NCBI RefSeq assembly: GCF_900141715.1
Contig: NZ_FQYK01000005.1
Coordinates: 1-64,000, forward strand
Source of the DNA: Algibacter luteus
GTDB taxonomy: Bacteria; Bacteroidota; Bacteroidia; Flavobacteriales; Flavobacteriaceae
Direction of reading: 5' to 3'
DNA: 64,000 nt
The notes beneath the pieces are model-generated. The model was given only the letters and a program-made list of their open reading frames with translations, made no database searches and was not told the origin of the DNA. Numbering within the stretch: position 1 is the stretch's first letter; every line of letters starts with the position of its first letter. Made by a program: the position numbers and the translations under genes. This document shows, piece by piece, positions 1 through 64,000 of the stretch.

Positions 1-2142
1 ACGGGAAGTGATGTTAATTTGACTGCTTTAACCATAGGAAATTACAATTTTACATATACAATAACAGATGCAAACGGTTGTACAAATAGTTCAACTGTAA
101 CTATAATTGTTGAAGACGCACCAGAATCAGGTACAGCATTAACTCCAGTAGCTTTCTGTATTGCTGAAATAACTACAGGACAAACCTATGATTTATTCGA
201 CTTATTGTCAGATGAGGATCAATCAGGAACTTGGAATGACGATGATGGTTCAGGAGCCTTATCAGGAAATGTGGTAACCTTAGACGGATTAGCTGCAGGA
301 ACTTATAACTATACTTACGATGTCGCTGCCATTGGTACTTGTGATGATGTAAATGTTACAGTTTCAATAATTATTAATGATACATCTGCACCTAGCGCGA
401 CAACACCACAAGAATTTTGTGATACAGCTACAGTAGTAGATTTAGTAGCAACTGGAACTTCCATTCAATGGTATGACGCAATGACCGGTGGAAATCTTCT
501 GCCTGATACAACAGCTTTAGTAGATGGTCAAATGTATTATGCTACTCAAACAGATGCAACTACAGGTTGTGAGTCATCTTTGAGAACCGCAGTAATGGCA
601 ACAATATATCAATCGCCAGATGCAGGAGCGCCAAATGCTACTGCAATTGTATCTTGTAACGACAATAGTAACATTGATTTATTTACTGGTTTAGACGGGT
701 CTCAAGATTCAGGCGGAACTTGGAGTAATGATGATGGTGTAGGTACACTAGCAGGAAATGTTTTTGACGCTACGGGTGTTGCAGCCGGGACATACAGTTT
801 TACTTACTTAGTAACAGCTTCTGCACCTTGTTTAGATGATAGTGAAACAATTACAATTACAATAGAAGAACCTCTAAATGCTGGTTCAAACATTGATCCT
901 ACATTAGATATTTGTAGTAATGATGGAACTACCGACTTATTTACGCTTCTTGGAGGTGCTGATACTGGCGGTGTATGGTCTCCAGCATTAGCAAGTACAA
1001 CAGGAGTTTTTGACCCGTTAGTTGATTTAGATGGAACTTATACTTATACCTTAACTAACAGTTGTGGTACGTTTACAAATCAAGTGATTATAACAGTTAC
1101 ATTGGCGCCTAACGCAGGAGCAGATAATACGCTTACAATTTGCGCAGGTGATGATCCGACAGATTTATTTGATTTATTAGGAACCGGAGCTCAAAGCGGA
1201 GGTGCTTGGTCGCCGGCTTTAACTAGCGGAACAGGTGTTTTTGATCCAGCGGTTGATGCTTCAGGAACATATGCCTATACCGTTACAGCAGTTGCACCCT
1301 GTTCGCCAGATTCAGTGGCAGAAATTGCGGTAACTGTAAATGATTCACCAACTATAATAGTGTTGGATCCAAATCCGGAATATTGTTTAGCGAATAACCC
1401 AACTGTGGCAGGCTTATCAATTAGTATTCGACCAACGGGTATAGTAAATTGGTATGATGATTTAGCATTAACAATACCAGTGTTATCTACGGATGCATTA
1501 ATTGATGGAGAAGATTATTATGCAACTCAAACCAATAGTACAGGTTGTGAATCATCAATTCCAGTTCAAATAATTCCAACGATAAATGATACACCAACAC
1601 CAACGTTAATCGATCCTTCAATTGAATATTGTATTAACGATGACCCAACTATTGAAACACTCTCATTAAATATAGTCGAATATGATAGTGCTCAAGATAA
1701 TTTGGCATGGTATGATGTTCAAACAGGAGGTGTTGCCATTGATAGTAATTCACTGTTAACAAATATAACGTACTATGTGGCATTAATTGATGCAACAACA
1801 GGATGTGAAAGTAGTGTACGTTTAATGGTTACTCCGGATTTAACGGCTTGTGGAAAAATAAGTCTTCCTGATGGATTCTCACCAAATGGTGATGGAACAA
1901 ATGATACGTATGAGGTGGACAATCTATCCATCCTATATCCAAATTTTGAGATTGAGATTTATAACAGAAATGGAAACATTGTTTATAAAGGAAATGCAAA
2001 CACACCACGTTTTGATGGTACATCTAATCAGGGCAGAATAGTTGCCAAAGGTGATTTACCAGTTGGAGTGTATTTCTACATTTTCAGATTTAATGATGGT
2101 GAAACTAAACCAGAACAAGGACGCTTATACTTAAGCAGATAA
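1..2142 (+). CDS. Ig-repeat surface protein with type IX secretion type B sorting domain (5' end missing)
   Basis: The reading frame is open from base 1, so the gene begins left of the window and only the last 713 residues are seen. They form a string of Ig/PKD-like beta modules rich in Gly, Thr, Asp and paired Cys. Recurrent phrases are GGxWSPAL, TGVFDP, GTYxYT and WYDxxTGG. The last ~95 residues carry SPNGDGTND and end GRLYLSR, the gliding-motility-associated type B C-terminal domain (TIGR04131 type) that targets proteins to the type IX system. The protein is therefore probably a cell-surface adhesin exported by the SprA pathway. A PorP/SprF gene follows after 27 bp and an OmpA-family gene after that, the arrangement known for SprB-SprF. 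Whether it is SprB itself or a paralogue cannot be decided from the C-terminus. Confidence 0.9.
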   Translation, partial: TGSDVNLTALTIGNYNFTYTITDANGCTNSSTVTIIVEDAPESGTALTPVAFCIAEITTGQTYDLFDLLSDEDQSGTWNDDDGSGALSGNVVTLDGLAAGTYNYTYDVAAIGTCDDVNVTVSIIINDTSAPSATTPQEFCDTATVVDLVATGTSIQWYDAMTGGNLLPDTTALVDGQMYYATQTDATTGCESSLRTAVMATIYQSPDAGAPNATAIVSCNDNSNIDLFTGLDGSQDSGGTWSNDDGVGTLAGNVFDATGVAAGTYSFTYLVTASAPCLDDSETITITIEEPLNAGSNIDPTLDICSNDGTTDLFTLLGGADTGGVWSPALASTTGVFDPLVDLDGTYTYTLTNSCGTFTNQVIITVTLAPNAGADNTLTICAGDDPTDLFDLLGTGAQSGGAWSPALTSGTGVFDPAVDASGTYAYTVTAVAPCSPDSVAEIAVTVNDSPTIIVLDPNPEYCLANNPTVAGLSISIRPTGIVNWYDDLALTIPVLSTDALIDGEDYYATQTNSTGCESSIPVQIIPTINDTPTPTLIDPSIEYCINDDPTIETLSLNIVEYDSAQDNLAWYDVQTGGVAIDSNSLLTNITYYVALIDATTGCESSVRLMVTPDLTACGKISLPDGFSPNGDGTNDTYEVDNLSILYPNFEIEIYNRNGNIVYKGNANTPRFDGTSNQGRIVAKGDLPVGVYFYIFRFNDGETKPEQGRLYLSR

Positions 2143-2169
2143 TTTATAGATAAAGCAAAATTTAAGAAC

Positions 2170-3126
2170 ATGAAAAATTTAAAAATATATCATAAAATAG
2201 CTGCTTTGTTAAGTATAATCATACTGTCTTTTCAAAGTCATGCACAACAAGATCCTCAATTTACACAATACATGTACAATATGAGTGTCATTAATCCAGC
2301 TTACGCGACTGCGGAAGAAGGGATATTAAACTTAGGAGGATTGTATAGAACACAATGGGTAGGATTAGAAGGCGCCCCAAAAACAGGAAGCTTTTTTGCC
2401 CATACCCCTATCAACGATAAAATAGAAATGGGAATTTCTTTCACCAATGATAATATTGGAGACGTTGTCAATGAAAACAACATATACGCAGATGTTGCAT
2501 ATGTTTTACCAGTTGGTATTGAAACTAAAATTTCCTTTGGTGTAAAAGCTGGAGTTACGCTTTTTGATACTAATTTCAACGGATTTCAATTACAATCAGG
2601 AGGATCAAATACCGATCAAGCTTTTGATGAAAACATAAGTAAAGCTTTTCCGAATATAGGAATTGGGGCATTCTTTTTTACCGACAACTATTATTTCGGG
2701 TTGTCGGCTCCCAATATGCTTTCAACAAAACATCTTGAGAATGAAAACGGTATAAAAGCAACTGGTGTGCAAAATGTACACTACTTTTTAACTGGAGGTT
2801 ACGTTTTCGATATAGACGACAATGTTAAACTAAAACCTGCATTTATGGCAAGAGGTGTTAAAGGCGCTCCTTTAGCTGTTGATATTACAGCCAACGTGTT
2901 AATTAACGAAAAGCTAGAAGCTGGCTTAGGTTACCGTTTGGATGATGCTATAAGTGCATTAATAAATTTTAGAATAACTCAAGATTTAAGAATAGGCTAT
3001 GCTTACGATTACACCACAACCAACCTAGGAGATTACAATTCCGGGTCGCACGAAATATTTATTTTGTTCGATGTTGATTTATTCGGGTTTAAAGGTGGTT
3101 ACGATCGTTCACCCAGATTCTTCTAA
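2170..3126 (+). CDS. PorP/SprF family type IX secretion outer-membrane protein
   Basis: This 318-residue protein has a signal peptide ending near residue 25 (SHAQ) and then the family's typical start QDPQFTQYMYN. The rest alternates Gly and aromatic residues as in an outer-membrane beta-barrel, and contains a RTQW motif near residue 60. Family members, including SprF of Flavobacterium johnsoniae, are needed to export or anchor a partner type B sorted protein. The gene sits 27 bp behind the Ig-repeat protein with a type B sorting domain and 20 bp before the OmpA gene, so the three are probably one transcript. I infer that its cargo is the upstream adhesin. The ATG start is set by the signal peptide. 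Confidence 0.92.
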   Translation: MKNLKIYHKIAALLSIIILSFQSHAQQDPQFTQYMYNMSVINPAYATAEEGILNLGGLYRTQWVGLEGAPKTGSFFAHTPINDKIEMGISFTNDNIGDVVNENNIYADVAYVLPVGIETKISFGVKAGVTLFDTNFNGFQLQSGGSNTDQAFDENISKAFPNIGIGAFFFTDNYYFGLSAPNMLSTKHLENENGIKATGVQNVHYFLTGGYVFDIDDNVKLKPAFMARGVKGAPLAVDITANVLINEKLEAGLGYRLDDAISALINFRITQDLRIGYAYDYTTTNLGDYNSGSHEIFILFDVDLFGFKGGYDRSPRFF

Positions 3127-3146
3127 CTTAATAATAATTGGAAAAC

Positions 3147-5033
3147 ATGAAAAAATTTATATACATACTTGCAGGCCTTTTATTAGTTAGTGGAACGGCT
3201 ATGGCACAAAATAAAAATTTAAAGCGCGTAAACAAAATGTTCGAAATGAGAGCATATAAAGACGCTGCTGAAATTTATGAAACGAAAGAACGTAATCAAG
3301 AAGTACTTCAAAATTTAGCAGATTGTTACTATTATAATTCAAGTCTTCAAAAGGCTATTAAAACATACAGAGAACTATTTGTTGAATATGGAGATTCTAT
3401 CGATATTGAATATCACTTCAAGTTTGCTCAAGCTTTAAAAGGTGTAAAAGACTATAAAGAAGCCGATAAACATTTAAGACGTTACTACAATAAACCAGTA
3501 AACACATTGGCTTTTATTGAAGAAACCGATAAAACTACGCCGCATACGTTCAAATTAAAACAAATTGAAAACAAAAATTCTAGTAGCGATTTTGGGTTGT
3601 CATTTTATGGTGATGATAAAGTAGCATTTACATCAGCTAGGAATTCTGAAAATCCAGCTTACGCTTGGAATAATTTGCCATATCTTGATTTGTATAGCGC
3701 TACCATTAATAGTCAGAATATTTTAGAAGATATTCAACCATTTTCTGAAGCTATCAATACAAGTTCGCACGAGAGTAATGCTGTTATTTCTAAAGATGGA
3801 AAAACAATGTACTTCAATAGAACGAATACTGCGCGTAAAAAAACCGATGAGGAACGTATTGCGCACATTAAAATTTATAAGGCAGAATTAGTAGACGGCC
3901 AATGGACTAATGTTACACCATTGCCATTTACTTCAAACGCATATAGTACAGAGCATCCTGCGCTAAGTAAAGACGAAAAAACACTTTATTTTGCTAGTGA
4001 TATGCCTGGATCTTATGGCAGCTTTGATATATACAGAGTTACAATAAATGATGATGGTACTTACAGTGAACCAGAAAATTTAGGTGAGACTATCAATACA
4101 AAGCACAGAGAACAATTTCCATTTATAAGTGAATATAATGTACTTTATTTTTCATCTATAGGACATCAAGGATTTGGTGGATTAGACGTATTTAGAAGTA
4201 ATATGGTGAATAATACATTTGATAAACCAGTAAATTTAGGAAGCACCATCAATAGCAATTTAGACGATTTTGCCTATGTTGTTAGAGAAAAAACCAATAA
4301 AGGTTATGTGTCTTCAAACCGAACGGGTTACGATAGATTGTATGGATTTGCAAGAGAGCAAAACCCATTAACTATGTATCAAGTTGAAGGTATTGTTGAA
4401 GATTTAAATAGCAAAGAACTATTAGCAGGATCTTTAGTAACCTTATTTGATGAATCTGATACGGTAATACAAGACACTATAGTAGGTGACGATGCCTATT
4501 ATATTTTCAAAATAGAACCAAATAAAAAATATAAAGTTCGTGGCACAAGAAAAGCTTACATTCCTCAGGATGTTGAGTTTTCAACTGATAGTAAAGGGAA
4601 AGTGCAACATAATATCTATTTAAGTTTACAATCTTTTGCTGATGCAGAAGAGCGTGTAGAAGAAAAAGATGATGGAATCGTTCAAGTTGAATTAGATAAA
4701 ATTTACTTCGATTTTGATGAAGCCATTATTCGTGAAGATGCAGCTGTTACCCTAAATGTATTAGTTGATTTAATGAAGAAATATCCATCTATGGAAGTTG
4801 AGGTTTCTGCACATACCGATGCCCGCGGACCAGATGAATACAACTTAAATTTATCTAAAAAACGTGCCGCTTCTACGTTGGAATATCTTGTAAGTCAAGG
4901 TATAGAAAGAAACCGATTAAAAAGTATTGGTTACGGCGAAATGCAACCTTTAAACCAATGTGTTAAAGAGGGTATTTGCGACGATAGAGAATACGACATA
5001 AACAGACGTTGTGAGTTTACCATCTTAAATTAA
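3147..5033 (+). CDS. OmpA-family protein with TPR, PD40 repeats and a regulatory-like beta domain
   Basis: I chose the ATG at 3147 because it begins a clean signal peptide (MKKFIYILAG..AMAQ); a TTG nine bases upstream would add three residues. The 628-residue product has a TPR-like helical region (about 25-110), then WD40-like PD40 beta-propeller repeats (about 180-400, seen as LYFASDMPG, LYFSSIGHQG, GYVSSNRTG). A carboxypeptidase-regulatory-like beta sandwich follows (about 415-490). The C-terminal OmpA domain contains YFDFDEA, SAHTDARG and LSKKRA, which bind peptidoglycan. This architecture resembles PorE-like proteins of the type IX system and companions of PorP/SprF. It is last in the adhesin-PorP-OmpA group and is followed by a strong terminator. 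Confidence 0.9.
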   Translation: MKKFIYILAGLLLVSGTAMAQNKNLKRVNKMFEMRAYKDAAEIYETKERNQEVLQNLADCYYYNSSLQKAIKTYRELFVEYGDSIDIEYHFKFAQALKGVKDYKEADKHLRRYYNKPVNTLAFIEETDKTTPHTFKLKQIENKNSSSDFGLSFYGDDKVAFTSARNSENPAYAWNNLPYLDLYSATINSQNILEDIQPFSEAINTSSHESNAVISKDGKTMYFNRTNTARKKTDEERIAHIKIYKAELVDGQWTNVTPLPFTSNAYSTEHPALSKDEKTLYFASDMPGSYGSFDIYRVTINDDGTYSEPENLGETINTKHREQFPFISEYNVLYFSSIGHQGFGGLDVFRSNMVNNTFDKPVNLGSTINSNLDDFAYVVREKTNKGYVSSNRTGYDRLYGFAREQNPLTMYQVEGIVEDLNSKELLAGSLVTLFDESDTVIQDTIVGDDAYYIFKIEPNKKYKVRGTRKAYIPQDVEFSTDSKGKVQHNIYLSLQSFADAEERVEEKDDGIVQVELDKIYFDFDEAIIREDAAVTLNVLVDLMKKYPSMEVEVSAHTDARGPDEYNLNLSKKRAASTLEYLVSQGIERNRLKSIGYGEMQPLNQCVKEGICDDREYDINRRCEFTILN

Positions 5034-5060
5034 TCAACCAAAATAATCAACCAAATATTT

Positions 5061-5092
5061 AAAAAGCCTTTCTAAAACAGAAAGGCTTTTTG
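5061..5092 (+). terminator. Rho-independent terminator after the OmpA gene
   Basis: AAGCCTTTC and GAAAGGCTT form a perfect stem with a 7-base loop and are followed by a T run. It lies 27 bp after the OmpA-family stop codon and closes the surface-display operon. Confidence 0.9.
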
Positions 5093-5094
5093 TT

Positions 5095-5102
5095 TATATT
5101 TG
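5095..5102 (+). promoter_or_regulatory. Candidate -7 element upstream of ruvB
   Basis: TATATTTG matches the Bacteroidota -7 consensus TAnnTTTG. It lies immediately after the terminator and about 90 bp before the ruvB start. No convincing -33 TTG is visible at the usual spacing, so confidence is moderate. Confidence 0.5.
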
Positions 5103-5118
5103 CTTGTACTGACTTTTT

Positions 5119-5191
5119 TGTCATTCCGTATAGACGGAAATCTTTTTAAATTGAACCTAAATGTCACCTTGAGCGCAGTCGAAAGGTCTCA
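5119..5191. repeat. Two short REP-like repeat units in the ruvB leader
   Basis: Two units lie side by side. The first, GTCATTCCGTATAGACGGAA, contains the hairpin TTCCGT/ACGGAA. The second begins TGTCACCTTGAGCGCAGTCG and runs on with AAAGGTCTC. Both resemble short extragenic repeats common in Flavobacteriaceae. A degraded relative of the second unit lies at 6232-6258 and a relative of the first at 24518-24541. They end a few bases before the ruvB start codon. Confidence 0.6.
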
Positions 5192-5194
5192 AAC

Positions 5195-6217
5195 ATGAAC
5201 GAAAACCTAGATCCAACAGACGAGAATTTTTCACCAGAAGAATTAGATGTAGAAAGAAAGTTAAGACCATTATCATTTGACGATTTTACGGGTCAGGATC
5301 AAGTTTTGGAAAACCTTCAAATTTTTGTTCAAGCCGCAAACTTACGGACCGAAGCTTTAGATCATACGTTGTTTCATGGGCCTCCAGGTTTAGGAAAAAC
5401 AACACTAGCACATATTTTAGCCAATGAGCTTGAAGTTGGTATAAAAGTAACCTCTGGACCTGTTCTAGATAAGCCAGGGGATTTGGCAGGTTTATTAACT
5501 AATTTAGATGAACGTGATGTCTTGTTTATTGATGAAATTCATCGATTAAGTCCAATTGTAGAGGAGTATTTGTATTCCGCAATGGAAGATTACAAAATTG
5601 ATATCATGATTGAAACAGGACCTAATGCGCGAACCGTTCAAATCAATTTGAATCCGTTTACATTAGTTGGTGCTACAACGCGTTCAGGATTGTTAACCGC
5701 ACCAATGCGTGCACGTTTTGGAATTCAAAGCAGACTTCAATATTATAAAACCGATTTACTTACAACTATTGTACAACGAAGCGCCTTGATATTAGAGGTC
5801 CCAATTTCTATGGAAGCAGCGGTTGAAATTGCAGGCAGAAGTAGAGGAACACCAAGAATAGCTAATGCATTATTACGACGTGTTAGAGATTTTGCTCAAA
5901 TAAAAGGTAATGGTTCTATCGATATTAAAATAGCCAAATATGCATTAGAAGCCTTAAATGTTGATGCCCATGGTTTAGATGAAATGGATAATAAAATTTT
6001 AACTACTATCATTGATAAGTTTAAAGGTGGACCAGTAGGTATAACAACCATAGCCACAGCTGTAAGCGAAAGCCCTGAAACAATTGAAGAGGTTTACGAA
6101 CCGTTTTTAATACAACAAGGATTTATTATGCGAACACCACGAGGTCGAGAAGTTACAGAACAAGCTTATAAACACTTAGGCAAAACTAAAGGGCCTGTTC
6201 AAGGGGGCTTGTTTTAA
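5195..6217 (+). CDS. ruvB: Holliday junction branch migration ATPase RuvB
   Basis: The 340 residues match the usual RuvB length. The order is an N-terminal [11 protein letters not shown] motif, Walker [10 protein letters not shown], Walker [10 protein letters not shown], sensor GATTRSGLL, arginine-finger region [11 protein letters not shown], and a C-terminal winged helix ([13 protein letters not shown]). RuvB is the hexameric motor that drives Holliday junction migration with RuvA; ruvA lies about 3.4 kb downstream on the same strand instead of adjacent, with queG and maeB between. The ATG follows the repeat-bearing leader. The C-terminal wing includes the DNA-binding arginine segment. Identification is secure. 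Confidence 0.98.
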
Positions 6218-6231
6218 TTTCATTTTAGTTA

Positions 6232-6258
6232 TGAAGTCAGACTGATTGCAGTCGAAGT
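6232..6258. repeat. Degraded REP-like repeat between ruvB and queG
   Basis: GTCAGACTGATTGCAGTCGA shares the ending GCAGTCGAA with the repeat at 5162-5188 and sits in the short ruvB-queG gap. It probably belongs to the same dispersed family but is degraded. Confidence 0.45.
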
Positions 6259-6269
6259 CCAAAACATTA

Positions 6270-7193
6270 ATGAATTCGAAATCAAAATACACAGAGCTTA
6301 TTAAAACCGAAGCAAAACGCCTCGGTTTTTTGTCTTGTGGCGTTAGTAAAGCAGAATTTTTAGAAGCAGAAGCACCTCGTTTAGAAAAATGGCTCAATAA
6401 CCAAATGCACGGAGAAATGCATTATATGGAAAACCATTTTGATAAACGCTTAGACCCTACGAAGCTTGTTGAGGGTTCAAAAAGTGTTATTTCATTGTTA
6501 TTAAACTACTATCCTTCAGAAGAGCAAAATAAAAATAGTTTCAAAATTTCTAAATACGCCTACGGAACAGATTATCATTTCGTAATAAAAGACAAGCTAA
6601 AATCATTATTACATGTTATTCAAGATGAAATAGGAGACGTTCATGGTCGCGCTTTTGTTGATTCAGCTCCGGTTCTAGATAAAGCTTGGGCGGCAAAATC
6701 GGGATTAGGTTGGATAGGGAAACACAGTAATTTATTAACCCAACAAGTGGGTTCATTTTATTTTATTGCAGAATTAATTATCGATTTAGAGTTGGAATAT
6801 GATACAGTTACAACAGACCATTGTGGTTCCTGTACCGCCTGTATTGATGCATGCCCAACGGAAGCTATCACCGAGCCTTTTGTGGTAGATGGTAGCAAAT
6901 GTATTTCATATTTCACCATCGAATTAAAAGAAAATATCCCAACAGAATTTAAAGGTAAAATGGACGATTGGATGTTTGGCTGTGATGTTTGTCAAGATGT
7001 TTGCCCATGGAATCGATTTTCAAAATCGCATAAGGAGCCGCTTTTCAATCCACATCCAGAATTACTTTCTATGTCAAAAAAGGAATGGGAAGAAATAACT
7101 GAAGAAACTTTTCAAAAAGTATTTAAAAATTCAGCAGTAAAACGCACAAAATTTTCGGGTTTAAAAAGAAACATCAATTTTTTAAAAGATTAG
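6270..7193 (+). CDS. queG: Epoxyqueuosine reductase QueG
   Basis: I chose the ATG at 6270, giving 307 residues starting [10 protein letters not shown]; a TTG 24 bases upstream lies in the repeat. The protein carries two ferredoxin-type [4Fe-4S] motifs, [12 protein letters not shown] near residue 190 and [11 protein letters not shown] near residue 240, plus the conserved [11 protein letters not shown] and [12 protein letters not shown] segments of the cobalamin-binding N-terminal half. QueG reduces epoxyqueuosine to queuosine at position 34 of GUN tRNAs and uses cobalamin. It sits 52 bp after ruvB in the same direction. A queuosine-precursor transporter gene is present at 59527-60231, which fits a functional Q pathway. 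Confidence 0.96.
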
Positions 7194-7214
7194 GAGTTTC
7201 CTTAATAGGATTGT

Positions 7215-7222
7215 TATCTTTG
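7215..7222 (+). promoter_or_regulatory. -7 promoter element of maeB
   Basis: TATCTTTG matches TAnnTTTG exactly and lies 23 bp before the maeB ATG, in the 52-bp gap after queG. It suggests that maeB has its own promoter. Confidence 0.6.
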
Positions 7223-7245
7223 TCCGTTAGTTAATTAATCATATT

Positions 7246-9543
7246 ATGAGCGAAGAAAGCAAACGAAGAGAGGCCCTTATATACCACGCAAAACCCACTC
7301 CAGGTAAGATAAAAGTAGTACCAACAAAAAAATATGCGACCCAACGAGACTTATCGTTAGCATATTCCCCTGGTGTTGCAGAACCATGTTTAGAGATTGA
7401 AAAAGATAAAGAAACGGTTTATAAATATACTGCTAAAGGAAATTTAGTAGCTGTAATTTCAAACGGAACAGCAGTTTTAGGATTAGGAAATATTGGTCCA
7501 GAAGCCTCAAAACCAGTGATGGAAGGAAAAGGCTTATTATTCAAAATCTTCGCTGATATTGATGTTTTTGATATTGAGGTAGATACCGAAAATATTGAAG
7601 AATTTATTCAAACCGTAAAAAATATTGCGCCAACTTTTGGAGGTATTAATCTTGAAGACATCAAAGCTCCCGAAGCGTTTGAAATAGAACGACGTTTAAA
7701 AGAAGAACTGGATATTCCAGTAATGCATGACGATCAGCACGGAACGGCAATTATTTCAGCAGCAGCGTTAATAAATGCTGTAGAATTAGCTGACAAAAAA
7801 ATAGAAGAAGTACAAATAGTGATTAGTGGTGCCGGAGCAGCAGCTATATCGTGTTCTCGATTATATCAAGCATGTGGCGCTAAACGCGAAAACATGGTAA
7901 TGCTAGATAGCAAAGGAGTTATAAGAGATGATAGAGATAATTTAACTTCAGAAAAAGCTGAATTCGCAACACACAGAAAAATAGATACACTTGATGAAGC
8001 TATGAAGGATGCCGATGTTTTTATTGGGCTTTCTATGGCGGATATTGTATCTCCTGAAATGTTACTTGCAATGGCTAAAAACCCTATTGTTTTTGCCATG
8101 GCAAATCCAAATCCTGAAATAAAGTACGATTTAGCGGTTGCAACAAGAAAGGATATTATTATGGCTACAGGCCGTAGCGATCATCCTAATCAGGTAAATA
8201 ATGTTTTAGGTTTTCCTTTTATTTTTAGAGGTGCTCTAGATGTTCGTGCTACTAAGATTAACGAGGACATGAAAATGGCGGCGGTTAAAGCATTAGCAAG
8301 ATTAGCAAAAGAACCAGTACCTGAGCAAGTTAATATTGCTTATGGGGAAACTCGATTAACTTTTGGTAAAGACTATATCATTCCAAAACCATTTGACCCA
8401 CGTTTAATTGCTGAAGTTCCTCCAGCCGTTGCTAAAGCAGCTATTGAGAGTGGTGTTGCCAAAAAACCAATTAAAGACTGGGGAAAATATACCGATTCAT
8501 TATTAGAGCGATTAGGTTCTGATAATAAACTTGTAAGACTACTTTTAAATAGAGCAAAAATAAACCCGAAACGTGTTGTATTTGCTGAAGCCGACCAATT
8601 AGATGTATTAAAAGCGGCACAAATAGTTTATGAAGAAGGAATAGCAATACCAATTTTGTTGGGTAGAAAAGAAACTATCGAAGCTTTAATGAAAGAAATT
8701 GAGTTTGAAGACGATATAGCTATAATTGACCCAAAAACAGAGGAAGAAAATCCAAGAAAAGATAAGTATGCTAAAGTATATTGGGAACAACGTAAGCGTA
8801 GAGGAGTAACTTATTATTCCGCACAGCGTTTAATGAGAGAGCGAAATTATTTTGCAGCTATGATGGTTAATGAAGGAGATGCTGATGCTGTAATTTCTGG
8901 GTATTCTCGAAATTATCCAACGGTAGTTAAACCAATGTTAGAACTTATAGGAATGGCTGATGGTGTTAGTAAAATAGCTACGACTAATATTATGATGACA
9001 AAAAGAGGTCCAATATTTTTGAGTGACACCTCTATTAATATTGATCCAGATGCTAAAACTTTAGCTAAAATTGCTCAAATGACCTCGTCGGTTATTAAAC
9101 TTTTTGGCTTAAATCCTGTAATGGCAATGGTTTCTTATTCAAATTTCGGTTCGTCAATAAACGATAGAGCTACTAAAGTTCGAGAAGCCGTATCTTACCT
9201 TCATCGACACTATCCAGATATGGATGTTGATGGTGAATTACAAACCGATTTTGCATTAAATGATGAAATGCTTCGCGAACGTTTTCCATTTTCAAAATTA
9301 GTAGGGAAAAAGGTAAATGCTTTAATATTTCCTAATCTGGACGCGGCAAATATTACTTATAAATTATTAAAAGAATTGCATGAAGCCGATTCAATAGGGC
9401 CTATTATGATGGGTATGAAAAAACCAGTGCATATTTTGCAATTAGGGGCAAGTGTAGATGAAATAGTAAATATGACTGCAATTGCGGTTGTGGATGCGCA
9501 GCAAAAAGAAAAAAGAGATTTAGAAAATGCCAAAAGCAAATAA
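7246..9543 (+). CDS. maeB: NADP-dependent malic enzyme fused to a phosphotransacetylase-like domain
   Basis: The 765-residue, two-domain architecture is the MaeB type. The malic enzyme half (about 1-430) contains [18 protein letters not shown] and the nucleotide-binding [10 protein letters not shown]. The C-terminal half (about 435-765) is homologous to phosphate acetyltransferase, with SDTSINIDP and [14 protein letters not shown], but in MaeB proteins it serves as a regulatory, acetyl-CoA-sensing domain. The enzyme converts malate to pyruvate and CO2 while making NADPH, in the cytoplasm. A -7 element lies directly upstream, and ruvA follows after 49 bp. The length is normal and no key residue is obviously lost. 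Confidence 0.96.
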
Positions 9544-9592
9544 TCCTAATGTAAATAATTTTATTACATTTGAGGGTTAAGGATAACAATTC

Positions 9593-10174
9593 ATGATAAC
9601 ACATATTCAAGGGAAACTTACCGAAAAAAATCCAACTCATGTTGTTATAGAATGTAATGGTGTTGGGTATATGTTAAATATTTCATTGCATACATTTTCT
9701 CAAATTCCTAATCAAGAGCATTTAAAATTATTCACACATCTTCAAGTTAAAGAAGATTCTCATACACTTTATGGGTTTTCATCATTAGCAGAACGCGAAA
9801 TTTTTAGACTTTTAATATCTGTAAGTGGCATTGGTTCAAGTATAGCACGAACCATGTTGTCATCTTTAACGCCAAAACAAGTTAGGGAGGGTATAGCTAC
9901 TGGCGATGTGGCATTAATTCAATCTATAAAAGGTATTGGAGCCAAAACTGCACAACGTGTTATTATTGATTTAAAAGATAAAATTTTAAAGATTTACGAT
10001 ATTGATGAAGTTTCTGTTTCTAAAGGCAATACCAACAAAGATGAAGCGTTATCTGCTTTAGAAGTGCTTGGTTTTGTGAAAAAGCAGGCAGAACGCGTTG
10101 TGGATAAAATTATGGTAAGCCAACCTGATGCTGATGTTGAAACGATTATAAAACAAGCCTTAAAAAATTTATAA
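9593..10174 (+). CDS. ruvA: Holliday junction binding protein RuvA
   Basis: The 193-residue product has an N-terminal OB fold (about 1-62), two helix-hairpin-helix motifs (VSGIGSSIARTML and IKGIGAKTAQRVI), and a C-terminal helical domain III (about 145-193) that contacts RuvB. RuvA tetramers hold the four-way junction while RuvB pulls DNA through. The stop codon is 6 bp before the TTG start of sprA, so ruvA and sprA are very likely cotranscribed. This linkage of ruvA to sprA is common in flavobacteria. Confidence 0.97.
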   Translation: MITHIQGKLTEKNPTHVVIECNGVGYMLNISLHTFSQIPNQEHLKLFTHLQVKEDSHTLYGFSSLAEREIFRLLISVSGIGSSIARTMLSSLTPKQVREGIATGDVALIQSIKGIGAKTAQRVIIDLKDKILKIYDIDEVSVSKGNTNKDEALSALEVLGFVKKQAERVVDKIMVSQPDADVETIIKQALKNL

Positions 10175-10180
10175 TATATT

Positions 10181-13100
10181 TTGAATCGAACTAACCTTAA
10201 AGATTATAAATTAATTAAATATTCTCTCCTATTAGCATTTATAGTATTTAATTCGCTTTTAGGTTGGTCTCAAGAACCAGCACAAGATTCTGTAAAAACA
10301 GGATTTGCACTTGGGAATATCAAAATACCAAACCCCAACAGTGTTGTATCAAAATACACTTACGACCCTTTAACAGACCGATACATATATACCGAAAAAA
10401 TAGGAGAGTTTAATATTAACTACCCCATTATTTTAACGCCTAAAGAGTACTATGCATTAGTTGCTAAAGAAAATTTAAGGAATTATTACAAAGATAAAAT
10501 TGATGCTTTTGATGGAAAGAAAGATGGAGCTGACGACGAACGCAAAAATTTGCTTCCAGAATTTTATGTGAATTCCGGGTTTTTTGAAAGTATTTTTGGA
10601 AGTAACACCATTGAAGTTATTCCTCAAGGATCTGTAGAAATGGATTTAGGTGTTTTGTTTTCTAAACAAGACAATCCTTCCTTTTCACCAAGAAACAGAA
10701 GTAATTTTACATTCGATTTCGACCAGAGAATAAGCTTGAGTTTGTTAGGAAAAGTTGGAACGAGACTTCAGGTTACAGCGAATTACGATACACAGTCAAC
10801 CTTCGATTTTCAACAGCTTATAAAATTAGAATACACACCAACTGAAGATGACATTATTCAAAAAATAGAAGTTGGTAATGTGAGCATGCCATTAAATAGC
10901 TCTTTAATTACAGGAGCACAAAGTTTATTTGGTGTAAAAGCACAACTTCAATTTGGAAAAACTACAGTAACGGGAGTATTTTCAGAACAAAAATCGCAAG
11001 CTAACACGGTTGTTGCTCAAGGTGGAGGAACGCTGGAAGAATTTGAGTTTTTCATTAGAGAATATGACGAAAACAGGCATTTCTTCTTAGCACAATATTT
11101 TAGAGATGAATATGATAATGCACTAGCTAACTATCCTTTCATCAATAACAAAGGTTTGCAAATTACTCGATTGGAGGTTTGGATGACCAATAGAAGCAAC
11201 CGAACAGATAATGTTAGGAATATTGTTGCGCTGCAAGATTTAGGTGAATCTTTTTATAGTGCGGCACAACCTGAAAATGATAATTTATTATTAGACCCAA
11301 TTCCTGGTGGATTTATCAATACTACCAGTGCGTTACCAGATAATGGCAATAACGATTTTAATCCAAAAGCCATCGGCACAGGTTCAGTATTAGTTGAACA
11401 GATTAGAGACATTTCTACGGCCGACCAAGGTTTCGGCACCTTAAACAATCAAGTTAATGAAGGTGGAGATTATGCTAAACTTGAAAATGCAAGAAAATTA
11501 ATCAACGGACAAGAATATACCCTAAACACAGAGTTAGGTTACATTTCTTTAAACCAAAGATTAAATAACGACGAAGTTTTGGCCGTTGCTTTTCAATATA
11601 CCGTAGGCGGAAAAGTTTATCAAGTGGGTGAATTTGCTAACGATGGTCTTGATGCAACAAATGTTGGCACCAACTCAAATGGTGACGTAACATCTGTGGT
11701 AAATACTGCGCTAGTAACAAAAATGTTAAAGAGTAGTATAACCAATGTAGATCAACCTGTTTGGGATTTAATGATGAAAAACATCTACGATACAGGAGCT
11801 TATAATTTGAGTCAAGATGATTTTACTCTAAATATTTTCTACAACGAAGCATCACCGTTAAATTACATTACTCCTGTAGGTGCTGATTTTGCATTGGATA
11901 TTAATGGAAACCCTGTTAATGCAAGTACTCCAAGCGACGACCGTATTGAAAACTCACCATTATTAAGAGTTTTTAATTTAGATAAACTTAATTACAACAA
12001 CGATCCGCAATCTGGTGGAGATGGATTTTTTGATTATGTTCCGAGAATAACTGTAATCCCGGACAACGGAAAAATTGTGTTTACAAGTGCAGAACCGTTT
12101 GGTGAATATTTATTCAACATACTGGGTGGCGGAGATTATAATACAGACAATACTCTTTATAACGATGACCAGAAAAAATACGTTTACGATATACTTTATA
12201 AAAGCACGAAAACGGCAGCTTTAGATGAGGTTGAAAAAAATAAATTCAAATTAAAAGGGCGTTATAAATCTTCAGGTGGTGGCGATGGTATCCCAATAGG
12301 AGCATTTAATGTGCCTCGTGGTTCGGTAAGAGTTACTGCTGGTGGTCGTGTGTTGGTTGAAGGTGTCGATTATACGGTAAACTATCAATTAGGTCGTGTT
12401 CAAATTTTAGACGAATCATTAAAAGCTTCCAATACGCCGATTCAAGTTTCGACTGAAAACAACGCAGTATTTGGTCAACAGACAAGACGATTCACAGGAT
12501 TAAATATCGAACATAAATTCGACGATAATTTTGTTTTAGGGGCGACCTTATTAAACTTAAACGAGCGGCCAATAACGCAAAAAGCAAATTTCGGTTCAGA
12601 ATCGATTAACAATACCATCTTTGGTTTGAACGGAAATTATTCTACGAAAGTGCCATTTTTAACAAGATTAGCAAACAAATTACCCAATATTGATACCGAT
12701 GTAGAATCAAATTTATCACTTCGTGGTGAATTTGCGTATTTAGCTCCTGGTGCTCCAAAAGGAACCGATTTAAATGGTGAAGCCACTTCATATATCGATG
12801 ATTTTGAAGGTTCACAAAACGGAATCGATTTAAAATCGCAACAGTCATGGTTTTTATCTAGTAGACCTTTGGATATAAACGGAAACGGTGATCCAGACGA
12901 ACTTGAAGATGAAGCTGGTATTCAAAATGGATACGGTAGAGCCATGTTAAACTGGTACACCATCGATCCTATTTTTTATAGCAGTCAGCGTCCAGGTGAA
13001 ATATCAGACGAAGATGTTTCAGATTTATACACTAGTCGTGTATTTATTAACGAGTTATTTCCAGAACAAGATTTAGTACAAGGGCAAAATTCGGTATTGT

Positions 13101-16100
13101 TTACTTTAGATTTAGCATATTACCCTGAAGAGAGAGGACCTTATAATTTTGAGCCAGGTTCTGAGGATGATGTTTTAGATAATCCTATTGATAGTTGGGC
13201 AGGTATAACAAGACAAATTACGTCTACCGATTTTGAACAACAAAATGTTGAGTATATCGATTTTTGGTTACAAGACCCGTTTCAAGATAACCCAACAAAT
13301 CCAGGTGGAAAATTAGTTTTCAACTTAGGAAATATTTCAGAGGATATCATAAAAGATGGTAAAAAACTGTACGAAAACGGTTTACCAGATAATGGAGATA
13401 TTAGTTTATTACAACCTACAAGTTGGGGTACTGTCGTTCCACAAAATCAGTCGTTGGTATATGCTTTTGATACCACTGGCGGTGAACGAGATAATCAAGA
13501 TGTTGGTTATGATGGTTATGACGATGCTAATGAAATACAAGCTTTTGGAGCTCAGTTTGGTGATGACCCCGCCAAAGATAATTACGCTTACTTTTTAAAT
13601 ACCGATGGTGATATTTTCGAACGTTATAAAAAATATAACGGTGTACAAGGAAACACGCCAGATACCTTTACAAATACTGATAGAGGTGCAAATACGCAAC
13701 CTGATGTTGAGGATATCAATCGTGATAATACCATGAACACCATTGATAGTTATTTTGAGTACGAATTAGACCTAACAAGACAAAATTTACCACAATCGCA
13801 AGCTGATTTTGAGAATATTCCGGATTCAAATCCGTTGAAAGATTTCTTAAGAGACTTTAAAGATCAACCACGGTCATTACCAAATGGCGATTCACGAAAT
13901 GTACGATGGTATCAATTTAGAATTCCAGTTCAAGGTAGCCATGTGAAAGCGGTTGGTGGAATTAGCGATTTACGTTCTGTAAGATTCACAAGAATCTATT
14001 TGAAAGATTTTCAAGAAACAACCATTTTCCGTTTTGGTACTTTAGATTTAGTTCGAAGCGATTGGAGGCGTTATACACAAACTTTAGAGTTTGATCAAGA
14101 CGACCCTGACGATGATGATACCGATTTTTCTTTGGGAGTTATCGGGACTATTGAAAATGATGGGATTTACCAAAGACCTCCAGGAATTGAGCCCGAACAA
14201 CTCTTTAATAACAATACAGTAGTTAATCAAAACGAGCAATCACTAGTTGTTAACGTTTGTAATTTAGAAACTGAAGATTCCAGAGCTGTTTATAAAAATA
14301 TCAATATAGATATGCGTCAGTATAAACGTTTAAGAATGTTTATGCATGCCGAAGATGGTGAGTCTGGAACTGGCAACTTAGCTGATAATGATTTGGTTGG
14401 TTTTATAAGAATTGGTAACGATTTAACCGATAATTATTATCAAATTGAAATTCCATTAGAAGTTTCAACATCTACTACCAGATCAGGTTTATGGCCCGAA
14501 GCCAATGAAATTAATTTACCTATTGAAGTATTAGGAAAAGTTAAGGCACAAGGTATTTCAGATATGACATTGAGCAACCAAGACCCAACTTTCTATGATG
14601 TTGTGGGTAACGATATTGTTTTAGCTTCAAACCCGTTTGCAGGATATGTTCCAGGGCAACATCGCGTGGGAATTAAAGGAAATCCTAATTTTGGAGATGT
14701 AAGAACACTAATGGTTGGTGTTAAAAATGTTTCAGGTTTTAATGGGTTATGTTCAGAAGTATGGTTTAACGAATTGCGTTTATCAGACTTAGATAACGAA
14801 GGCGGTTGGGCAGCTGTAGTAAGTATGGATACTAACATAGCAGATTTTGCGAGCATAAGCGCAACAGGTAGACAAAGCACTTCGGGATTTGGATCGTTAG
14901 AACAAGGTCCTAGCCAACGTAGTTTAGAAGATGTTAAGCAGTACGATGTGGTTACCAATGTTAATGTGGGGCAATTGTTACCCAAGAAATGGGGAATTCA
15001 AGTACCTTTTAACTATGCACAAAGTGAAGAGCTTATTACACCTAAATACGATCAGTTTTACGAAGATCTAACTTTAGATTCTCGTTTGGCTGCTGCCGAA
15101 AATAATGCAGAAAGAGAACAAATTAAACAACAATCTGAAGATTATACCAAAAGGCAAAGCATCAATTTTATTGGTGTTAGAAAAAATAGAACTACCGATA
15201 AAAAACCAAGGTTTTATGATGTTGAGAATGTCACTTTAAACTATTCATATAATAAAGTGGAACACAGAGATTTTGAAATTGAAAACTCAGTTAATAAAAC
15301 ACTGCGTATTGGAGCCAATTATGCTCATAGTTTTAACCCCATTACTATTGAGCCTTTTCAGAAAAACGATTCCCTTTTTACAGGTAAATATTGGAAGATT
15401 CTAAAAGATTTCAATTTCAATTTACTGCCAACAAGTTTTACCATTAATACAGATATAAACAGGCAATTCAACCGACAAAAATTTAGAGAAATTGATTTAA
15501 CGGCTGCAAGTGGTAATATAGGAATTGAAGAATTGTTCAGAAGAAATTACACCTTCGATTTTCAATATGCCATAAACTATAATTTAACCAATTCGTTACA
15601 ATTTAACTTTACGGCTGCCAATAACAACATCGTTCGAAATTATTTTAAAGACAACGATTTAATTGCTGGCGAACAAGATGAAGCCTTAGATGTTTGGGAT
15701 GGTTTATTGGATGTAGGCGACCCAAACAGGCAAACTCAAAATTTGGGTGTAACCTACCAGTTACCAATAAATAAAATACCAACATTTAGTTTTATTGATG
15801 CTACCTATCAGTACACAGGAAGTTTCCAATGGCAAAAAGGTTCAGATTTGTATGGAAGTTTAGAAGTTGACGGACAGACCTACGATTTAGGTAATACTGT
15901 TCAGAATTCAAACGTTCATAATTTGAACACCTCTTTAGATATGACCCGTTTATACAAATACATTGGGCTTGTTAAAAAACCAATTAGACGAGTTAGAACT
16001 AGAACAACACCAGGTGGTGCACCTCCGGGAGGCAAGCCTGATGAAGATGTAAAAACAAAAGTAACCAGAGGAAAGAATCAATCGGTAATAAAACTTTTAA

Positions 16101-17485
16101 ATGCTGGTGTGGATGTATTGACAAGCATAAAAAGGATTCAAATAAATTATTCTGAAAATAACGGGATGTATTTACCAGGATACTTAAATACCCCTGGATT
16201 TATAGGGACTTTAAAACCAACTGTAGGATTTACATTTGGTAGCCAAAGCGATGTGAGATATTTAGCGGCAAGACGCGGCTGGCTAACAACTTTCGATGAA
16301 TTCAATCAGCAATATACAGCCACAAGCACAAAACAATTAGATCTTTCGGCAAGTTTACAACCTGTAAGAGATTTAAAAATTGACATTGTAGGTAATAGAG
16401 CCTATTATGAGAACTTTACTGAAAATTATTTTGTTGATAATGGTGTGTACAATCCGTTAACACCTAACACGTTTGGTAATTTTAATATTTCAACGGTTTT
16501 AATCAAGACAGCTTTTAACAAAAGTGATGAGGTAAGTTCGCCTGCCTTTGAGGATTTTAGAACCAATAGATTGAAAATTGCAGAACGATTAGCTGAAAGT
16601 TTCTATGGAAATAACGCGTATACTAGAGATGCCGAAGGTTATCCTTTAGGGTTTGGTAAAAACAATCAAAAAGTGTTGTTACCAGCATTTTTAGCAGCTT
16701 ATTCTGGGCAAGATGCTAATAAAATAACAACTAGCGCTTTTAGAGATGTGCCCATTCCTAACTGGGATTTAAAATATACCGGATTCATGCAGTTTAATTG
16801 GTTTAAAAAGCGTTTTAAACGGTTTTCTATAACTCACGGGTATCGATCAGCGTACACCATCAATCAGTTTAATACTAATTTAAATTTGAATTTAGATCCT
16901 GACGCCAACGAAGCGCCGGTAGAAGGAATTCCTTATGAAAACCAACCGAATGAGGCATTTGATCAATCTGGAAATTTAAAAAACGAAAGGTTGTTTAGCA
17001 ACATTAACTTAACTGAATTATTTAGCCCTTTAGTTAGAATAGATTTAGAAATGAAAAATTCGGTTAGAATTCAGGCTGAAGTTAAAAAAGATAGAATGTT
17101 ATCACTGAGTTTCGATAATAATTTAGTTACCGAAGTTCAAGGAAACGAATACATCATAGGATTAGGATTCAGAATTAAAGATTTACGAATTCGTTCAAAA
17201 TTAGCAGGTCCTAAAAAGCGAATAGTAAGCGATTTAAATATGAAAGCCGATATTTCGGTAAGAGATAATAAAACCATAATTAGGTATCTTGATTTAGAAA
17301 ATAATCAAATTACATCGGGTCAAACCATTTGGGGCTTAAAGTATACCGCCGATTATGCGTTTAGTAAAAATTTAACGGGTATTTTCTATTTCGATTATAC
17401 GTTTTCAGACTACGCCATCTCAACGGCCTTTCCTCAAACAACAATTAGGTCTGGTTTCACGGTTAGATATAATTTTGGAAACTAA
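10181..17485 (+). CDS. sprA: SprA, giant outer-membrane translocon of the type IX secretion system
   Basis: At 2434 residues this is by far the largest gene here and matches SprA in length and sequence style. An N-terminal signal peptide (SLLLAFIVFNSLLGWSQ) is followed by a very long beta-rich region ending in a typical barrel strand (SGFTVRYNFGN). SprA (Sov in Porphyromonas) is the giant beta-barrel channel through which type IX cargo crosses the outer membrane, and it is required for gliding. The start must be TTG at 10181, or an even rarer ATT just before it, because no ATG or GTG precedes the signal peptide within the open frame. ruvA ends 6 bp upstream. gcvH, VanZ, tonB and remB follow in the same order as near sprA in Flavobacterium johnsoniae. 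Confidence 0.96.
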   Translation: MNRTNLKDYKLIKYSLLLAFIVFNSLLGWSQEPAQDSVKTGFALGNIKIPNPNSVVSKYTYDPLTDRYIYTEKIGEFNINYPIILTPKEYYALVAKENLRNYYKDKIDAFDGKKDGADDERKNLLPEFYVNSGFFESIFGSNTIEVIPQGSVEMDLGVLFSKQDNPSFSPRNRSNFTFDFDQRISLSLLGKVGTRLQVTANYDTQSTFDFQQLIKLEYTPTEDDIIQKIEVGNVSMPLNSSLITGAQSLFGVKAQLQFGKTTVTGVFSEQKSQANTVVAQGGGTLEEFEFFIREYDENRHFFLAQYFRDEYDNALANYPFINNKGLQITRLEVWMTNRSNRTDNVRNIVALQDLGESFYSAAQPENDNLLLDPIPGGFINTTSALPDNGNNDFNPKAIGTGSVLVEQIRDISTADQGFGTLNNQVNEGGDYAKLENARKLINGQEYTLNTELGYISLNQRLNNDEVLAVAFQYTVGGKVYQVGEFANDGLDATNVGTNSNGDVTSVVNTALVTKMLKSSITNVDQPVWDLMMKNIYDTGAYNLSQDDFTLNIFYNEASPLNYITPVGADFALDINGNPVNASTPSDDRIENSPLLRVFNLDKLNYNNDPQSGGDGFFDYVPRITVIPDNGKIVFTSAEPFGEYLFNILGGGDYNTDNTLYNDDQKKYVYDILYKSTKTAALDEVEKNKFKLKGRYKSSGGGDGIPIGAFNVPRGSVRVTAGGRVLVEGVDYTVNYQLGRVQILDESLKASNTPIQVSTENNAVFGQQTRRFTGLNIEHKFDDNFVLGATLLNLNERPITQKANFGSESINNTIFGLNGNYSTKVPFLTRLANKLPNIDTDVESNLSLRGEFAYLAPGAPKGTDLNGEATSYIDDFEGSQNGIDLKSQQSWFLSSRPLDINGNGDPDELEDEAGIQNGYGRAMLNWYTIDPIFYSSQRPGEISDEDVSDLYTSRVFINELFPEQDLVQGQNSVLFTLDLAYYPEERGPYNFEPGSEDDVLDNPIDSWAGITRQITSTDFEQQNVEYIDFWLQDPFQDNPTNPGGKLVFNLGNISEDIIKDGKKLYENGLPDNGDISLLQPTSWGTVVPQNQSLVYAFDTTGGERDNQDVGYDGYDDANEIQAFGAQFGDDPAKDNYAYFLNTDGDIFERYKKYNGVQGNTPDTFTNTDRGANTQPDVEDINRDNTMNTIDSYFEYELDLTRQNLPQSQADFENIPDSNPLKDFLRDFKDQPRSLPNGDSRNVRWYQFRIPVQGSHVKAVGGISDLRSVRFTRIYLKDFQETTIFRFGTLDLVRSDWRRYTQTLEFDQDDPDDDDTDFSLGVIGTIENDGIYQRPPGIEPEQLFNNNTVVNQNEQSLVVNVCNLETEDSRAVYKNINIDMRQYKRLRMFMHAEDGESGTGNLADNDLVGFIRIGNDLTDNYYQIEIPLEVSTSTTRSGLWPEANEINLPIEVLGKVKAQGISDMTLSNQDPTFYDVVGNDIVLASNPFAGYVPGQHRVGIKGNPNFGDVRTLMVGVKNVSGFNGLCSEVWFNELRLSDLDNEGGWAAVVSMDTNIADFASISATGRQSTSGFGSLEQGPSQRSLEDVKQYDVVTNVNVGQLLPKKWGIQVPFNYAQSEELITPKYDQFYEDLTLDSRLAAAENNAEREQIKQQSEDYTKRQSINFIGVRKNRTTDKKPRFYDVENVTLNYSYNKVEHRDFEIENSVNKTLRIGANYAHSFNPITIEPFQKNDSLFTGKYWKILKDFNFNLLPTSFTINTDINRQFNRQKFREIDLTAASGNIGIEELFRRNYTFDFQYAINYNLTNSLQFNFTAANNNIVRNYFKDNDLIAGEQDEALDVWDGLLDVGDPNRQTQNLGVTYQLPINKIPTFSFIDATYQYTGSFQWQKGSDLYGSLEVDGQTYDLGNTVQNSNVHNLNTSLDMTRLYKYIGLVKKPIRRVRTRTTPGGAPPGGKPDEDVKTKVTRGKNQSVIKLLNAGVDVLTSIKRIQINYSENNGMYLPGYLNTPGFIGTLKPTVGFTFGSQSDVRYLAARRGWLTTFDEFNQQYTATSTKQLDLSASLQPVRDLKIDIVGNRAYYENFTENYFVDNGVYNPLTPNTFGNFNISTVLIKTAFNKSDEVSSPAFEDFRTNRLKIAERLAESFYGNNAYTRDAEGYPLGFGKNNQKVLLPAFLAAYSGQDANKITTSAFRDVPIPNWDLKYTGFMQFNWFKKRFKRFSITHGYRSAYTINQFNTNLNLNLDPDANEAPVEGIPYENQPNEAFDQSGNLKNERLFSNINLTELFSPLVRIDLEMKNSVRIQAEVKKDRMLSLSFDNNLVTEVQGNEYIIGLGFRIKDLRIRSKLAGPKKRIVSDLNMKADISVRDNKTIIRYLDLENNQITSGQTIWGLKYTADYAFSKNLTGIFYFDYTFSDYAISTAFPQTTIRSGFTVRYNFGN

Positions 17486-17622
17486 TAAAGTAACAGTTCG
17501 TTGCTTAGTAAACGCAATAAAATAAGGGTGTTTAAATTCTATTTTATTTTATTAGTACTTTGATGTTTGAAATGTGATTTTGAATAAATACATTTGTTGA
17601 ACAAATTCTTTAAAATTATAAA

Positions 17623-18003
17623 ATGAACATTCCTTCAGAATTAAAATATACCAAAGACCACGAATGGGTTAAAATTGACGGAGACGTTGCTACTATAGGT
17701 ATTACAGATTTCGCACAGAGTGAATTAGGTGATATTGTTTATGTTGAAGTTGAAACTTTAGACGAAACATTAGAAGCTGATGAAGTTTTTGGAACTGTTG
17801 AGGCTGTAAAAACAGTTTCAGATTTATTTTTACCACTTTCTGGTGAAATAATAGAATTCAACGAAGGTTTAGAAGACGAGCCAGAAGTTGTAAACTCAGA
17901 TCCATACAACGCTGGCTGGATGATAAAAGTAAAGTGTTCAGATTTATCTCAAATTGATGGACTACTTTCCGCCGAAGAATACAAATCTCTTATTGGTGCT
18001 TAA
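17623..18003 (+). CDS. gcvH: Glycine cleavage system H protein
   Basis: The 126-residue protein is full length for GcvH. The lipoyl-attachment lysine is K63 within VEAVKTVSD, and the start region YTKDHEWVKIDGD is diagnostic. GcvH shuttles the aminomethyl group between the P, T and L proteins of glycine cleavage. The 137-bp gap after sprA contains TACTTTG, close to but not matching the -7 consensus. The 3' end overlaps the start of the VanZ-like gene in another frame. Confidence 0.97.
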   Translation: MNIPSELKYTKDHEWVKIDGDVATIGITDFAQSELGDIVYVEVETLDETLEADEVFGTVEAVKTVSDLFLPLSGEIIEFNEGLEDEPEVVNSDPYNAGWMIKVKCSDLSQIDGLLSAEEYKSLIGA

Positions 18004-18373
18004 AAAACTTACGCTATTTGCGGCAATTTTTTATGCTATTGCTTTGGCAACAGCTAGTTTAATGACGTTAAAAAACCTCCCAGAGGTAAAGCTTTCTTTT
18101 GCAGATAAAATTTTTCATTTTTTAGCATATAGCTTATTTACAATCCTTTGGTATTTTGCATTTTCAATGTCGTTAAAGTTCGAAAAAAGGAAAGCCATCT
18201 TAACTGCGGCTGTATTTGCCATATTATTTGGTATAGTTCTTGAGGTATTACAAGGTACAATAACGACCTCAAGAGCATTTGATGTTTATGATGCTTTTGC
18301 AAATTCAATGGGAGCTATAGTTGCCTCCTTTATAATATGGCTTAAACATGAATTGAGCGTTAAAAAGAATTAA
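17957..18373 (+). CDS. VanZ-like family membrane protein
   Basis: This small hydrophobic protein has about four membrane segments and the VanZ-like signature DKIFHFLAYSLF followed by a GIVLEVLQG segment and a final FDVYDAFANSMGA motif. VanZ-like proteins are of uncertain function; the namesake affects teicoplanin resistance. The start is unclear. ATG 17957 overlaps gcvH by 47 bp. TTG 17993 or GTG 17996 would begin just before the first helix (LKKLTLFAAIFYAI) and is perhaps more likely. The gene lies between gcvH and tonB as in other flavobacteria. Confidence 0.85.
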   Translation: MDYFPPKNTNLLLVLKKLTLFAAIFYAIALATASLMTLKNLPEVKLSFADKIFHFLAYSLFTILWYFAFSMSLKFEKRKAILTAAVFAILFGIVLEVLQGTITTSRAFDVYDAFANSMGAIVASFIIWLKHELSVKKN

Positions 18374-18433
18374 ACGCTTGCTTTTTTGATAAATAAATAG
18401 TTATTTTAGCAATCTTGATAAACGATAAAAATT

Positions 18434-19153
18434 ATGGAACCTAAAAAAAACACCAAAGCAAATGTAGGACGTAACAGTTCGCTTTATTTTGCCATCGGAT
18501 TAGCATTGATGTTGTTTATAACAAACTATGCGATTAATTACAAAACTTATGATAAGTCTGATATTGATATCGGACAGCTAAATCTTGATGAAGAGTTAGA
18601 AGAGGAAATTCCAATCACAGAGCAGATTCAAACACCGCCGCCACCGCCACCGCCACCAGCAGCGCCTGAAGTAATTGAGATTGTTGAAGATGAAGTTGAG
18701 GTAGAAGAAACGGTTATTGAGTCTACAGAGGTTGATCAAGAAACTGAAATTGTAGAAGTTGAAGAAGTTGAAGTTGAAGAAGTTGAGGAAGATATTGATG
18801 TACCATTTTCGGTAATTGAAAACGTGCCAATTTTTCCAGGATGCGAAAGTGGAAACAACGCTGCGAAAAGAGATTGTATGTCTAAAAAGATTTCACAATT
18901 TGTAAATAAGAAATTTAATACTGATTTAGCTGGTGATTTAGGATTAACAGGAAGACAACGTATAAACGTAATATTCAAAATTGATAAAACTGGTAGTGTA
19001 GTAGGTATTCGTGCAAGAGCACCACACCCAGGATTAGAGAAAGAAGCTAAAAGAGTAATAGGCTTATTGCCTAAAATGAAACCAGGAAAACAACGTGGTA
19101 AACCTGTGAACGTTCCATATTCGTTACCAATTATTTTCCAAGTTCAAGATTAA
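18434..19153 (+). CDS. tonB: Energy transducer TonB
   Basis: The 239-residue protein has one N-terminal membrane helix (about 18-33), a Pro-rich stretch (residues 68-75), an unusual Val/Glu-rich spacer (about 80-125), and a C-terminal TonB domain (about 130-239). The domain contains IFPGCES, the cysteine pair GCE/DCM, VIFKIDKTGSV and PYSLPIIF. TonB couples the proton motive force to outer-membrane receptors. Its C-terminal domain is clearly related to the N-terminal domain of the next gene, remB. A strong terminator follows 25 bp after the stop. The E/V spacer is encoded by imperfect GTTGAAGAA-type units around 18750-18795. Confidence 0.9.
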   Translation: MEPKKNTKANVGRNSSLYFAIGLALMLFITNYAINYKTYDKSDIDIGQLNLDEELEEEIPITEQIQTPPPPPPPPAAPEVIEIVEDEVEVEETVIESTEVDQETEIVEVEEVEVEEVEEDIDVPFSVIENVPIFPGCESGNNAAKRDCMSKKISQFVNKKFNTDLAGDLGLTGRQRINVIFKIDKTGSVVGIRARAPHPGLEKEAKRVIGLLPKMKPGKQRGKPVNVPYSLPIIFQVQD

Positions 19154-19177
19154 TATAATAATTGATATTATAAATTT

Positions 19178-19213
19178 AAAAACCTCGAAGTATTCTTCGA
19201 GGTTTTTTTTTTT
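19178..19213 (+). terminator. Rho-independent terminator after tonB
   Basis: AACCTCGAAG and CTTCGAGGTT form a perfect stem around a 4-5 base loop, followed by eleven T residues. It separates tonB from remB. Confidence 0.92.
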
Positions 19214-19441
19214 GATTAAAGCATATTAATTATTTGAACCATTATTAATGTAAATGAATTTAGATAATTTACAGTTGTAAAACACGTTATCATAATAAGA
19301 ATAGTGGTTTTTAAAAGCATGAACCAGATTCAGAATAAATTTATTTTTCTGCTATTTTAGAAACACTTATCACCGATATAGTATAACCAAAATCTAAAAT
19401 TATAGTATCTTTCTAGCCTAAATCCATTTATGTAAAAAAAT

Positions 19442-21547
19442 ATGAAGCAATTCATTGTACTACTCCTACTTTTTGTTACATATAATTTCTACGCGCAGAA
19501 CGCTTTATATTTAGAAAAACCACCTGTATTTCCAAATTGTGAAAGTTCAGTTATAGATTCATTACAAACTTGTTTTAATAAGCAGGTTTTAGAACACATT
19601 TACAATAATTTTAGAGTTCCGGAACGTATTTCTAAAGAAAAATATAAAGGTGAAGTTGTTGTGATTTTTGAAGTAGATACTACAGGGCAATTTCGAGTAG
19701 TTTATTCGGATGCTTTATATAATGAACTCAAAGAAGAAGCTAAGCGTGTGTTTTCAGAATTTCCGAAAATAAAACCAGCAACTTATAATGGGCGTAATAC
19801 TTTTAAGCAATATTCTATTCCTATAAAAATACCTTTGGCTAATCAAACATTAGTATCATCCGAGGAGGGAGTTAATGTTCCTAAAGCTGTATCGAAACTG
19901 GAATTAGCTGCCAAAAATGAGTTTGAAAATGTGGATAAGGAACTTGAAGCCTTTGAGAATAAAACATTTAAAAGTCAATTAAACATTCAGTTTACACATA
20001 GTGATTATGCGAGGTTTGATAGACAAATGAACTTAATTGGAACAAATAGCCATACAGCATCAAAACCATTTCTCTATTCGGAGGTTTCAAATTATTATGA
20101 TTTTGAAGAGGAACAAGAACGCCTAAAACATGAAACTGAAACTTGGGCAGGAAGGAAACTATGGAATGAGCATTTAGTGCAATTACAAGGTAAAGATTAT
20201 TGGTTTACAGTGGACCCTATATTGGATTTAGAATTCGGAATAGAATCAAACCTTGAGAATAATAAAACGTACAACAATACGAGAGGCTTTAATGTTCAAG
20301 GAGGGTTAGGTTCGAAATTGAATTTTTACGCCTCGGTGTTTGAAAGCCAAGGACGATTTGCAGAATATGTAAATCAATATGCTGAGAGTTTAAAAGCATT
20401 TGGTCCAGATCCGGCTATTATTCCTGGTCGTGGCATTGCCAAACGTTTTAAAACAGACTCATACGATTATCCTGTGGCCGAAGCGTATTTGTCGTTTACA
20501 CCAGCTCAATTTATTAATATTCAGTTTGGGCATGGTAAAAACTTTATAGGCGATGGTTACCGTTCGTTATTGTTAAGTGATGTGGCGAGTCCGCACCCAT
20601 TTTTAAAATTAAACACCAAATTTTGGAAAATTAAATACACCAATACTTGGATGTGGCTTAAAGATGTTAGAGATGAAGTTGAGGAAGACAAAGCTTTTTT
20701 AACCAAGTTTATTGCGAACCATTATTTAAGTTGGAATGTTTCCAAGCGCTTAAATATAGGCTTGTTTGAATCGGTATTATGGACAAACTCTAACGATCGT
20801 GGATTTGATGTAAATTACTTAAACCCTATTATTTTTTATAGAGCTATTGAATTTGAAACGGGGCAAGGTGCTGGAAATGCCATTTTAGGAGCTTCGGCTA
20901 AATATAAATGGAATGATAATGTGAATATTTATAGTCAGTTTATATTAGACGAATTTTCGTTAGGAGATGTAAAAGCAGGTGAAAAAAGCTGGAAAAATAA
21001 GTTTGGTTACCAATTAGGTGTCAAATATTTTAATGCCTTTAAAGTGGATAATTTATTGTTGCAATTTGAATATAATCGCGTAAGGCCCTATACGTATTCT
21101 CATAACACCATTGTGTTGAATTATGCACATAATAACCAATCAATGGCACATTTATGGGGAGCGAACTTTAGTGAAGCTATTATTATTGGTCGATACCGTT
21201 ACAAACGATGGTTTGCCGATGCTAAATTAATTTTTGGAACACGTGGTTTAGATTTTAATGATGGTACCGATAATTTTAGTTATGGTGCAGATATTTATAG
21301 AGATTATAACGACCGCCCTTTTGACACCGGAGTAGAGGTTGGACAAGGTTTAAAAGCTAAAGTCTTTAATGGAAATTTACAAGCTGGTTATTTAATAAAT
21401 CCTGCGACCAACTTAAAAGTGTTTACCGATATTACGGTTAGAAACTTTAATCCTGAAGCAACTACAATATCAACGTTTAATAACGAAACGCTATGGGTTA
21501 ATTTTGGACTGAGAACCGATTTGTTTAATTGGTATTTTGACAATTAA
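19442..21547 (+). CDS. remB: Gliding motility protein RemB: TonB-type domain plus outer-membrane barrel-like region
   Basis: The 701-residue protein has a signal peptide (about 1-18, ending FYAQ). A TonB C-terminal-type domain follows (about 20-135, with PVFPNCESS, VVVIFEVDTTGQF, EEAKRVFSEFPKIKPA). Residues ~200-701 are rich in aromatic and beta-barrel-like strands (GHGKNFIGDGYRSLLLSD, GRYRYKRWFADAKLIFG), resembling capsule-assembly Wzi proteins. RemB is a mobile surface gliding component of Flavobacterium johnsoniae and lies four genes after sprA there (Fjoh_1653 to Fjoh_1657), the same spacing as here. The identification therefore rests on both domain layout and gene order. The 288-bp upstream gap holds the tonB terminator and no other clear element. 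Confidence 0.83.
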   Translation: MKQFIVLLLLFVTYNFYAQNALYLEKPPVFPNCESSVIDSLQTCFNKQVLEHIYNNFRVPERISKEKYKGEVVVIFEVDTTGQFRVVYSDALYNELKEEAKRVFSEFPKIKPATYNGRNTFKQYSIPIKIPLANQTLVSSEEGVNVPKAVSKLELAAKNEFENVDKELEAFENKTFKSQLNIQFTHSDYARFDRQMNLIGTNSHTASKPFLYSEVSNYYDFEEEQERLKHETETWAGRKLWNEHLVQLQGKDYWFTVDPILDLEFGIESNLENNKTYNNTRGFNVQGGLGSKLNFYASVFESQGRFAEYVNQYAESLKAFGPDPAIIPGRGIAKRFKTDSYDYPVAEAYLSFTPAQFINIQFGHGKNFIGDGYRSLLLSDVASPHPFLKLNTKFWKIKYTNTWMWLKDVRDEVEEDKAFLTKFIANHYLSWNVSKRLNIGLFESVLWTNSNDRGFDVNYLNPIIFYRAIEFETGQGAGNAILGASAKYKWNDNVNIYSQFILDEFSLGDVKAGEKSWKNKFGYQLGVKYFNAFKVDNLLLQFEYNRVRPYTYSHNTIVLNYAHNNQSMAHLWGANFSEAIIIGRYRYKRWFADAKLIFGTRGLDFNDGTDNFSYGADIYRDYNDRPFDTGVEVGQGLKAKVFNGNLQAGYLINPATNLKVFTDITVRNFNPEATTISTFNNETLWVNFGLRTDLFNWYFDN

Positions 21548-21560
21548 TAGAAGTTACTAT

Positions 21561-21642
21561 TTGCGTTAGGGATTGTAGTGGAAATCCTTTTGCATTTTGG
21601 CAAAAGATTGTAGCGTAAAGCCCGACCCTTGTGGTAACGCCC
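21561..21642 (+). repeat. Dispersed intergenic repeat, copy A
   Basis: The element begins TTGCGTTAGGGATTG and ends AAAGCCCGACCCTTG then GTGGTAACGCCC. It matches the reverse complement of 38236-38325 at both ends. GCGTTA at 21563-21568 and TAACGC at 21635-21640 form a perfect terminal inverted repeat. It lies between remB and the ctaB promoter. Confidence 0.85.
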
Positions 21643-21673
21643 AAACACAAAAAAAATTTACCAGTTAAAACCA

Positions 21674-21704
21674 TTGCTAAAATTGCTTTTATAGAGTATC
21701 TTTG
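21674..21704 (+). promoter_or_regulatory. Promoter of the haem O synthase and cytochrome oxidase genes
   Basis: A -33 TTG at 21674-21676 and a -7 TATCTTTG at 21697-21704 are separated by 20 bases, a full match to the Bacteroidota promoter pattern. Transcription would start about 30 bases before the TTG start codon of ctaB. Confidence 0.75.
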
Positions 21705-21740
21705 CACTCGCAATACAAAAGCCGTCAAGGACATACAACA

Positions 21741-22634
21741 TTGGGTAACACAAAAACTACAGTAGCAGCTCCATCTTGGATTTCAGATTTTAAGGAAATC
21801 ACGAAAATGCGCTTGTCTATTAGCGTGGTATTTTCATCGCTGGTAGGGTATTTGTTGGGTGTAGATGTTATTGATTTTAAAATTTTAGGCTTACTTGCAT
21901 TAGGTGGTTATTTTATGGTGGGGGCATCAAATGGTTTCAATCAAATTATTGAAAAAGATTTGGATGCGTTGATGGAAAGAACCAAAAACCGACCTGTGCC
22001 TTCTGGAAGAATGTCTGTGAATACGGCATTTATTATTTCTAGTATTTTTACCGTTTTAGGGATTATTATTTTATACAGCATTAACAAGCAAACCGCTATG
22101 TTTGGTGCAATTTCGATATTTCTTTACACCTGTGCTTACACGCCTTTAAAAACAAAAACACCACTGGCGGTTTTTGTTGGAGCCATTCCTGGAGCCATCC
22201 CGTTTATGTTAGGTTGGGTGGCAGCTACAGACGATTTTGGTATAGAACCAGGCACCTTATTTGCATTGCAATTTTTCTGGCAGTTTCCGCACTTTTGGGC
22301 AATTGGCTGGTTTTTGTATGAAGATTACAAAAAGGCTGGGTTTTTTATGCTTCCTACAGGAAAACAAGATAAAGGCACTGCTGTACAAACGATTATGTAC
22401 ACCATTTGGACTATTTTAATTTCAATAATTCCTGTATTTGGTTTTACAGGTACTTTACAACTTTCAATAGTGGCAGCTATACTGGTTTTTGCAGTTGGTA
22501 TTTGGATGCTTTACTACGCTATTCGATTATTTAAATTAATGAGTGTAAAGGCAGCAAGACAACTTATGATAGTAAGTGTGTCGTACATTACCTTAGTTCA
22601 AATTATTTATGTTGTTGATAAATTTATTAGATAG
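21741..22634 (+). CDS. ctaB: Protohaem IX farnesyltransferase (haem O synthase)
   Basis: The gene codes for a UbiA-family integral membrane prenyltransferase with about nine helices. The diagnostic aspartate motif is ASNGFNQIIEKDLDALMERT followed by KNRPVPSGR. It makes haem O, the precursor of haem A for cytochrome oxidase. I chose TTG 21741 (297 residues, starting GNTKTTVAAPSW). The longer frame from 21702 would start inside the -7 promoter element, and the next ATG (21807) would remove residues preceding the conserved TKMRLS segment. The gene is followed after 3 bp by a subunit III gene, so both are in one operon. Confidence 0.93.
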   Translation: MGNTKTTVAAPSWISDFKEITKMRLSISVVFSSLVGYLLGVDVIDFKILGLLALGGYFMVGASNGFNQIIEKDLDALMERTKNRPVPSGRMSVNTAFIISSIFTVLGIIILYSINKQTAMFGAISIFLYTCAYTPLKTKTPLAVFVGAIPGAIPFMLGWVAATDDFGIEPGTLFALQFFWQFPHFWAIGWFLYEDYKKAGFFMLPTGKQDKGTAVQTIMYTIWTILISIIPVFGFTGTLQLSIVAAILVFAVGIWMLYYAIRLFKLMSVKAARQLMIVSVSYITLVQIIYVVDKFIR

Positions 22635-22637
22635 ATT

Positions 22638-23219
22638 ATGGATTTAACCCAAGGAACACAAGAAGAAAAAAACAGTAGAGCTAAAAAAATGATGCTTTGG
22701 TTTGGGATTGTTTCCCTTATCATGTCTTTTGCAGGATGGACTAGTGCTTTTGTGGTGAGTAGTTCAAGACCAGATTGGTTAAAAGATTTTCAACTACCAA
22801 GTGCTTTTATTGTAAGTACCGTGGTAATCATTATTAGCAGCGCTACTTTTATTTTAGCCAAACGTGCATTAAAAAGCGGCAACAACAAAGGGACAATGCT
22901 TTGGTTGTTTGCTACTTTAATTCTTGGATTTATTTTTATATTTAATCAGTTTTCAGGATTTCAACAAATTATTGATTTGGGGTACAATTTTACTGGACCA
23001 ACCAGTAACGTTACCATGTCTTATATTTATTTAATAGCCTTAGTTCATATTTTACACGTTGTAGTGGGCTTAATTTGTTTATTGGTTGTAATTTATAATC
23101 ATTTTAAACAAAAGTATAATGCTACAAATATGTTAGGATTTGAATTGGCCGCAACCTTCTGGCATTTTATAGATATACTTTGGGTTTATCTGTTCTTGTT
23201 TTTATATTTTGTTAGGTAA
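22638..23219 (+). CDS. Cytochrome c oxidase subunit III, short form
   Basis: The 193-residue protein has five predicted membrane helices and the subunit III signature ALVHILHVVVGL with the C-terminal ATFWHFIDILWVYLFLFLYFV. Subunit III stabilises the catalytic core of haem-copper oxidase in the inner membrane. It is 3 bp behind ctaB and followed, after a 291-bp gap containing a dispersed repeat and a promoter, by a second, longer subunit III gene. The two are divergent paralogues rather than a split gene, since each has a complete C-terminal WHFVD-type helix. Confidence 0.9.
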   Translation: MDLTQGTQEEKNSRAKKMMLWFGIVSLIMSFAGWTSAFVVSSSRPDWLKDFQLPSAFIVSTVVIIISSATFILAKRALKSGNNKGTMLWLFATLILGFIFIFNQFSGFQQIIDLGYNFTGPTSNVTMSYIYLIALVHILHVVVGLICLLVVIYNHFKQKYNATNMLGFELAATFWHFIDILWVYLFLFLYFVR

Positions 23220-23274
23220 TTCTGAAATGAAAATCCCTTTTATGTTGCTGATTTACAAGGTTTTTTGTGAATAG

Positions 23275-23397
23275 TTGCGTTAGCGATTGAGGCTTTGTTG
23301 GAGCTCGCCGACGCAGGAGGAAGCGACTGCCGAAAGCGCGACCGAGGCGATTTTTGAAGATTTTTTTTACCTCCAGACCGAAAGCGAAGGGAACGCC
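23275..23397 (+). repeat. Dispersed intergenic repeat, copy B
   Basis: The copy begins TTGCGTTAGCGATTGAGG and ends AAGGGAACGCC, sharing its ends with copies at 21561-21642 and 38236-38325 but with a different, GC-richer middle containing GGAGCTCGCCGACGCAGG. It lies between the two subunit III genes. A minus-strand open frame across it looks accidental. Confidence 0.75.
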
Positions 23398-23474
23398 AAT
23401 ACCAAATTTAACTATGATTTTTGTCATGTTTTTAATTTTTAAAGCGGTATATTTTATTAGATAAATAAAATGAT

Positions 23475-23482
23475 TATTTTTG
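23475..23482 (+). promoter_or_regulatory. -7 promoter element for the second subunit III gene
   Basis: TATTTTTG matches TAnnTTTG and lies 28 bp before the ATG at 23511. With the repeat upstream, this suggests that the second half of the oxidase block is transcribed separately. Confidence 0.65.
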
Positions 23483-23510
23483 TGCAACTTTTAAATAACA
23501 ACCATTATAT

Positions 23511-24503
23511 ATGAGTACAGCAGTAGCAGAAGGCAAAACTTGGGGAGGCGGTAACCAACCGTTAAAAGCAAGTTACGGTAAAATGATGATGTGGTTTTTC
23601 ATCGTATCAGATGCCTTAACATTTTCCGGGTTTTTAGCAGCTTACGGATTTTCAAGATTTAAGTTTATTGATGCATGGCCAATTGCCGATGAGGTGTTTA
23701 CTCACTTTCCTTTTTTACACGGTGTAGATGCGCCGATGTACTACGTAGCATTTATGACGTTTGTACTTATTATGTCGTCTGTAACCATGGTATTGGCTGT
23801 AGATGCTGGACATCATATGAACAAATCGAAAGTGACCTTTTATATGTTTTTAACTATAATTGGAGGTTTAATTTTCGTTGGTTCTCAGGCTTGGGAATGG
23901 AACACATTTATAAAAGGAGATTATGGCGCTGTACAAACTAAAGGTGGGAACATCTTGCAGTTTGGGCATTATGTTGAAAAAGACGGTGAGCAAGTTTTTA
24001 AGCGTGTAGCGGTAAAAGATTTTGCGGTTGCTACAGCACATAAAGATAGAACACAACACGAAAGAAAAAATGGACTTTGGTTTGTAAATGAAGGTACTTT
24101 GCCTAGTTATACAATGGATGAAGTTATTCATGGTTTGCAAGCAAATAAAGATATTTTAGTGCGTACTCAAATTATAAACGAGGATGGAGAAAAAACTGTT
24201 TTATCTAGAGGGGAGTCTTTAGATCAAATTATGAAGAATGGTAGATTGGTTGTTGAAGGTGCAAATCTTCATGTAAACGAATATGGGTCGCCACTATTTG
24301 CTGATTTCTTTTTCTTTATCACAGGATTTCACGGTTTTCACGTATTCTCCGGAGTTGTTATAAACATTATTATTTTCTTTAATGTTGTTTTAGGAACTTA
24401 TGAAAGACGCGGAAGTTATGAGATGGTTGAAAAGGTTGGACTGTATTGGCACTTTGTAGATTTAGTTTGGGTATTTGTATTCACATTCTTCTACCTAGTT
24501 TAA
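23511..24503 (+). CDS. Cytochrome c oxidase subunit III, long form with hydrophilic insertion
   Basis: The 330-residue product has the subunit III helices and ends KVGLYWHFVDLVWVFVFTFFYLV. Between the helix ending near residue 125 (GSQAWEWNTFI) and the helix starting near 260 (FADFFFFITGFHGFH) lies a hydrophilic stretch of about 110-130 residues containing KRVAVKDFAVATAHKDRTQH and SRGESLDQIMKNGRLVVEGA. This insertion is absent from the 193-residue paralogue upstream. Such long forms are seen in Bacteroidota. The role of the insertion is unknown to me. Subunit IV follows 52 bp downstream. Confidence 0.92.
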   Translation: MSTAVAEGKTWGGGNQPLKASYGKMMMWFFIVSDALTFSGFLAAYGFSRFKFIDAWPIADEVFTHFPFLHGVDAPMYYVAFMTFVLIMSSVTMVLAVDAGHHMNKSKVTFYMFLTIIGGLIFVGSQAWEWNTFIKGDYGAVQTKGGNILQFGHYVEKDGEQVFKRVAVKDFAVATAHKDRTQHERKNGLWFVNEGTLPSYTMDEVIHGLQANKDILVRTQIINEDGEKTVLSRGESLDQIMKNGRLVVEGANLHVNEYGSPLFADFFFFITGFHGFHVFSGVVINIIIFFNVVLGTYERRGSYEMVEKVGLYWHFVDLVWVFVFTFFYLV

Positions 24504-24517
24504 TTAATTAAGAATTT

Positions 24518-24541
24518 TTATCATTCCGAAATCGGGATCTG
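24518..24541. repeat. REP-like repeat unit between oxidase genes
   Basis: TCATTCCGAAATCGGGATCT resembles the first unit at 5119-5143 (TCATTCCGT..ACGGAAATCT). It lies in the 52-bp gap between subunits III and IV. Confidence 0.45.
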
Positions 24542-24555
24542 AAAAAGCATAAAAA

Positions 24556-24936
24556 ATGGCACACGAGCATAAATTAGAAATATTTAGAGGTTTATTAAAA
24601 TTTAAATCGAATACTCAGAAAATTTGGGGTGTTTTAATTTTATTAACTATAGTTACAACCGTTGAAGTAGCATTGGGTATTGTGAAACCAGAGTGGTCTA
24701 TGGCTCCGTTTTTAGGCATGAAGCTTTTAAACTGGATATTTATTATCTTAACTATAGTAAAAGCATATTACATTACATGGGATTTCATGCACATGCGCGA
24801 TGAAACAAAAGGTTTAAGACGTGCTGTAGTATGGACAACCATATTCCTTATTTTATACTTAATATTCATCTTATTGCAAGAAGGTGGATATGTATTTGAT
24901 ATTTATGATAACGGTTATATAAAAAGAGACTTTTAA
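24556..24936 (+). CDS. Cytochrome c oxidase subunit IV family protein
   Basis: The 126-residue protein has three to four membrane helices and the prokaryotic subunit IV pattern (KIWGVLILLTIVTTVEVALG near the N-terminus, then FMHMRDETKGLRR and a final hydrophobic helix). It is a small accessory subunit of haem-copper oxidase. Position after the long subunit III and before a terminator supports the call. Confidence 0.88.
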   Translation: MAHEHKLEIFRGLLKFKSNTQKIWGVLILLTIVTTVEVALGIVKPEWSMAPFLGMKLLNWIFIILTIVKAYYITWDFMHMRDETKGLRRAVVWTTIFLILYLIFILLQEGGYVFDIYDNGYIKRDF

Positions 24937-24964
24937 CTTTTTTTTAGTAGTTAAATATAAAATT

Positions 24965-24993
24965 AAAGGCGGTTTTTAAACCGCCTTTTTTTA
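24965..24993 (+). terminator. Terminator after cytochrome oxidase subunit IV
   Basis: AAAGGCGGTTT and AAACCGCCTTT form a tight stem followed by a T run. It lies 28 bp after the subunit IV stop. Confidence 0.88.
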
Positions 24994-24999
24994 TTTTTG
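24992..24999 (+). promoter_or_regulatory. -7 promoter element for the SCO-like/SCO/DUF420 genes
   Basis: TATTTTTG overlaps the tail of the terminator and lies 27 bp before the ATG at 25027, so termination and re-initiation are packed together. Confidence 0.6.
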
Positions 25000-25026
25000 C
25001 AAAGCAATAGAAACACCTGATTTTTA

Positions 25027-25746
25027 ATGAATTTAAAGAAAGTAAGCAGATATGTAGTATTGGGTATTCTATTTTTTCTACCTGTTACTTTTTTGTTATT
25101 TCTATATCCTGCTACACATAATTATTCGCCATTGGATATTGTCAATGAATCGGTTTTAGATTTAGATAATTTTAGTTCGAATTCTGAAGAAAAGATACAG
25201 TTAAAAGATCATATTACCGTGTTGGGTTTTTTTGGAAATAATCCCATTGATAAAAACATTACAGCTTCCAATTTAAAAGAACTGGTTTATGATAAGTTTA
25301 AAGGATTTAAGCGCTTTCAAGTTGTTGTTTTAATGCCCAAAGGAACTGAAGAAGCAGTTCAAACATTAAAGCAAGAAATCAGTTCTTATGAGGATTTAAG
25401 ATTCTGGCACTTTGTGTTTGGTGAACCTTCTCATATTAAGCGCGTATTTTTTAGTTTAAAGAAAGAAGAGGATTTGTCAGAAGATTTAGCAACAGATCAT
25501 GTTTTTATTATAGATAAAGATTTGAATCAACGCGGACGAATAGACGACAGAACAGACAATGAAATAGAGAAGAATAAACCAGTGTATGGTCTTAATACCT
25601 ACGATTGCATAGAAGTGGCAGAAATTAAAAATAAGATGAGCGAAGATATGCGTATTCTCTTCACAGAATATAGACAAAAGCGTAAAGGAGAATTTAATTC
25701 TACAACAAGACGAGCGAGTGACTTAAAAACTGAAAACAATGAGTAA
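25027..25746 (+). CDS. Membrane-anchored SCO-like protein lacking the copper-binding cysteines
   Basis: I do not recognise a named family. The 239-residue protein has one N-terminal membrane helix (about 9-29), then a domain with a thioredoxin-like pattern: strand ITVLGFFGNNP, a helix, strand FQVVVLMP, and late strand DHVFIIDKDLNQRGRID. The last segment lines up with FALIDKNGFIRSRVV of the SCO protein encoded next. It has no CxxxC, and its only cysteine is near the C-terminus (YDCIEV). It overlaps the SCO gene by 8 bp, so the two are translationally coupled. I infer a catalytically dead SCO paralogue that may assist cytochrome oxidase copper insertion. Confidence 0.7.
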   Translation: MNLKKVSRYVVLGILFFLPVTFLLFLYPATHNYSPLDIVNESVLDLDNFSSNSEEKIQLKDHITVLGFFGNNPIDKNITASNLKELVYDKFKGFKRFQVVVLMPKGTEEAVQTLKQEISSYEDLRFWHFVFGEPSHIKRVFFSLKKEEDLSEDLATDHVFIIDKDLNQRGRIDDRTDNEIEKNKPVYGLNTYDCIEVAEIKNKMSEDMRILFTEYRQKRKGEFNSTTRRASDLKTENNE

Positions 25747-26482
25747 AAAAACAAATTATTCATACATAGGTATCGCCTTTATTGTTCTTGTTTTTGGTAT
25801 TATTTTTATTCCAAGAATAGTTGATAGAATATCAAACAACGATATTTCAAGACAAGAAAGTAGAAGCGATTTAAAAGAGGAGCAGGCTTTAAAAAAATCC
25901 GATTTAGTTTATATTTCTAATAACGGTGAAAATAGAAAAGTGCCTGATTTTTCATTTACAAACCAACATGGAGAAACAATAACTAATAAAGATTACGAAG
26001 GGAAAGTTTATGTTATTGAATTCTTTTTTACAACCTGCCCAACCATTTGTCCAAGAATGAATAGAAACCTTATTCAAATTCAGAATGAATTTAAAGATTT
26101 TGATGATTTTGGTGTGGCATCTTTTACAATAAACCCAGAACATGATACGCCAGAAGTTTTAAAAGCTTATGCTGAAAAATATGGAGTAACTAACCCAAAT
26201 TGGCATCTTATGACTGGAGATAAAGAGGCCATTTATAAACTCTCAAATGAAGGTTTTTATATATATGCAGCCGAAAATGAAAGTGTAGAAGGTGGTTTTG
26301 AGCATTCTGGAAATTTTGCATTAATAGATAAAAATGGATTTATAAGAAGTAGAGTTGTAAACGGAAATCCTTTAATTTATTACAACGGCATCACATCCGA
26401 GGCCGAAGCTGTTGATGAAGACGGTAAATCAGAAGAAATTAGTGCGTTAAAAGAAGATATTAAAAAATTGCTAAATGAGTAA
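25739..26482 (+). CDS. SCO family copper chaperone for cytochrome c oxidase
   Basis: The 247-residue protein has an N-terminal membrane helix (about 7-24) and a thioredoxin-fold domain with the copper/redox motif TTCPTICPRM and the later conserved histidine in GFEHSGNFALID. SCO proteins deliver copper to the CuA site of subunit II, facing the periplasm. The gene starts inside the end of the preceding SCO-like gene and is followed after 53 bp by a DUF420 gene, another oxidase assembly family. Confidence 0.93.
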   Translation: MSKKTNYSYIGIAFIVLVFGIIFIPRIVDRISNNDISRQESRSDLKEEQALKKSDLVYISNNGENRKVPDFSFTNQHGETITNKDYEGKVYVIEFFFTTCPTICPRMNRNLIQIQNEFKDFDDFGVASFTINPEHDTPEVLKAYAEKYGVTNPNWHLMTGDKEAIYKLSNEGFYIYAAENESVEGGFEHSGNFALIDKNGFIRSRVVNGNPLIYYNGITSEAEAVDEDGKSEEISALKEDIKKLLNE

Positions 26483-26535
26483 TGCTTTGGCGTTCAATGC
26501 TGGTTTTATTAGCTCATTAGAAAAAGAATTATATT

Positions 26536-27063
26536 ATGCAAAAAGAAGTTTTAGACGATAAAAAATATAATAAACTTATTGTTGCCTTATCCATTATTAT
26601 TCCTGTAGCTGTTGCAATATTATTTGGTGTAAAAATAGATGTTGAACTCCCGGTATTTTTACCTCCAATTTATGCCGGAATAAATGCATTAACTGCATTT
26701 GTTTTAGTAATGGCTTTTGTAGCAATTCAGAAAAAGAAAATAAAACTTCATGAAAGGTTAATAAAATTTGCGATTGCCTTATCTGTGCTGTTTTTGCTCA
26801 TGTACATTGCATATCACATGACCAGTGATTCAACAAAATTTGGTGGGGAGGGTATTACCAAATATTTGTATTATTTTATTTTAATAACTCATATACTGTT
26901 GTCTATATTAGTTATTCCATTTGTTTTAATAACGTATGTAAGAGCCATTACTAACAATATTGAAAAGCATAAAAAAATAGCAAAAATCACATTTCCACTT
27001 TGGCTTTATGTGGCCATAACAGGAGTAGTTGTTTTTATTATGATTTCACCATATTACGTTTAA
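26536..27063 (+). CDS. DUF420 family membrane protein (CtaM-like oxidase assembly)
   Basis: The 175-residue protein has about five membrane helices and conserved membrane-facing histidines (KLHERLIKFA, YHMTSD, THILLS, EKHKKIAKITFPLWLY), the pattern of DUF420. Members such as CtaM are required to make active haem-A oxidase in Gram-positive bacteria. Here it follows SCO and precedes a small CxxC protein by one base, so a role in cytochrome oxidase assembly is likely but inferred. Confidence 0.85.
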   Translation: MQKEVLDDKKYNKLIVALSIIIPVAVAILFGVKIDVELPVFLPPIYAGINALTAFVLVMAFVAIQKKKIKLHERLIKFAIALSVLFLLMYIAYHMTSDSTKFGGEGITKYLYYFILITHILLSILVIPFVLITYVRAITNNIEKHKKIAKITFPLWLYVAITGVVVFIMISPYYV

Positions 27064-27064
27064 C

Positions 27065-27286
27065 ATGAAATACCGAATTGCCATATTTTTTCTATTTTTT
27101 TTCAGTTTTTTAGAAACTCATGCGCAATGTGCAATGTGTAGAGCTGTTTTAGAAAGTGAGGAAGGGCAAACGGCTGCAGAAGGAATTAACGATGGCATAG
27201 TGTATTTAATGGCGATACCTTATATTTTGGTTGCAGGAATGGCCTACTTTATTTATAGAAAATACAATACTGTAAAGAAAAAGTAA
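27065..27286 (+). CDS. Tiny CxxC membrane protein of the oxidase assembly block
   Basis: This 73-residue protein is unrecognised. It has a signal peptide (about 1-20, ending ETHAQ), then at once CAMCRAVLES, a short polar stretch, and one membrane helix (VYLMAIPYILVAGMAYFIY) ending in a lysine tail. The two cysteines would face the periplasm at the mature N-terminus if the helix anchors it. It begins one base after the DUF420 stop, so it is almost certainly cotranslated. Copper handling or thiol redox in oxidase assembly is an inference from the CxxC and its neighbours. Confidence 0.8.
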   Translation: MKYRIAIFFLFFFSFLETHAQCAMCRAVLESEEGQTAAEGINDGIVYLMAIPYILVAGMAYFIYRKYNTVKKK

Positions 27287-27370
27287 AAGTTTTCTATCCT
27301 TAATTGTAACATTTCTACAAGTCGCTAGTCTAACTAAAAAGCTATATTGCTCTTTTAAATCAATCAAATT

Positions 27371-28072
27371 ATGCTCAAGATTCATCAGCTTCATAAATCT
27401 TACCCAATTGGAGACTCAAGTTTACATGTTTTAAAAGGAATAGATCTTAATGTTGAAGATGGAGAAATGGTTGCCATAATGGGGTCTTCTGGTTCCGGAA
27501 AATCTACTTTATTAAATATTATAGGCATGTTAGACGAGGCCGATTCTGGGGATTATATTCTAGATGGATTGCCAATAAAAAACCTTACCGAAAAGAAAGC
27601 TGCCGTTTATAGAAACAAATTTTTAGGATTTATTTTTCAATCCTTTAACCTCATTAATTATAAAAATGCACTTGAAAATGTAGCACTTCCACTATATTAT
27701 CAAGGGATGAAACGAAAAGAGCGTCAAGAAAAAGCCTTATTTCATTTAGGAAAAGTAGGTTTAACAGATTGGGCTAAACACTTACCTAAAGAATTATCGG
27801 GAGGGCAGAAACAGCGTGTTGCCATTGCAAGAGCGCTAGCAGCAAATCCTAAATTATTATTGGCCGATGAGCCTACGGGAGCTTTAGATTCTGCAACTTC
27901 ACACGAAATTATGGCGTTTATTCAACAATTGAATGATGAGGGCAAAACTATATTAATGGTAACTCACGAAGAAGATATTGCCAATATGTGTAAGCGAATT
28001 GTAAGACTTAAAGATGGCGTAATTATGGAAGATGAAAAAGTAAATCAAGTAAGAGCGCAAGAACATGTTTGA
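27371..28072 (+). CDS. MacB-type ABC transporter ATP-binding protein
   Basis: The 233 residues have all ABC motifs in order: Walker A GSSGSGKST, Q-loop FQSFNL, signature LSGGQKQR, Walker B LLLADEPTGALD and the H-loop VTHEED. The LolD/MacB subclass is indicated by the LHVLKGIDL start and NIIGMLDEADSG. Two FtsX/MacB permeases, an adaptor and a TolC protein follow, so the genes form a complete tripartite efflux system. The stop overlaps the first permease start by 8 bp. Confidence 0.94.
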   Translation: MLKIHQLHKSYPIGDSSLHVLKGIDLNVEDGEMVAIMGSSGSGKSTLLNIIGMLDEADSGDYILDGLPIKNLTEKKAAVYRNKFLGFIFQSFNLINYKNALENVALPLYYQGMKRKERQEKALFHLGKVGLTDWAKHLPKELSGGQKQRVAIARALAANPKLLLADEPTGALDSATSHEIMAFIQQLNDEGKTILMVTHEEDIANMCKRIVRLKDGVIMEDEKVNQVRAQEHV

Positions 28073-29294
28073 TATAGACCTTTGGCGCGAAATATTTCAG
28101 AGTATTAATAAAAACAGAACTAGAAGCTTACTTTCTGGATTTACTGTGGCTTTTGCTATTTTGTTATTTACTATTTTATTTGGTATTGCCAACGGTTTAC
28201 AAAACACATTTGCCGAAGCATTTGTTGATGATGCTAATAATGCCATTTTTATAAATTCAGGAAGAACAACAAAAGCACATAAAGGAAATCAAGTTGGAAG
28301 ACAAATTCAATTTAAAAATGAAGATTTCGATTATGTAAAAGATGAATTTGATGAAAAAATAGAGTTTATAACTGCTAGAATCTATAAAAATTTTCAAGCT
28401 TCATTTCGAGGTGAGCAAAATGTTTATGATGTGCGTGCAGTGCACCCAGACCATCAATTTCTCGAAAAAACTAAAATAAAAGAAGGGCGTTATATTAATC
28501 AAAACGACTTAAATAATAAAACCAAAGTAGTTGTTATTGGGCGTTTGGTTGAAGACGATTTATTTCTAAAAACAACCGCTTTAGGCAAATATTTAAACCT
28601 TGGAGGTATACAATTTAAAGTCGTAGGTATTTTTACTGATGATGGTGGCGATAATGAAGAACGAAAAATTTACATACCAGTTTCTACTGCGCAATATCTT
28701 TATGGTAATAATGATTATCTGGACCAAATTAATCTTACCTACAATCCTGAACTTAATTATGATCAAGCTTTAGCCTTTAGCACTTTAATTACAAAAAAAC
28801 TAAAGAATCGTTTTTCAGTTGCTAGAAGTGATCAAAGAGCAATTCGTGTGCGAAATATGGCTGAAGGGACAAAAGCGGTAAGCCAAATGACGGTGGGATT
28901 AACATTCATCATCCTAGTTATTGGTTTCGGAACTTTAATAGCCGGAATAGTTGGTATTAGTAATATCATGATTTTTATTGTTAAAGAACGTACCAAAGAA
29001 ATAGGCATTCGTAAAGCCTTGGGTGCTTCTCCTAAATCTATAGTATCCATAATCTTAATTGAGTCTATCATTATTACGGCAATTGCAGGTTATGTTGGAT
29101 TGCTTATTGGTGTGGGTGTTTTAGAATTAGTAGGTCCGAGCTTGAAAGAATATTTTATAAAAGACCCAGGTGTTGGCAATGGGTTAGTTATTGGTGCAAC
29201 TCTTACATTAATAATTGCTGGAGCAATTGCAGGATATATTCCTGCTAAAAAAGCATCCCAAATTAAACCTATAATTGCTTTAAGAAATGATTAA
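28065..29294 (+). CDS. ABC transporter permease, MacB/FtsX type (first)
   Basis: The 409-residue protein has an N-terminal helix (SLLSGFTVAFAILLFTILFG), a large periplasmic MacB-type domain (about 50-270), then three C-terminal helices of the FtsX family preceded by KERTKEIGIRKALGASP. MacB-type permeases move substrates by mechanotransmission from periplasm to a TolC channel. It overlaps the ATPase gene and is 2 bp before the second permease. The two probably form a heterodimer. Confidence 0.92.
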   Translation: MFDIDLWREIFQSINKNRTRSLLSGFTVAFAILLFTILFGIANGLQNTFAEAFVDDANNAIFINSGRTTKAHKGNQVGRQIQFKNEDFDYVKDEFDEKIEFITARIYKNFQASFRGEQNVYDVRAVHPDHQFLEKTKIKEGRYINQNDLNNKTKVVVIGRLVEDDLFLKTTALGKYLNLGGIQFKVVGIFTDDGGDNEERKIYIPVSTAQYLYGNNDYLDQINLTYNPELNYDQALAFSTLITKKLKNRFSVARSDQRAIRVRNMAEGTKAVSQMTVGLTFIILVIGFGTLIAGIVGISNIMIFIVKERTKEIGIRKALGASPKSIVSIILIESIIITAIAGYVGLLIGVGVLELVGPSLKEYFIKDPGVGNGLVIGATLTLIIAGAIAGYIPAKKASQIKPIIALRND

Positions 29295-29296
29295 AC

Positions 29297-30541
29297 ATGT
29301 TTAGATTTTTATTCGATAGAGATACATGGCAAGAGGTTTTTGATAGCTTTAGTAAAAACAAACTAAGGTCTATACTAACTATGGTTGGTGTTTGGTGGGG
29401 GATTTTACTTTTAATTGGGCTTTTAGGGTCTGCGCGAGGTTTAGAGAATTCATTCAACCGTTTGTTTGGAAGTTTTGCAACAAATAGTGTATTTGTTTGG
29501 GGACAAAGTACAAGTAAACCTTTCATGGGCTTTCAAGAAGGAAGGCAAGTGAAACTATCGTTATCTGATGCCAAAAAAGTTGAAGAAAATGTAGAAGGGA
29601 TTGAGTTTTTAGTGCCTCGAAATCAAAATCAAGCCACTGTGGTTAGAAACTTTCTATCGGGTTCTTTTGGAATAAATGGTGATTACCCATTGCTAGATCA
29701 GGTCCAGAAGAAGAATTTAATACATGGCAGATTTATAAATCAGAATGATATCGACGATAATAAAAAAGTAGTAGTTATTTCCGAAGATGCCTATAAGCAA
29801 CTTTTTGAAAAAGACGAAATGCCAATAGGAGAATACATTGAAATTAATAATATAAACTTTATGGTAATAGGAATGTTTGAGAACGGTAATGTTAATATGG
29901 GGCCAACCTCAGATATGCACATACCTTTTACAACGTTTCAGCAAATTTACAATCAAGGCGATCGTATAGGATGGATGATGATTACTGGAAAACCTGAATA
30001 TGATATCAAACAAATTGAAGAAGACGCCAAATTATTATTAAAAAATCTAAATAAAATCCACCCTAAAGACTCCCGTGCTTTTGGCAGTTTTAATTTAGGC
30101 AAAGAGTTTGCAAAAATCACAGGTTTTTTAACAGGAATGCAGTTTTTAACATGGTTTGTTGGTATTGCAACTTTAATTGCGGGGGTGTTTGCTATTGGAA
30201 ATATCTTACTCATAACCGTAAAAGAACGTACCAAAGAAATTGGAGTGCGAAGGGCTTTAGGAGCAACACCCTTTGAAATAAAACGTCAAATTGTTGTAGA
30301 AGCAGTATTTCTAACCATAGTAGCTGGAATTTTTGGAATTATAACAGGGGGTTGGATATTAATTGGTCTTGATGCTGCATTCGGGCAAGGTGACGATGCA
30401 GCTATTGTTAATGCGTCTGTATCGATTTCAGTTGTATTTATAGCATTAGTCATATTAGTAATTTTAGGAACATTGATAGGTTTAATACCGGCATTTAAAG
30501 CAACAAGCGTGAAACCCATTGAAGCATTGCGAGAAGAATAA
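29297..30541 (+). CDS. ABC transporter permease, MacB/FtsX type (second)
   Basis: The 414-residue paralogue of the preceding gene has the same layout: N-terminal helix (SILTMVGVWWGILLLIGLLG), periplasmic domain, and three C-terminal helices with KERTKEIGVRRALGATP. The paired but divergent permeases suggest a heterodimeric transporter, unlike the homodimeric MacB. A gap of 89 bp separates it from the adaptor gene. Substrate is unknown. Confidence 0.92.
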   Translation: MFRFLFDRDTWQEVFDSFSKNKLRSILTMVGVWWGILLLIGLLGSARGLENSFNRLFGSFATNSVFVWGQSTSKPFMGFQEGRQVKLSLSDAKKVEENVEGIEFLVPRNQNQATVVRNFLSGSFGINGDYPLLDQVQKKNLIHGRFINQNDIDDNKKVVVISEDAYKQLFEKDEMPIGEYIEINNINFMVIGMFENGNVNMGPTSDMHIPFTTFQQIYNQGDRIGWMMITGKPEYDIKQIEEDAKLLLKNLNKIHPKDSRAFGSFNLGKEFAKITGFLTGMQFLTWFVGIATLIAGVFAIGNILLITVKERTKEIGVRRALGATPFEIKRQIVVEAVFLTIVAGIFGIITGGWILIGLDAAFGQGDDAAIVNASVSISVVFIALVILVILGTLIGLIPAFKATSVKPIEALREE

Positions 30542-30630
30542 ACAATCAAAAAATAAACACTCTAAAGTTTAAATGTTAATTTCTGTAAAAGAGTTTCATT
30601 TAAAAAATTAGAAAAAACAAGAATAACCAA

Positions 30631-31749
30631 ATGAATAAAACAGTAAAAATTATTTTAGTATTAGTTGCTATAATTGCATTAGCATTCGTGTTGAAGTATT
30701 TTAAAGATGCCAACTCAAAAGATGTGGTTGATTATAAAGTTGAAGAACCCTTTTACAGTTCTATTGATACCAAAGCGGTAGCAACAGGAAAATTAAATCC
30801 AGAAGAAGAAATTGAACTAAAACCTCAAATATCTGGTATTGTAGATAAAATTCTTGTAGAAGAAGGTGATAAAGTTAAGAAAGGAGACTTAATTGCAACT
30901 ATTAGAGTGGTGCCGAATGAGCAGAATTTAGTGAGTGCCAAAAGTAGAATTGCAACAGCTAAATTATCTTATGATAATGCTAAAATTCTCTACGACCGAA
31001 ACAAAACTTTATTTGAAAAAGGTGTGATTTCGCAACAAGATTTTGAGAATAGTGAGCTCTCTTTCAATCAAGCCAAAGAATCATTGGGGCAAGCCCAAAA
31101 CGACTATCAAATTATTAAACGAGGATCTATTTCTGGTGGAAGTTCAGCGAATACAAATATTGTAGCTCAAATTCCAGGTACAATTTTGGAAATCCCGGTT
31201 CGTGAAGGCGATCAAGTAATACAAAGTAATAATTTCAATGCAGGTACGACTATTGCAACCATAGCAGATATGAGTTTAATGATTTTTGAGGGTAAGTTGG
31301 ATGAAGCAGAAGTTGGAAAAGTAGAGGAAGGCAAAGAAATAAAAGTGATTTTGGGTGCTATAAAAGACAAAGAATTTCCTGCCATATTAACTTTTGTTGC
31401 ACCTAAAGGTATCGAAGAAAATGGTGCTGTACAATTTACAATTAAAGCGGATGTTAAAATTGATTCGATAACCAATATCAGAGCAGGTTATAGTGCTAAC
31501 GCAGAAATTGAAATTGAAAGTAAAGATAGCGTTCTAGTTATTAGAGAAGCACTTTTACAATACAACAGAATTACTGAAAAACCTTTTGTAGAAATTATGA
31601 CTGGCGATAATAAATTCGAGAAAGAAAATGTGGAGCTAGGACTTTCAGATGGTATTAATGTTGAAATTACTGAAGGCGTAAAAGAAGGAGATAAAATTAA
31701 AGTTTGGAATAAAGCATCAAAAGATAATGAAGATGAAGAAGAAGAATAA
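30631..31749 (+). CDS. Periplasmic adaptor (HlyD/MacA type) of the efflux system
   Basis: The 372-residue protein has an N-terminal membrane helix (about 5-22), a biotinyl-lipoyl-like half motif (LKPQISGIVDKILVEEGDKV), an alpha-helical hairpin (about 95-160), a beta-barrel domain and a MacA-like C-terminal part. The acidic tail (DNEDEEEE) is odd but short. Adaptors bridge the inner-membrane transporter to TolC. The TolC gene starts 2 bp after the stop. Confidence 0.92.
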   Translation: MNKTVKIILVLVAIIALAFVLKYFKDANSKDVVDYKVEEPFYSSIDTKAVATGKLNPEEEIELKPQISGIVDKILVEEGDKVKKGDLIATIRVVPNEQNLVSAKSRIATAKLSYDNAKILYDRNKTLFEKGVISQQDFENSELSFNQAKESLGQAQNDYQIIKRGSISGGSSANTNIVAQIPGTILEIPVREGDQVIQSNNFNAGTTIATIADMSLMIFEGKLDEAEVGKVEEGKEIKVILGAIKDKEFPAILTFVAPKGIEENGAVQFTIKADVKIDSITNIRAGYSANAEIEIESKDSVLVIREALLQYNRITEKPFVEIMTGDNKFEKENVELGLSDGINVEITEGVKEGDKIKVWNKASKDNEDEEEE

Positions 31750-31750
31750 T

Positions 31751-33079
31751 ATGAAACAATCCATTTTAGTATTTGCACTTCTAGTTTGTTCATTATGTTC
31801 TTTTGCACAACAGAAAATATGGACTTTACAAGAATGCGTAAATCATGCATTAGAAAATAATATTTCGATTAAGCAAGGTCAAAACACCTTATTAATAAAT
31901 GATGAAGATATTACAGCTGCCAAAGGTCAGTTTCTACCTTCGTTTTCCGGAAGTATGGGAGAGCGAATGAGCATTGGTTCTGGATTTGATCCTGTAACCA
32001 ACCAACGTATCAATAATCAAACAACACATTCATTTAATTATAATTTAAGTATTAGTCAGAATGTGTTTAACGGTTTTAGGACTTTAAACTTGTATAAGCA
32101 ATCGCAGTTAACCCGCGAGACTAACGAGCTAGAACTAAACAGAATTAAAGATGATATTTCTTTAAATGTAGTTAATGCCTATTTAAACGTTTTGTTTAAT
32201 AAGGAAACGCTAGAAACGGCAACGGCTCAGTACGCATTTAGTGAAAAACAATTGAGTCAAGTTCAATCATTGGTTGATGCTGGTGTGCAACCTAAAGCCA
32301 ATATATATGATGCAGAAGCAACCTTAAGTCGAGATGCACAACAGGTTACTCTAGCAGAAAATAGTTTTAATTTATCACTACTGTCTTTATCTCAATTACT
32401 ACAAGTTCCGTTTAATGGATTTAATGTTGAAATTATAGAAATTGATAGTCCTTCGGAAGCATTACTTTACACCAGTGTCTCACCCGTTTTAAATTATGCT
32501 CTTGAAAATAGAAATGAGATAAAAGTAGCCGAAAAGAATATTGAAAATTCTCTAATTGGAACAGAAATTTCTAAATCGGGTTATTATCCTTCTGTAAACC
32601 TTGGCTATGGATTCGGATCAGTTTGGAGTGAATCAAAAAATGATTTTGTTAAACAAGCCTTTTTTAGAGAACTTGACTTATTTAAAGGACACAATATTAG
32701 CTTGAACGTAAATATTCCTATTTTTTCGAGGTTTCAAAATAAAACAGCGGTAGCTAAATCTCGAATTCAAGAAGAAAATAGCAAACTGAATTTAGAGCAG
32801 GCCAAGTTGAATTTAGAATCAAATATACAGCGGGCTTTTACAGATGCTCAGGCTGCTTTTAAAGCTTTTGAGGCTGCTAAAAAATCGTTGGAATCTCAAA
32901 CATTGGCATTTAACAATTCAAAAGAACGCTATGATATTGGAGCCATGACAGCTTTTGATTTGGAACAGGCCCGAGTGCAGCTTATTAACGCTGAATCTTC
33001 TTTAATAAATGCGAAATATGATTTTGTTTTCAAGACTAAAGTTTTAGACTTTTACATGGGAAAATCATTGACCAATTAA
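31751..33079 (+). CDS. TolC family outer-membrane efflux protein
   Basis: I chose ATG 31751 because it opens a standard signal peptide (MKQSILVFALLVCSLCSFAQ); an ATG 24 bases upstream lies inside the adaptor gene. The 442-residue product has the two long helical repeats of TolC, with LTQ-type motifs (IWTLQECVNHALENN; NAYLNVLFNKETLETA; ERYDIGAMTAFDLEQARVQL). It forms the outer-membrane exit duct of the MacB-type pump encoded just upstream. tsaB begins one base downstream. Confidence 0.94.
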   Translation: MKQSILVFALLVCSLCSFAQQKIWTLQECVNHALENNISIKQGQNTLLINDEDITAAKGQFLPSFSGSMGERMSIGSGFDPVTNQRINNQTTHSFNYNLSISQNVFNGFRTLNLYKQSQLTRETNELELNRIKDDISLNVVNAYLNVLFNKETLETATAQYAFSEKQLSQVQSLVDAGVQPKANIYDAEATLSRDAQQVTLAENSFNLSLLSLSQLLQVPFNGFNVEIIEIDSPSEALLYTSVSPVLNYALENRNEIKVAEKNIENSLIGTEISKSGYYPSVNLGYGFGSVWSESKNDFVKQAFFRELDLFKGHNISLNVNIPIFSRFQNKTAVAKSRIQEENSKLNLEQAKLNLESNIQRAFTDAQAAFKAFEAAKKSLESQTLAFNNSKERYDIGAMTAFDLEQARVQLINAESSLINAKYDFVFKTKVLDFYMGKSLTN

Positions 33080-33080
33080 T

Positions 33081-33752
33081 ATGGCTTTAATTTTAAGTTT
33101 AGAAACAGCTACAACGAATTGCTCAGTTGCACTTTCAAATAATGGCAAAACCATTGCTATTAAAGAAGATAACGACAAAGGTTATTCGCATGCAGAACGA
33201 CTTCATGTTTATATTGACGCTGTTTTAAAAGAAGCTGGAGTAAACGCAAACGATTTGGATGCCATAGCCGTTAGTAAAGGCCCTGGTTCTTACACAGGGC
33301 TGCGAATAGGCGTGTCTGCAGCAAAAGGATTGAGCTATGCTTTAGAGAAACCCTTAATTTCTATTCCTACACTAGAGGCTTTATCGCAACAAGTTAAAAA
33401 TGATGATGGTGTTATTGTATCCATGCTTGATGCCCGACGTATGGAAGTGTATTCAGCGATTTACAGTTCTAATCATAATGAAATTAGAGAAACAAAGGCT
33501 CAAATTTTAGATAAAACCTCCTTTACTAGCTATTTAAATCAAGGCAAAGTTTATTTTATAGGGAATGGTGTTGAGAAAACAAAAACCTTAATTAATAACC
33601 TGAACGCCATTTTTATTGAGGGTAAATTACCTTCAGCAAATGAATTGGGTTTACTGGCATTTAATAAATACAAAATAAGCGACTTTGAAGATGTCGCTTA
33701 TTTTGAACCTTATTATTTAAAAGATTTTGTGGCTCTGAAACCTAAATCTTAA
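33081..33752 (+). CDS. tsaB: tRNA threonylcarbamoyladenosine biosynthesis protein TsaB
   Basis: The 223-residue protein has ILSLETATTNCSVAL at the N-terminus and the signature VSKGPGSYTGLRIGVSAAKG, typical of TsaB (YeaZ). TsaB is the inactive partner that activates TsaD for making t6A37 in ANN-decoding tRNAs. It begins one base after the TolC gene, and its last four bases overlap the 3' end of the convergent mscS-type gene. Confidence 0.95.
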   Translation: MALILSLETATTNCSVALSNNGKTIAIKEDNDKGYSHAERLHVYIDAVLKEAGVNANDLDAIAVSKGPGSYTGLRIGVSAAKGLSYALEKPLISIPTLEALSQQVKNDDGVIVSMLDARRMEVYSAIYSSNHNEIRETKAQILDKTSFTSYLNQGKVYFIGNGVEKTKTLINNLNAIFIEGKLPSANELGLLAFNKYKISDFEDVAYFEPYYLKDFVALKPKS

Positions 33753-34564
33753 GCGTTTTTACGTATTTCAACTTGATGAGGATAAGGAATATCAATACCT
33801 GCAGCATCAAGAGCTTCCTTAGTTTGTTCTGTTACATCAAAATAAACTGCCCAATAATCTGCAGTTTCACACCAAGGTCTTACGGCAAAATTAATAGAAC
33901 TATCTGCTAATTCTATAACGGTAACAGAAGGCGCAGGATCTTTTAGGATTTTTGGATGTGAGGTTAAAACATTCATTAAAACCTCTTTAGTTTTTTTAAT
34001 ATCAGAATCATATCCAACACCAAAAATTAAGTCTACACGTCTGGTTCCTTCAGTAGAATAATTAATTATATTACCGTTTGATAAGGTTCCATTTGGGATT
34101 ATAATTTCTTTATTAGAGAGCCCAGTAAGTTTGGTGGTAAAGATTTCAATTTGCTTAACCACACCTATTTCGCCTTGAGCTTCAATTAAATCACCAATTT
34201 TTATTGGTTTAAAAATCATAAGTAAAACACCACCTGCAAAATTCCCTAAAGACCCTTGTAATGCTAAACCTATTGCTAAACCAGCAGCAGCTAAAATGGC
34301 TGCAAACGATGTGGTTTCAACGCCAACAGTGCCAAGAACAACTACTATTAACACTATTTTTAATATCCATTTTAAAAGGTTCATTAAAAACTTTTTCAGA
34401 CTAACATCATAATCTGCTTCTTCCATGGCTTTTCTTAAGCCTTTTAATATTAGCTTAATAACCCAAGAACCAATAATCCAAATGATTATGGCCCCAATAA
34501 TTTTTAAACCATATTCTAAAATTAAATCAATCCATTTTTCAGCATCAATACTTTCTAAATCCAT
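33749..34564 (-). CDS. Small-conductance mechanosensitive channel (MscS family)
   Basis: The 271-residue protein has the MscS core only: three membrane helices with the pore-lining TM3 AAGLAIGLALQGSLGNFAGG, then the beta domain (FKPIKIGDLIEAQGEIG, LSNKEIIIPNGTLSNG) and an alpha-beta C-terminal domain. Such channels open on membrane tension and release solutes on osmotic downshock. It converges on tsaB with a 4-bp overlap. Confidence 0.95.
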   Translation of the reverse strand: MDLESIDAEKWIDLILEYGLKIIGAIIIWIIGSWVIKLILKGLRKAMEEADYDVSLKKFLMNLLKWILKIVLIVVVLGTVGVETTSFAAILAAAGLAIGLALQGSLGNFAGGVLLMIFKPIKIGDLIEAQGEIGVVKQIEIFTTKLTGLSNKEIIIPNGTLSNGNIINYSTEGTRRVDLIFGVGYDSDIKKTKEVLMNVLTSHPKILKDPAPSVTVIELADSSINFAVRPWCETADYWAVYFDVTEQTKEALDAAGIDIPYPHQVEIRKNA

Positions 34565-34649
34565 ATTTTATGTTTTAATTCGATAATATACAAAACTAGC
34601 ACTACCAGAAACTTCAAGCGAACTATTAAAGTGAATAAATTGTTAAAAT

Positions 34650-35003
34650 TTAAATTACAACACTTATTAATGCTAGAATAGCAGGAATAGCTTGAATGTA
34701 AAATAATTTTATTTTTTTAGTTGAATAGGCGCCATATATGCCTGCAATGATAACACAAATTAAAAAGAACATGGTTGTGTTTATGTCTTTTTGAATCAAT
34801 GAGAAGATCAGGCCTGCTGCTAAAAATCCGTTATAAAGTCCTTGGTTTGCAGCTAATACTTTAGTTTCTTCTGCAAATTGTTTAGATTTTAAACCAAATG
34901 CTTTAATACCTTTAGGCTTAGTCCACATAAACATTTCTAAAAATAAAAAGTAAAAATGTTCTACTGCAACAAAACAGATTAATATGCTGGTAATAAGTGT
35001 CAT
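34650..35003 (-). CDS. DUF1304 family membrane protein
   Basis: The 117-residue protein has four membrane helices and the family start VEHFYFLFLEMFMWTKPKG. DUF1304 proteins are small membrane proteins of unknown function. It stands alone on the minus strand between mscS and dodecin genes, separated from each by about 85 and 170 bp. Confidence 0.88.
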   Translation of the reverse strand: MTLITSILICFVAVEHFYFLFLEMFMWTKPKGIKAFGLKSKQFAEETKVLAANQGLYNGFLAAGLIFSLIQKDINTTMFFLICVIIAGIYGAYSTKKIKLFYIQAIPAILALISVVI

Positions 35004-35122
35004 GGTTTCAAATTTTTTAAAAACTAAATTACACTTTACGAAATTTCCAATAGTTCATAACGGTTAATTGAAATAAGTAATTAATAATTGCATTTAGATC
35101 AAAGTTAACTATTTTTAAATAC

Positions 35123-35150
35123 AAAAAAGCGCTCATAATTATGAACGCTT
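35123..35150 (-). terminator. Terminator after the dodecin gene
   Basis: Read on the minus strand, AAGCGTTCAT and ATGAGCGCTT pair with one wobble around AATT and are followed by a T run. It lies 25 bp after the dodecin stop. Confidence 0.8.
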
Positions 35151-35174
35151 CGAATCCTAATAAAGAGGTGAAAT

Positions 35175-35375
35175 TTAATCTACCTCAAAAGTGATTTTTA
35201 CATTTACTCTAAATTCTGTAACCTCACCATCCTTTACACTTGCACTTTGGTCTTGTACATAAACCGAACGTATATTTTTAAGGCTTTTTGAGGCGTGTTT
35301 CACTGCTTTCTTAGTTGCGTCTTCCCAACTTTTGTCTGAATTTGATAATACTTCAATTACTTTTAATACTGCCAT
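35175..35375 (-). CDS. Dodecin family flavin-binding protein
   Basis: The 66-residue protein matches dodecin in full length, with VIEVLSNSDKSWEDATKKAV, the later IRSVYVQDQSASV and the final strand FRVNVKITFEVD. Dodecins form hollow dodecamers that store or buffer flavins. It has its own terminator and is probably monocistronic. Confidence 0.93.
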   Translation of the reverse strand: MAVLKVIEVLSNSDKSWEDATKKAVKHASKSLKNIRSVYVQDQSASVKDGEVTEFRVNVKITFEVD

Positions 35376-35465
35376 GGTCTTATACTATTTTAATTAGTTA
35401 TTAAATAAAAAACCGATTAAGGTCTTATATTTTTGACACTATTATTTATGATAAGTCACAGATAA

Positions 35466-36368
35466 TTAACCATTAATTGCCTCAACAGTTTCTACTTTTC
35501 CTGGAAGCATTTCTTTTAGCATATTTTCTATACCGCTTTTTAAGGTGTAGGTAGAAGAAGGACAACCGCTACAAGCACCTTGAAGCATCACACTAACGTT
35601 CTTTTCGTCAGAATTATAGGCAATAAATTGAATGTTACCACCATCACTGGCAACCGCAGGTTTCACATATTCTTCAAGTATATTTACTATTTCTTTTGAA
35701 ATATCGTCAAGCGCTTCATAGTTTTTATCAAGTTGCTTAGTAGATTTTTGTAATGTCTCTTCTGCTCCTGGCAAAACAACATCTTTTCCAGACTCGATAT
35801 AATTTCTAATAAATTCTCGAATTTCAATGGTAATATCCTGCCATTCTGTAATGTCAAATTTTGTTACCGATACGTAGTTTTCATCTATAAAAACACTTTT
35901 CACAAAAGGAAAATGGAATAACTCTGTAGCTAACGGCGAATGTTTGGCTTCTTGAATTGAAGTAAATTCAAATAAGGCAGTTACAATCTTTTTGTTCGCA
36001 ACAAACTTCATCACCGCTGGGTTAGGTGTGCTTTCTGCATAAACTGTAACGGGTACTTTTTTCGTTGCAGCAGTATTCTCAACCACAATTCCACCGTCAT
36101 TTAAATAAGCCTCAATCTGCTCTGCAACCTCATCTTGCACATCATTCCACTCTACAATATTATAACGTTCTACAGCTATAAAATTTCCAGAAATATAAAC
36201 TTTCTTTACAAAGGGCAAATAGAATAATTGTTGAGCTAATGGCGATTCTTTTGCTTCGTCTATGTTATTAAACTCAAAACTCTGATGTTGAGTAATAAAT
36301 TGATTTACCTCAAATTTTACAATGGCTTTATTTGACGTTTCTTGCACAGAAACCTTGAAAGTGTTCAT
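35466..36368 (-). CDS. NifU-family iron-sulfur scaffold with two N-terminal Nfu domains
   Basis: The 300-residue protein has two tandem copies of the Nfu N-terminal domain (about 1-95 and 105-200). Their matching segments are SPLAQQLFYLPFVKKVYI and SPLATELFHFPFVKSVFI. A C-terminal NifU domain (about 220-300) carries the cluster-binding CSGCPSS motif. Nfu proteins carry Fe-S clusters to target enzymes. The duplicated N-domain is the notable feature. A -7 element lies about 15 bp upstream of the start. Confidence 0.93.
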   Translation of the reverse strand: MNTFKVSVQETSNKAIVKFEVNQFITQHQSFEFNNIDEAKESPLAQQLFYLPFVKKVYISGNFIAVERYNIVEWNDVQDEVAEQIEAYLNDGGIVVENTAATKKVPVTVYAESTPNPAVMKFVANKKIVTALFEFTSIQEAKHSPLATELFHFPFVKSVFIDENYVSVTKFDITEWQDITIEIREFIRNYIESGKDVVLPGAEETLQKSTKQLDKNYEALDDISKEIVNILEEYVKPAVASDGGNIQFIAYNSDEKNVSVMLQGACSGCPSSTYTLKSGIENMLKEMLPGKVETVEAING

Positions 36369-36384
36369 TTCAGCTAATTTTTTA

Positions 36385-36392
36385 CAAAAATA
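36385..36392 (-). promoter_or_regulatory. -7 promoter element of the nfu-type gene
   Basis: On the minus strand TATTTTTG matches TAnnTTTG, 16 bp upstream of the start codon, giving a very short leader. Confidence 0.55.
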
Positions 36393-36450
36393 CTAAAAGA
36401 AAACTTTACTTATCCATATATTTGAGTTTTGTTGCCCGTTAATAAAGGCT

Positions 36451-36480
36451 AAAAAGATAAAGGTTAACTTTATCTTTTTT
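36451..36480. other. Terminator-like hairpin between two divergent genes
   Basis: AAAAAGATAAAG and CTTTATCTTTTTT form a 12-base stem with a 4-base loop and T run on either strand. It lies between the divergent starts at 36368 and 36543, where no gene needs a terminator, so its role is unclear. Confidence 0.6.
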
Positions 36481-36542
36481 ATGTGTAATTTTTTAATAAT
36501 CAAGACGTTTGTATATAACTACATCTACTTGGTAGAAAATTT

Positions 36543-37553
36543 ATGAATTTAAAAAACATCATTATAGTAGCACTTATAGCTATGTTTACCAATATAGCTA
36601 CTTCGCAGGAAGGATTACCTATCTATACTGATTATCTAACCGATAATTATTATTTATTGCACCCTTCTATGGCAGGTGTTGCTAATTGTTCGAAAATCAG
36701 AATTACAGGTCGTCAACAATGGTTCGGACAAGATGATGCTCCTAAACTCTTAACCATGAGTATGAATGGAAGAATAGGAGATTCACAATCGGGTGTGGGT
36801 GGTATTTTATATGCTGATAAAAACGGTTATCATTCTCAAAAAGGAGCTTATTTAACTTATGCCCACCATTTAATGTTTTCTAGAAGTGAGGTTGATTTAA
36901 ATATGCTATCTTTTGGTTTAAGCGCTGGATTTGTTCAATATCAATTAGATGAAACAACCTTTTTAAATGGAGCTCCTATACCAGACCCAATTATTAATGG
37001 AATTGTTCAGAACGAAACCAATTTTAATGTTGATTTAGGGTTTTCATATCACTATCTTGACTTTTATGCACACCTTACCGTTAAAAATTTATTAGAAAAC
37101 GCTGGGGTTAACCGCGATACACAAATAACAAGTAATTTAAGACGCTATTTGGTTTCTGTTGGAAATGTATTTAGCAGATTGGGTAGTGAATGGAGCTTTG
37201 AACCTTCTGTAATGTTCCAATATAGAGACCTTACTAAAGAATCTGCTATTGATGTTAACGGAAAGGTTTACAAAGAAATGGATTTTGGTCAATTTTGGGG
37301 AGGCGTGTCTTACAGACAAAGCTTAGATGGTGCCGAATTTTTAACAAACCAAAATACAGTGAGTAGTCAAAAACTACAACAAGTAACTCCAATTTTAGGT
37401 GTAAATTATAACGATTTTATGTTTGCCTACACTTATACTTATCAAATGAACGACGTTGTATTTACAAACGGCGGCTTTCATCAAATTACATTAGGTTATA
37501 ACTTTAATTGCAGGCGAGAACGTTTTGACTGTAAATGTCCTGCAGTAAACTAG
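36543..37553 (+). CDS. PorP/SprF family protein (orphan copy)
   Basis: The 336-residue protein has a signal peptide (about 1-21, ending IATSQ) followed by EGLPIYTDYLTDNYYLLHPSMAG, the PorP/SprF opening in which inbound proteins have a NPA/HPS motif. RITGRQQWFGQDDAP follows near residue 58, and the C-terminal half is barrel-like. Unlike the copy at 2170, no type B sorted adhesin or OmpA gene is adjacent: a terminator and a carbonic anhydrase follow. Its cargo is therefore unknown. Confidence 0.9.
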   Translation: MNLKNIIIVALIAMFTNIATSQEGLPIYTDYLTDNYYLLHPSMAGVANCSKIRITGRQQWFGQDDAPKLLTMSMNGRIGDSQSGVGGILYADKNGYHSQKGAYLTYAHHLMFSRSEVDLNMLSFGLSAGFVQYQLDETTFLNGAPIPDPIINGIVQNETNFNVDLGFSYHYLDFYAHLTVKNLLENAGVNRDTQITSNLRRYLVSVGNVFSRLGSEWSFEPSVMFQYRDLTKESAIDVNGKVYKEMDFGQFWGGVSYRQSLDGAEFLTNQNTVSSQKLQQVTPILGVNYNDFMFAYTYTYQMNDVVFTNGGFHQITLGYNFNCRRERFDCKCPAVN

Positions 37554-37554
37554 T

Positions 37555-37588
37555 AAAAAAAGATTCAAAATTTGAATCTTTTTTTTGA
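37555..37588 (+). terminator. Terminator after the orphan PorP/SprF gene
   Basis: AAAAAGATTCAAA and TTTGAATCTTTTT form a near-perfect stem with almost no loop, starting right after the stop codon and followed by T residues. Confidence 0.88.
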
Positions 37589-37720
37589 CTAATTTCAGAT
37601 ATATTAAGTTCTACTTTATTTAATTTAGTTAAATTTAGCCGTATAGCTAAAGCCAAATTAATATAATAAGAAAGACTCTCCATTCTAACATTCGAGATTC
37701 TTTTTTCAAAGGAATTAAAT

Positions 37721-38236
37721 ATGCCAGTAATAAAATCAGTAAGAGGGAAAGCACCTAGTATTCCAGACGATTGTTTCATAGCCGAAAACGCAACCATAGT
37801 AGGCGAAGTAACTATGGGAAACCAATGTAGCGTATGGTTTAGCGCCGTAGTTCGTGGCGATGTTAATTACATAAAAATGGGCAATAAAGTTAATGTACAA
37901 GACGGTGCGGTAATTCATGGCACCTATCAAAAATCGGCCACCACCATAGGTAACAACGTCTCTATTGGTCATAATGCCTTGGTTCATGGTTGCACCATTC
38001 ACGACAATGTTTTGGTAGGCATGGGTAGTATTATTATGGACGGTTGTGTGGTAGAAAGCAACAGTATTATTGCAGCAGGCGCGGTGTTAACCCAAAACAC
38101 TATGGTGAAATCGGGTAGCATTTATGCTGGAGTTCCAGCCAAAAAAGTAAAAGATATTAGTAACGAACTCATCTCGGGCGAAATAAACCGAATAGCCGAT
38201 GCCTATATAAAATATTCAAGTTGGTTTAAAGAGTAG
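37721..38236 (+). CDS. Gamma carbonic anhydrase family protein
   Basis: The 171-residue protein is a left-handed beta-helix of hexapeptide repeats. The family's metal-binding histidines are seen in GAVIHG, SIGHNALVHGCTI. VWFSAVVRGDVNYIKMG is the conserved inter-subunit region. Activity as carbonic anhydrase is not proven for all members. The stop codon abuts dispersed repeat copy C. Confidence 0.92.
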   Translation: MPVIKSVRGKAPSIPDDCFIAENATIVGEVTMGNQCSVWFSAVVRGDVNYIKMGNKVNVQDGAVIHGTYQKSATTIGNNVSIGHNALVHGCTIHDNVLVGMGSIIMDGCVVESNSIIAAGAVLTQNTMVKSGSIYAGVPAKKVKDISNELISGEINRIADAYIKYSSWFKE

Positions 38237-38325
38237 GGCGTTACCACAAGGGTCGGGCTTTCCATTACTAGTTTTGGCTCGATGTGCGCCTCGCCAAAAG
38301 CTAAGCATTGCAATCCCTAACGCAA
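38236..38325 (-). repeat. Dispersed intergenic repeat, copy C
   Basis: The reverse complement starts TTGCGTTAGGGATTG and ends AAAGCCCGACCCTTG then GTGGTAACGCCC, identical at its ends to copy A (21561-21642), with a different middle (GCTTTTGGCGAGGCGCA). It lies between convergent genes and overlaps the last base of the carbonic anhydrase stop. Confidence 0.85.
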
Positions 38326-38338
38326 TTCACTAGTACTT

Positions 38339-39118
38339 TTAAAAATCAAGATATTCAACCCAATAATTAGCACCCAAAAGCGATTGCATCACTTCCGGTT
38401 TACCATTTGTGAAAAATTTGTTTTTAGGTTGAGTATTATCGGTATTTAATATATTATGGCGTTCTAAAATGGCTTTAGTTTGTCTTGCTACGGCTTCACC
38501 AGAATCAATAATTTTTACATGTTTCGGAAGCAATTCTAATAGCAATGGCATTAAATAGGGGTAATGTGTGCAACCTAAAACCAAATAATCAATATTCGCT
38601 TTAATCATCGGCTTTAAGTAAACCATTAAAAGCGTTTTCATCTCTTCAGAATTAAGTTTACCATTTTCAATAAGCTCAACAATACCATTGCCATTTTGTT
38701 CAACTACATTAATCGTACTAGCAAACAGGCTCGACGTTTTAGAAAACAATTCGCTACTTAAGGTTCCCTTGGTGGCTAAAATACCAACAGCATGGGTTTT
38801 GGTTTGCAAAGCAGCAGGTTTAATGGCGGGTTCTATACCAACAAGAGGTACATTGTAATTGGCTCGTAAATAATCAATAGCATTTGTTGTAGCAGTATTA
38901 CATGCTACAACGATAAGCTTACAGTTTTTATTTAATAAATATTCTGTATTTTTTATGCTTAATTCTATAATTGCTTCTCTGCCCTTTGGGCCATATGGTG
39001 CATTAGCACTATCGGCTAAATAAATGGTGTTTTCATGAGGCAACAAAGCATGAATTTCTTTCCAAACAGATGTGCCTCCAACTCCTGAATCAAAAATACC
39101 AATTGGGTGTTTACTCAT
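38339..39118 (-). CDS. murI: Glutamate racemase MurI
   Basis: The 259-residue protein has the two catalytic cysteine motifs VACNTATTNA and LGCTHYPYL and the N-terminal FDSGVGGTSVW. It makes D-glutamate for peptidoglycan. It is the last gene of the minus-strand envelope series. A -7-like TATTTTTG lies only 7 bp upstream of the ATG, directly after the skp terminator. Confidence 0.96.
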   Translation of the reverse strand: MSKHPIGIFDSGVGGTSVWKEIHALLPHENTIYLADSANAPYGPKGREAIIELSIKNTEYLLNKNCKLIVVACNTATTNAIDYLRANYNVPLVGIEPAIKPAALQTKTHAVGILATKGTLSSELFSKTSSLFASTINVVEQNGNGIVELIENGKLNSEEMKTLLMVYLKPMIKANIDYLVLGCTHYPYLMPLLLELLPKHVKIIDSGEAVARQTKAILERHNILNTDNTQPKNKFFTNGKPEVMQSLLGANYWVEYLDF

Positions 39119-39125
39119 AGTTTAA

Positions 39126-39133
39126 CAAAAATA
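39126..39133 (-). promoter_or_regulatory. -7-like element just upstream of murI
   Basis: On the minus strand TATTTTTG ends 7 bases before the murI ATG, so a transcript from it would be nearly leaderless. It overlaps the T tract of the preceding terminator and may be accidental. Confidence 0.35.
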
Positions 39134-39162
39134 AAAAAGCTGCCTTGTAAAAAGCAGCTTTT
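39133..39162 (-). terminator. Terminator after the second OmpH/Skp gene
   Basis: On the minus strand AAAAGCTGC and GCAGCTTTT form a stem with a loop of about ten bases and a T run, 26 bp after the chaperone stop. Confidence 0.85.
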
Positions 39163-39188
39163 CATAATATTTATAAGGTAGATTTTTA

Positions 39189-39689
39189 TTAGATACCTAA
39201 TTGTTTTTTTACGTCTGCTAAAATATCATCACCGTCAGCAACAATTAAAGTAGCTCTATCTAAAACATATTGGTAACCTTTAGCCTTAGCAACATCGTTT
39301 ATAGCTTTCATTGCAGCTTCCTGTATAGGCTTAAACAATTCAGCTTCTTTTTCAGCTAAATCTTTTTGTGCATCTGCTCTAAATTGCTGAATTCTTTGTT
39401 GTTTTTCCTGTAACTCAATCATTCTTTTTTGATTCTCTTCAGCCGTTTTTGTATTAGCTTCAGCATCATATTGACTTACAGTGTTTTGGTATTCTGTAAT
39501 AGACGCTTGAATATCTGTTTGGTACGTTTTACTCAAAGCTTCAATTTCTGCTTGTGCTTTTTTAGCTGCAGGCATTGATGCAATTAATTCTTGAGTATTT
39601 ATGTGAGCAACTTTACTTTGCGCTTGTGTAAAGCTAACAGATGCAATACATAGTACGGTTGCTAATAAAATAGTTTTCAATTGTTTCAT
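39189..39689 (-). CDS. OmpH/Skp family periplasmic chaperone (short form)
   Basis: The 166-residue protein has a signal peptide (about 1-23) and the OmpH coiled-coil hairpin (VAHINTQELIASMPAAKKAQ; long helical arms; then YQYVLDRATLIVADG). Skp proteins hold unfolded outer-membrane barrels on the way to BamA, which is encoded two genes upstream. It lies 31 bp behind a longer paralogue and ends in a terminator. Confidence 0.93.
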   Translation of the reverse strand: MKQLKTILLATVLCIASVSFTQAQSKVAHINTQELIASMPAAKKAQAEIEALSKTYQTDIQASITEYQNTVSQYDAEANTKTAEENQKRMIELQEKQQRIQQFRADAQKDLAEKEAELFKPIQEAAMKAINDVAKAKGYQYVLDRATLIVADGDDILADVKKQLGI

Positions 39690-39720
39690 TTTTAAATAGT
39701 ATTAAGTGTGTTATAAATTA

Positions 39721-40731
39721 TTATTCGTTTTTGTTTAAGTTGTTTATACTGTCCTTTGCTTTTTGTCTATCTTCTAAAATTTTCTTTTTTCTTTCTTCTA
39801 AAGCCTTTTTTCGAGCTTCACGTTCAGCTAATTTTTTTTGCCTGTTCTCTTCTATAAGTTCAGCTTTCGTTTTAGTTTCTCCCTCAATTTTGGCTTCAGT
39901 TGTTTTACCGGCTACCTCAGTGGTTTCATTGGCGGCTTCTGCGGTATTGTTTCTGGCGTCCAATTTGGCTTGTTTCGCTTTTTCTCTATCTGCTAATATT
40001 TTTTGACGTCTTGCTTCGGCCTCTTTTTTCTTAGCCTCACGCGCCTCTAAAATTTCTTGTCTGCGTTTTTCAACGGCACTTTCTCTAGCTTGCTTTTTTT
40101 CTTCTAAAGCTTTTTCTCTAGCTTCTTGTTCTTCATTTATTTCAGGAATTAACTCCTCTTCCTCGGCTGCTTTTCGTTCTGCTTTTGTTGTAACTTGCTT
40201 TCGTTTTGAAGATCTTGTGATACTTCTTAAAACCTGCTCGCTAATGTCAAACTGTTTTGCAGAATACAACATCACAGCGTCTGATGATTTATCAAATATA
40301 AAATCATATTTTCTGCCTTCAGCCATATCTTGAACTGCTGCAAAAATTTGATCTTGTATGGGTTGCATCAATTGTCTTTTTTGAATAAACAAATCGCCAT
40401 TAGGCCCAAATCGCTTTTGTTGATAATCTAAAATCTCATTTTCTTCAAAAGCAATATCTTCTTCGCGCTCATCAACAAGTTCTTTTGTTAAAAGCGCTTT
40501 TTCGTTACTTAAATCTTTTCGCTTTTGCTCAACCGTTGCTAATTTTGCTTGAATCTCGTTTTTCCATTTCTGAGCTTTATCTTCTAATTGTGCTGTGGCT
40601 TCTTGATATTCGGGTACATTTTGTAAAATATACTCGGTATCAATATAAGCAATTCTTACCCCACGTTGTGCATGCGAATAAAAGCTTAGTGTAAAAACTA
40701 ATGTCAGTAAAAAAAGAACTTTATTTTGCAT
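39721..40731 (-). CDS. OmpH/Skp family protein with long charged coiled-coil tail
   Basis: The 336-residue protein has a signal peptide, an OmpH domain (about 23-165, IAYIDTEYILQNVPEYQEA and YDFIFDKSSDAVML) and then an added tail of about 150 residues almost entirely K, E, R, A. The tail repeats EKRRQEILEAREAKK-like segments split by a Thr/Ala/Glu stretch (about 260-290). The tail is about the size of a second Skp arm and has no match in the 166-residue paralogue. It follows bamA by 173 bp. Confidence 0.9.
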   Translation of the reverse strand: MQNKVLFLLTLVFTLSFYSHAQRGVRIAYIDTEYILQNVPEYQEATAQLEDKAQKWKNEIQAKLATVEQKRKDLSNEKALLTKELVDEREEDIAFEENEILDYQQKRFGPNGDLFIQKRQLMQPIQDQIFAAVQDMAEGRKYDFIFDKSSDAVMLYSAKQFDISEQVLRSITRSSKRKQVTTKAERKAAEEEELIPEINEEQEAREKALEEKKQARESAVEKRRQEILEAREAKKKEAEARRQKILADREKAKQAKLDARNNTAEAANETTEVAGKTTEAKIEGETKTKAELIEENRQKKLAEREARKKALEERKKKILEDRQKAKDSINNLNKNE

Positions 40732-40904
40732 CTGTTTAATATTTTATAATTTATCTTTTATAAATTCTAAAATGACAGATGGTTATTCTCTGCCTTTTTG
40801 AACTTGGTTTTCAAAATTAACGAATTTTAATCTTAAAAATTTTAATTCTCATGCAAATCATTATTGTGTTATTAGAAAATATCGTGCCAAAGTATTTTTT
40901 TTAG

Positions 40905-43535
40905 TTAAAACTGTTGTCCAATTATGAAATGAGTTTCCCATCCATTTTTAGTAGTTTGCCCAGGTAATGGATCAAAACCATGGCCAAAATCAATACCTAA
41001 TAAACCAAATGCTGGCATAAATATTCGAATACCTAATCCTGCAGAACGCTTGATGTTAAAAGGATCGAAATCTCTAAAATTTTCGTACGATGAACCACCT
41101 TCAATAAAACCAAGGGCATAAATTTTAGCCGATGCTTTTAATGTTATAGGATAACGAAGTTCTAATGAGAATTTATTGTAAATACTTGAACCATCTTGAG
41201 ATGCCTGCCCTGTAGTTTCATCTAAATGGGTAAGCGATTGGTTTGGATAACCACGTAATTGAATAACTTCTCTTCCATCTAACGAGAAATTACCTAAACC
41301 ATCTCCTCCTAAATAAAAACGCTCAAAAGGTATTACACCTCTGGCATTATTATATGCTCCTAAAAATCCAAATTCTATTTTTGGCCTTAAAACTAAATTT
41401 TTTGTTATTTGAGTATACCACTCACCAGAGAATTTTACTTTGTAAAACTCTAACCAATTGAAGCGTTTTTGGTCAATTTCAGTGATGTCATTAGTGGCTT
41501 CAATATACTCAATATCTGCAGTGCTATCAGCATTGTTTCTTCTTTCTACGGCGTCATCGTAATCATCTGAAAGTTGTTCGTAGTCAACACCGTTAAATAA
41601 AGAATAAGGGAGCGAAAATTTTGCGCTAAAGGCGAAGTTAGACCCTCCTGTTGGGAAAATAGGATCAACACTTGTGTTATTTCTACTTAAGCCAAAAGTG
41701 TATGATAAATTGTTTGAGAAACCATCACCAAATGTAAATAAACCTGTGTTGTAGTTATTTAAGTCATAACGTTGGTAACTTACTGCTTGCGATAAGGTGA
41801 AATAGTCATCTGGAACCGATAATCTTTTAGCTAATCCAAAGGTTAAACCTGTAATGTTAAAACTTCTACTTTTATCTGCGTTTCCTGTTGTGTAATCGTA
41901 TAAAAACTGTTTGGTATGCGATAAAGATGTAGAGAATTGTACTGGACGTTTTCCTCCTAACCAAGGTTCAGAAAATGAGAAACTATAGGTTTGATAGAAT
42001 CGACTAGCTTGCAAACGTAGCGATAATTTCTGTCCGTCACCCATTGGAATTGGCTTATAAGCTTCTTTTTTAAAGATGTCTTTTATAGAAAAGTTGTTAA
42101 ATGATAAACCAAGTGTTCCTATAAAACCTCCACCGCCGTAACCACCTTGTAGTTCTATTTGGCTAGATCCAGTTTCTTGAACTGCATATTCCATATCAAT
42201 AGTGCCTTCTACGGGGTTGGGATTGTTAAAATTTGGAGTTATTTGTTGGGCATCAAAAAAGCCTAATTGCCCAAGTTCTCTAACCGTTCTTACCACATTG
42301 GCTTTGCTGTATAATTGTCCAGGGCGTGTACGTAGTTCTCTATAAATAACATGGTCGTTGGTTTTATCATTTCCAACAACTGAGACGCTGTTAAAATAAG
42401 CTGGTTTTCCTTCAGAAATTCTAACTTCAATATCAATAACATTATTATCAGCACTTACCTCCACAGGGTTTACACTCGAGAATAAATAGCCGTTATTTTG
42501 ATATTGATTTGTAATATCTTGAGCATCTGGTTTCGAATTGTCGGCTATTCTTTTTTGTAATAAGATTCCATTGTAGGTATCGCCTTTTCTAATTCGTAAC
42601 AATCTACTAAGTTGTTCGTTTGTATAAACGGTATTACCAATAAATTTAATGTCTCCAAAAGTATATTGCTCACCTTCATTAACTTTAATTACTAAAGAAA
42701 TGGTTTTATCATCGTTATAAATCAAACTGTCCGATAATATTCGGGCATCTCTATATCCATTTTCTTTATAAGTATCAATTACATGACCTAAATCTGCTTG
42801 ATACGATGAGTCTATGAATTTTGAACGTTTTAAAACCCTTATTGGGTTAATTTTCTTAGTGCCTTTCATGCTTTTTCTAAGTTTTTTATCACTCAGAACG
42901 TCGTTGCCTTTAAAGGTTATATCTTTAATTTTTACTTTTTCACCTTTATCTATATTCAACACCATATTTACTCTTGAGGCTTTCACGGTATCTTGCACCT
43001 CAATGGTATTAATATGTACTTTAGTATTTAGGAAACCTTCTTTTTTGTATTTTTTAGTAAGAAAGTTTTTGGTAGTTGTAATTAAGTTTTCGGTGACTTT
43101 AGTTCCTTTTGTTAGTTTATTCTCTTTAACTATACCTTCAACTTTACCCTTTTTAACGCCTTTGACTTTTAGTTCGTTGAGTTGAGGTAAATCAAATAAT
43201 TTAATCTGCAAGTAAGCCACATTATCTTCTATTTTAGTAACGTATACTTCTATATCGCTAAATAGTTTAGAGTTCCAAAGTTTTTTAATGGCATTACCTA
43301 TGTCTTCACCAGGGATTGTAATTTCTTGACCTTTTCTTAAACCAGAATAGGCTATGATAGTTTGTTCGCTAAATGCAGTGTTTCCGGCAACTGAAACTTC
43401 GCCTAAAGTGTATTTTTTTCCTTCTATAAAGTTAGAATTTTGTGAACTAACATTAAAAAAGCTAATAAAAAATAGTATTGCAATGCAGTTCTTTAAATAT
43501 GATGTAGTAGATATATTTTTAGCTAAGTTGTTCAC
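40905..43535 (-). CDS. bamA: Outer-membrane barrel assembly protein BamA
   Basis: The product has a signal peptide, POTRA domains (about 40-430; KYTLGEVSVAGN, GEQYTFGDIKFIGN, GKPAYFNSVSVVGN), and a C-terminal Omp85 barrel ending FIIGQQF with terminal Phe, as recognised by the Bam complex. The barrel contains FLGGDGLGNFSL and LGIRIFMPAFGLLGIDFG. I chose the GTG at 43535 (MNNLAKNIS..CIAILFFISFF), overlapping uppS by 17 bp. Upstream in-frame starts reach deep into uppS and put the signal peptide 60 residues in. BamA folds all barrels of the cell, presumably including SprA and the PorP proteins here. Confidence 0.93.
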   Translation of the reverse strand: MNNLAKNISTTSYLKNCIAILFFISFFNVSSQNSNFIEGKKYTLGEVSVAGNTAFSEQTIIAYSGLRKGQEITIPGEDIGNAIKKLWNSKLFSDIEVYVTKIEDNVAYLQIKLFDLPQLNELKVKGVKKGKVEGIVKENKLTKGTKVTENLITTTKNFLTKKYKKEGFLNTKVHINTIEVQDTVKASRVNMVLNIDKGEKVKIKDITFKGNDVLSDKKLRKSMKGTKKINPIRVLKRSKFIDSSYQADLGHVIDTYKENGYRDARILSDSLIYNDDKTISLVIKVNEGEQYTFGDIKFIGNTVYTNEQLSRLLRIRKGDTYNGILLQKRIADNSKPDAQDITNQYQNNGYLFSSVNPVEVSADNNVIDIEVRISEGKPAYFNSVSVVGNDKTNDHVIYRELRTRPGQLYSKANVVRTVRELGQLGFFDAQQITPNFNNPNPVEGTIDMEYAVQETGSSQIELQGGYGGGGFIGTLGLSFNNFSIKDIFKKEAYKPIPMGDGQKLSLRLQASRFYQTYSFSFSEPWLGGKRPVQFSTSLSHTKQFLYDYTTGNADKSRSFNITGLTFGLAKRLSVPDDYFTLSQAVSYQRYDLNNYNTGLFTFGDGFSNNLSYTFGLSRNNTSVDPIFPTGGSNFAFSAKFSLPYSLFNGVDYEQLSDDYDDAVERRNNADSTADIEYIEATNDITEIDQKRFNWLEFYKVKFSGEWYTQITKNLVLRPKIEFGFLGAYNNARGVIPFERFYLGGDGLGNFSLDGREVIQLRGYPNQSLTHLDETTGQASQDGSSIYNKFSLELRYPITLKASAKIYALGFIEGGSSYENFRDFDPFNIKRSAGLGIRIFMPAFGLLGIDFGHGFDPLPGQTTKNGWETHFIIGQQF

Positions 43536-44259
43536 TTGTTTTCCCAAATCGTCGTTCTCTTTTTTGATATTCAATAATAGCTTCATATAAATGCTGCTTT
43601 GTAAAATCTGGCCATAAGACACTTGTGAAATATAATTCTGCATATGCAATTTGCCATAATAAAAAGTTGCTTATACGTTGTTCTCCACTGGTTCTAATTA
43701 GCAAATCTACATCTGGTAAATTTTGCGTGTAAAGATGCTCATTTATAATTGATTCATCAATATTTTCGGGAGAAATTATATTATTTTTAACTTTAATACT
43801 TATTTCCTTAACAGTGTTTATGATTTCTTCTCTAGAGCCATAACTTAGTGCAAGTGTTAGGGTCATTCTAGAATTATCTTTTGTGTTTTCTATAACTTCA
43901 AAAAGTTCTTTGTATACTTTGGTCGGTAAAGAATTTAAAGCACCAATGGCAGATAGTTTAATGTCGTTGTCTTGCAGTGTTTTTATTTCTTTTTTCAAAG
44001 AGGACACTAAAAGTTTCATAAGTGTTTGTACTTCTAATTTTGGTCTATTCCAGTTTTCAGTTGAAAAAGCATAAAGAGTTAAGTTTTTTATGCCAAGTTC
44101 AGCGCTAGCTTCAACAGTTTGTCTTACAGATTTGGTTCCGTTTTCATGACCAAAAGCGCGCATCATGCCCTTTTGTTTTGCCCAACGCCCATTTCCGTCC
44201 ATAATTATGGCAATATGTTTAGGTAATGATTTTGTATGAATACTGTTCTTTAAATCCAT
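43519..44259 (-). CDS. uppS: Isoprenyl transferase (undecaprenyl diphosphate synthase)
   Basis: The 246-residue cis-prenyltransferase has the motifs IIMDGNGRWAK, FGHENGTKSVR, LYAFSTENWNRP and the C-terminal LLIRTSGEQRISNFLLWQ plus YAELYFTSVLWPDF. It makes the undecaprenyl carrier lipid for peptidoglycan and surface polysaccharides. Its 3' end overlaps the bamA start. It is 1 bp after the DUF6089 gene. Confidence 0.97.
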   Translation of the reverse strand: MDLKNSIHTKSLPKHIAIIMDGNGRWAKQKGMMRAFGHENGTKSVRQTVEASAELGIKNLTLYAFSTENWNRPKLEVQTLMKLLVSSLKKEIKTLQDNDIKLSAIGALNSLPTKVYKELFEVIENTKDNSRMTLTLALSYGSREEIINTVKEISIKVKNNIISPENIDESIINEHLYTQNLPDVDLLIRTSGEQRISNFLLWQIAYAELYFTSVLWPDFTKQHLYEAIIEYQKRERRFGKTSEQLS

Positions 44260-44260
44260 T

Positions 44261-44947
44261 TTATTCTACGCAGTAGCAAGGGTTTTCTCCAAAGGTGTAA
44301 GTTAATGTAATTCCAGAAAACACATACCAGTCGTTATTATTTATATTTCCAAAACGCAATGATTGTAGTTCTGCTGCATCAGGGTTACTTCCATCAAGTT
44401 CGTCTGAGAAGGTATATCGCGCACCAACTTCAATACCTAAAATAAAATTCTCTAAAACATTGGTTTTAAACCCTATAGCCATAGGAATTCCATAAGCCCA
44501 ACTCGAGGTGTCTTCTTGTGTTTGTGCACCGTTTGAAAAATAGTGATTATCGTGATAAGCCACTGTAATACCTGAATATAAATATGGAGTTCCTAGCTTT
44601 TCACCAGAGTGCAGGTTAAAATCTAAAAATGTAAATTCCATACCTAATGAGATTTCAGTTATTTTGCTCGAGAACTCATAGCCTCTTTGAATACGTCTTG
44701 GGTCGTCTGAATTGGTATCGATACCTTCTAATTCACTAAAAATTATTGAGCCTCTGTAGGAATGTCTTTTACTTCTATTCCATTTATATAAACCGCCAAT
44801 AGCGAATTGATTTGGTGAAATATAGTCGGTAGCACCTACGTCTCCAATAAAATTACTTCCACCTAAAAAAACGCCAATTTCGTTAATTTGGCTAAAGCTT
44901 AATTGAGTGCTTAAAATGCTTAATATCAATATGGTTAAATGCCTCAT
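44261..44947 (-). CDS. DUF6089 family outer-membrane beta-barrel protein
   Basis: The 228-residue protein has a signal peptide (about 1-19) and a small barrel pattern (INEIGVFLGGSNFIGDVGATDY; FILGIEVGARYTFSDELDGS; FSGITLTYTFGENPCYC). The short CYC ending with two cysteines is a family trait. Function is unknown. The nadK-DUF6089-uppS-bamA order is conserved in Flavobacteriaceae, which suggests a role in envelope assembly. Confidence 0.85.
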   Translation of the reverse strand: MRHLTILILSILSTQLSFSQINEIGVFLGGSNFIGDVGATDYISPNQFAIGGLYKWNRSKRHSYRGSIIFSELEGIDTNSDDPRRIQRGYEFSSKITEISLGMEFTFLDFNLHSGEKLGTPYLYSGITVAYHDNHYFSNGAQTQEDTSSWAYGIPMAIGFKTNVLENFILGIEVGARYTFSDELDGSNPDAAELQSLRFGNINNNDWYVFSGITLTYTFGENPCYCVE

Positions 44948-45050
44948 AAATATTCAAAAGTTTGCAAATATAATAAATAAGATTAGCCCATAACAATTTG
45001 AGCTGAATAGTATTAGTGTAAAACAGAAATTCTTTTGAAATATTGTTAAG

Positions 45051-45944
45051 TTATTTAAGCGAATTACGTTTATCTTCTCCCCAAAGCAGCTTTTTTCTTA
45101 AGGTTGCTAAAAAGCTTTCGTTTAGAAGGTCTATCATCTTAATTTTAAAATCTGCCTTTTTAATTTTAATAAGTGTGCCGTTATCTAGTGTGGCAATTCT
45201 AGAATCTAAGGAAATTAAATGCTGTTTTTCTCGACCGTTTACTCTAAGGTGAATTTCTGTAGAATCGGGAATAACCAATGGTCTAGCACTTAGGTTATGA
45301 GGCGCAATAGGAGTTAAAACAAAGTTAAGTGCACCTGGAGTAATTACAGGGCCGCCGCAGCTTAATGAATATCCTGTTGAGCCAGTAGGTGTAGAGACAA
45401 TTAAACCATCACTCCAATATGAATTTAAAAATTCGTCATTTAAATGTGTATCAATGGTAATCATAGCAGTTGTGTTTTTTCTGCTTACTGAAATTTCATT
45501 TAAAGCAAAATTCATCGATTTTATATCCTCATTTTCAGGAACTGTTTCAACAGTTAGTATTGAACGTTCAGAAATTCTGTATTTTCCATCTATAATATTT
45601 TGAATGGCCTCTTCAATGGCATCAACTTGAATAGTAGCTAAAAACCCTAATCTTCCCGTATTAATGCCAATTATAGGAATACCTAAATCTTTCACAAACA
45701 TGGTTGCTCTAAGAATAGTACCATCGCCACCAATACTCACTAAAAAACTAAAACTTTCATCAAGTTCGGTAAATGTTTTATACTTATGGTAGTCTTTTAT
45801 ATTGTGAGGTTCTTTGTCTATAAGCTTGTAAAACTCCGTTTCGATATAAGCATCGATGCCTTTACTTTCAAGAAAATTGAAAAGCGTTTCAACCGATTGT
45901 GGTGTTGTTACATTAAAATATCGTCCAAAAATGGCAACCTTCAT
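45051..45944 (-). CDS. nadK: NAD kinase
   Basis: The 297-residue protein has the NAD kinase motifs GGDGTILRATM, NTGRLGFLATI and TPTGSTGYSLSCGGP. It phosphorylates NAD to NADP in the cytoplasm. It precedes DUF6089 in the minus-strand series with a gap of 103 bp and follows the CBS protein with a gap of 65 bp. Confidence 0.97.
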   Translation of the reverse strand: MKVAIFGRYFNVTTPQSVETLFNFLESKGIDAYIETEFYKLIDKEPHNIKDYHKYKTFTELDESFSFLVSIGGDGTILRATMFVKDLGIPIIGINTGRLGFLATIQVDAIEEAIQNIIDGKYRISERSILTVETVPENEDIKSMNFALNEISVSRKNTTAMITIDTHLNDEFLNSYWSDGLIVSTPTGSTGYSLSCGGPVITPGALNFVLTPIAPHNLSARPLVIPDSTEIHLRVNGREKQHLISLDSRIATLDNGTLIKIKKADFKIKMIDLLNESFLATLRKKLLWGEDKRNSLK

Positions 45945-46009
45945 GTGTTTATTCTATTTTCTATGGTTGTTTGGTATTTTGTATTAAGTTCAAAATATTT
46001 TTCACCAAA

Positions 46010-46669
46010 CTACATGTTTAAATATTTTTTTAAATAGTCTGAACGTTCTTTTAATGTTTCAAGATATCCATCTTCTTCATGTCCAGAAACAATGTTATAG
46101 CTATAGCGTCTAAATGTTTGTATAATTTCATTAAGCCCAGTATTCCCTATCTTTAAGGTTACTTGAACCAAATCGGTGTTCATTCTAGAAATAAATGCGC
46201 CTAAAAGTTTACCGTCGTTCGATTCAACAATCTGACTTATCTCACTAAATGAATAATCGTTTATACCTTTTTCCACGATTAAAATACCTCCAGCTTCAGA
46301 GAAAAAAGGCGATTCGCTAAATAAACTGATAACATCATTTAATTCATAATAACCTAAATACTTGTTATGAATATCTAAGACAGGCATGACATTGGTTGAA
46401 TTTACAGCAAAAGTTTCCAAAATATCGAGCCAAACGGTATTTTTTCTAACATAAAAATCTTCCAATGCGTATTTATACTCGCTTAGTTGTTTGTCGGCGT
46501 CAAAAATATGGGCATCGGTCTCAGAAAAACAACCTAAATAGGCACCGGTATCGTCTTTTACAGGAATATGCGAGAATGTTAGTTGATTAAACAATAATTG
46601 TAAATCTCTTGTTTTACTATTAATGTTTAACGGTTTTATGTCATTAATTATAAGTTCTGAAAGTTTCAT
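46010..46669 (-). CDS. CBS-pair protein with ACT-like C-terminal domain (AcuB-like)
   Basis: The 219-residue protein has two CBS motifs (about 1-115; LFNQLTFSHIPVKDDTGAYLG and VNSTNVMPVLDIHNKYLGYY). An ACT-like tail follows (about 125-195; ILIVEKGINDYSFSEISQIV, ISRMNTDLVQVTLKIG). This layout resembles AcuB proteins that sense adenine nucleotides. Adjacent nadK suggests nucleotide sensing, but this is inference. Confidence 0.85.
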   Translation of the reverse strand: MKLSELIINDIKPLNINSKTRDLQLLFNQLTFSHIPVKDDTGAYLGCFSETDAHIFDADKQLSEYKYALEDFYVRKNTVWLDILETFAVNSTNVMPVLDIHNKYLGYYELNDVISLFSESPFFSEAGGILIVEKGINDYSFSEISQIVESNDGKLLGAFISRMNTDLVQVTLKIGNTGLNEIIQTFRRYSYNIVSGHEEDGYLETLKERSDYLKKYLNM

Positions 46670-46790
46670 CGTTCTTTCCTAATATAAATTGATAATTCAA
46701 ATAAACTAACTGCACATTCCATTTTAATAGTACTCTTAAAATGTACCGCAAATTAATCAAAAAAATAGTACCAATGCTTGTTGTACTTTG

Positions 46791-46798
46791 TATTTTTG
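46791..46798 (+). promoter_or_regulatory. -7 promoter element of pdxJ
   Basis: TATTTTTG, 17 bp before the pdxJ ATG, matches TAnnTTTG. No clear -33 TTG is found at the usual distance. Confidence 0.5.
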
Positions 46799-46815
46799 TC
46801 TTTTAAAATAGATTT

Positions 46816-47529
46816 ATGACAAAGTTAAGTGTTAATATTAATAAGATAGCAACCTTAAGAAATTCTAGAGGAGGCGATGTGCCAAATGTAGTACAGTTTG
46901 CAAAAGATGTGCAACGATTTGGTGCGGAAGGAGTGACTATACACCCAAGACCTGATGAAAGACATATAAGATATCAAGACGCTCGCAATTTAAAACCAGA
47001 AGTTTATACCGAATATAATATTGAAGGAAATCCAATAGAATCATTTATTAATTTGGTGTTAAATGTGAAGCCAACACAGGTTACGTTAGTGCCAGATGCT
47101 GTTGATGCTATAACAAGTAATGCAGGCTGGGATACTATAAAACACAAAGATTTTTTAGTTGATGTGATTAAAGAATTTCAAAACAACAATATTAGAACTT
47201 CAATATTTGTTGATCCAGTTTTAAAACAAATTGAAGGCGCCAAAGAAACTGGAACTGATAGAATCGAGCTTTATACTGAGGCATTTGCGCATCAATATAG
47301 TAAAGGAGATTTTGAAGGGATAAAATCATATGTTGAAAGTGCCGAATTAGCAAATAATTTGGGTTTAGGAATTAATGCAGGACATGATTTATCGCTTGAT
47401 AATATTGAGTTTTTCAATGAGAACATACCAAATTTGTTAGAGGTATCAATTGGGCATGCATTAGTTGCAGAGAGTTTATATTTGGGTGTAGAAAATGTAA
47501 TTCAAATGTATTTAAACAAACTTAAATAA
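46816..47529 (+). CDS. pdxJ: Pyridoxine 5'-phosphate synthase PdxJ
   Basis: The 237-residue TIM barrel has VNINKIATLRNSRGG, GVTIHPRPDERHIR and GINAGHDLSLDN, diagnostic for PdxJ. It condenses 3-amino-1-hydroxyacetone phosphate and deoxyxylulose 5-phosphate to pyridoxine 5'-phosphate. The stop and the next gene's start overlap in TAATG. Confidence 0.97.
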   Translation: MTKLSVNINKIATLRNSRGGDVPNVVQFAKDVQRFGAEGVTIHPRPDERHIRYQDARNLKPEVYTEYNIEGNPIESFINLVLNVKPTQVTLVPDAVDAITSNAGWDTIKHKDFLVDVIKEFQNNNIRTSIFVDPVLKQIEGAKETGTDRIELYTEAFAHQYSKGDFEGIKSYVESAELANNLGLGINAGHDLSLDNIEFFNENIPNLLEVSIGHALVAESLYLGVENVIQMYLNKLK

Positions 47530-48296
47530 TGCTTTTACATTCAAATATTTTAGGAGAAGGAAAGCCATTTGTTATCTTACATGGGTTTTTAGGCATGAGC
47601 GATAACTGGAAAACCCTTGGGACACAGTTTAGTGAAGAAGGATTTGAAGTGCATTTGGTAGATCAGCGTAATCACGGAAGAAGTTTTCATGATACCGAGT
47701 TCAATTATGAGGTATTAGTTGAAGACTTAAAACAGTATTGCGATGTTAATAATCTTACCAATATAGTGCTATTAGGGCATTCCATGGGCGGAAAAACAGC
47801 CATGTTATTTGCTGCAACTTATCCTGAAATGGTTTCAAAATTAATAGTTGCCGATATTTCACCTAGATTTTACCCAGTGCATCACGAGGCTATACTAGAA
47901 GGTTTAAGTGCTTTAGATTTTAATGAAATATCTTCAAGAGGTGAGGCAGATAAAGTTTTGAGCCACTTCATATCAGATCAAGGAATCCGTATGTTTTTAC
48001 TTAAAAATTTATATTGGGTAGAAAAAGGACAATTAGGGTTACGAATCAATTTAGAAGTTTTAAAAAATGAAGTTGCCGAGGTTGGTGAACCCTTGCCAAG
48101 TTATGCCAGATTTGAAAATGACACCTTGTTTTTACGTGGAGATCGCTCTGAATATATAGGAGTTGAAGATGAACGCATTATAAAAAATCACTTTTCAAAG
48201 GTTAAGATTGTTGCCATTTCCAATGCTGGACATTGGTTACATGCCGAAAATCCGAAAGACTTTTTTGAAGCTGTAATTAATTTCGTAAATTCATAA
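47529..48296 (+). CDS. Alpha/beta hydrolase (YbfF-like esterase)
   Basis: The 255-residue protein has the nucleophile elbow GHSMGGK, the HGFLGMSDNWKTL oxyanion segment, the DQRNHGRS motif and the C-terminal catalytic histidine in AGHWLHAENP. These match the YbfF/menH-like esterase branch. It is coupled to pdxJ by a 1-bp overlap. The substrate is not evident. Confidence 0.92.
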   Translation: MLLHSNILGEGKPFVILHGFLGMSDNWKTLGTQFSEEGFEVHLVDQRNHGRSFHDTEFNYEVLVEDLKQYCDVNNLTNIVLLGHSMGGKTAMLFAATYPEMVSKLIVADISPRFYPVHHEAILEGLSALDFNEISSRGEADKVLSHFISDQGIRMFLLKNLYWVEKGQLGLRINLEVLKNEVAEVGEPLPSYARFENDTLFLRGDRSEYIGVEDERIIKNHFSKVKIVAISNAGHWLHAENPKDFFEAVINFVNS

Positions 48297-48311
48297 ATAA
48301 ATATAAAAAAC

Positions 48312-48659
48312 ATGAATTTAATTTTAAGACTACTTCTTAACGCTGTGGCGGTATTTGCTCTTGCAAATATCTTAACTGGTGTTTATGTAGATGGATATAT
48401 ATCGGCAATAATTGTTGCACTTGTATTGTCTATCCTAAACCTATTTGTAAAGCCCATTTTGATAATTTTCACATTGCCTGTAACCATCATAACTTTAGGG
48501 TTATTTCTGCTCGTAATTAATGGATTAATTATTCTGTTAGCAGATAAATTTATTGATGGTTTTTCAGTCGAAAATATATGGTGGGCAATCTTATTCAGTA
48601 TTCTTTTATCTATACTTCAATCGCTTTTACAGTCTTTCTTGAAAACAGATAAAAAATAG
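48312..48659 (+). CDS. Small membrane protein of the PF04020 (phage-holin-like) family
   Basis: The 115-residue protein has four membrane helices with VALVLSILNLFVKPILIIFTLP and ITLGLFLLVINGLIILLADK, typical of the YvlD-like family that databases label phage holin family protein. It is not a sign of a prophage here because the neighbours are core genes. Function is unknown. Confidence 0.88.
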   Translation: MNLILRLLLNAVAVFALANILTGVYVDGYISAIIVALVLSILNLFVKPILIIFTLPVTIITLGLFLLVINGLIILLADKFIDGFSVENIWWAILFSILLSILQSLLQSFLKTDKK

Positions 48660-48684
48660 CTTCAAAATCAAGTAATTAAAAACT

Positions 48685-48720
48685 TTGTTGGGATGTAAAA
48701 ATGTATTATTTTTGCATCCC
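48685..48720 (+). promoter_or_regulatory. tig promoter overlapped by a palindrome
   Basis: A -33 TTG at 48685-48687 and a -7 TATTTTTG at 48707-48714 are 19 bases apart. The -7 lies in the right arm of an inverted repeat at 48690-48720: GGGATGTAAAAAT, five-base spacer, ATTTTTGCATCCC, with one mismatch in 13. The arrangement could be an operator for a dimeric regulator or a structure at the transcript start. Confidence 0.6.
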
Positions 48721-48862
48721 AATTTTAGTCACAGAAATCGCTGTACATTAAAGGCTTAGAGTTTCTACTAAATTTGGATATTTTCGCGTAAGCGTGAATT
48801 AATTAATTTAGGTTTAAAAACCTTTTGTTAAACTCCCGTAAAAGGGTTTTATATCATTTAAA
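48721..48862 (+). other. Long, possibly structured leader of tig
   Basis: About 140 bases precede the tig ATG. They include small inverted repeats: TTCGCG/CGTGAA with one wobble, AGGTTT/AAACCT, and CCC/GGG bracketing GTAAAA with flanking AAAACC/GGTTTT. No known riboswitch was recognised. Confidence 0.35.
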
Positions 48863-50191
48863 ATGAATATTACAAGAGAAAACGTTGATGCATTAAATGC
48901 TGTAGTAAAAGTTGATATCGCTAAAGAAGATTATAGCGATAAAGTAGAAAAAATATTAACAGATTACCGTAAAACAGCTAACATTCCTGGTTTTAGAAAG
49001 GGGCACGTGCCTATGGGGATGGTTAAAAAGCAATACGGAAAAGCTGTTTTGGTTGATGAAGTAAATAAGTTATTACAAGATGCTTTAAACAAATATTTAA
49101 CTGAAGAAAAATTAGATGTACTTGGGCAACCTTTACCTAAAACTCAAGATGAAATAGATTGGGATGCCGATAAATTTTCTTTTGAATTTGAATTGGGTCT
49201 TGCTCCAGAATTTAAAGTAGAATTGAAAAGTAAAAAAGCCATCACGCAATACCATATTATTGCTGATGATAAAATGATTAATGAGCAAATTGAGCGTATT
49301 CAAAAACAATACGGTAAATTAGTTTCTCAAGATACTGTTGAAAAAGACAGTGAAATAACGGGTACTTTTACTAACGAGGAAAAAGAGATAAACAATACAG
49401 TAACTTTAACTTTAGATAAGTTTAAAGGAAAATCTACTGCAAAACAATTTATTGGCGCTAAAGTTGGCGATGTTATTACATTAAAAACTAAAGGACTTTA
49501 TGATGACGAGCATGAATTAATGCATGCTTTAAAATTAGGACATGATGATGTTCATGGATTAGATGTTGAAGTTAATTTTGAAATTACTGAAATTAACGAA
49601 CGTGAATTAGCTGATTTAGATCAGGAATTATTTGATAAGCTTTTTGGAGTAGGAAATGTAACTTCTGTAACCGAATTAAAAGCCAAAATAAAAGAAGATG
49701 CCGAAAAGCAATTTGCGCAACAAGCAGACCAAAAACTGTTAAACGATGTCACTGAATATTTAGTTGAAAATACTAAATTCGATTTACCTGCCGAGTTTTT
49801 AACAAAATGGATGCAAACAGCTGGCGAGCAAGAATTAGATGCAGACCAAGCAAGAGAAGAATACGAGAAGTCTGAAAAAAGCTTGCGTTATCAGTTAATA
49901 GAAGGAAAGTTAATTGAAGAAAATAACGTTCAAGTAACTATGGACGATATTAAGAATCATGCAAAAGAAATGATTAAAGGGCAAATGGCTCAATTTGGTC
50001 AAATGAATCCTTCTGATAAAGAGTTGGATGATATTGCTGCCAGAGTGTTAGGTAATCAGGATGAGGCACGTCGTATATCAGAGCAGTTAATTAGCCAAAA
50101 ATTACTTGGTCTTTATAAGGAAAAAGCAAATATTAAAGTAAAAGAATTAAGTTACGAAAACTTTGTTAAAGAAGTTTACGGTGACAAATAG
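48863..50191 (+). CDS. tig: Trigger factor
   Basis: The 442-residue protein has the N-terminal ribosome-binding signature PGFRKGHVPMGMVKKQYG (about 43-60), a central FKBP-type PPIase domain (about 150-240, somewhat degenerate) and the helical C-terminal chaperone domain. Trigger factor binds nascent chains at the ribosome exit. tig, clpP and clpX follow in this order, as in many bacteria. A terminator stands after tig, so clpP has a separate promoter. Confidence 0.95.
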   Translation: MNITRENVDALNAVVKVDIAKEDYSDKVEKILTDYRKTANIPGFRKGHVPMGMVKKQYGKAVLVDEVNKLLQDALNKYLTEEKLDVLGQPLPKTQDEIDWDADKFSFEFELGLAPEFKVELKSKKAITQYHIIADDKMINEQIERIQKQYGKLVSQDTVEKDSEITGTFTNEEKEINNTVTLTLDKFKGKSTAKQFIGAKVGDVITLKTKGLYDDEHELMHALKLGHDDVHGLDVEVNFEITEINERELADLDQELFDKLFGVGNVTSVTELKAKIKEDAEKQFAQQADQKLLNDVTEYLVENTKFDLPAEFLTKWMQTAGEQELDADQAREEYEKSEKSLRYQLIEGKLIEENNVQVTMDDIKNHAKEMIKGQMAQFGQMNPSDKELDDIAARVLGNQDEARRISEQLISQKLLGLYKEKANIKVKELSYENFVKEVYGDK

Positions 50192-50213
50192 ATAAATAAT
50201 AAATGCTTATATT

Positions 50214-50247
50214 TAAGCGCTTAAATCAAAAGATTTAAGCGCTTTTT
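50214..50247 (+). terminator. Terminator after tig
   Basis: AAGCGCTTAAATC and GATTTAAGCGCTT form a perfect 13-base stem with an AAAA loop and six T residues. Confidence 0.92.
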
Positions 50248-50334
50248 TATTAAAAACAAAATTCACATTTAATTCATTAAAACTTATCTTTATGTAAGTC
50301 AGATGGTTAAATAAAAAACACAATAAAAACGACT

Positions 50335-51009
50335 ATGGATTACGCAAAAGAATTTGAAAAATTCGCGATAAAAGACCAAGGTATAAGCAGTACATACTAT
50401 AATAAAATTATAAGTAGCATGTATCCTACTAACCTTACACCGAATATTATTGAAGAGCGCCAAATGAATATCGCAATTTTCGATGTATTTTCTCGTTTAA
50501 TGATGGACAGGATTATTTTCTTAGGAACAGGAATTAATGATCAAGTGGCCAATATTATTCAGGCTCAATTATTATTCTTAGAAAGTACAGACGCTAATAA
50601 AGATATTCAAATATATATCAATTCTCCAGGAGGAAGTGTTTATGCGGGCTTAGGTATATATGATACCATGCAATTTATAAAACCAGATGTAGCAACTATT
50701 TGTACTGGTATGGCAGCTTCTATGGGGGCCGTATTGTTATGTGCTGGTGAAAAAGGTAAGCGAAGCGGATTAACGCATTCGCGTGTCATGATTCATCAAC
50801 CTTTAGGCGGAGCGCAAGGTCAAGCTAGTGATATTGAAATTACGGCTAGAGAAATTTTAATTCTAAAAGAAGAACTTTATAAGATAATTAGTAAGCATTC
50901 AGGACAAGATTACGACAAAGTATATGAAGACAGTGATAGAGATTACTGGATGAAAGCTGATAAGGCCAAAGAATACGGTATGATAGACGAGATTTTGGCT
51001 CGCAAATAA
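50335..51009 (+). CDS. clpP: ATP-dependent Clp protease proteolytic subunit
   Basis: The 224-residue serine protease has the catalytic Ser in TGMAASMGAVLLCAG and the catalytic His in THSRVMIHQPLGG. Its N-terminus is about 25 residues longer than Escherichia coli ClpP. It forms the barrel served by the ClpX unfoldase encoded 71 bp downstream. Confidence 0.97.
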   Translation: MDYAKEFEKFAIKDQGISSTYYNKIISSMYPTNLTPNIIEERQMNIAIFDVFSRLMMDRIIFLGTGINDQVANIIQAQLLFLESTDANKDIQIYINSPGGSVYAGLGIYDTMQFIKPDVATICTGMAASMGAVLLCAGEKGKRSGLTHSRVMIHQPLGGAQGQASDIEITAREILILKEELYKIISKHSGQDYDKVYEDSDRDYWMKADKAKEYGMIDEILARK

Positions 51010-51080
51010 ATAATTTGTAATTTTAAAGAATTGTTACAGAGGTAATTATAACTTTTTACTCTCAAAATTAAATAAGATTA

Positions 51081-52313
51081 ATGGCAAAAGAAGAATTAGA
51101 ATGTTCGTTTTGTGGTCGTAAAAAACCTGAGACAAACTTGTTGATTGCGGGATTAGATGCACACATCTGTGATAGATGTATTGAGCAAGCTCATGGTATT
51201 GTACTAGAGGAATCAAAACAAAACGATAGCAGTGACTTATCTGCAGAATTAAAACTTCGTAAACCCCAACAAATTAAGGCGTTTCTGGATGAATATATTA
51301 TAGGTCAATCGTCAACTAAAAAAGTAATGTCGGTTGCTGTTTATAATCACTACAAAAGATTATTGCAACCAGTTACTACAGATGATATAGACATTCAAAA
51401 AAGTAATATCATCATGGTTGGGCAAACGGGTACAGGTAAAACATTAATGGCGAAAACCATTGCTAGAATGTTAAATGTACCATTGGCTATTGTTGATGCA
51501 ACGGTTTTAACTGAAGCTGGTTATGTAGGTGAAGATGTTGAAAGTATTTTAACGCGCTTGTTACAAGCCGCTGATTATAACTTAGAAAAAGCAGAAAAAG
51601 GCATTGTTTTTATTGATGAAATTGATAAAATTGCTCGTAAAAGCGATAACCCATCTATAACTAGAGATGTTTCTGGTGAAGGTGTTCAACAAGCATTACT
51701 TAAGCTTTTAGAGGGTACCGTTGTTAATGTCCCACCTAAAGGAGGGCGTAAGCATCCAGACCAAAAGTTTATTGAAGTCAACACAGAAAATATATTATTT
51801 ATTGCCGGTGGTGCTTTTGATGGTATTGATCGTGTTATTTCAAAACGTTTAAATATGCAAGCAGTTGGTTACAGCGCATCAATGTCTGATGAAGTTGTCG
51901 ATCAAGATAACCTTCTGCAATATATTATACCAAAAGATTTAAAAGATTTTGGTTTAATTCCGGAAATTATAGGACGTTTACCGGTATTAACATACATGGA
52001 TCCGTTAGATGCAGATACTTTAAGAGCCATATTAACAGAACCAAAAAACGCTATAATCAAACAATACAAAAAGTTGTTTGAGATGGATAATATAGACTTT
52101 ACCATCACAGACGGGGCTTTAGGATTTATTGTAGATAAAGCAATTGAATATAAATTGGGTGCCAGAGGATTACGTTCTTTATGCGAAGAAATTTTAACCG
52201 ATGCAATGTTTGAATTGCCAAGTAGTAACGAGAAAAAATTAAATGTGACAAAGGCTTATGCCGAAGATAAATTAACAAAAACAACTTTAAAGAAACTTAA
52301 AGCAGTTTCTTAA
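51081..52313 (+). CDS. clpX: ATP-dependent Clp protease ATP-binding subunit ClpX
   Basis: The 410-residue protein has the N-terminal zinc-binding domain ([10 protein letters not shown] and ICDRCIEQA), Walker A GQTGTGKT, pore loop GYVGED, Walker [10 protein letters not shown], the GGRKHP loop and sensor GARGLRS. It unfolds substrates for ClpP. A strong terminator closes the tig-clpP-clpX group. Confidence 0.98.
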
Positions 52314-52334
52314 ATAGTTTGTCAATTAATATTA

Positions 52335-52368
52335 TAAAAAAACCACGCTATATAGCGTGGTTTTTTTT
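52335..52368 (+). terminator. Terminator after clpX
   Basis: AAAACCACGCTA and TAGCGTGGTTTT pair perfectly around TA, followed by a T run, 21 bp after the clpX stop. Confidence 0.93.
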
Positions 52369-52707
52369 ATTTATGGATATTAATTAATATGGATATACGT
52401 TATTTAGTTTTTGTTACTCTTTTAATCTGACGTAAAAGTATAGCTAATAAATACATGGGCAATGACCACAAACTGTGTTTTAGACTATAAGACGAAATAC
52501 TCGTTTAAAAACTTTTTTGGTAGCACTTAATCGATATGACAACCTTTTATCGATAAAATCTAAATGATGAATATGAATTTGATGTGTAAAATAGTTTGAG
52601 ATTTTTTAACTTCATAGTTTGTTTTGCTAATTATTACATATGAAGAAGTTAAGAACCTTGATTTAATAAATCAATAAATGTTCTAGAATGAGTTTTGAAG
52701 AAAGTGG
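52369..52707. other. Gene-free stretch between clpX and the GH3-like gene
   Basis: About 340 bp hold no intact gene. There is a direct repeat TATGGATAT at its left end. On the minus strand a broken series of short frames (including KRLSYRLSATKKVFKRV and, in a neighbouring frame, SLWSLPMYLLAILLRQI) could be a decayed coding remnant. In AT-rich DNA such frames may also arise by chance. Confidence 0.3.
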
Positions 52708-54222
52708 TTAGTTGTTCAGTTTCAGTAAATCTTCAATATAATCACGAGAATTTGAAAGTCTAGGTACTTTATGTTGTCCACCTAATTTGTCATTTAATTT
52801 TAACCAATCATGAAACAAATGTGTGCGTGCAATATTTATTTTCGGCTTGTTAAGGGTGATATTATTATAACGTTTTGCTTCATAATCTGAGTTTAATGAT
52901 TTTAATGCATTATCAAATAATTCATTAAAATAATCGAGATCCTTAGGAGGTGTTTTAAACTCTATTAACCACTCATGAGCACCTTTTTCTTTGCCTTTCA
53001 TAAAAATTGGTGCTGCAGTAAAATCTACAATTTCTGACTTGGTTCGTTTGCAAACTTTTTTGAGTGCGTTTTCTGCATTTTCAATAATGAGTTCTTCTCC
53101 AAAAACATTTATATGATGTTTAGTTCTTCCAGAAATTTTAATACGGTAAGGATTTAAAGACGTAAATCTTACGGTATCACCAATTTTATAACGCCATAAA
53201 CCTGCGTTTGTAGTTATAATGACTGCGTAATTTTTATTGAGTTGAACCTGGCTAAGTGGAATAGCTTTTTCTTCTGAAGTCGCATACACTTCCATTGGGA
53301 TAAATTCATAAAAAATACCATAATCCAGCATCAGTAGTAATTCTGAGGAATTATTTTGATCTTGAATGGCAAAAAAACCTTCAGAGGCATTGTAAATTTC
53401 ATAGTATTTAAATTCCTTATTTGGTAGAATTTTTTTGTACTGATCTTTATAAGGTGTAAAGCTAACGCCACCATGAAAATACACTTCTAAATTTGGCCAA
53501 ACTTCATGTAAATTTTGTTTTCCAGAACTTTCTAACACGTTGTTCAACAAGACAAGCATCCAAGAAGGTACTCCTGCTAGACTGGTAACATTTTCGTTTA
53601 TAGTTTCATCAACTATAGCTTGCATCTTATGCTCCCAATCGCTCATTAGTGAGACTTTGTTACTTGGAGTGCTGCTAAACTCTGCCCAAAATGGCATATT
53701 ATCAATTAAAATAGCCGATAAATCGCCAAAAACAGTACCGTTTTCTTTGTACAATTCCTTACTACCTCCTAACCTTAAACTCTTGCCAGTAAATAGTTGC
53801 GAGTTTTCGTTGTTGTTTAAGTACATACACAACAAATCTTTACTGGCTGCATAATGGCAATCTTCTAATGATTCTTCGCTTACAGGTATAAATTTACTTT
53901 TTGCGCTTGTAGTTCCACTTGACTTAGCAAACCATTTAATAGGTGTGGGCCAGAAAATGTTGTTTTCACCTTGTCGCGATCGTTCAATTGTACTTTGCCA
54001 TCCCGTGTAATTCTTAATGGGAACGCGTTCTGCAAACGTTCTATAATTTTTAATAGATGCAAAATCAAATTCCTTACCTATTTCTGTATTTTTCGCAAAA
54101 TCTAACAAGCTCAATAAGAGCTCTTCCTGCACTTCGTTTGGGTACTTTAAAAACAATTCAATTTGATGAAATCGCTTTTTTAAAAACCATGACGCAATAG
54201 AATTTACTAATGGAATTGACAT
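52708..54222 (-). CDS. GH3 family acyl-adenylating enzyme
   Basis: The 504-residue protein has the GH3 (auxin-responsive promoter) family P-loop KSSGTTSAKSKFIPVS, the motif YNASEGFFAIQDQ and the C-terminal RYKIGDTVRFTSLNPYRIKI with GRTKHHINVFGEE. Plant GH3 enzymes adenylate and amidate plant hormones. Bacterial relatives are common in Bacteroidota and of unknown substrate. It has no obvious operon partner here and is divergent from the DUF2797 gene with a 42-bp gap. Confidence 0.92.
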   Translation of the reverse strand: MSIPLVNSIASWFLKKRFHQIELFLKYPNEVQEELLLSLLDFAKNTEIGKEFDFASIKNYRTFAERVPIKNYTGWQSTIERSRQGENNIFWPTPIKWFAKSSGTTSAKSKFIPVSEESLEDCHYAASKDLLCMYLNNNENSQLFTGKSLRLGGSKELYKENGTVFGDLSAILIDNMPFWAEFSSTPSNKVSLMSDWEHKMQAIVDETINENVTSLAGVPSWMLVLLNNVLESSGKQNLHEVWPNLEVYFHGGVSFTPYKDQYKKILPNKEFKYYEIYNASEGFFAIQDQNNSSELLLMLDYGIFYEFIPMEVYATSEEKAIPLSQVQLNKNYAVIITTNAGLWRYKIGDTVRFTSLNPYRIKISGRTKHHINVFGEELIIENAENALKKVCKRTKSEIVDFTAAPIFMKGKEKGAHEWLIEFKTPPKDLDYFNELFDNALKSLNSDYEAKRYNNITLNKPKINIARTHLFHDWLKLNDKLGGQHKVPRLSNSRDYIEDLLKLNN

Positions 54223-54264
54223 ATTTATGCTATCTTTAAGATTCTAAAAATAAGACTTTTTTTT

Positions 54265-55059
54265 ATGACCTACCAAGGTGTTCTAACAAAAATGGAAACT
54301 GAATTTACTAGTCCAATTCAGTATTATTTAGTGTTTGAGAATGATTTTATAAATATGAATCAATTACTCAATAAAACTATTACCATACAATTTGTAAAAT
54401 ATCAGTGTTTAAACTGTGGATTGGATAAACCGATATTCAGACAAGGTTATGATAGGCAATGTTTTTACGATGTAGCACAAGCGGGAGATTGGATTATGAG
54501 ACCAGAGTTAAGTACAGCACATTTAGATATTGCCGATAGAGATTTAGAATATGAGAAAAAAGTTCAGTTACAACCGCACATCGTTTATTTAGCGAATTCA
54601 AGTAATGTAAAAGTTGGGGTGACTAGAAAAAGCCAAGTTCCCACACGCTGGATAGATCAAGGGGCACATGAAGCCATTGAAATTGTTGAGGTCCCAAATA
54701 GGTATTTGGCTGGAGTCACAGAAGTTGCGCTTAAAGATTATGTAGCCGATAAAACCAATTGGCGCTCGATGCTTAAAAACGATATAAAAGATGAAAATTT
54801 AGTAGAATGGCGCGAACGTTTAAAATCTTATATTCCAGAAGAAGCAAAAGATTATTTTATTGAAAGTAATACAGAAACAAACCTCGAATTTCCAGTATTT
54901 AAATATCCTGAAAAACCAAAAAGCTTAAATATTGTTAAACAACATGCTTACACAGGTAAATTAGTAGGTATAAAAGGGCAATACCTCATTTTTGAAGATG
55001 AAACCGTTTTTAATGTACGTGCTAATGAAGGCTTGGTTGTTCAAATAACAATTCATTAA
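54265..55059 (+). CDS. DUF2797 family protein with zinc motif and GIY-YIG-like core
   Basis: The 264-residue protein begins with a beta-rich domain bearing CLNCGLDKP and a later cysteine (RQCFYD), a likely zinc site. A central segment (about 110-180) reads HIVYLANSSNVKVGVTRKSQV, then RWIDQGA and later AGVTEVALKDYV. This spacing resembles GIY-YIG nucleases, which have a Y, K-x-G-x-T, R and E pattern. The family has no assigned function that I know. It lies 42 bp from the divergent GH3-like gene and is followed by a small membrane protein gene. Confidence 0.8.
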   Translation: MTYQGVLTKMETEFTSPIQYYLVFENDFINMNQLLNKTITIQFVKYQCLNCGLDKPIFRQGYDRQCFYDVAQAGDWIMRPELSTAHLDIADRDLEYEKKVQLQPHIVYLANSSNVKVGVTRKSQVPTRWIDQGAHEAIEIVEVPNRYLAGVTEVALKDYVADKTNWRSMLKNDIKDENLVEWRERLKSYIPEEAKDYFIESNTETNLEFPVFKYPEKPKSLNIVKQHAYTGKLVGIKGQYLIFEDETVFNVRANEGLVVQITIH

Positions 55060-55121
55060 GTCATTTTTAACAAGGTTGTAACGGGTTAATTTTCTGTTAT
55101 TTAGTATCTTGAAAATAAAAA

Positions 55122-55361
55122 ATGAAAATTCCAGTAATGTTTTATGTAGCACTTACTACATTTATTTTAGTATTGCTCACCGTTATGGTTTCTATGAATA
55201 TTGCTTTTTCATGGGTATTTTATACCATGTGTTTGGGGCAAGCCTTTCTATTAATTATGGTTTATAAGGTTTTAAAAGACCGTTATAGTACTGATAAAAC
55301 TTTTGATCATTTTTATGAAGATAGACCCATAAATTACAGAAAAAATAATAACGATTCTTAA
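55122..55361 (+). CDS. Small two-helix membrane protein, unknown
   Basis: The 79-residue protein has two hydrophobic helices (VMFYVALTTFILVLLTVMV and FSWVFYTMCLGQAFLLIMVY) and a polar tail (DHFYEDRPINYRKN). I do not recognise the family. It begins 62 bp after the DUF2797 gene and could share its transcript. A hairpin lies between it and the convergent rpsU. Confidence 0.75.
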   Translation: MKIPVMFYVALTTFILVLLTVMVSMNIAFSWVFYTMCLGQAFLLIMVYKVLKDRYSTDKTFDHFYEDRPINYRKNNNDS

Positions 55362-55384
55362 AATTGAAGAGGGAAGAAAATAAT

Positions 55385-55418
55385 AAATCCCATAAACAAT
55401 TAATGTAAATGGGATTTT
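55385..55418 (+). terminator. Candidate terminator between convergent genes
   Basis: AAATCCCAT and ATGGGATTT form a 9-base stem with a 15-base loop and TTTT. It may serve the small membrane gene and, on the other strand, rpsU. Confidence 0.5.
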
Positions 55419-55441
55419 AAATTATGAGAAGTTATATATGA

Positions 55442-55636
55442 TTATATATCCTCTTGATCTCTTAAGTTTTGAATATATGCTGCTTTTTGCACTTCACGAC
55501 GTCTTTTTACAGAGGGTTTAGTGAAAAACTGACCATCTCTAAGGTTCTGCATTACTTTAATATTTCTGTGTTTACGTTTGTAACGTTTTAAGGCGCGTTC
55601 TATATTCTCGCCATCTTTTACTATAATCTTTAACAT
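55442..55636 (-). CDS. rpsU: 30S ribosomal protein S21
   Basis: The 64-residue protein is the Bacteroidota form of bS21 (GENIERALKRYKRKH; VKRRREVQKAAYIQN). Tyr54 is present; as I recall, this residue helps hide the anti-Shine-Dalgarno sequence in Flavobacterium ribosomes. It lies 36 bp after the primary sigma factor and is likely cotranscribed with it. No Shine-Dalgarno motif is seen before the ATG (the preceding bases are TATTAAATTCAAACT). Confidence 0.95.
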   Translation of the reverse strand: MLKIIVKDGENIERALKRYKRKHRNIKVMQNLRDGQFFTKPSVKRRREVQKAAYIQNLRDQEDI

Positions 55637-55672
55637 AGTTTGAATTTAATATTTGATTTTTTTGTTTTAGGC

Positions 55673-56536
55673 TTATCCTAAATACGTTTTTAATATTTTA
55701 TTTTTTGAGGTATGACGTAATTTACGAATACCTTTTTCTCTTATTTGTCTTACTCTTTCTCTAGTTAATCCAAAATTTTCTCCTATTTCCTCAAGGCTTT
55801 TGGGTGTTTTTGCATTAATACCAAAAAAGTGCTTTATCACAATCGCCTCTTTTTCTGATAACGTGTTTAATGCACGATTAACTTCAATGGTTAATGAGTT
55901 TTTTATCAGTGAAGCATCAGGTCTTGGAGATTCGCTAGACTTTATAACATCGTATAAATTAGACGTCTCTCCTTCTTTAAACGGTGCATCCATGGAAACA
56001 TGTTTACCCGAAATCTTCATGGACTGCTTTACATCATTAACAGTTAAATCTAGATTAGTAGCAATTTCTTGTGCACTTGGCGCTCGCTCATGCTGCTGTT
56101 CTAGATACGAATAGGCTTTATTAATTTTACTAATTGAGCCAATTTTGTTCAAAGGTAATCTAACTATTCGAGATTGTTGTGCTAATGCAGATAAAATTGC
56201 TTGACGAATCCACCATACTGCATATGATATAAACTTAAAACCTCTAGTTTCATCAAATCGTTTTGCCGCTTTAACCAGTCCTGCATTGCCTTCGTTAATT
56301 AAATCGGGTAATGATAGTCCGTGATTTTGGTATTGCTTTGATACTGAAACTACAAAACGTAAGTTGGCTCTTGTAAGTTTATCTAATGCCTCTTGGTCTC
56401 CTTGTCGAATACGTTTTGCTAGTTCCACTTCTTCATCGGCTGTGATTAAGGGAATTTTGCTAATATCCTGAAGGTATTTATCCAGAGATTTAGTTTCACG
56501 ATTGGTAACTTGTTTTGTAATTTTTAATTGGCGCAT
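55673..56536 (-). CDS. rpoD: Primary RNA polymerase sigma factor (RpoD/SigA, short Bacteroidota type)
   Basis: The 287-residue protein starts at region 1.2 and lacks region 1.1, as in Bacteroidota primary sigma factors. Region 2 shows [20 protein letters not shown] and [10 protein letters not shown]; region 4 shows [20 protein letters not shown] with GIRKLR. It recognises the unusual -33 TTG / -7 TAnnTTTG promoters seen in this window. rpsU follows closely. Confidence 0.94.
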
Positions 56537-56633
56537 ATATTATTATAGATTTTATGAAATTAGACTTCCTTATAACATAGTCAAAAAAGTCAGAAAACCT
56601 AATAAAACAGGATGTTTTTAAGTAAAAACGCGT

Positions 56634-56669
56634 AAAAACGTTCAAAAATCTTCAAATTTTGACGTTTTT
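56634..56669 (-). terminator. Candidate terminator between the AsmA and sigma factor genes
   Basis: On the minus strand AAAAACGTC..AAAAT and ATTTTTGAACGTTTTT can pair with small bulges and are followed by TTTTT. It lies about 70 bp after the AsmA stop. The region is rich in AACGTT-like words, so pairing is not unique. Confidence 0.4.
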
Positions 56670-56736
56670 TAACGTTTTATTGATATTAGGTAGAAACTTG
56701 TCTCAAGGCTAAATGACTCAGATTTTTTTATAAACA

Positions 56737-59409
56737 CTATTTTACTGTGTCTTTTACTTTTTTCTTATTGCCTAATAATCCACCTAAAACATTTTTTACA
56801 GCATCTTTTGTTGTGCTGGTGGTGGTTGAATCTTTGGTTTTGTTACCTCCAACAATATCTCCTAAAACATCTTTTATAGCATCATTTTGTTTTTGCTTTA
56901 CAGAATCTGTTTTTTGTTTATTCCCACCAATAACATCACCAATTAAATCTTTTACCTTGTCCTTACCTTGATTAAGTAATTTTTGTTTCTCAATCTCAAT
57001 AAGTTGTTTGGTTAAAGTCGAAACTCCACTTGTTAAATCGGTTTTAACAGTGGGGCTGTTAAAACTTCCTCCAATATTTGCTGTAACCGGAATGGTAATT
57101 TTATTCGTTTCTTCGGAATTTATCTTACCTATTAGCCTGTTTATATCACTTCCTAAGTATTTTGCTGGTACGTTAAAAACGGCATTATAGTTTAAGGTTT
57201 TATCGAAACCATGAGAACCAGAAACCGTAATGGCAATATCTTTATATTTTAAATCGAAAGGTTTAACACTCACTTTACCATTGGCAAAAGCGAGTTGTGT
57301 TTTTAGGTCTTTTAAATCTAATTTATCGAAGTCAATAAACCCTAGTGCGCCCTCAAGTTTGCTAAATAATTCGCCTTCTTTAGCATTAATTCTTGTAGCT
57401 AATAATTCTGCTAGGGCATTCCCAGAAATGGTATTTAAATCTGGAGAGAATTCTTGGTCTAGTTTTCCTGAAAAGTTAAGAGTTGTATTTAATTTTCCAT
57501 CGAGTAATTTCGCAATTGGCGCAAGACTTTTTAATAATTCTAAATTTTTAAATGATTCTGAAATATCAAATCCATCGGCACTTAAACTCAAGTTGAAATC
57601 TGGTGTTTCGCCTTTAGTTGATACATCACCAGAAATGGACAATGCCCCGTCAAAAATATTCGATTTCATATTTTGCAAGGTCGCTTGCTGGTCTTTAATT
57701 ATTAGTTTTCCTGTAACATTTTTTAAATTCAAATTATCATAAACAACCGTTTTCGCATCAGCGTTTATGGTGCAATCTAAGAATGCAGGGATTTTTAAAG
57801 ATTCAGATTTGTCAGTAGTTTTATTCGCTTTTGAAGACTGGTCTTCTGTCATAAAATCACTCACTTTAAACAGGTTTGAGCTAACATTAAAGTTTCCTTT
57901 TAAGTTGTTGTCACTCAATAAAAAGCCCAATAAATTATTAATAGTTCCTGTGGCATTTAAATCGGTATCGCCTGTTTTGGCTTTAAAATTATTCAATGAA
58001 ACAGTTCCAGGGTTAAAAGTCATATCTGCTCGAGAAATATGAATTGGGTTTACAATGTCTTCTGAAGAAAATACAAAATCTGAAATGCTAGCTGAACCAT
58101 TATTCTTTATACGCTGGTAGGCATTGGTTTCAATAGCGTTCATGTCAAAAGCCGTATTCAGTTTCGCTTTTAATATCCCCGTAAGGGCATTTTCCAATTC
58201 AATAGGGTATGCTTTTGTAAGGTTAGCGAGGTTTAGCGTGCCATCAATATTGGCATTAACCAGCATATTTTTTGTAATGTTTTTTAATAATGCCGATGAT
58301 TTAAAAACATCATCGTCAATTTTAAAGTTCAATGCCTTTATATCTATATAGGTATCATCAACATATCCCGTTGTGTTTTTTATTTCGGTGTTAATTATAA
58401 TGTTTTCAACACGTTTAGGTAAGTTTGGATATTTAAATGAAGCATTGTTTGATGTGATGCTAATGTCAAGATTAGGGATAGTTTCTTCTGAATTTAATCC
58501 TTTAATTTGACCTTTTAATTTGAAATCGCCAGTGGTTTGTACATTTTCTAAATTCTTTGAATAGGTTTTAGGAATAACGGCAAGAAAATTTTTAAAATCA
58601 GATTCTGGATTTTCAAAAGATATGTCAATTTCTTGTCCGTTTTCAAGTTGTTGCACATACCCTTTAAATTCTATAGGTAAATCGTTAATGAAACCTTTAT
58701 TCTCTTTAAACGTGTATTTGCTGTTTTTTAAATCTAAACCAATAATAGCGTCGAGTTTTACCGGGTTACTACTCAGGTAACTTGTGCTATCCATAAAAAA
58801 GCTAACATTGGCTTCGCTTTTTGTGATTAATTCTGAATTTTCAGCTGAAAATGTACCATGACCTTCATGATTAAATTCGGTAATATGAAAGATGATGTTA
58901 GAACCTTCATCCAAATAGTTAATTGCACTATTTTTGATATTATAATCTTCAATATCGAAAGAAAAACTACTTGAATCCCCTTCTGCGGAAGCGTTATTAG
59001 TATCAGCTTTGGTAATATCGTAATTGTTGTTGCCTAACTTGTCAGTCTTCAAAGTTAGGAGCGCTTCATCAATGTTTATGGCGTTAATGACTATTGGGTC
59101 TTCATTAGCACTTTTAAACAATTCTTTAATAGACATGGTAAAGGCTATATCTTTAACAGTTGCAAAAGTTTCGTCTTTAAAAGGTTCAAAATTGGTAATA
59201 ACCAAATCGTTTACATTGATATGTGCTTGCGGAAAACTGCGAATAAAACTCAAACTCACATCACTAAACTCCACTTGTGCATTTAAATTTTGATTTATTA
59301 TTTGCTTTACCATGTCTTTTATTTTACCCTGAAATGCAAAAGGAATGGCTACCAAAAGCGCGATTAAAATAAGTAAAGTAATACTGGTAATTTTTAAAGC
59401 TTTCTTCAT
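56737..59409 (-). CDS. AsmA family protein with repeated C-terminal tail
   Basis: The 890-residue protein has one N-terminal membrane helix (ITLLILIALLVAIPFAF) and a long beta-groove region of the AsmA/TamB type, with an AsmA_2-like C-terminal part (about 600-800; LLATRINAKEGELFSKLEGA). AsmA-like proteins bridge the envelope and are thought to carry phospholipid to the outer membrane. The last ~81 residues (810-890) are three imperfect repeats with the core KDVLGDIVGGNK, absent from ordinary AsmA. It stands alone upstream of the sigma gene. Confidence 0.9.
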   Translation of the reverse strand: MKKALKITSITLLILIALLVAIPFAFQGKIKDMVKQIINQNLNAQVEFSDVSLSFIRSFPQAHINVNDLVITNFEPFKDETFATVKDIAFTMSIKELFKSANEDPIVINAINIDEALLTLKTDKLGNNNYDITKADTNNASAEGDSSSFSFDIEDYNIKNSAINYLDEGSNIIFHITEFNHEGHGTFSAENSELITKSEANVSFFMDSTSYLSSNPVKLDAIIGLDLKNSKYTFKENKGFINDLPIEFKGYVQQLENGQEIDISFENPESDFKNFLAVIPKTYSKNLENVQTTGDFKLKGQIKGLNSEETIPNLDISITSNNASFKYPNLPKRVENIIINTEIKNTTGYVDDTYIDIKALNFKIDDDVFKSSALLKNITKNMLVNANIDGTLNLANLTKAYPIELENALTGILKAKLNTAFDMNAIETNAYQRIKNNGSASISDFVFSSEDIVNPIHISRADMTFNPGTVSLNNFKAKTGDTDLNATGTINNLLGFLLSDNNLKGNFNVSSNLFKVSDFMTEDQSSKANKTTDKSESLKIPAFLDCTINADAKTVVYDNLNLKNVTGKLIIKDQQATLQNMKSNIFDGALSISGDVSTKGETPDFNLSLSADGFDISESFKNLELLKSLAPIAKLLDGKLNTTLNFSGKLDQEFSPDLNTISGNALAELLATRINAKEGELFSKLEGALGFIDFDKLDLKDLKTQLAFANGKVSVKPFDLKYKDIAITVSGSHGFDKTLNYNAVFNVPAKYLGSDINRLIGKINSEETNKITIPVTANIGGSFNSPTVKTDLTSGVSTLTKQLIEIEKQKLLNQGKDKVKDLIGDVIGGNKQKTDSVKQKQNDAIKDVLGDIVGGNKTKDSTTTSTTKDAVKNVLGGLLGNKKKVKDTVK

Positions 59410-59526
59410 AAAGAATATGATTTGTATATAAAAACAGTCATTATAATATACGCAAAAATGCCATTTAAAGATGAAGAACTATCTTATTATTATGTTAAGT
59501 TTTAAAGTTGTGTGAATTTGAAATAT

Positions 59527-60231
59527 TTAAAGTAAATCTATTTCTTCATTCACTTTTAAATGGAAGCATTTTCTAAAAAAATAAACACCTAAATACAAAA
59601 AAGGTGTATCGCAAGCAGCAACTATTACTTTAAACAGAAAGCCGCTAACTAAAAGTCCTTTAAAGTTTGCCCATTCAATTATCTCGAAAGTGCATAGCAA
59701 GAAAACAATAGTAAACGTATCTATAAATTGTGAAAACCAAGTTGAAAAATTGTTGCGAAGCCATAGGTGTCTTCCTTTGGTAAGGCGTTTCCAGAAATGG
59801 TAAATTTGAATATCTACAAATTGCGCAAATAAATAAGTAAGCATACTTGCAAAAACAGCAATCATAGAGTTTCCAAAAACCAATTGGAAGGTATCGTCAT
59901 TTACATAAGACCAAGAAGTTGCGGGCACATTGCCAGCAGCGTAAATAATTAAAAGTGAAAAAAGCGACGCAAAAATTCCAACTACAACAACATCATTAGC
60001 TCGTTTTTTGCCATAAATTTCACTAATTAAGTCAGTGATTAAAAACGTTATTGGATAAGGAAGAATACCAACAGAAATTTCAAAAAGTTTACTGCCAAAA
60101 ATTTCAAAATTAAACGGATACCAATAAAAAAACTTTTGAAAAATGAGATTCGAAACCACTAATGAGGTTATAAATAAAGCCCCTAAAAGGATGTAAATAC
60201 GTTGGGCAGCAAGTTTATCTCTTAAGGTCAT
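59527..60231 (-). CDS. yhhQ: Queuosine precursor transporter (YhhQ family)
   Basis: The 234-residue membrane protein has about six helices and the family motifs GILPYPITFLITDLISEIYGKKRAN and FGSKLFEISVG, ending FKVIVAACDTPFLYLGVYF. YhhQ/QPTR imports queuine precursors such as preQ0/preQ1. It complements queG at 6270-7193. Its start is 71 bp from the divergent folK-kinase start. Confidence 0.92.
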   Translation of the reverse strand: MTLRDKLAAQRIYILLGALFITSLVVSNLIFQKFFYWYPFNFEIFGSKLFEISVGILPYPITFLITDLISEIYGKKRANDVVVVGIFASLFSLLIIYAAGNVPATSWSYVNDDTFQLVFGNSMIAVFASMLTYLFAQFVDIQIYHFWKRLTKGRHLWLRNNFSTWFSQFIDTFTIVFLLCTFEIIEWANFKGLLVSGFLFKVIVAACDTPFLYLGVYFFRKCFHLKVNEEIDLL

Positions 60232-60301
60232 TTAAATTGTGAATAAATAGCGTATGTAAATATAAAGGAAAACCATTTACTTTTTATTATTTTGCTCCTT
60301 C

Positions 60302-61447
60302 ATGACAAAACCAATAACATATCATATTGCATTAGGCAGTAATAAAGGTGATAAATTTAAAAATCTGCAAAATGCGGTTAATGCTATTTATTTAGAAATA
60401 GGAGCTATTAAGCTAATTTCGAAAGTGTATAAATCGCCCGCTTTAGGTTTTGATGGTGAGGACTTTTTTAATTGCTGCTTGGTTCTGGAAAGCTATTTAG
60501 AACCGCAAAAGGTTTTAGAAACACTTTTAAAAATTGAAACAACGTTAGGGCGAATAAGAACACAATCTGAAGCATACGAAGCCCGAACTATAGATTTGGA
60601 TATTGTTTTCGCTGAAGCTGAAATTATTAATACCAACTCACTACAAGTGCCACATCCTGAAATGACTAAGCGCAAGTTTGTATTGAAGCCTTTAAACGAT
60701 ATTGCATCAAAAGTGAGACATCCTAATATAGGTAAAGAAGTTGCTGTTTTACTCGATGAATGTGAAGATGAATCGGTGTTAGAACCCATCAAAATATGGC
60801 TTAAAAATCCTAGTAAACAATACAATTTTTCAAAGTACAATTACATCGCTATTGAAGGTAATATTGGCGCAGGAAAAACCAGTTTAGCTACTAAAATGGC
60901 ACACGATTTTAATGCCAAATTGATTTTAGAACGTTTTGCCGACAATCCGTTTTTGCCCAAGTTCTACGAAGATGCCAATCGTTACGCATTTACATTAGAA
61001 ATGTCTTTTCTTGCAGATAGGTACCAGCAAATTTCTGATGATTTATCGCAACTCGATTTGTTTAAAGATTTTATTGTGAGTGATTATGATGTATTTAAAT
61101 CGTTGATATTCTCAAAAATTACTTTGCAAGAAGACGAGTTTAATTTATACCGAAAGCTATTCTATTTAATGTATAAAGACATTGCAAAACCAGAATTGTA
61201 CGTGTACTTATACCAGAACACTCAGCGTTTACAGGAAAATATAAAAAAACGCGGACGCGATTATGAGCAAAATATTGCTGATGATTATCTAGAGAAAATT
61301 AATTCGGGGTATTTAGATTTCTTGAAAACGCAAAAAGATTTTAACGTAAAAATCATCGATGTTTCGGATAGAGATTTTGTGGAAAACCGAAGTGATTATT
61401 TGTGGATTTTAGGTGAAATATCTGAGGATTTAAATCAGTTGATTTAA
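60302..61447 (+). CDS. folK: Fusion of HPPK (folK) with deoxynucleoside kinase
   Basis: The 381-residue protein has an N-terminal pyrophosphokinase domain (about 1-165; HIALGSNKGDKFKNL, ARTIDLDIVFAEAE, VPHPEMTKRKFVL). A C-terminal deoxynucleoside kinase follows (about 180-381) with the P-loop IEGNIGAGKTSLATK and the later ADRYQQISDDL, VSDYDVFKS and KKRGRDYEQNI segments. The first half makes the folate precursor, the second phosphorylates deoxynucleosides. The same fusion occurs in other Bacteroidota. The open frame is continuous, so it is a true fusion. Confidence 0.9.
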   Translation: MTKPITYHIALGSNKGDKFKNLQNAVNAIYLEIGAIKLISKVYKSPALGFDGEDFFNCCLVLESYLEPQKVLETLLKIETTLGRIRTQSEAYEARTIDLDIVFAEAEIINTNSLQVPHPEMTKRKFVLKPLNDIASKVRHPNIGKEVAVLLDECEDESVLEPIKIWLKNPSKQYNFSKYNYIAIEGNIGAGKTSLATKMAHDFNAKLILERFADNPFLPKFYEDANRYAFTLEMSFLADRYQQISDDLSQLDLFKDFIVSDYDVFKSLIFSKITLQEDEFNLYRKLFYLMYKDIAKPELYVYLYQNTQRLQENIKKRGRDYEQNIADDYLEKINSGYLDFLKTQKDFNVKIIDVSDRDFVENRSDYLWILGEISEDLNQLI

Positions 61448-61577
61448 TATATGGATCGACTTTTAGTTTGTACTTTAGGATGTGTATTCAATTAAAACTT
61501 TTAACTTTCGCTAACAGGATAGTTCAGGATGGTTTTACTTATTCGAAGTTTTATTTTTACTAAAAATTTAGATGGAC

Positions 61578-62522
61578 ATGAAAAATTCAAAAATCATTTA
61601 CAAACTAACTTCATTGGTTATTTTGGTTCTTTTTATAAATTTCTACTCTTGTCAACCTGATGAGAAACCAGTGGAGTTTCTTGAAGATGTTATTACGGCA
61701 CCAGATCCTGATCCGGAAGAAGAAACATCTCCTGAAGTAGAGGAGGCTATTGATGAAGATATTGGAGCTTATACCACTTGCACACCTGAGGGTCAAAATA
61801 CAGAAAGAACTAAGGATATAGCTAATCCAGTTAATGTAGGAACGATTGATGATAGGAGTTGTTATGCTGACTATAAAGAAAGTAACGTAGATGGAAAAGT
61901 TTGGGGTGTTTATAATATTACTGATGGCTCCAACCATATGGATGCGCCTAATACGTTACAACCTAGAATAGAACGTTCATTACCAAGAGCAGTAAAACTT
62001 GGTGTAGGAACATATGTAAAATTTACAGGAACTGTAAGAATTCTTGAAGTAGGTGATACTACGGGAGATGGTAGTGATGGTACTTATATTGCACAAGCCA
62101 AAGGTAAACACACCGGAGGAGGTGGTTCTCCTGACCCAGCTATTTGTTTGTATTTAGCAAAGCCCGTTTATGGAACAGGTGCGAATGCAAATAAGCAAGT
62201 ATCCTTTGATGTTTATGCTGAGCGTATCTTAGTGCGTGGAGGATCAGGAAGCGGTAGAGAAGTTGTTTTCCTGAAGAATATTGAGAAGAATAAACAAACC
62301 GATTTTCAGCTAGAGGTAGGTTTTAGAGTAGATCCGAACGATGCTACTAAAAAAATTCATTATTGCGATGCTGTAATTGGTGGTGAAAGTTTTAATTGGA
62401 ACATACCAGAACCAGATCGTGCAACAGAATCAAAAATAAGATATGGTGCATATCGAGTAAAAGGTGGTAGAGCTCAAATTAGATGGGCAAATACGACGCA
62501 TACTAAAGTAGAAAACGATTAG
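61578..62522 (+). CDS. Lipoprotein, possibly with a polysaccharide-lyase-like jelly-roll domain
   Basis: I do not recognise a named family. ATG 61578 begins a lipoprotein signal with cysteine at residue 25 (NFYSC); an ATG 6 bases upstream is the alternative. A proline/acidic linker follows (PDPDPEEE, about 45-60). The folded region (about 65-314) is beta-rich and has, in order, [25 protein letters not shown] and [18 protein letters not shown]. These recall the R-x-E-R, Q-x-H/K and Y-x-A-G-Y strands of PL7-type alginate lyases. The match is weak and functional residues are not confirmed. A secreted bicupin is convergent 66 bp away. Confidence 0.6.
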
Positions 62523-62588
62523 TGTTAATTAGTTTTGAATGAGGGGTTAAGCTTAAATTCGCAACCATTAGGAAGATTGTTGTATTTG

Positions 62589-63416
62589 TTACTCGTCTTC
62601 TGTGTTGTGGGTTTTTAGCCACTCTTCTCCGTCTTTGTCTACAAAGAAATCCATCCATACATAGTACATTTCATTTTCGGCATTTACACTAACTGAATGG
62701 CTGGAACCCCGCGGAATATGAAGTAAAGAATACTCAGGAAAATCAACTTGAGCATCATCAGCATAAACAATGGTTTGATTATCAGTAAGCCCCAAAAATA
62801 ATTGTTCTAACATCGCATGCTCATGAGCACCAACTTTGTCGGGACCTATAGTTTTAACGGTGCCCATGGCTACTCTTGGAATGTATTTGTTAGGTAATAT
62901 GGTTCTGCTTGTTGTTTGCGGACTTTTAATTGGTTCAGTATAAGATTTACAATCCGTGAACTTTTTAAAATAGATATTGTTGATATTTTCCTTAGGAAAC
63001 GTTTTTATATCTTCTTGATCTAATTCAGTTTGGAATACAGATATTTTTAGATAGTGCAGTGTGTCATTTGCTATGGGCTTGAAAGATACATCACCCACAT
63101 TATTTGGCAACATAATAGTCTCCGGAACAATTTCGTATGTTTTTCCACCAGAAGTCAATTGTCCATAACCTTTTATAAATAAGTAAACGAATTTATATCC
63201 ATTTTCAAGCTCAACCTTTTCAGTAATATCACTTGATATTGTAACATGTTCAGAAATTACACCATCAATTTCTTTGTTTAAGATTGTTTTGTGTTGTTCT
63301 TTCTGATTAGTTTGTAATTCCATTGAAAGAAATTCAATAGGGATTTCTTGTGAATAAACACTTAAAAATGAACAAATTAAAGTGAATGCGATACTATAGA
63401 TAAAACTGATTTTCAT
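62589..63416 (-). CDS. Secreted bicupin protein
   Basis: I chose ATG 63416, which opens a signal peptide (MKISFIYSIAFTLICSFLSVYSQ); a TTG 33 bases upstream would add 11 residues in front of it. The 275-residue protein has two cupin-like halves. The C-terminal one has the metal motifs GAHEHAMLEQLF and PRGSSHSVSVN (metal ligands two His, Glu, His). The N-terminal half (about 30-150) has lost them. Some small cupins, such as KdgF, convert unsaturated uronates from polysaccharide breakdown. The adjacent lyase-like lipoprotein makes that a possible role, but only by inference. Confidence 0.75.
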   Translation of the reverse strand: MKISFIYSIAFTLICSFLSVYSQEIPIEFLSMELQTNQKEQHKTILNKEIDGVISEHVTISSDITEKVELENGYKFVYLFIKGYGQLTSGGKTYEIVPETIMLPNNVGDVSFKPIANDTLHYLKISVFQTELDQEDIKTFPKENINNIYFKKFTDCKSYTEPIKSPQTTSRTILPNKYIPRVAMGTVKTIGPDKVGAHEHAMLEQLFLGLTDNQTIVYADDAQVDFPEYSLLHIPRGSSHSVSVNAENEMYYVWMDFFVDKDGEEWLKTHNTEDE

Positions 63417-63485
63417 AATAAAATAAAATTGGTTTACCAATTTAATCAAAAAGGATGGATTATGCTTTATAAGTTCAGAATAATT

Positions 63486-64000
63486 TCAAAATGTTTGATA
63501 TAAAGTAGTTACGATGCGTCCACTTTTTTCTTCCAGAATATGCTCATGAAGTTGTTTTTCGTCTTTAATTTTAAAATTAAAAGGGGGCTCTAATAAATTA
63601 ACACCGCTGTTTAGTTTGAGCCTGATACCTTGGCCACTAATAATGTCTTGATTAGGTGTAAAAACACCTATAGGGAGGTGTTCGGTGAGAATAATATATT
63701 TGAAATTCACTAGTTTTTCAATTACGTGTTTAATTTCAGAATTTGATAAATGTTGCAAAACTTGGCGGAGAATAACGCAATCTGCCAACGGAATTTCGTC
63801 TTTAGCAATATCTAAACAATGGAATTCTAGATTTTTATTGTGAAACAGTTTTTTGTTCCTATTGATAAGGCTTTCAACAATATCTATTGCTATATATTTT
63901 TTGGTATGCTTAACAAGGTGCTTACCAATGTTGAAATCGCCACATCCTAAATCGCAAACCTCTAAAGTGTTTATGTGAGATTTAATAAAAGCCTTTATCG
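63486..64000 (-). CDS. Class I SAM-dependent methyltransferase (N-terminus outside window)
   Basis: The frame is open to base 64000, so the start lies to the right. The visible 171 residues include the SAM-binding motif I EVCDLGCGDFNIG, the motif II region KYIAIDIVES, an acidic CLDIAKDEIPLADCVI and then VLQHLSNSEIKHVIEKL, as in class I methyltransferases. The C-terminal part (FTPNQDIISGQG) is unassigned. Its product is cytoplasmic and the substrate is unknown. Its stop codon lies 69 bp upstream of the bicupin start in the same direction. Confidence 0.8.
   Translation of the reverse strand, partial: IKAFIKSHINTLEVCDLGCGDFNIGKHLVKHTKKYIAIDIVESLINRNKKLFHNKNLEFHCLDIAKDEIPLADCVILRQVLQHLSNSEIKHVIEKLVNFKYIILTEHLPIGVFTPNQDIISGQGIRLKLNSGVNLLEPPFNFKIKDEKQLHEHILEEKSGRIVTTLYQTF

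Follow-up and report, generated by a model that had tools for sequence, protein, structure and literature searches.

Why does a gene for an SCO-like protein without a copper site stand directly before the gene for a canonical SCO? The question arises in the window (the whole 64,000-nucleotide stretch of DNA analysed), where the first-pass annotation took the product of the first gene, here called X, for a dead paralogue that partners SCO in CuA assembly. We assign a probability of roughly 0.58 to the reading that X is a pseudo-SCO kept for one task, non-catalytic help in assembling the CuA (aa3-type) cytochrome oxidase. The computed basis for this role consists of SCO homology, the predicted fold, the loss of CxxxC and His, purifying selection, the constant position ahead of SCO, the joint presence with oxidase subunit III, and the lack of X in a second family, f2, which keeps SCO but not the CuA oxidase. 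The features concerned are as follows.

23511..24503, + strand: oxidase subunit III, the later of two copies, matching bo3 oxidase subunit 3 in its C-terminal part
24556..24936, + strand: oxidase subunit IV (COX4_pro, 3e-16)
24965..24988, + strand: intrinsic-terminator-like hairpin between subunit IV and X (terminator scan)
25027..25746, + strand: X, copper-site-less SCO homologue, 239 aa, ATG start; one predicted membrane anchor and a predicted SCO-type thioredoxin fold
25033..25104, + strand: X residues 3-26, predicted N-terminal anchor helix (structure model, anchor profile); single SCOs from other families of the order have a similar one
25243..25257, + strand: X residues 73-77, counterpart of the SCO CxxxC (alignment; neither Cys column contains a Cys in the 16 family X and 4 X-like rows)
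25507..25548, + strand: X residues 161-174 (IIDKDLNQRGRIDD), counterpart of the SCO LIDKNGFIRSR segment (alignment)
25615..25683, + strand: X residues 197-219, predicted C-terminal helix with an EYR motif (structure model, tail profile), of similar form in single SCOs
25739..26482, + strand: canonical SCO, 247 aa, with CPTIC (C100, C104) and His189; PF02630 at 6.5e-31
26536..27063, + strand: DUF420 (CtaM-type) membrane protein; PF04238 at 8.6e-44
27065..27286, + strand: cluster-conserved small protein, its CAMC following a signal-like segment; Pfam gives nothing over cut-off

The reading frames of X and SCO share exactly the 8 bp that had been reported (25027..25746 against 25739..26482). This overlap holds for the window and is not a constant trait of the pair: among 70 loci, 33 show overlaps of 1-20 bp, 30 have gaps of at most 50 bp, and 7 have gaps of 52-141 bp. 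What is constant is the order of the two genes. X is the gene immediately ahead of SCO, in the same orientation, in 70/70 loci and again in 80/80 loci, the latter set being the best 80 of 579 matches, which may share species with the former. The first-pass annotation had named frequent occurrence of X away from SCO as an outcome against its proposal; X adjoins SCO in all loci checked.

X is not recognised by the family models. NCBIfam yields no match, nothing in Pfam passes cut-off (the best, DUF7636, is at 0.091), and the SCO1/SenC model PF02630 gives no match to X at E <= 1. When profiles built from 45 X proteins and from 23 neighbouring SCOs are aligned by hhalign, however, the probability is 97.4 and the E value 1.3e-11 over 161 columns. 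The relationship is also visible in direct searches. Seventeen SCOs that are single at their loci in other families match the X profile at 2.2e-11 to 4.5e-22, with the SCO profile matched more strongly. Of 46 family genomes, 18, which belong to a single genus, show a second X-profile match right beside X (2.4e-8 to 5.7e-5), and the one such place that was fetched, in genome G395 (L190), is SCO. The proposed alignment of the late X segment with SCO is borne out as well, D163 of X corresponding to D197 of SCO in a column invariant in 67/67 aligned rows. X therefore shares descent with SCO, as the profile-profile match and the predicted fold both indicate.

The structure model of X, built from 81 sequences with a mean pLDDT of 85, displays an N-terminal helix and, after it, strands and helices arranged as in thioredoxin-like proteins. 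The single membrane anchor and the thioredoxin-like pattern proposed for X thus agree with the prediction (one N-terminal helix, residues 3-26), and a fold unrelated to thioredoxin did not emerge. Foldseek places human SCO1 at the top (3.2e-5), followed by a peroxiredoxin (4.6e-5). In the VIA structural alignment, which compares the predicted X model with solved SCO structures, the best two entries are bacterial SCOs, with Z 14.6 (rmsd 2.7, 154 residues) and Z 13.8 (rmsd 2.8, 153 residues). The rows below them, at Z 11.1-12.6, contain other thioredoxin-like proteins along with further SCOs, and for this reason the fold points to SCO with less certainty than the profile. A sequence search of the PDB with the X profile returned weak matches only, the best being the thioredoxin-like protein AGR2 (E 0.08). 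On the strength of the model, X is predicted to adopt an SCO-type thioredoxin fold.

The copper site is gone from X. Neither CxxC nor CxxxC occurs in any of 70 X proteins. In the 16 family X rows of the alignment, the column of the first SCO cysteine holds P, V or L, that of the second holds N, I, F, K, Q, A or R, and that of the copper histidine holds A, S, Y, M, G or N; the histidine column is likewise non-His in four X-like rows from other lineages. Meanwhile, CxxxC and His are kept in 70/70 SCOs neighbouring X, and both cysteines and the histidine are kept in 20/20 partner SCOs, 17/17 single SCOs and 7/7 stand-alone SCOs. The description of X as cysteine-less does not hold literally, as the window protein carries one non-conserved cysteine, Cys194; it holds in the sense that CxxxC is missing. 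Counting all cysteines in the 70 X proteins gives none in 38, one in 30 and two in 2, and the residues Cys194 and H158 recur in 28/70 and 6/70, respectively.

Two loci, L185:4696-5403 and L225:5141-5884, carry very divergent Cys-less proteins in the X slot, and at L185 a small gene sits between the X-like gene and SCO. Because these two proteins are so divergent, a single origin is not secured for them, and X-slot proteins may have lost the copper site on more than one occasion. We also notice a partial change in another family of the class, where one of three class-level cluster SCOs (L184:4655-5446) keeps both cysteines and has a Tyr where the copper His is expected.

The loss of the catalytic residues would be expected if X were a decaying duplicate without function. 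Selection and retention make this highly improbable. Over 15 genome pairs, dN/dS of X ranges from 0.055 to 0.136 with a median of 0.080, and that of SCO has a median of 0.073, so X is under purifying selection at a level like SCO. These pairs are related genomes among 110 loci, the genus search having returned only the genome of the window; two of them (L080/L119 and L006/L012) show identical values for X, SCO and DUF420 and look like one species pair counted twice. Eleven columns are invariant in 45 X proteins. X is moreover kept in 189 of 199 family genomes (profile search, E <= 1e-3), a family taken as Flavobacteriaceae because the named relatives fetched are mostly genera of Flavobacteriaceae.

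The window cluster consists of cyoE, two subunit III genes, subunit IV, X, SCO, DUF420 and the small CxxC protein, where the names cyoE and subunit III are in part our assumption. The small CAMC protein was found by tblastn at 62/69 loci, with CxxC in 61 of the 62, and is a candidate copper or thiol protein of oxidase assembly. PADLOC found nothing. The terminator scan of the window gives two terminator-like sites against 1.1 expected, which is no evidence alone. Across loci, a terminator-like hairpin lies in the gap between subunit IV and X in 53/70 cases (mean 0 after shuffling), compared with 0/69, 0/70, 1/70, 0/70 and 0/68 for five other gaps, whose median lengths are smaller (1-42 bp versus 99 bp). 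X therefore heads a unit of X, SCO, DUF420 and the small protein that is separate from the subunit genes. The DUF420 domain is that of CtaM, which the available part of one source describes as required for active oxidase assembly in Staphylococcus and Bacillus (PMC8239418; see also PMC4958251).

X follows the oxidase closely within the family. Subunit III is found at E <= 4e-25 in 189/189 X-bearing genomes, whereas among the 10 X-less genomes five have none, three have weak matches (1.1e-7, 4.3e-12 and 6.1e-7) and two have strong ones. The two with strong matches are G169 (77% complete, 460 contigs) and G180, where a divergent Cys-less protein occupies the X slot. The contrast is weaker for COX2, which has a match in 6/10 X-less genomes (G169, G180, G081, G149, G151 and G128, one of the matches lying below cut-off). 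G081, G149 and G151 are 66-87% complete, and subunit III is not found in them either. Incomplete or fragmented assemblies can explain four of these six genomes, but not G128, which is 99% complete and, with no X, combines a lipoprotein SCO with a CuA oxidase of a different type. Thus X is not needed by every CuA oxidase. Subunit II here has an ordinary CuA motif, so nothing in subunit II explains a need for X. Outside the order, no Cys-less X was detected in a phylum sample of 392 genomes, and all 8 weak X-profile matches there are SCOs with CxxxC. The window genome contains a second, stand-alone SCO with CQTIC on another contig (L229:1277-1951); neither X nor an oxidase gene lies within the 3.3 kb fetched around it.

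The family f2, probably Weeksellaceae, separates X from SCO. The counts for f2 cover at least 24 genomes, namely those among the matches listed, with further f2 genomes possibly among 79 others. COX2 was found in 0/24 of them by a search that did recover its positive controls, and subunit III in 0/24 by a search without a positive control. The X profile matches nothing in 4/24 and only the partner-lineage SCO in the other 20 (1.3e-8 to 6.8e-4). A partner-lineage SCO is present in 23/24, scoring 207-224 bits with the partner-SCO profile, and the f2 SCOs of L186 and L189 group in the partner-SCO clade (99/98). Because f2 keeps SCO and has neither X nor the CuA oxidase, the presence of X follows that of the oxidase and not that of SCO. 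Since SCO is kept there without COX2 or subunit III, the partner-lineage SCO of f2 probably has a role beyond the CuA oxidase. Examples of these partner-lineage SCOs, in genomes without COX2 or subunit III, lie at L186:5228-5968 and L189:5323-6045.

The same pattern bears on two other explanations of X. A role in redox stress or signalling, apart from oxidase assembly, has been proposed for plant HCC2; for X it is improbable, as X is tied to the oxidase cluster, disappears along with the oxidase, and offers no conserved cysteine for redox chemistry. The main rival sees X not as an assembly factor but as an accessory subunit that stays permanently in the aa3 oxidase, or in the supercomplex that this oxidase forms with alternative complex III; the SCO fold would then be reused as a structural periplasmic domain with selection on the anchor and surface contacts only. 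Such a subunit would track the oxidase rather than SCO, as X does, and the architecture of X, a single predicted anchor and one soluble domain, would suit it; the highest partial distance correlation of X is also with subunit III (0.303). The terminator-like hairpin that parts the subunit genes from X in 53/70 loci argues in the other direction. No X-like chain was found in the PDB, which counts for little, because no close oxidase of this kind seems present there: the search with subunit III gave only three bo3 oxidase sequences (E <= 1e-10). Taken together, we regard the accessory-subunit explanation as rather unlikely, though a more serious competitor than the redox-stress role.

In order to place X relative to other SCOs, 20 loci from other families of the order were chosen among the X-profile matches. 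In 17 of them, one SCO with CxxxC lies among or beside the oxidase genes, and we call it single in the sense that it is the only one at that locus. Subunit IV is directly upstream of this single SCO in 16/17 loci (L216 is cut at that point, and L210 is cut downstream). The other three loci (L208, L209 and L225) carry a Cys-less X-like protein and a separate SCO. The single SCOs of family f65 (L223:4569-5321 and L227:4442-5197) show a four-Cys zinc-ribbon-like insert with two CxxC pairs before the NPVGSYDG segment.

Profiles of the X anchor and the X tail were scored against the different SCO groups. With the anchor profile, single SCOs reach 10.6-30.8 bits and family partner SCOs -4.0 to 2.4, while partner SCOs of other lineages, stand-alone SCOs and class-level cluster SCOs score up to 4.6, 5.6 and 13.2. 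With the tail profile, single SCOs reach 8.2-34.5 bits and family partner SCOs -0.6 to 8.2, the maxima of the three further groups being 10.8, 14.8 and 9.0 in the same order. At the level of sequence, the anchor of X separates the SCO groups, and the tail does so less and is not specific. The X-like anchor and tail of the single SCOs point to X as the heir of the SCO in this slot. Judged from these profiles, X probably continues the slot SCO of other families or a tandem copy of that SCO.

In the tree, X forms one clade with the X-like proteins of L208 and L209 (100/99) on long branches. A recent tandem duplication inside the family, in its narrow form with X, L208_Xo, L209_Xo and 16 family SCOs as one clade, is rejected (AU p 0.0013). 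A wide clade of X, the family SCOs, the partner SCOs of L208 and L209 and two f2 SCOs has AU p 0.551, and a clade of X with the single SCOs has AU p 0.404, appearing as a weak branch (65/44) in the other tree. With these two values, the joining point of X is compatible with both a tandem copy and the slot SCO. The long-branch rows L225_Xo, L185_Xo and L187 were left out of the narrow-form tree, and L208_Xo and L209_Xo were also left out of the wide-form tree.

Returning to X as a non-catalytic assembly factor, we speculate on how it might act. X would be a membrane-anchored SCO-fold protein filling the SCO slot of the oxidase cluster. It may dock on subunit II or on the nascent oxidase through old SCO surfaces, namely the anchor and the C-terminal helix, and, with X holding subunit II, the neighbouring SCO would deliver copper or reduce the CuA thiols. 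An X-SCO heterodimer could form during CuA assembly. Distance covariation specific to X and SCO was not seen over 32 loci (partial r 0.168, against 0.303 for X and subunit III); direct contact between the two is possible. Under this mechanism the jobs of an ancestral SCO would be divided, with docking passing to X and copper to SCO. A further step, which we hold only tentatively, is that the ancestral SCO was split into two genes, one for a catalytic SCO, still in charge of copper and thiol chemistry and active outside the CuA oxidase too, the other for a pseudo-SCO confined to CuA oxidase docking.

Human SCO1/SCO2 and P. denitrificans ScoA/ScoB keep the copper motif in both members. They resemble the X-SCO pair in having two SCO proteins for one oxidase, according to the accessible parts of two reviews (PMC6696091, PMC9145763). 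With the SCO1/SenC family (PF02630), X shares the predicted fold, the single anchor, the late IDK..R segment and the place in the oxidase cluster; unlike that family, it has no CxxxC, no copper His and no PF02630 match. The closest parallel is Arabidopsis HCC2 (AtSCO2), described in the available parts of two sources as an SCO homologue without the copper motif beside the copper-competent HCC1 (PMC3971200, PMC6696091). HCC2 differs from X in being eukaryotic and mitochondrial, and COX activity is reported to be unaffected by its loss (PMC3971200). Compared by description only, X differs in being bacterial, in lying within an oxidase gene cluster and in being absent from f2 along with the oxidase. 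The loss of the copper site in X and HCC2 is likely independent.

As far as their accessible text goes, HCC2 interacts with the metallochaperone module (PMC6696091) and complements the stress phenotype of yeast sco2 (PMC6307045), and the other eukaryotic SCO homologues tested keep the copper motif (PMC6307045). The former source, a review, finds the activity of HCC2 without copper features very surprising and, in the part available, asks which function it has (PMC6696091). Our literature search, which was short on subscription papers, found no description of X or of a bacterial counterpart. The available section of a Bizionia copper survey lists SCO proteins and nothing like X, and a word search of the accessible text of a review on bacterial oxidase assembly (PMC9145763) returned neither 'bacteroid' nor 'flavobacter'. 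Copper-site-less SCOs are thus already known in plants, and bacterial X adds to them.

Our analysis gives a likely function to a protein without a Pfam or NCBIfam match over cut-off. If the tentative split of the ancestral SCO is true, two functions combined in an ordinary SCO have been separated genetically, which could explain how copper-site-less SCOs such as HCC2 act. A copper-free role of SCO, suspected from plant HCC2, becomes testable by gene removal in Flavobacterium.
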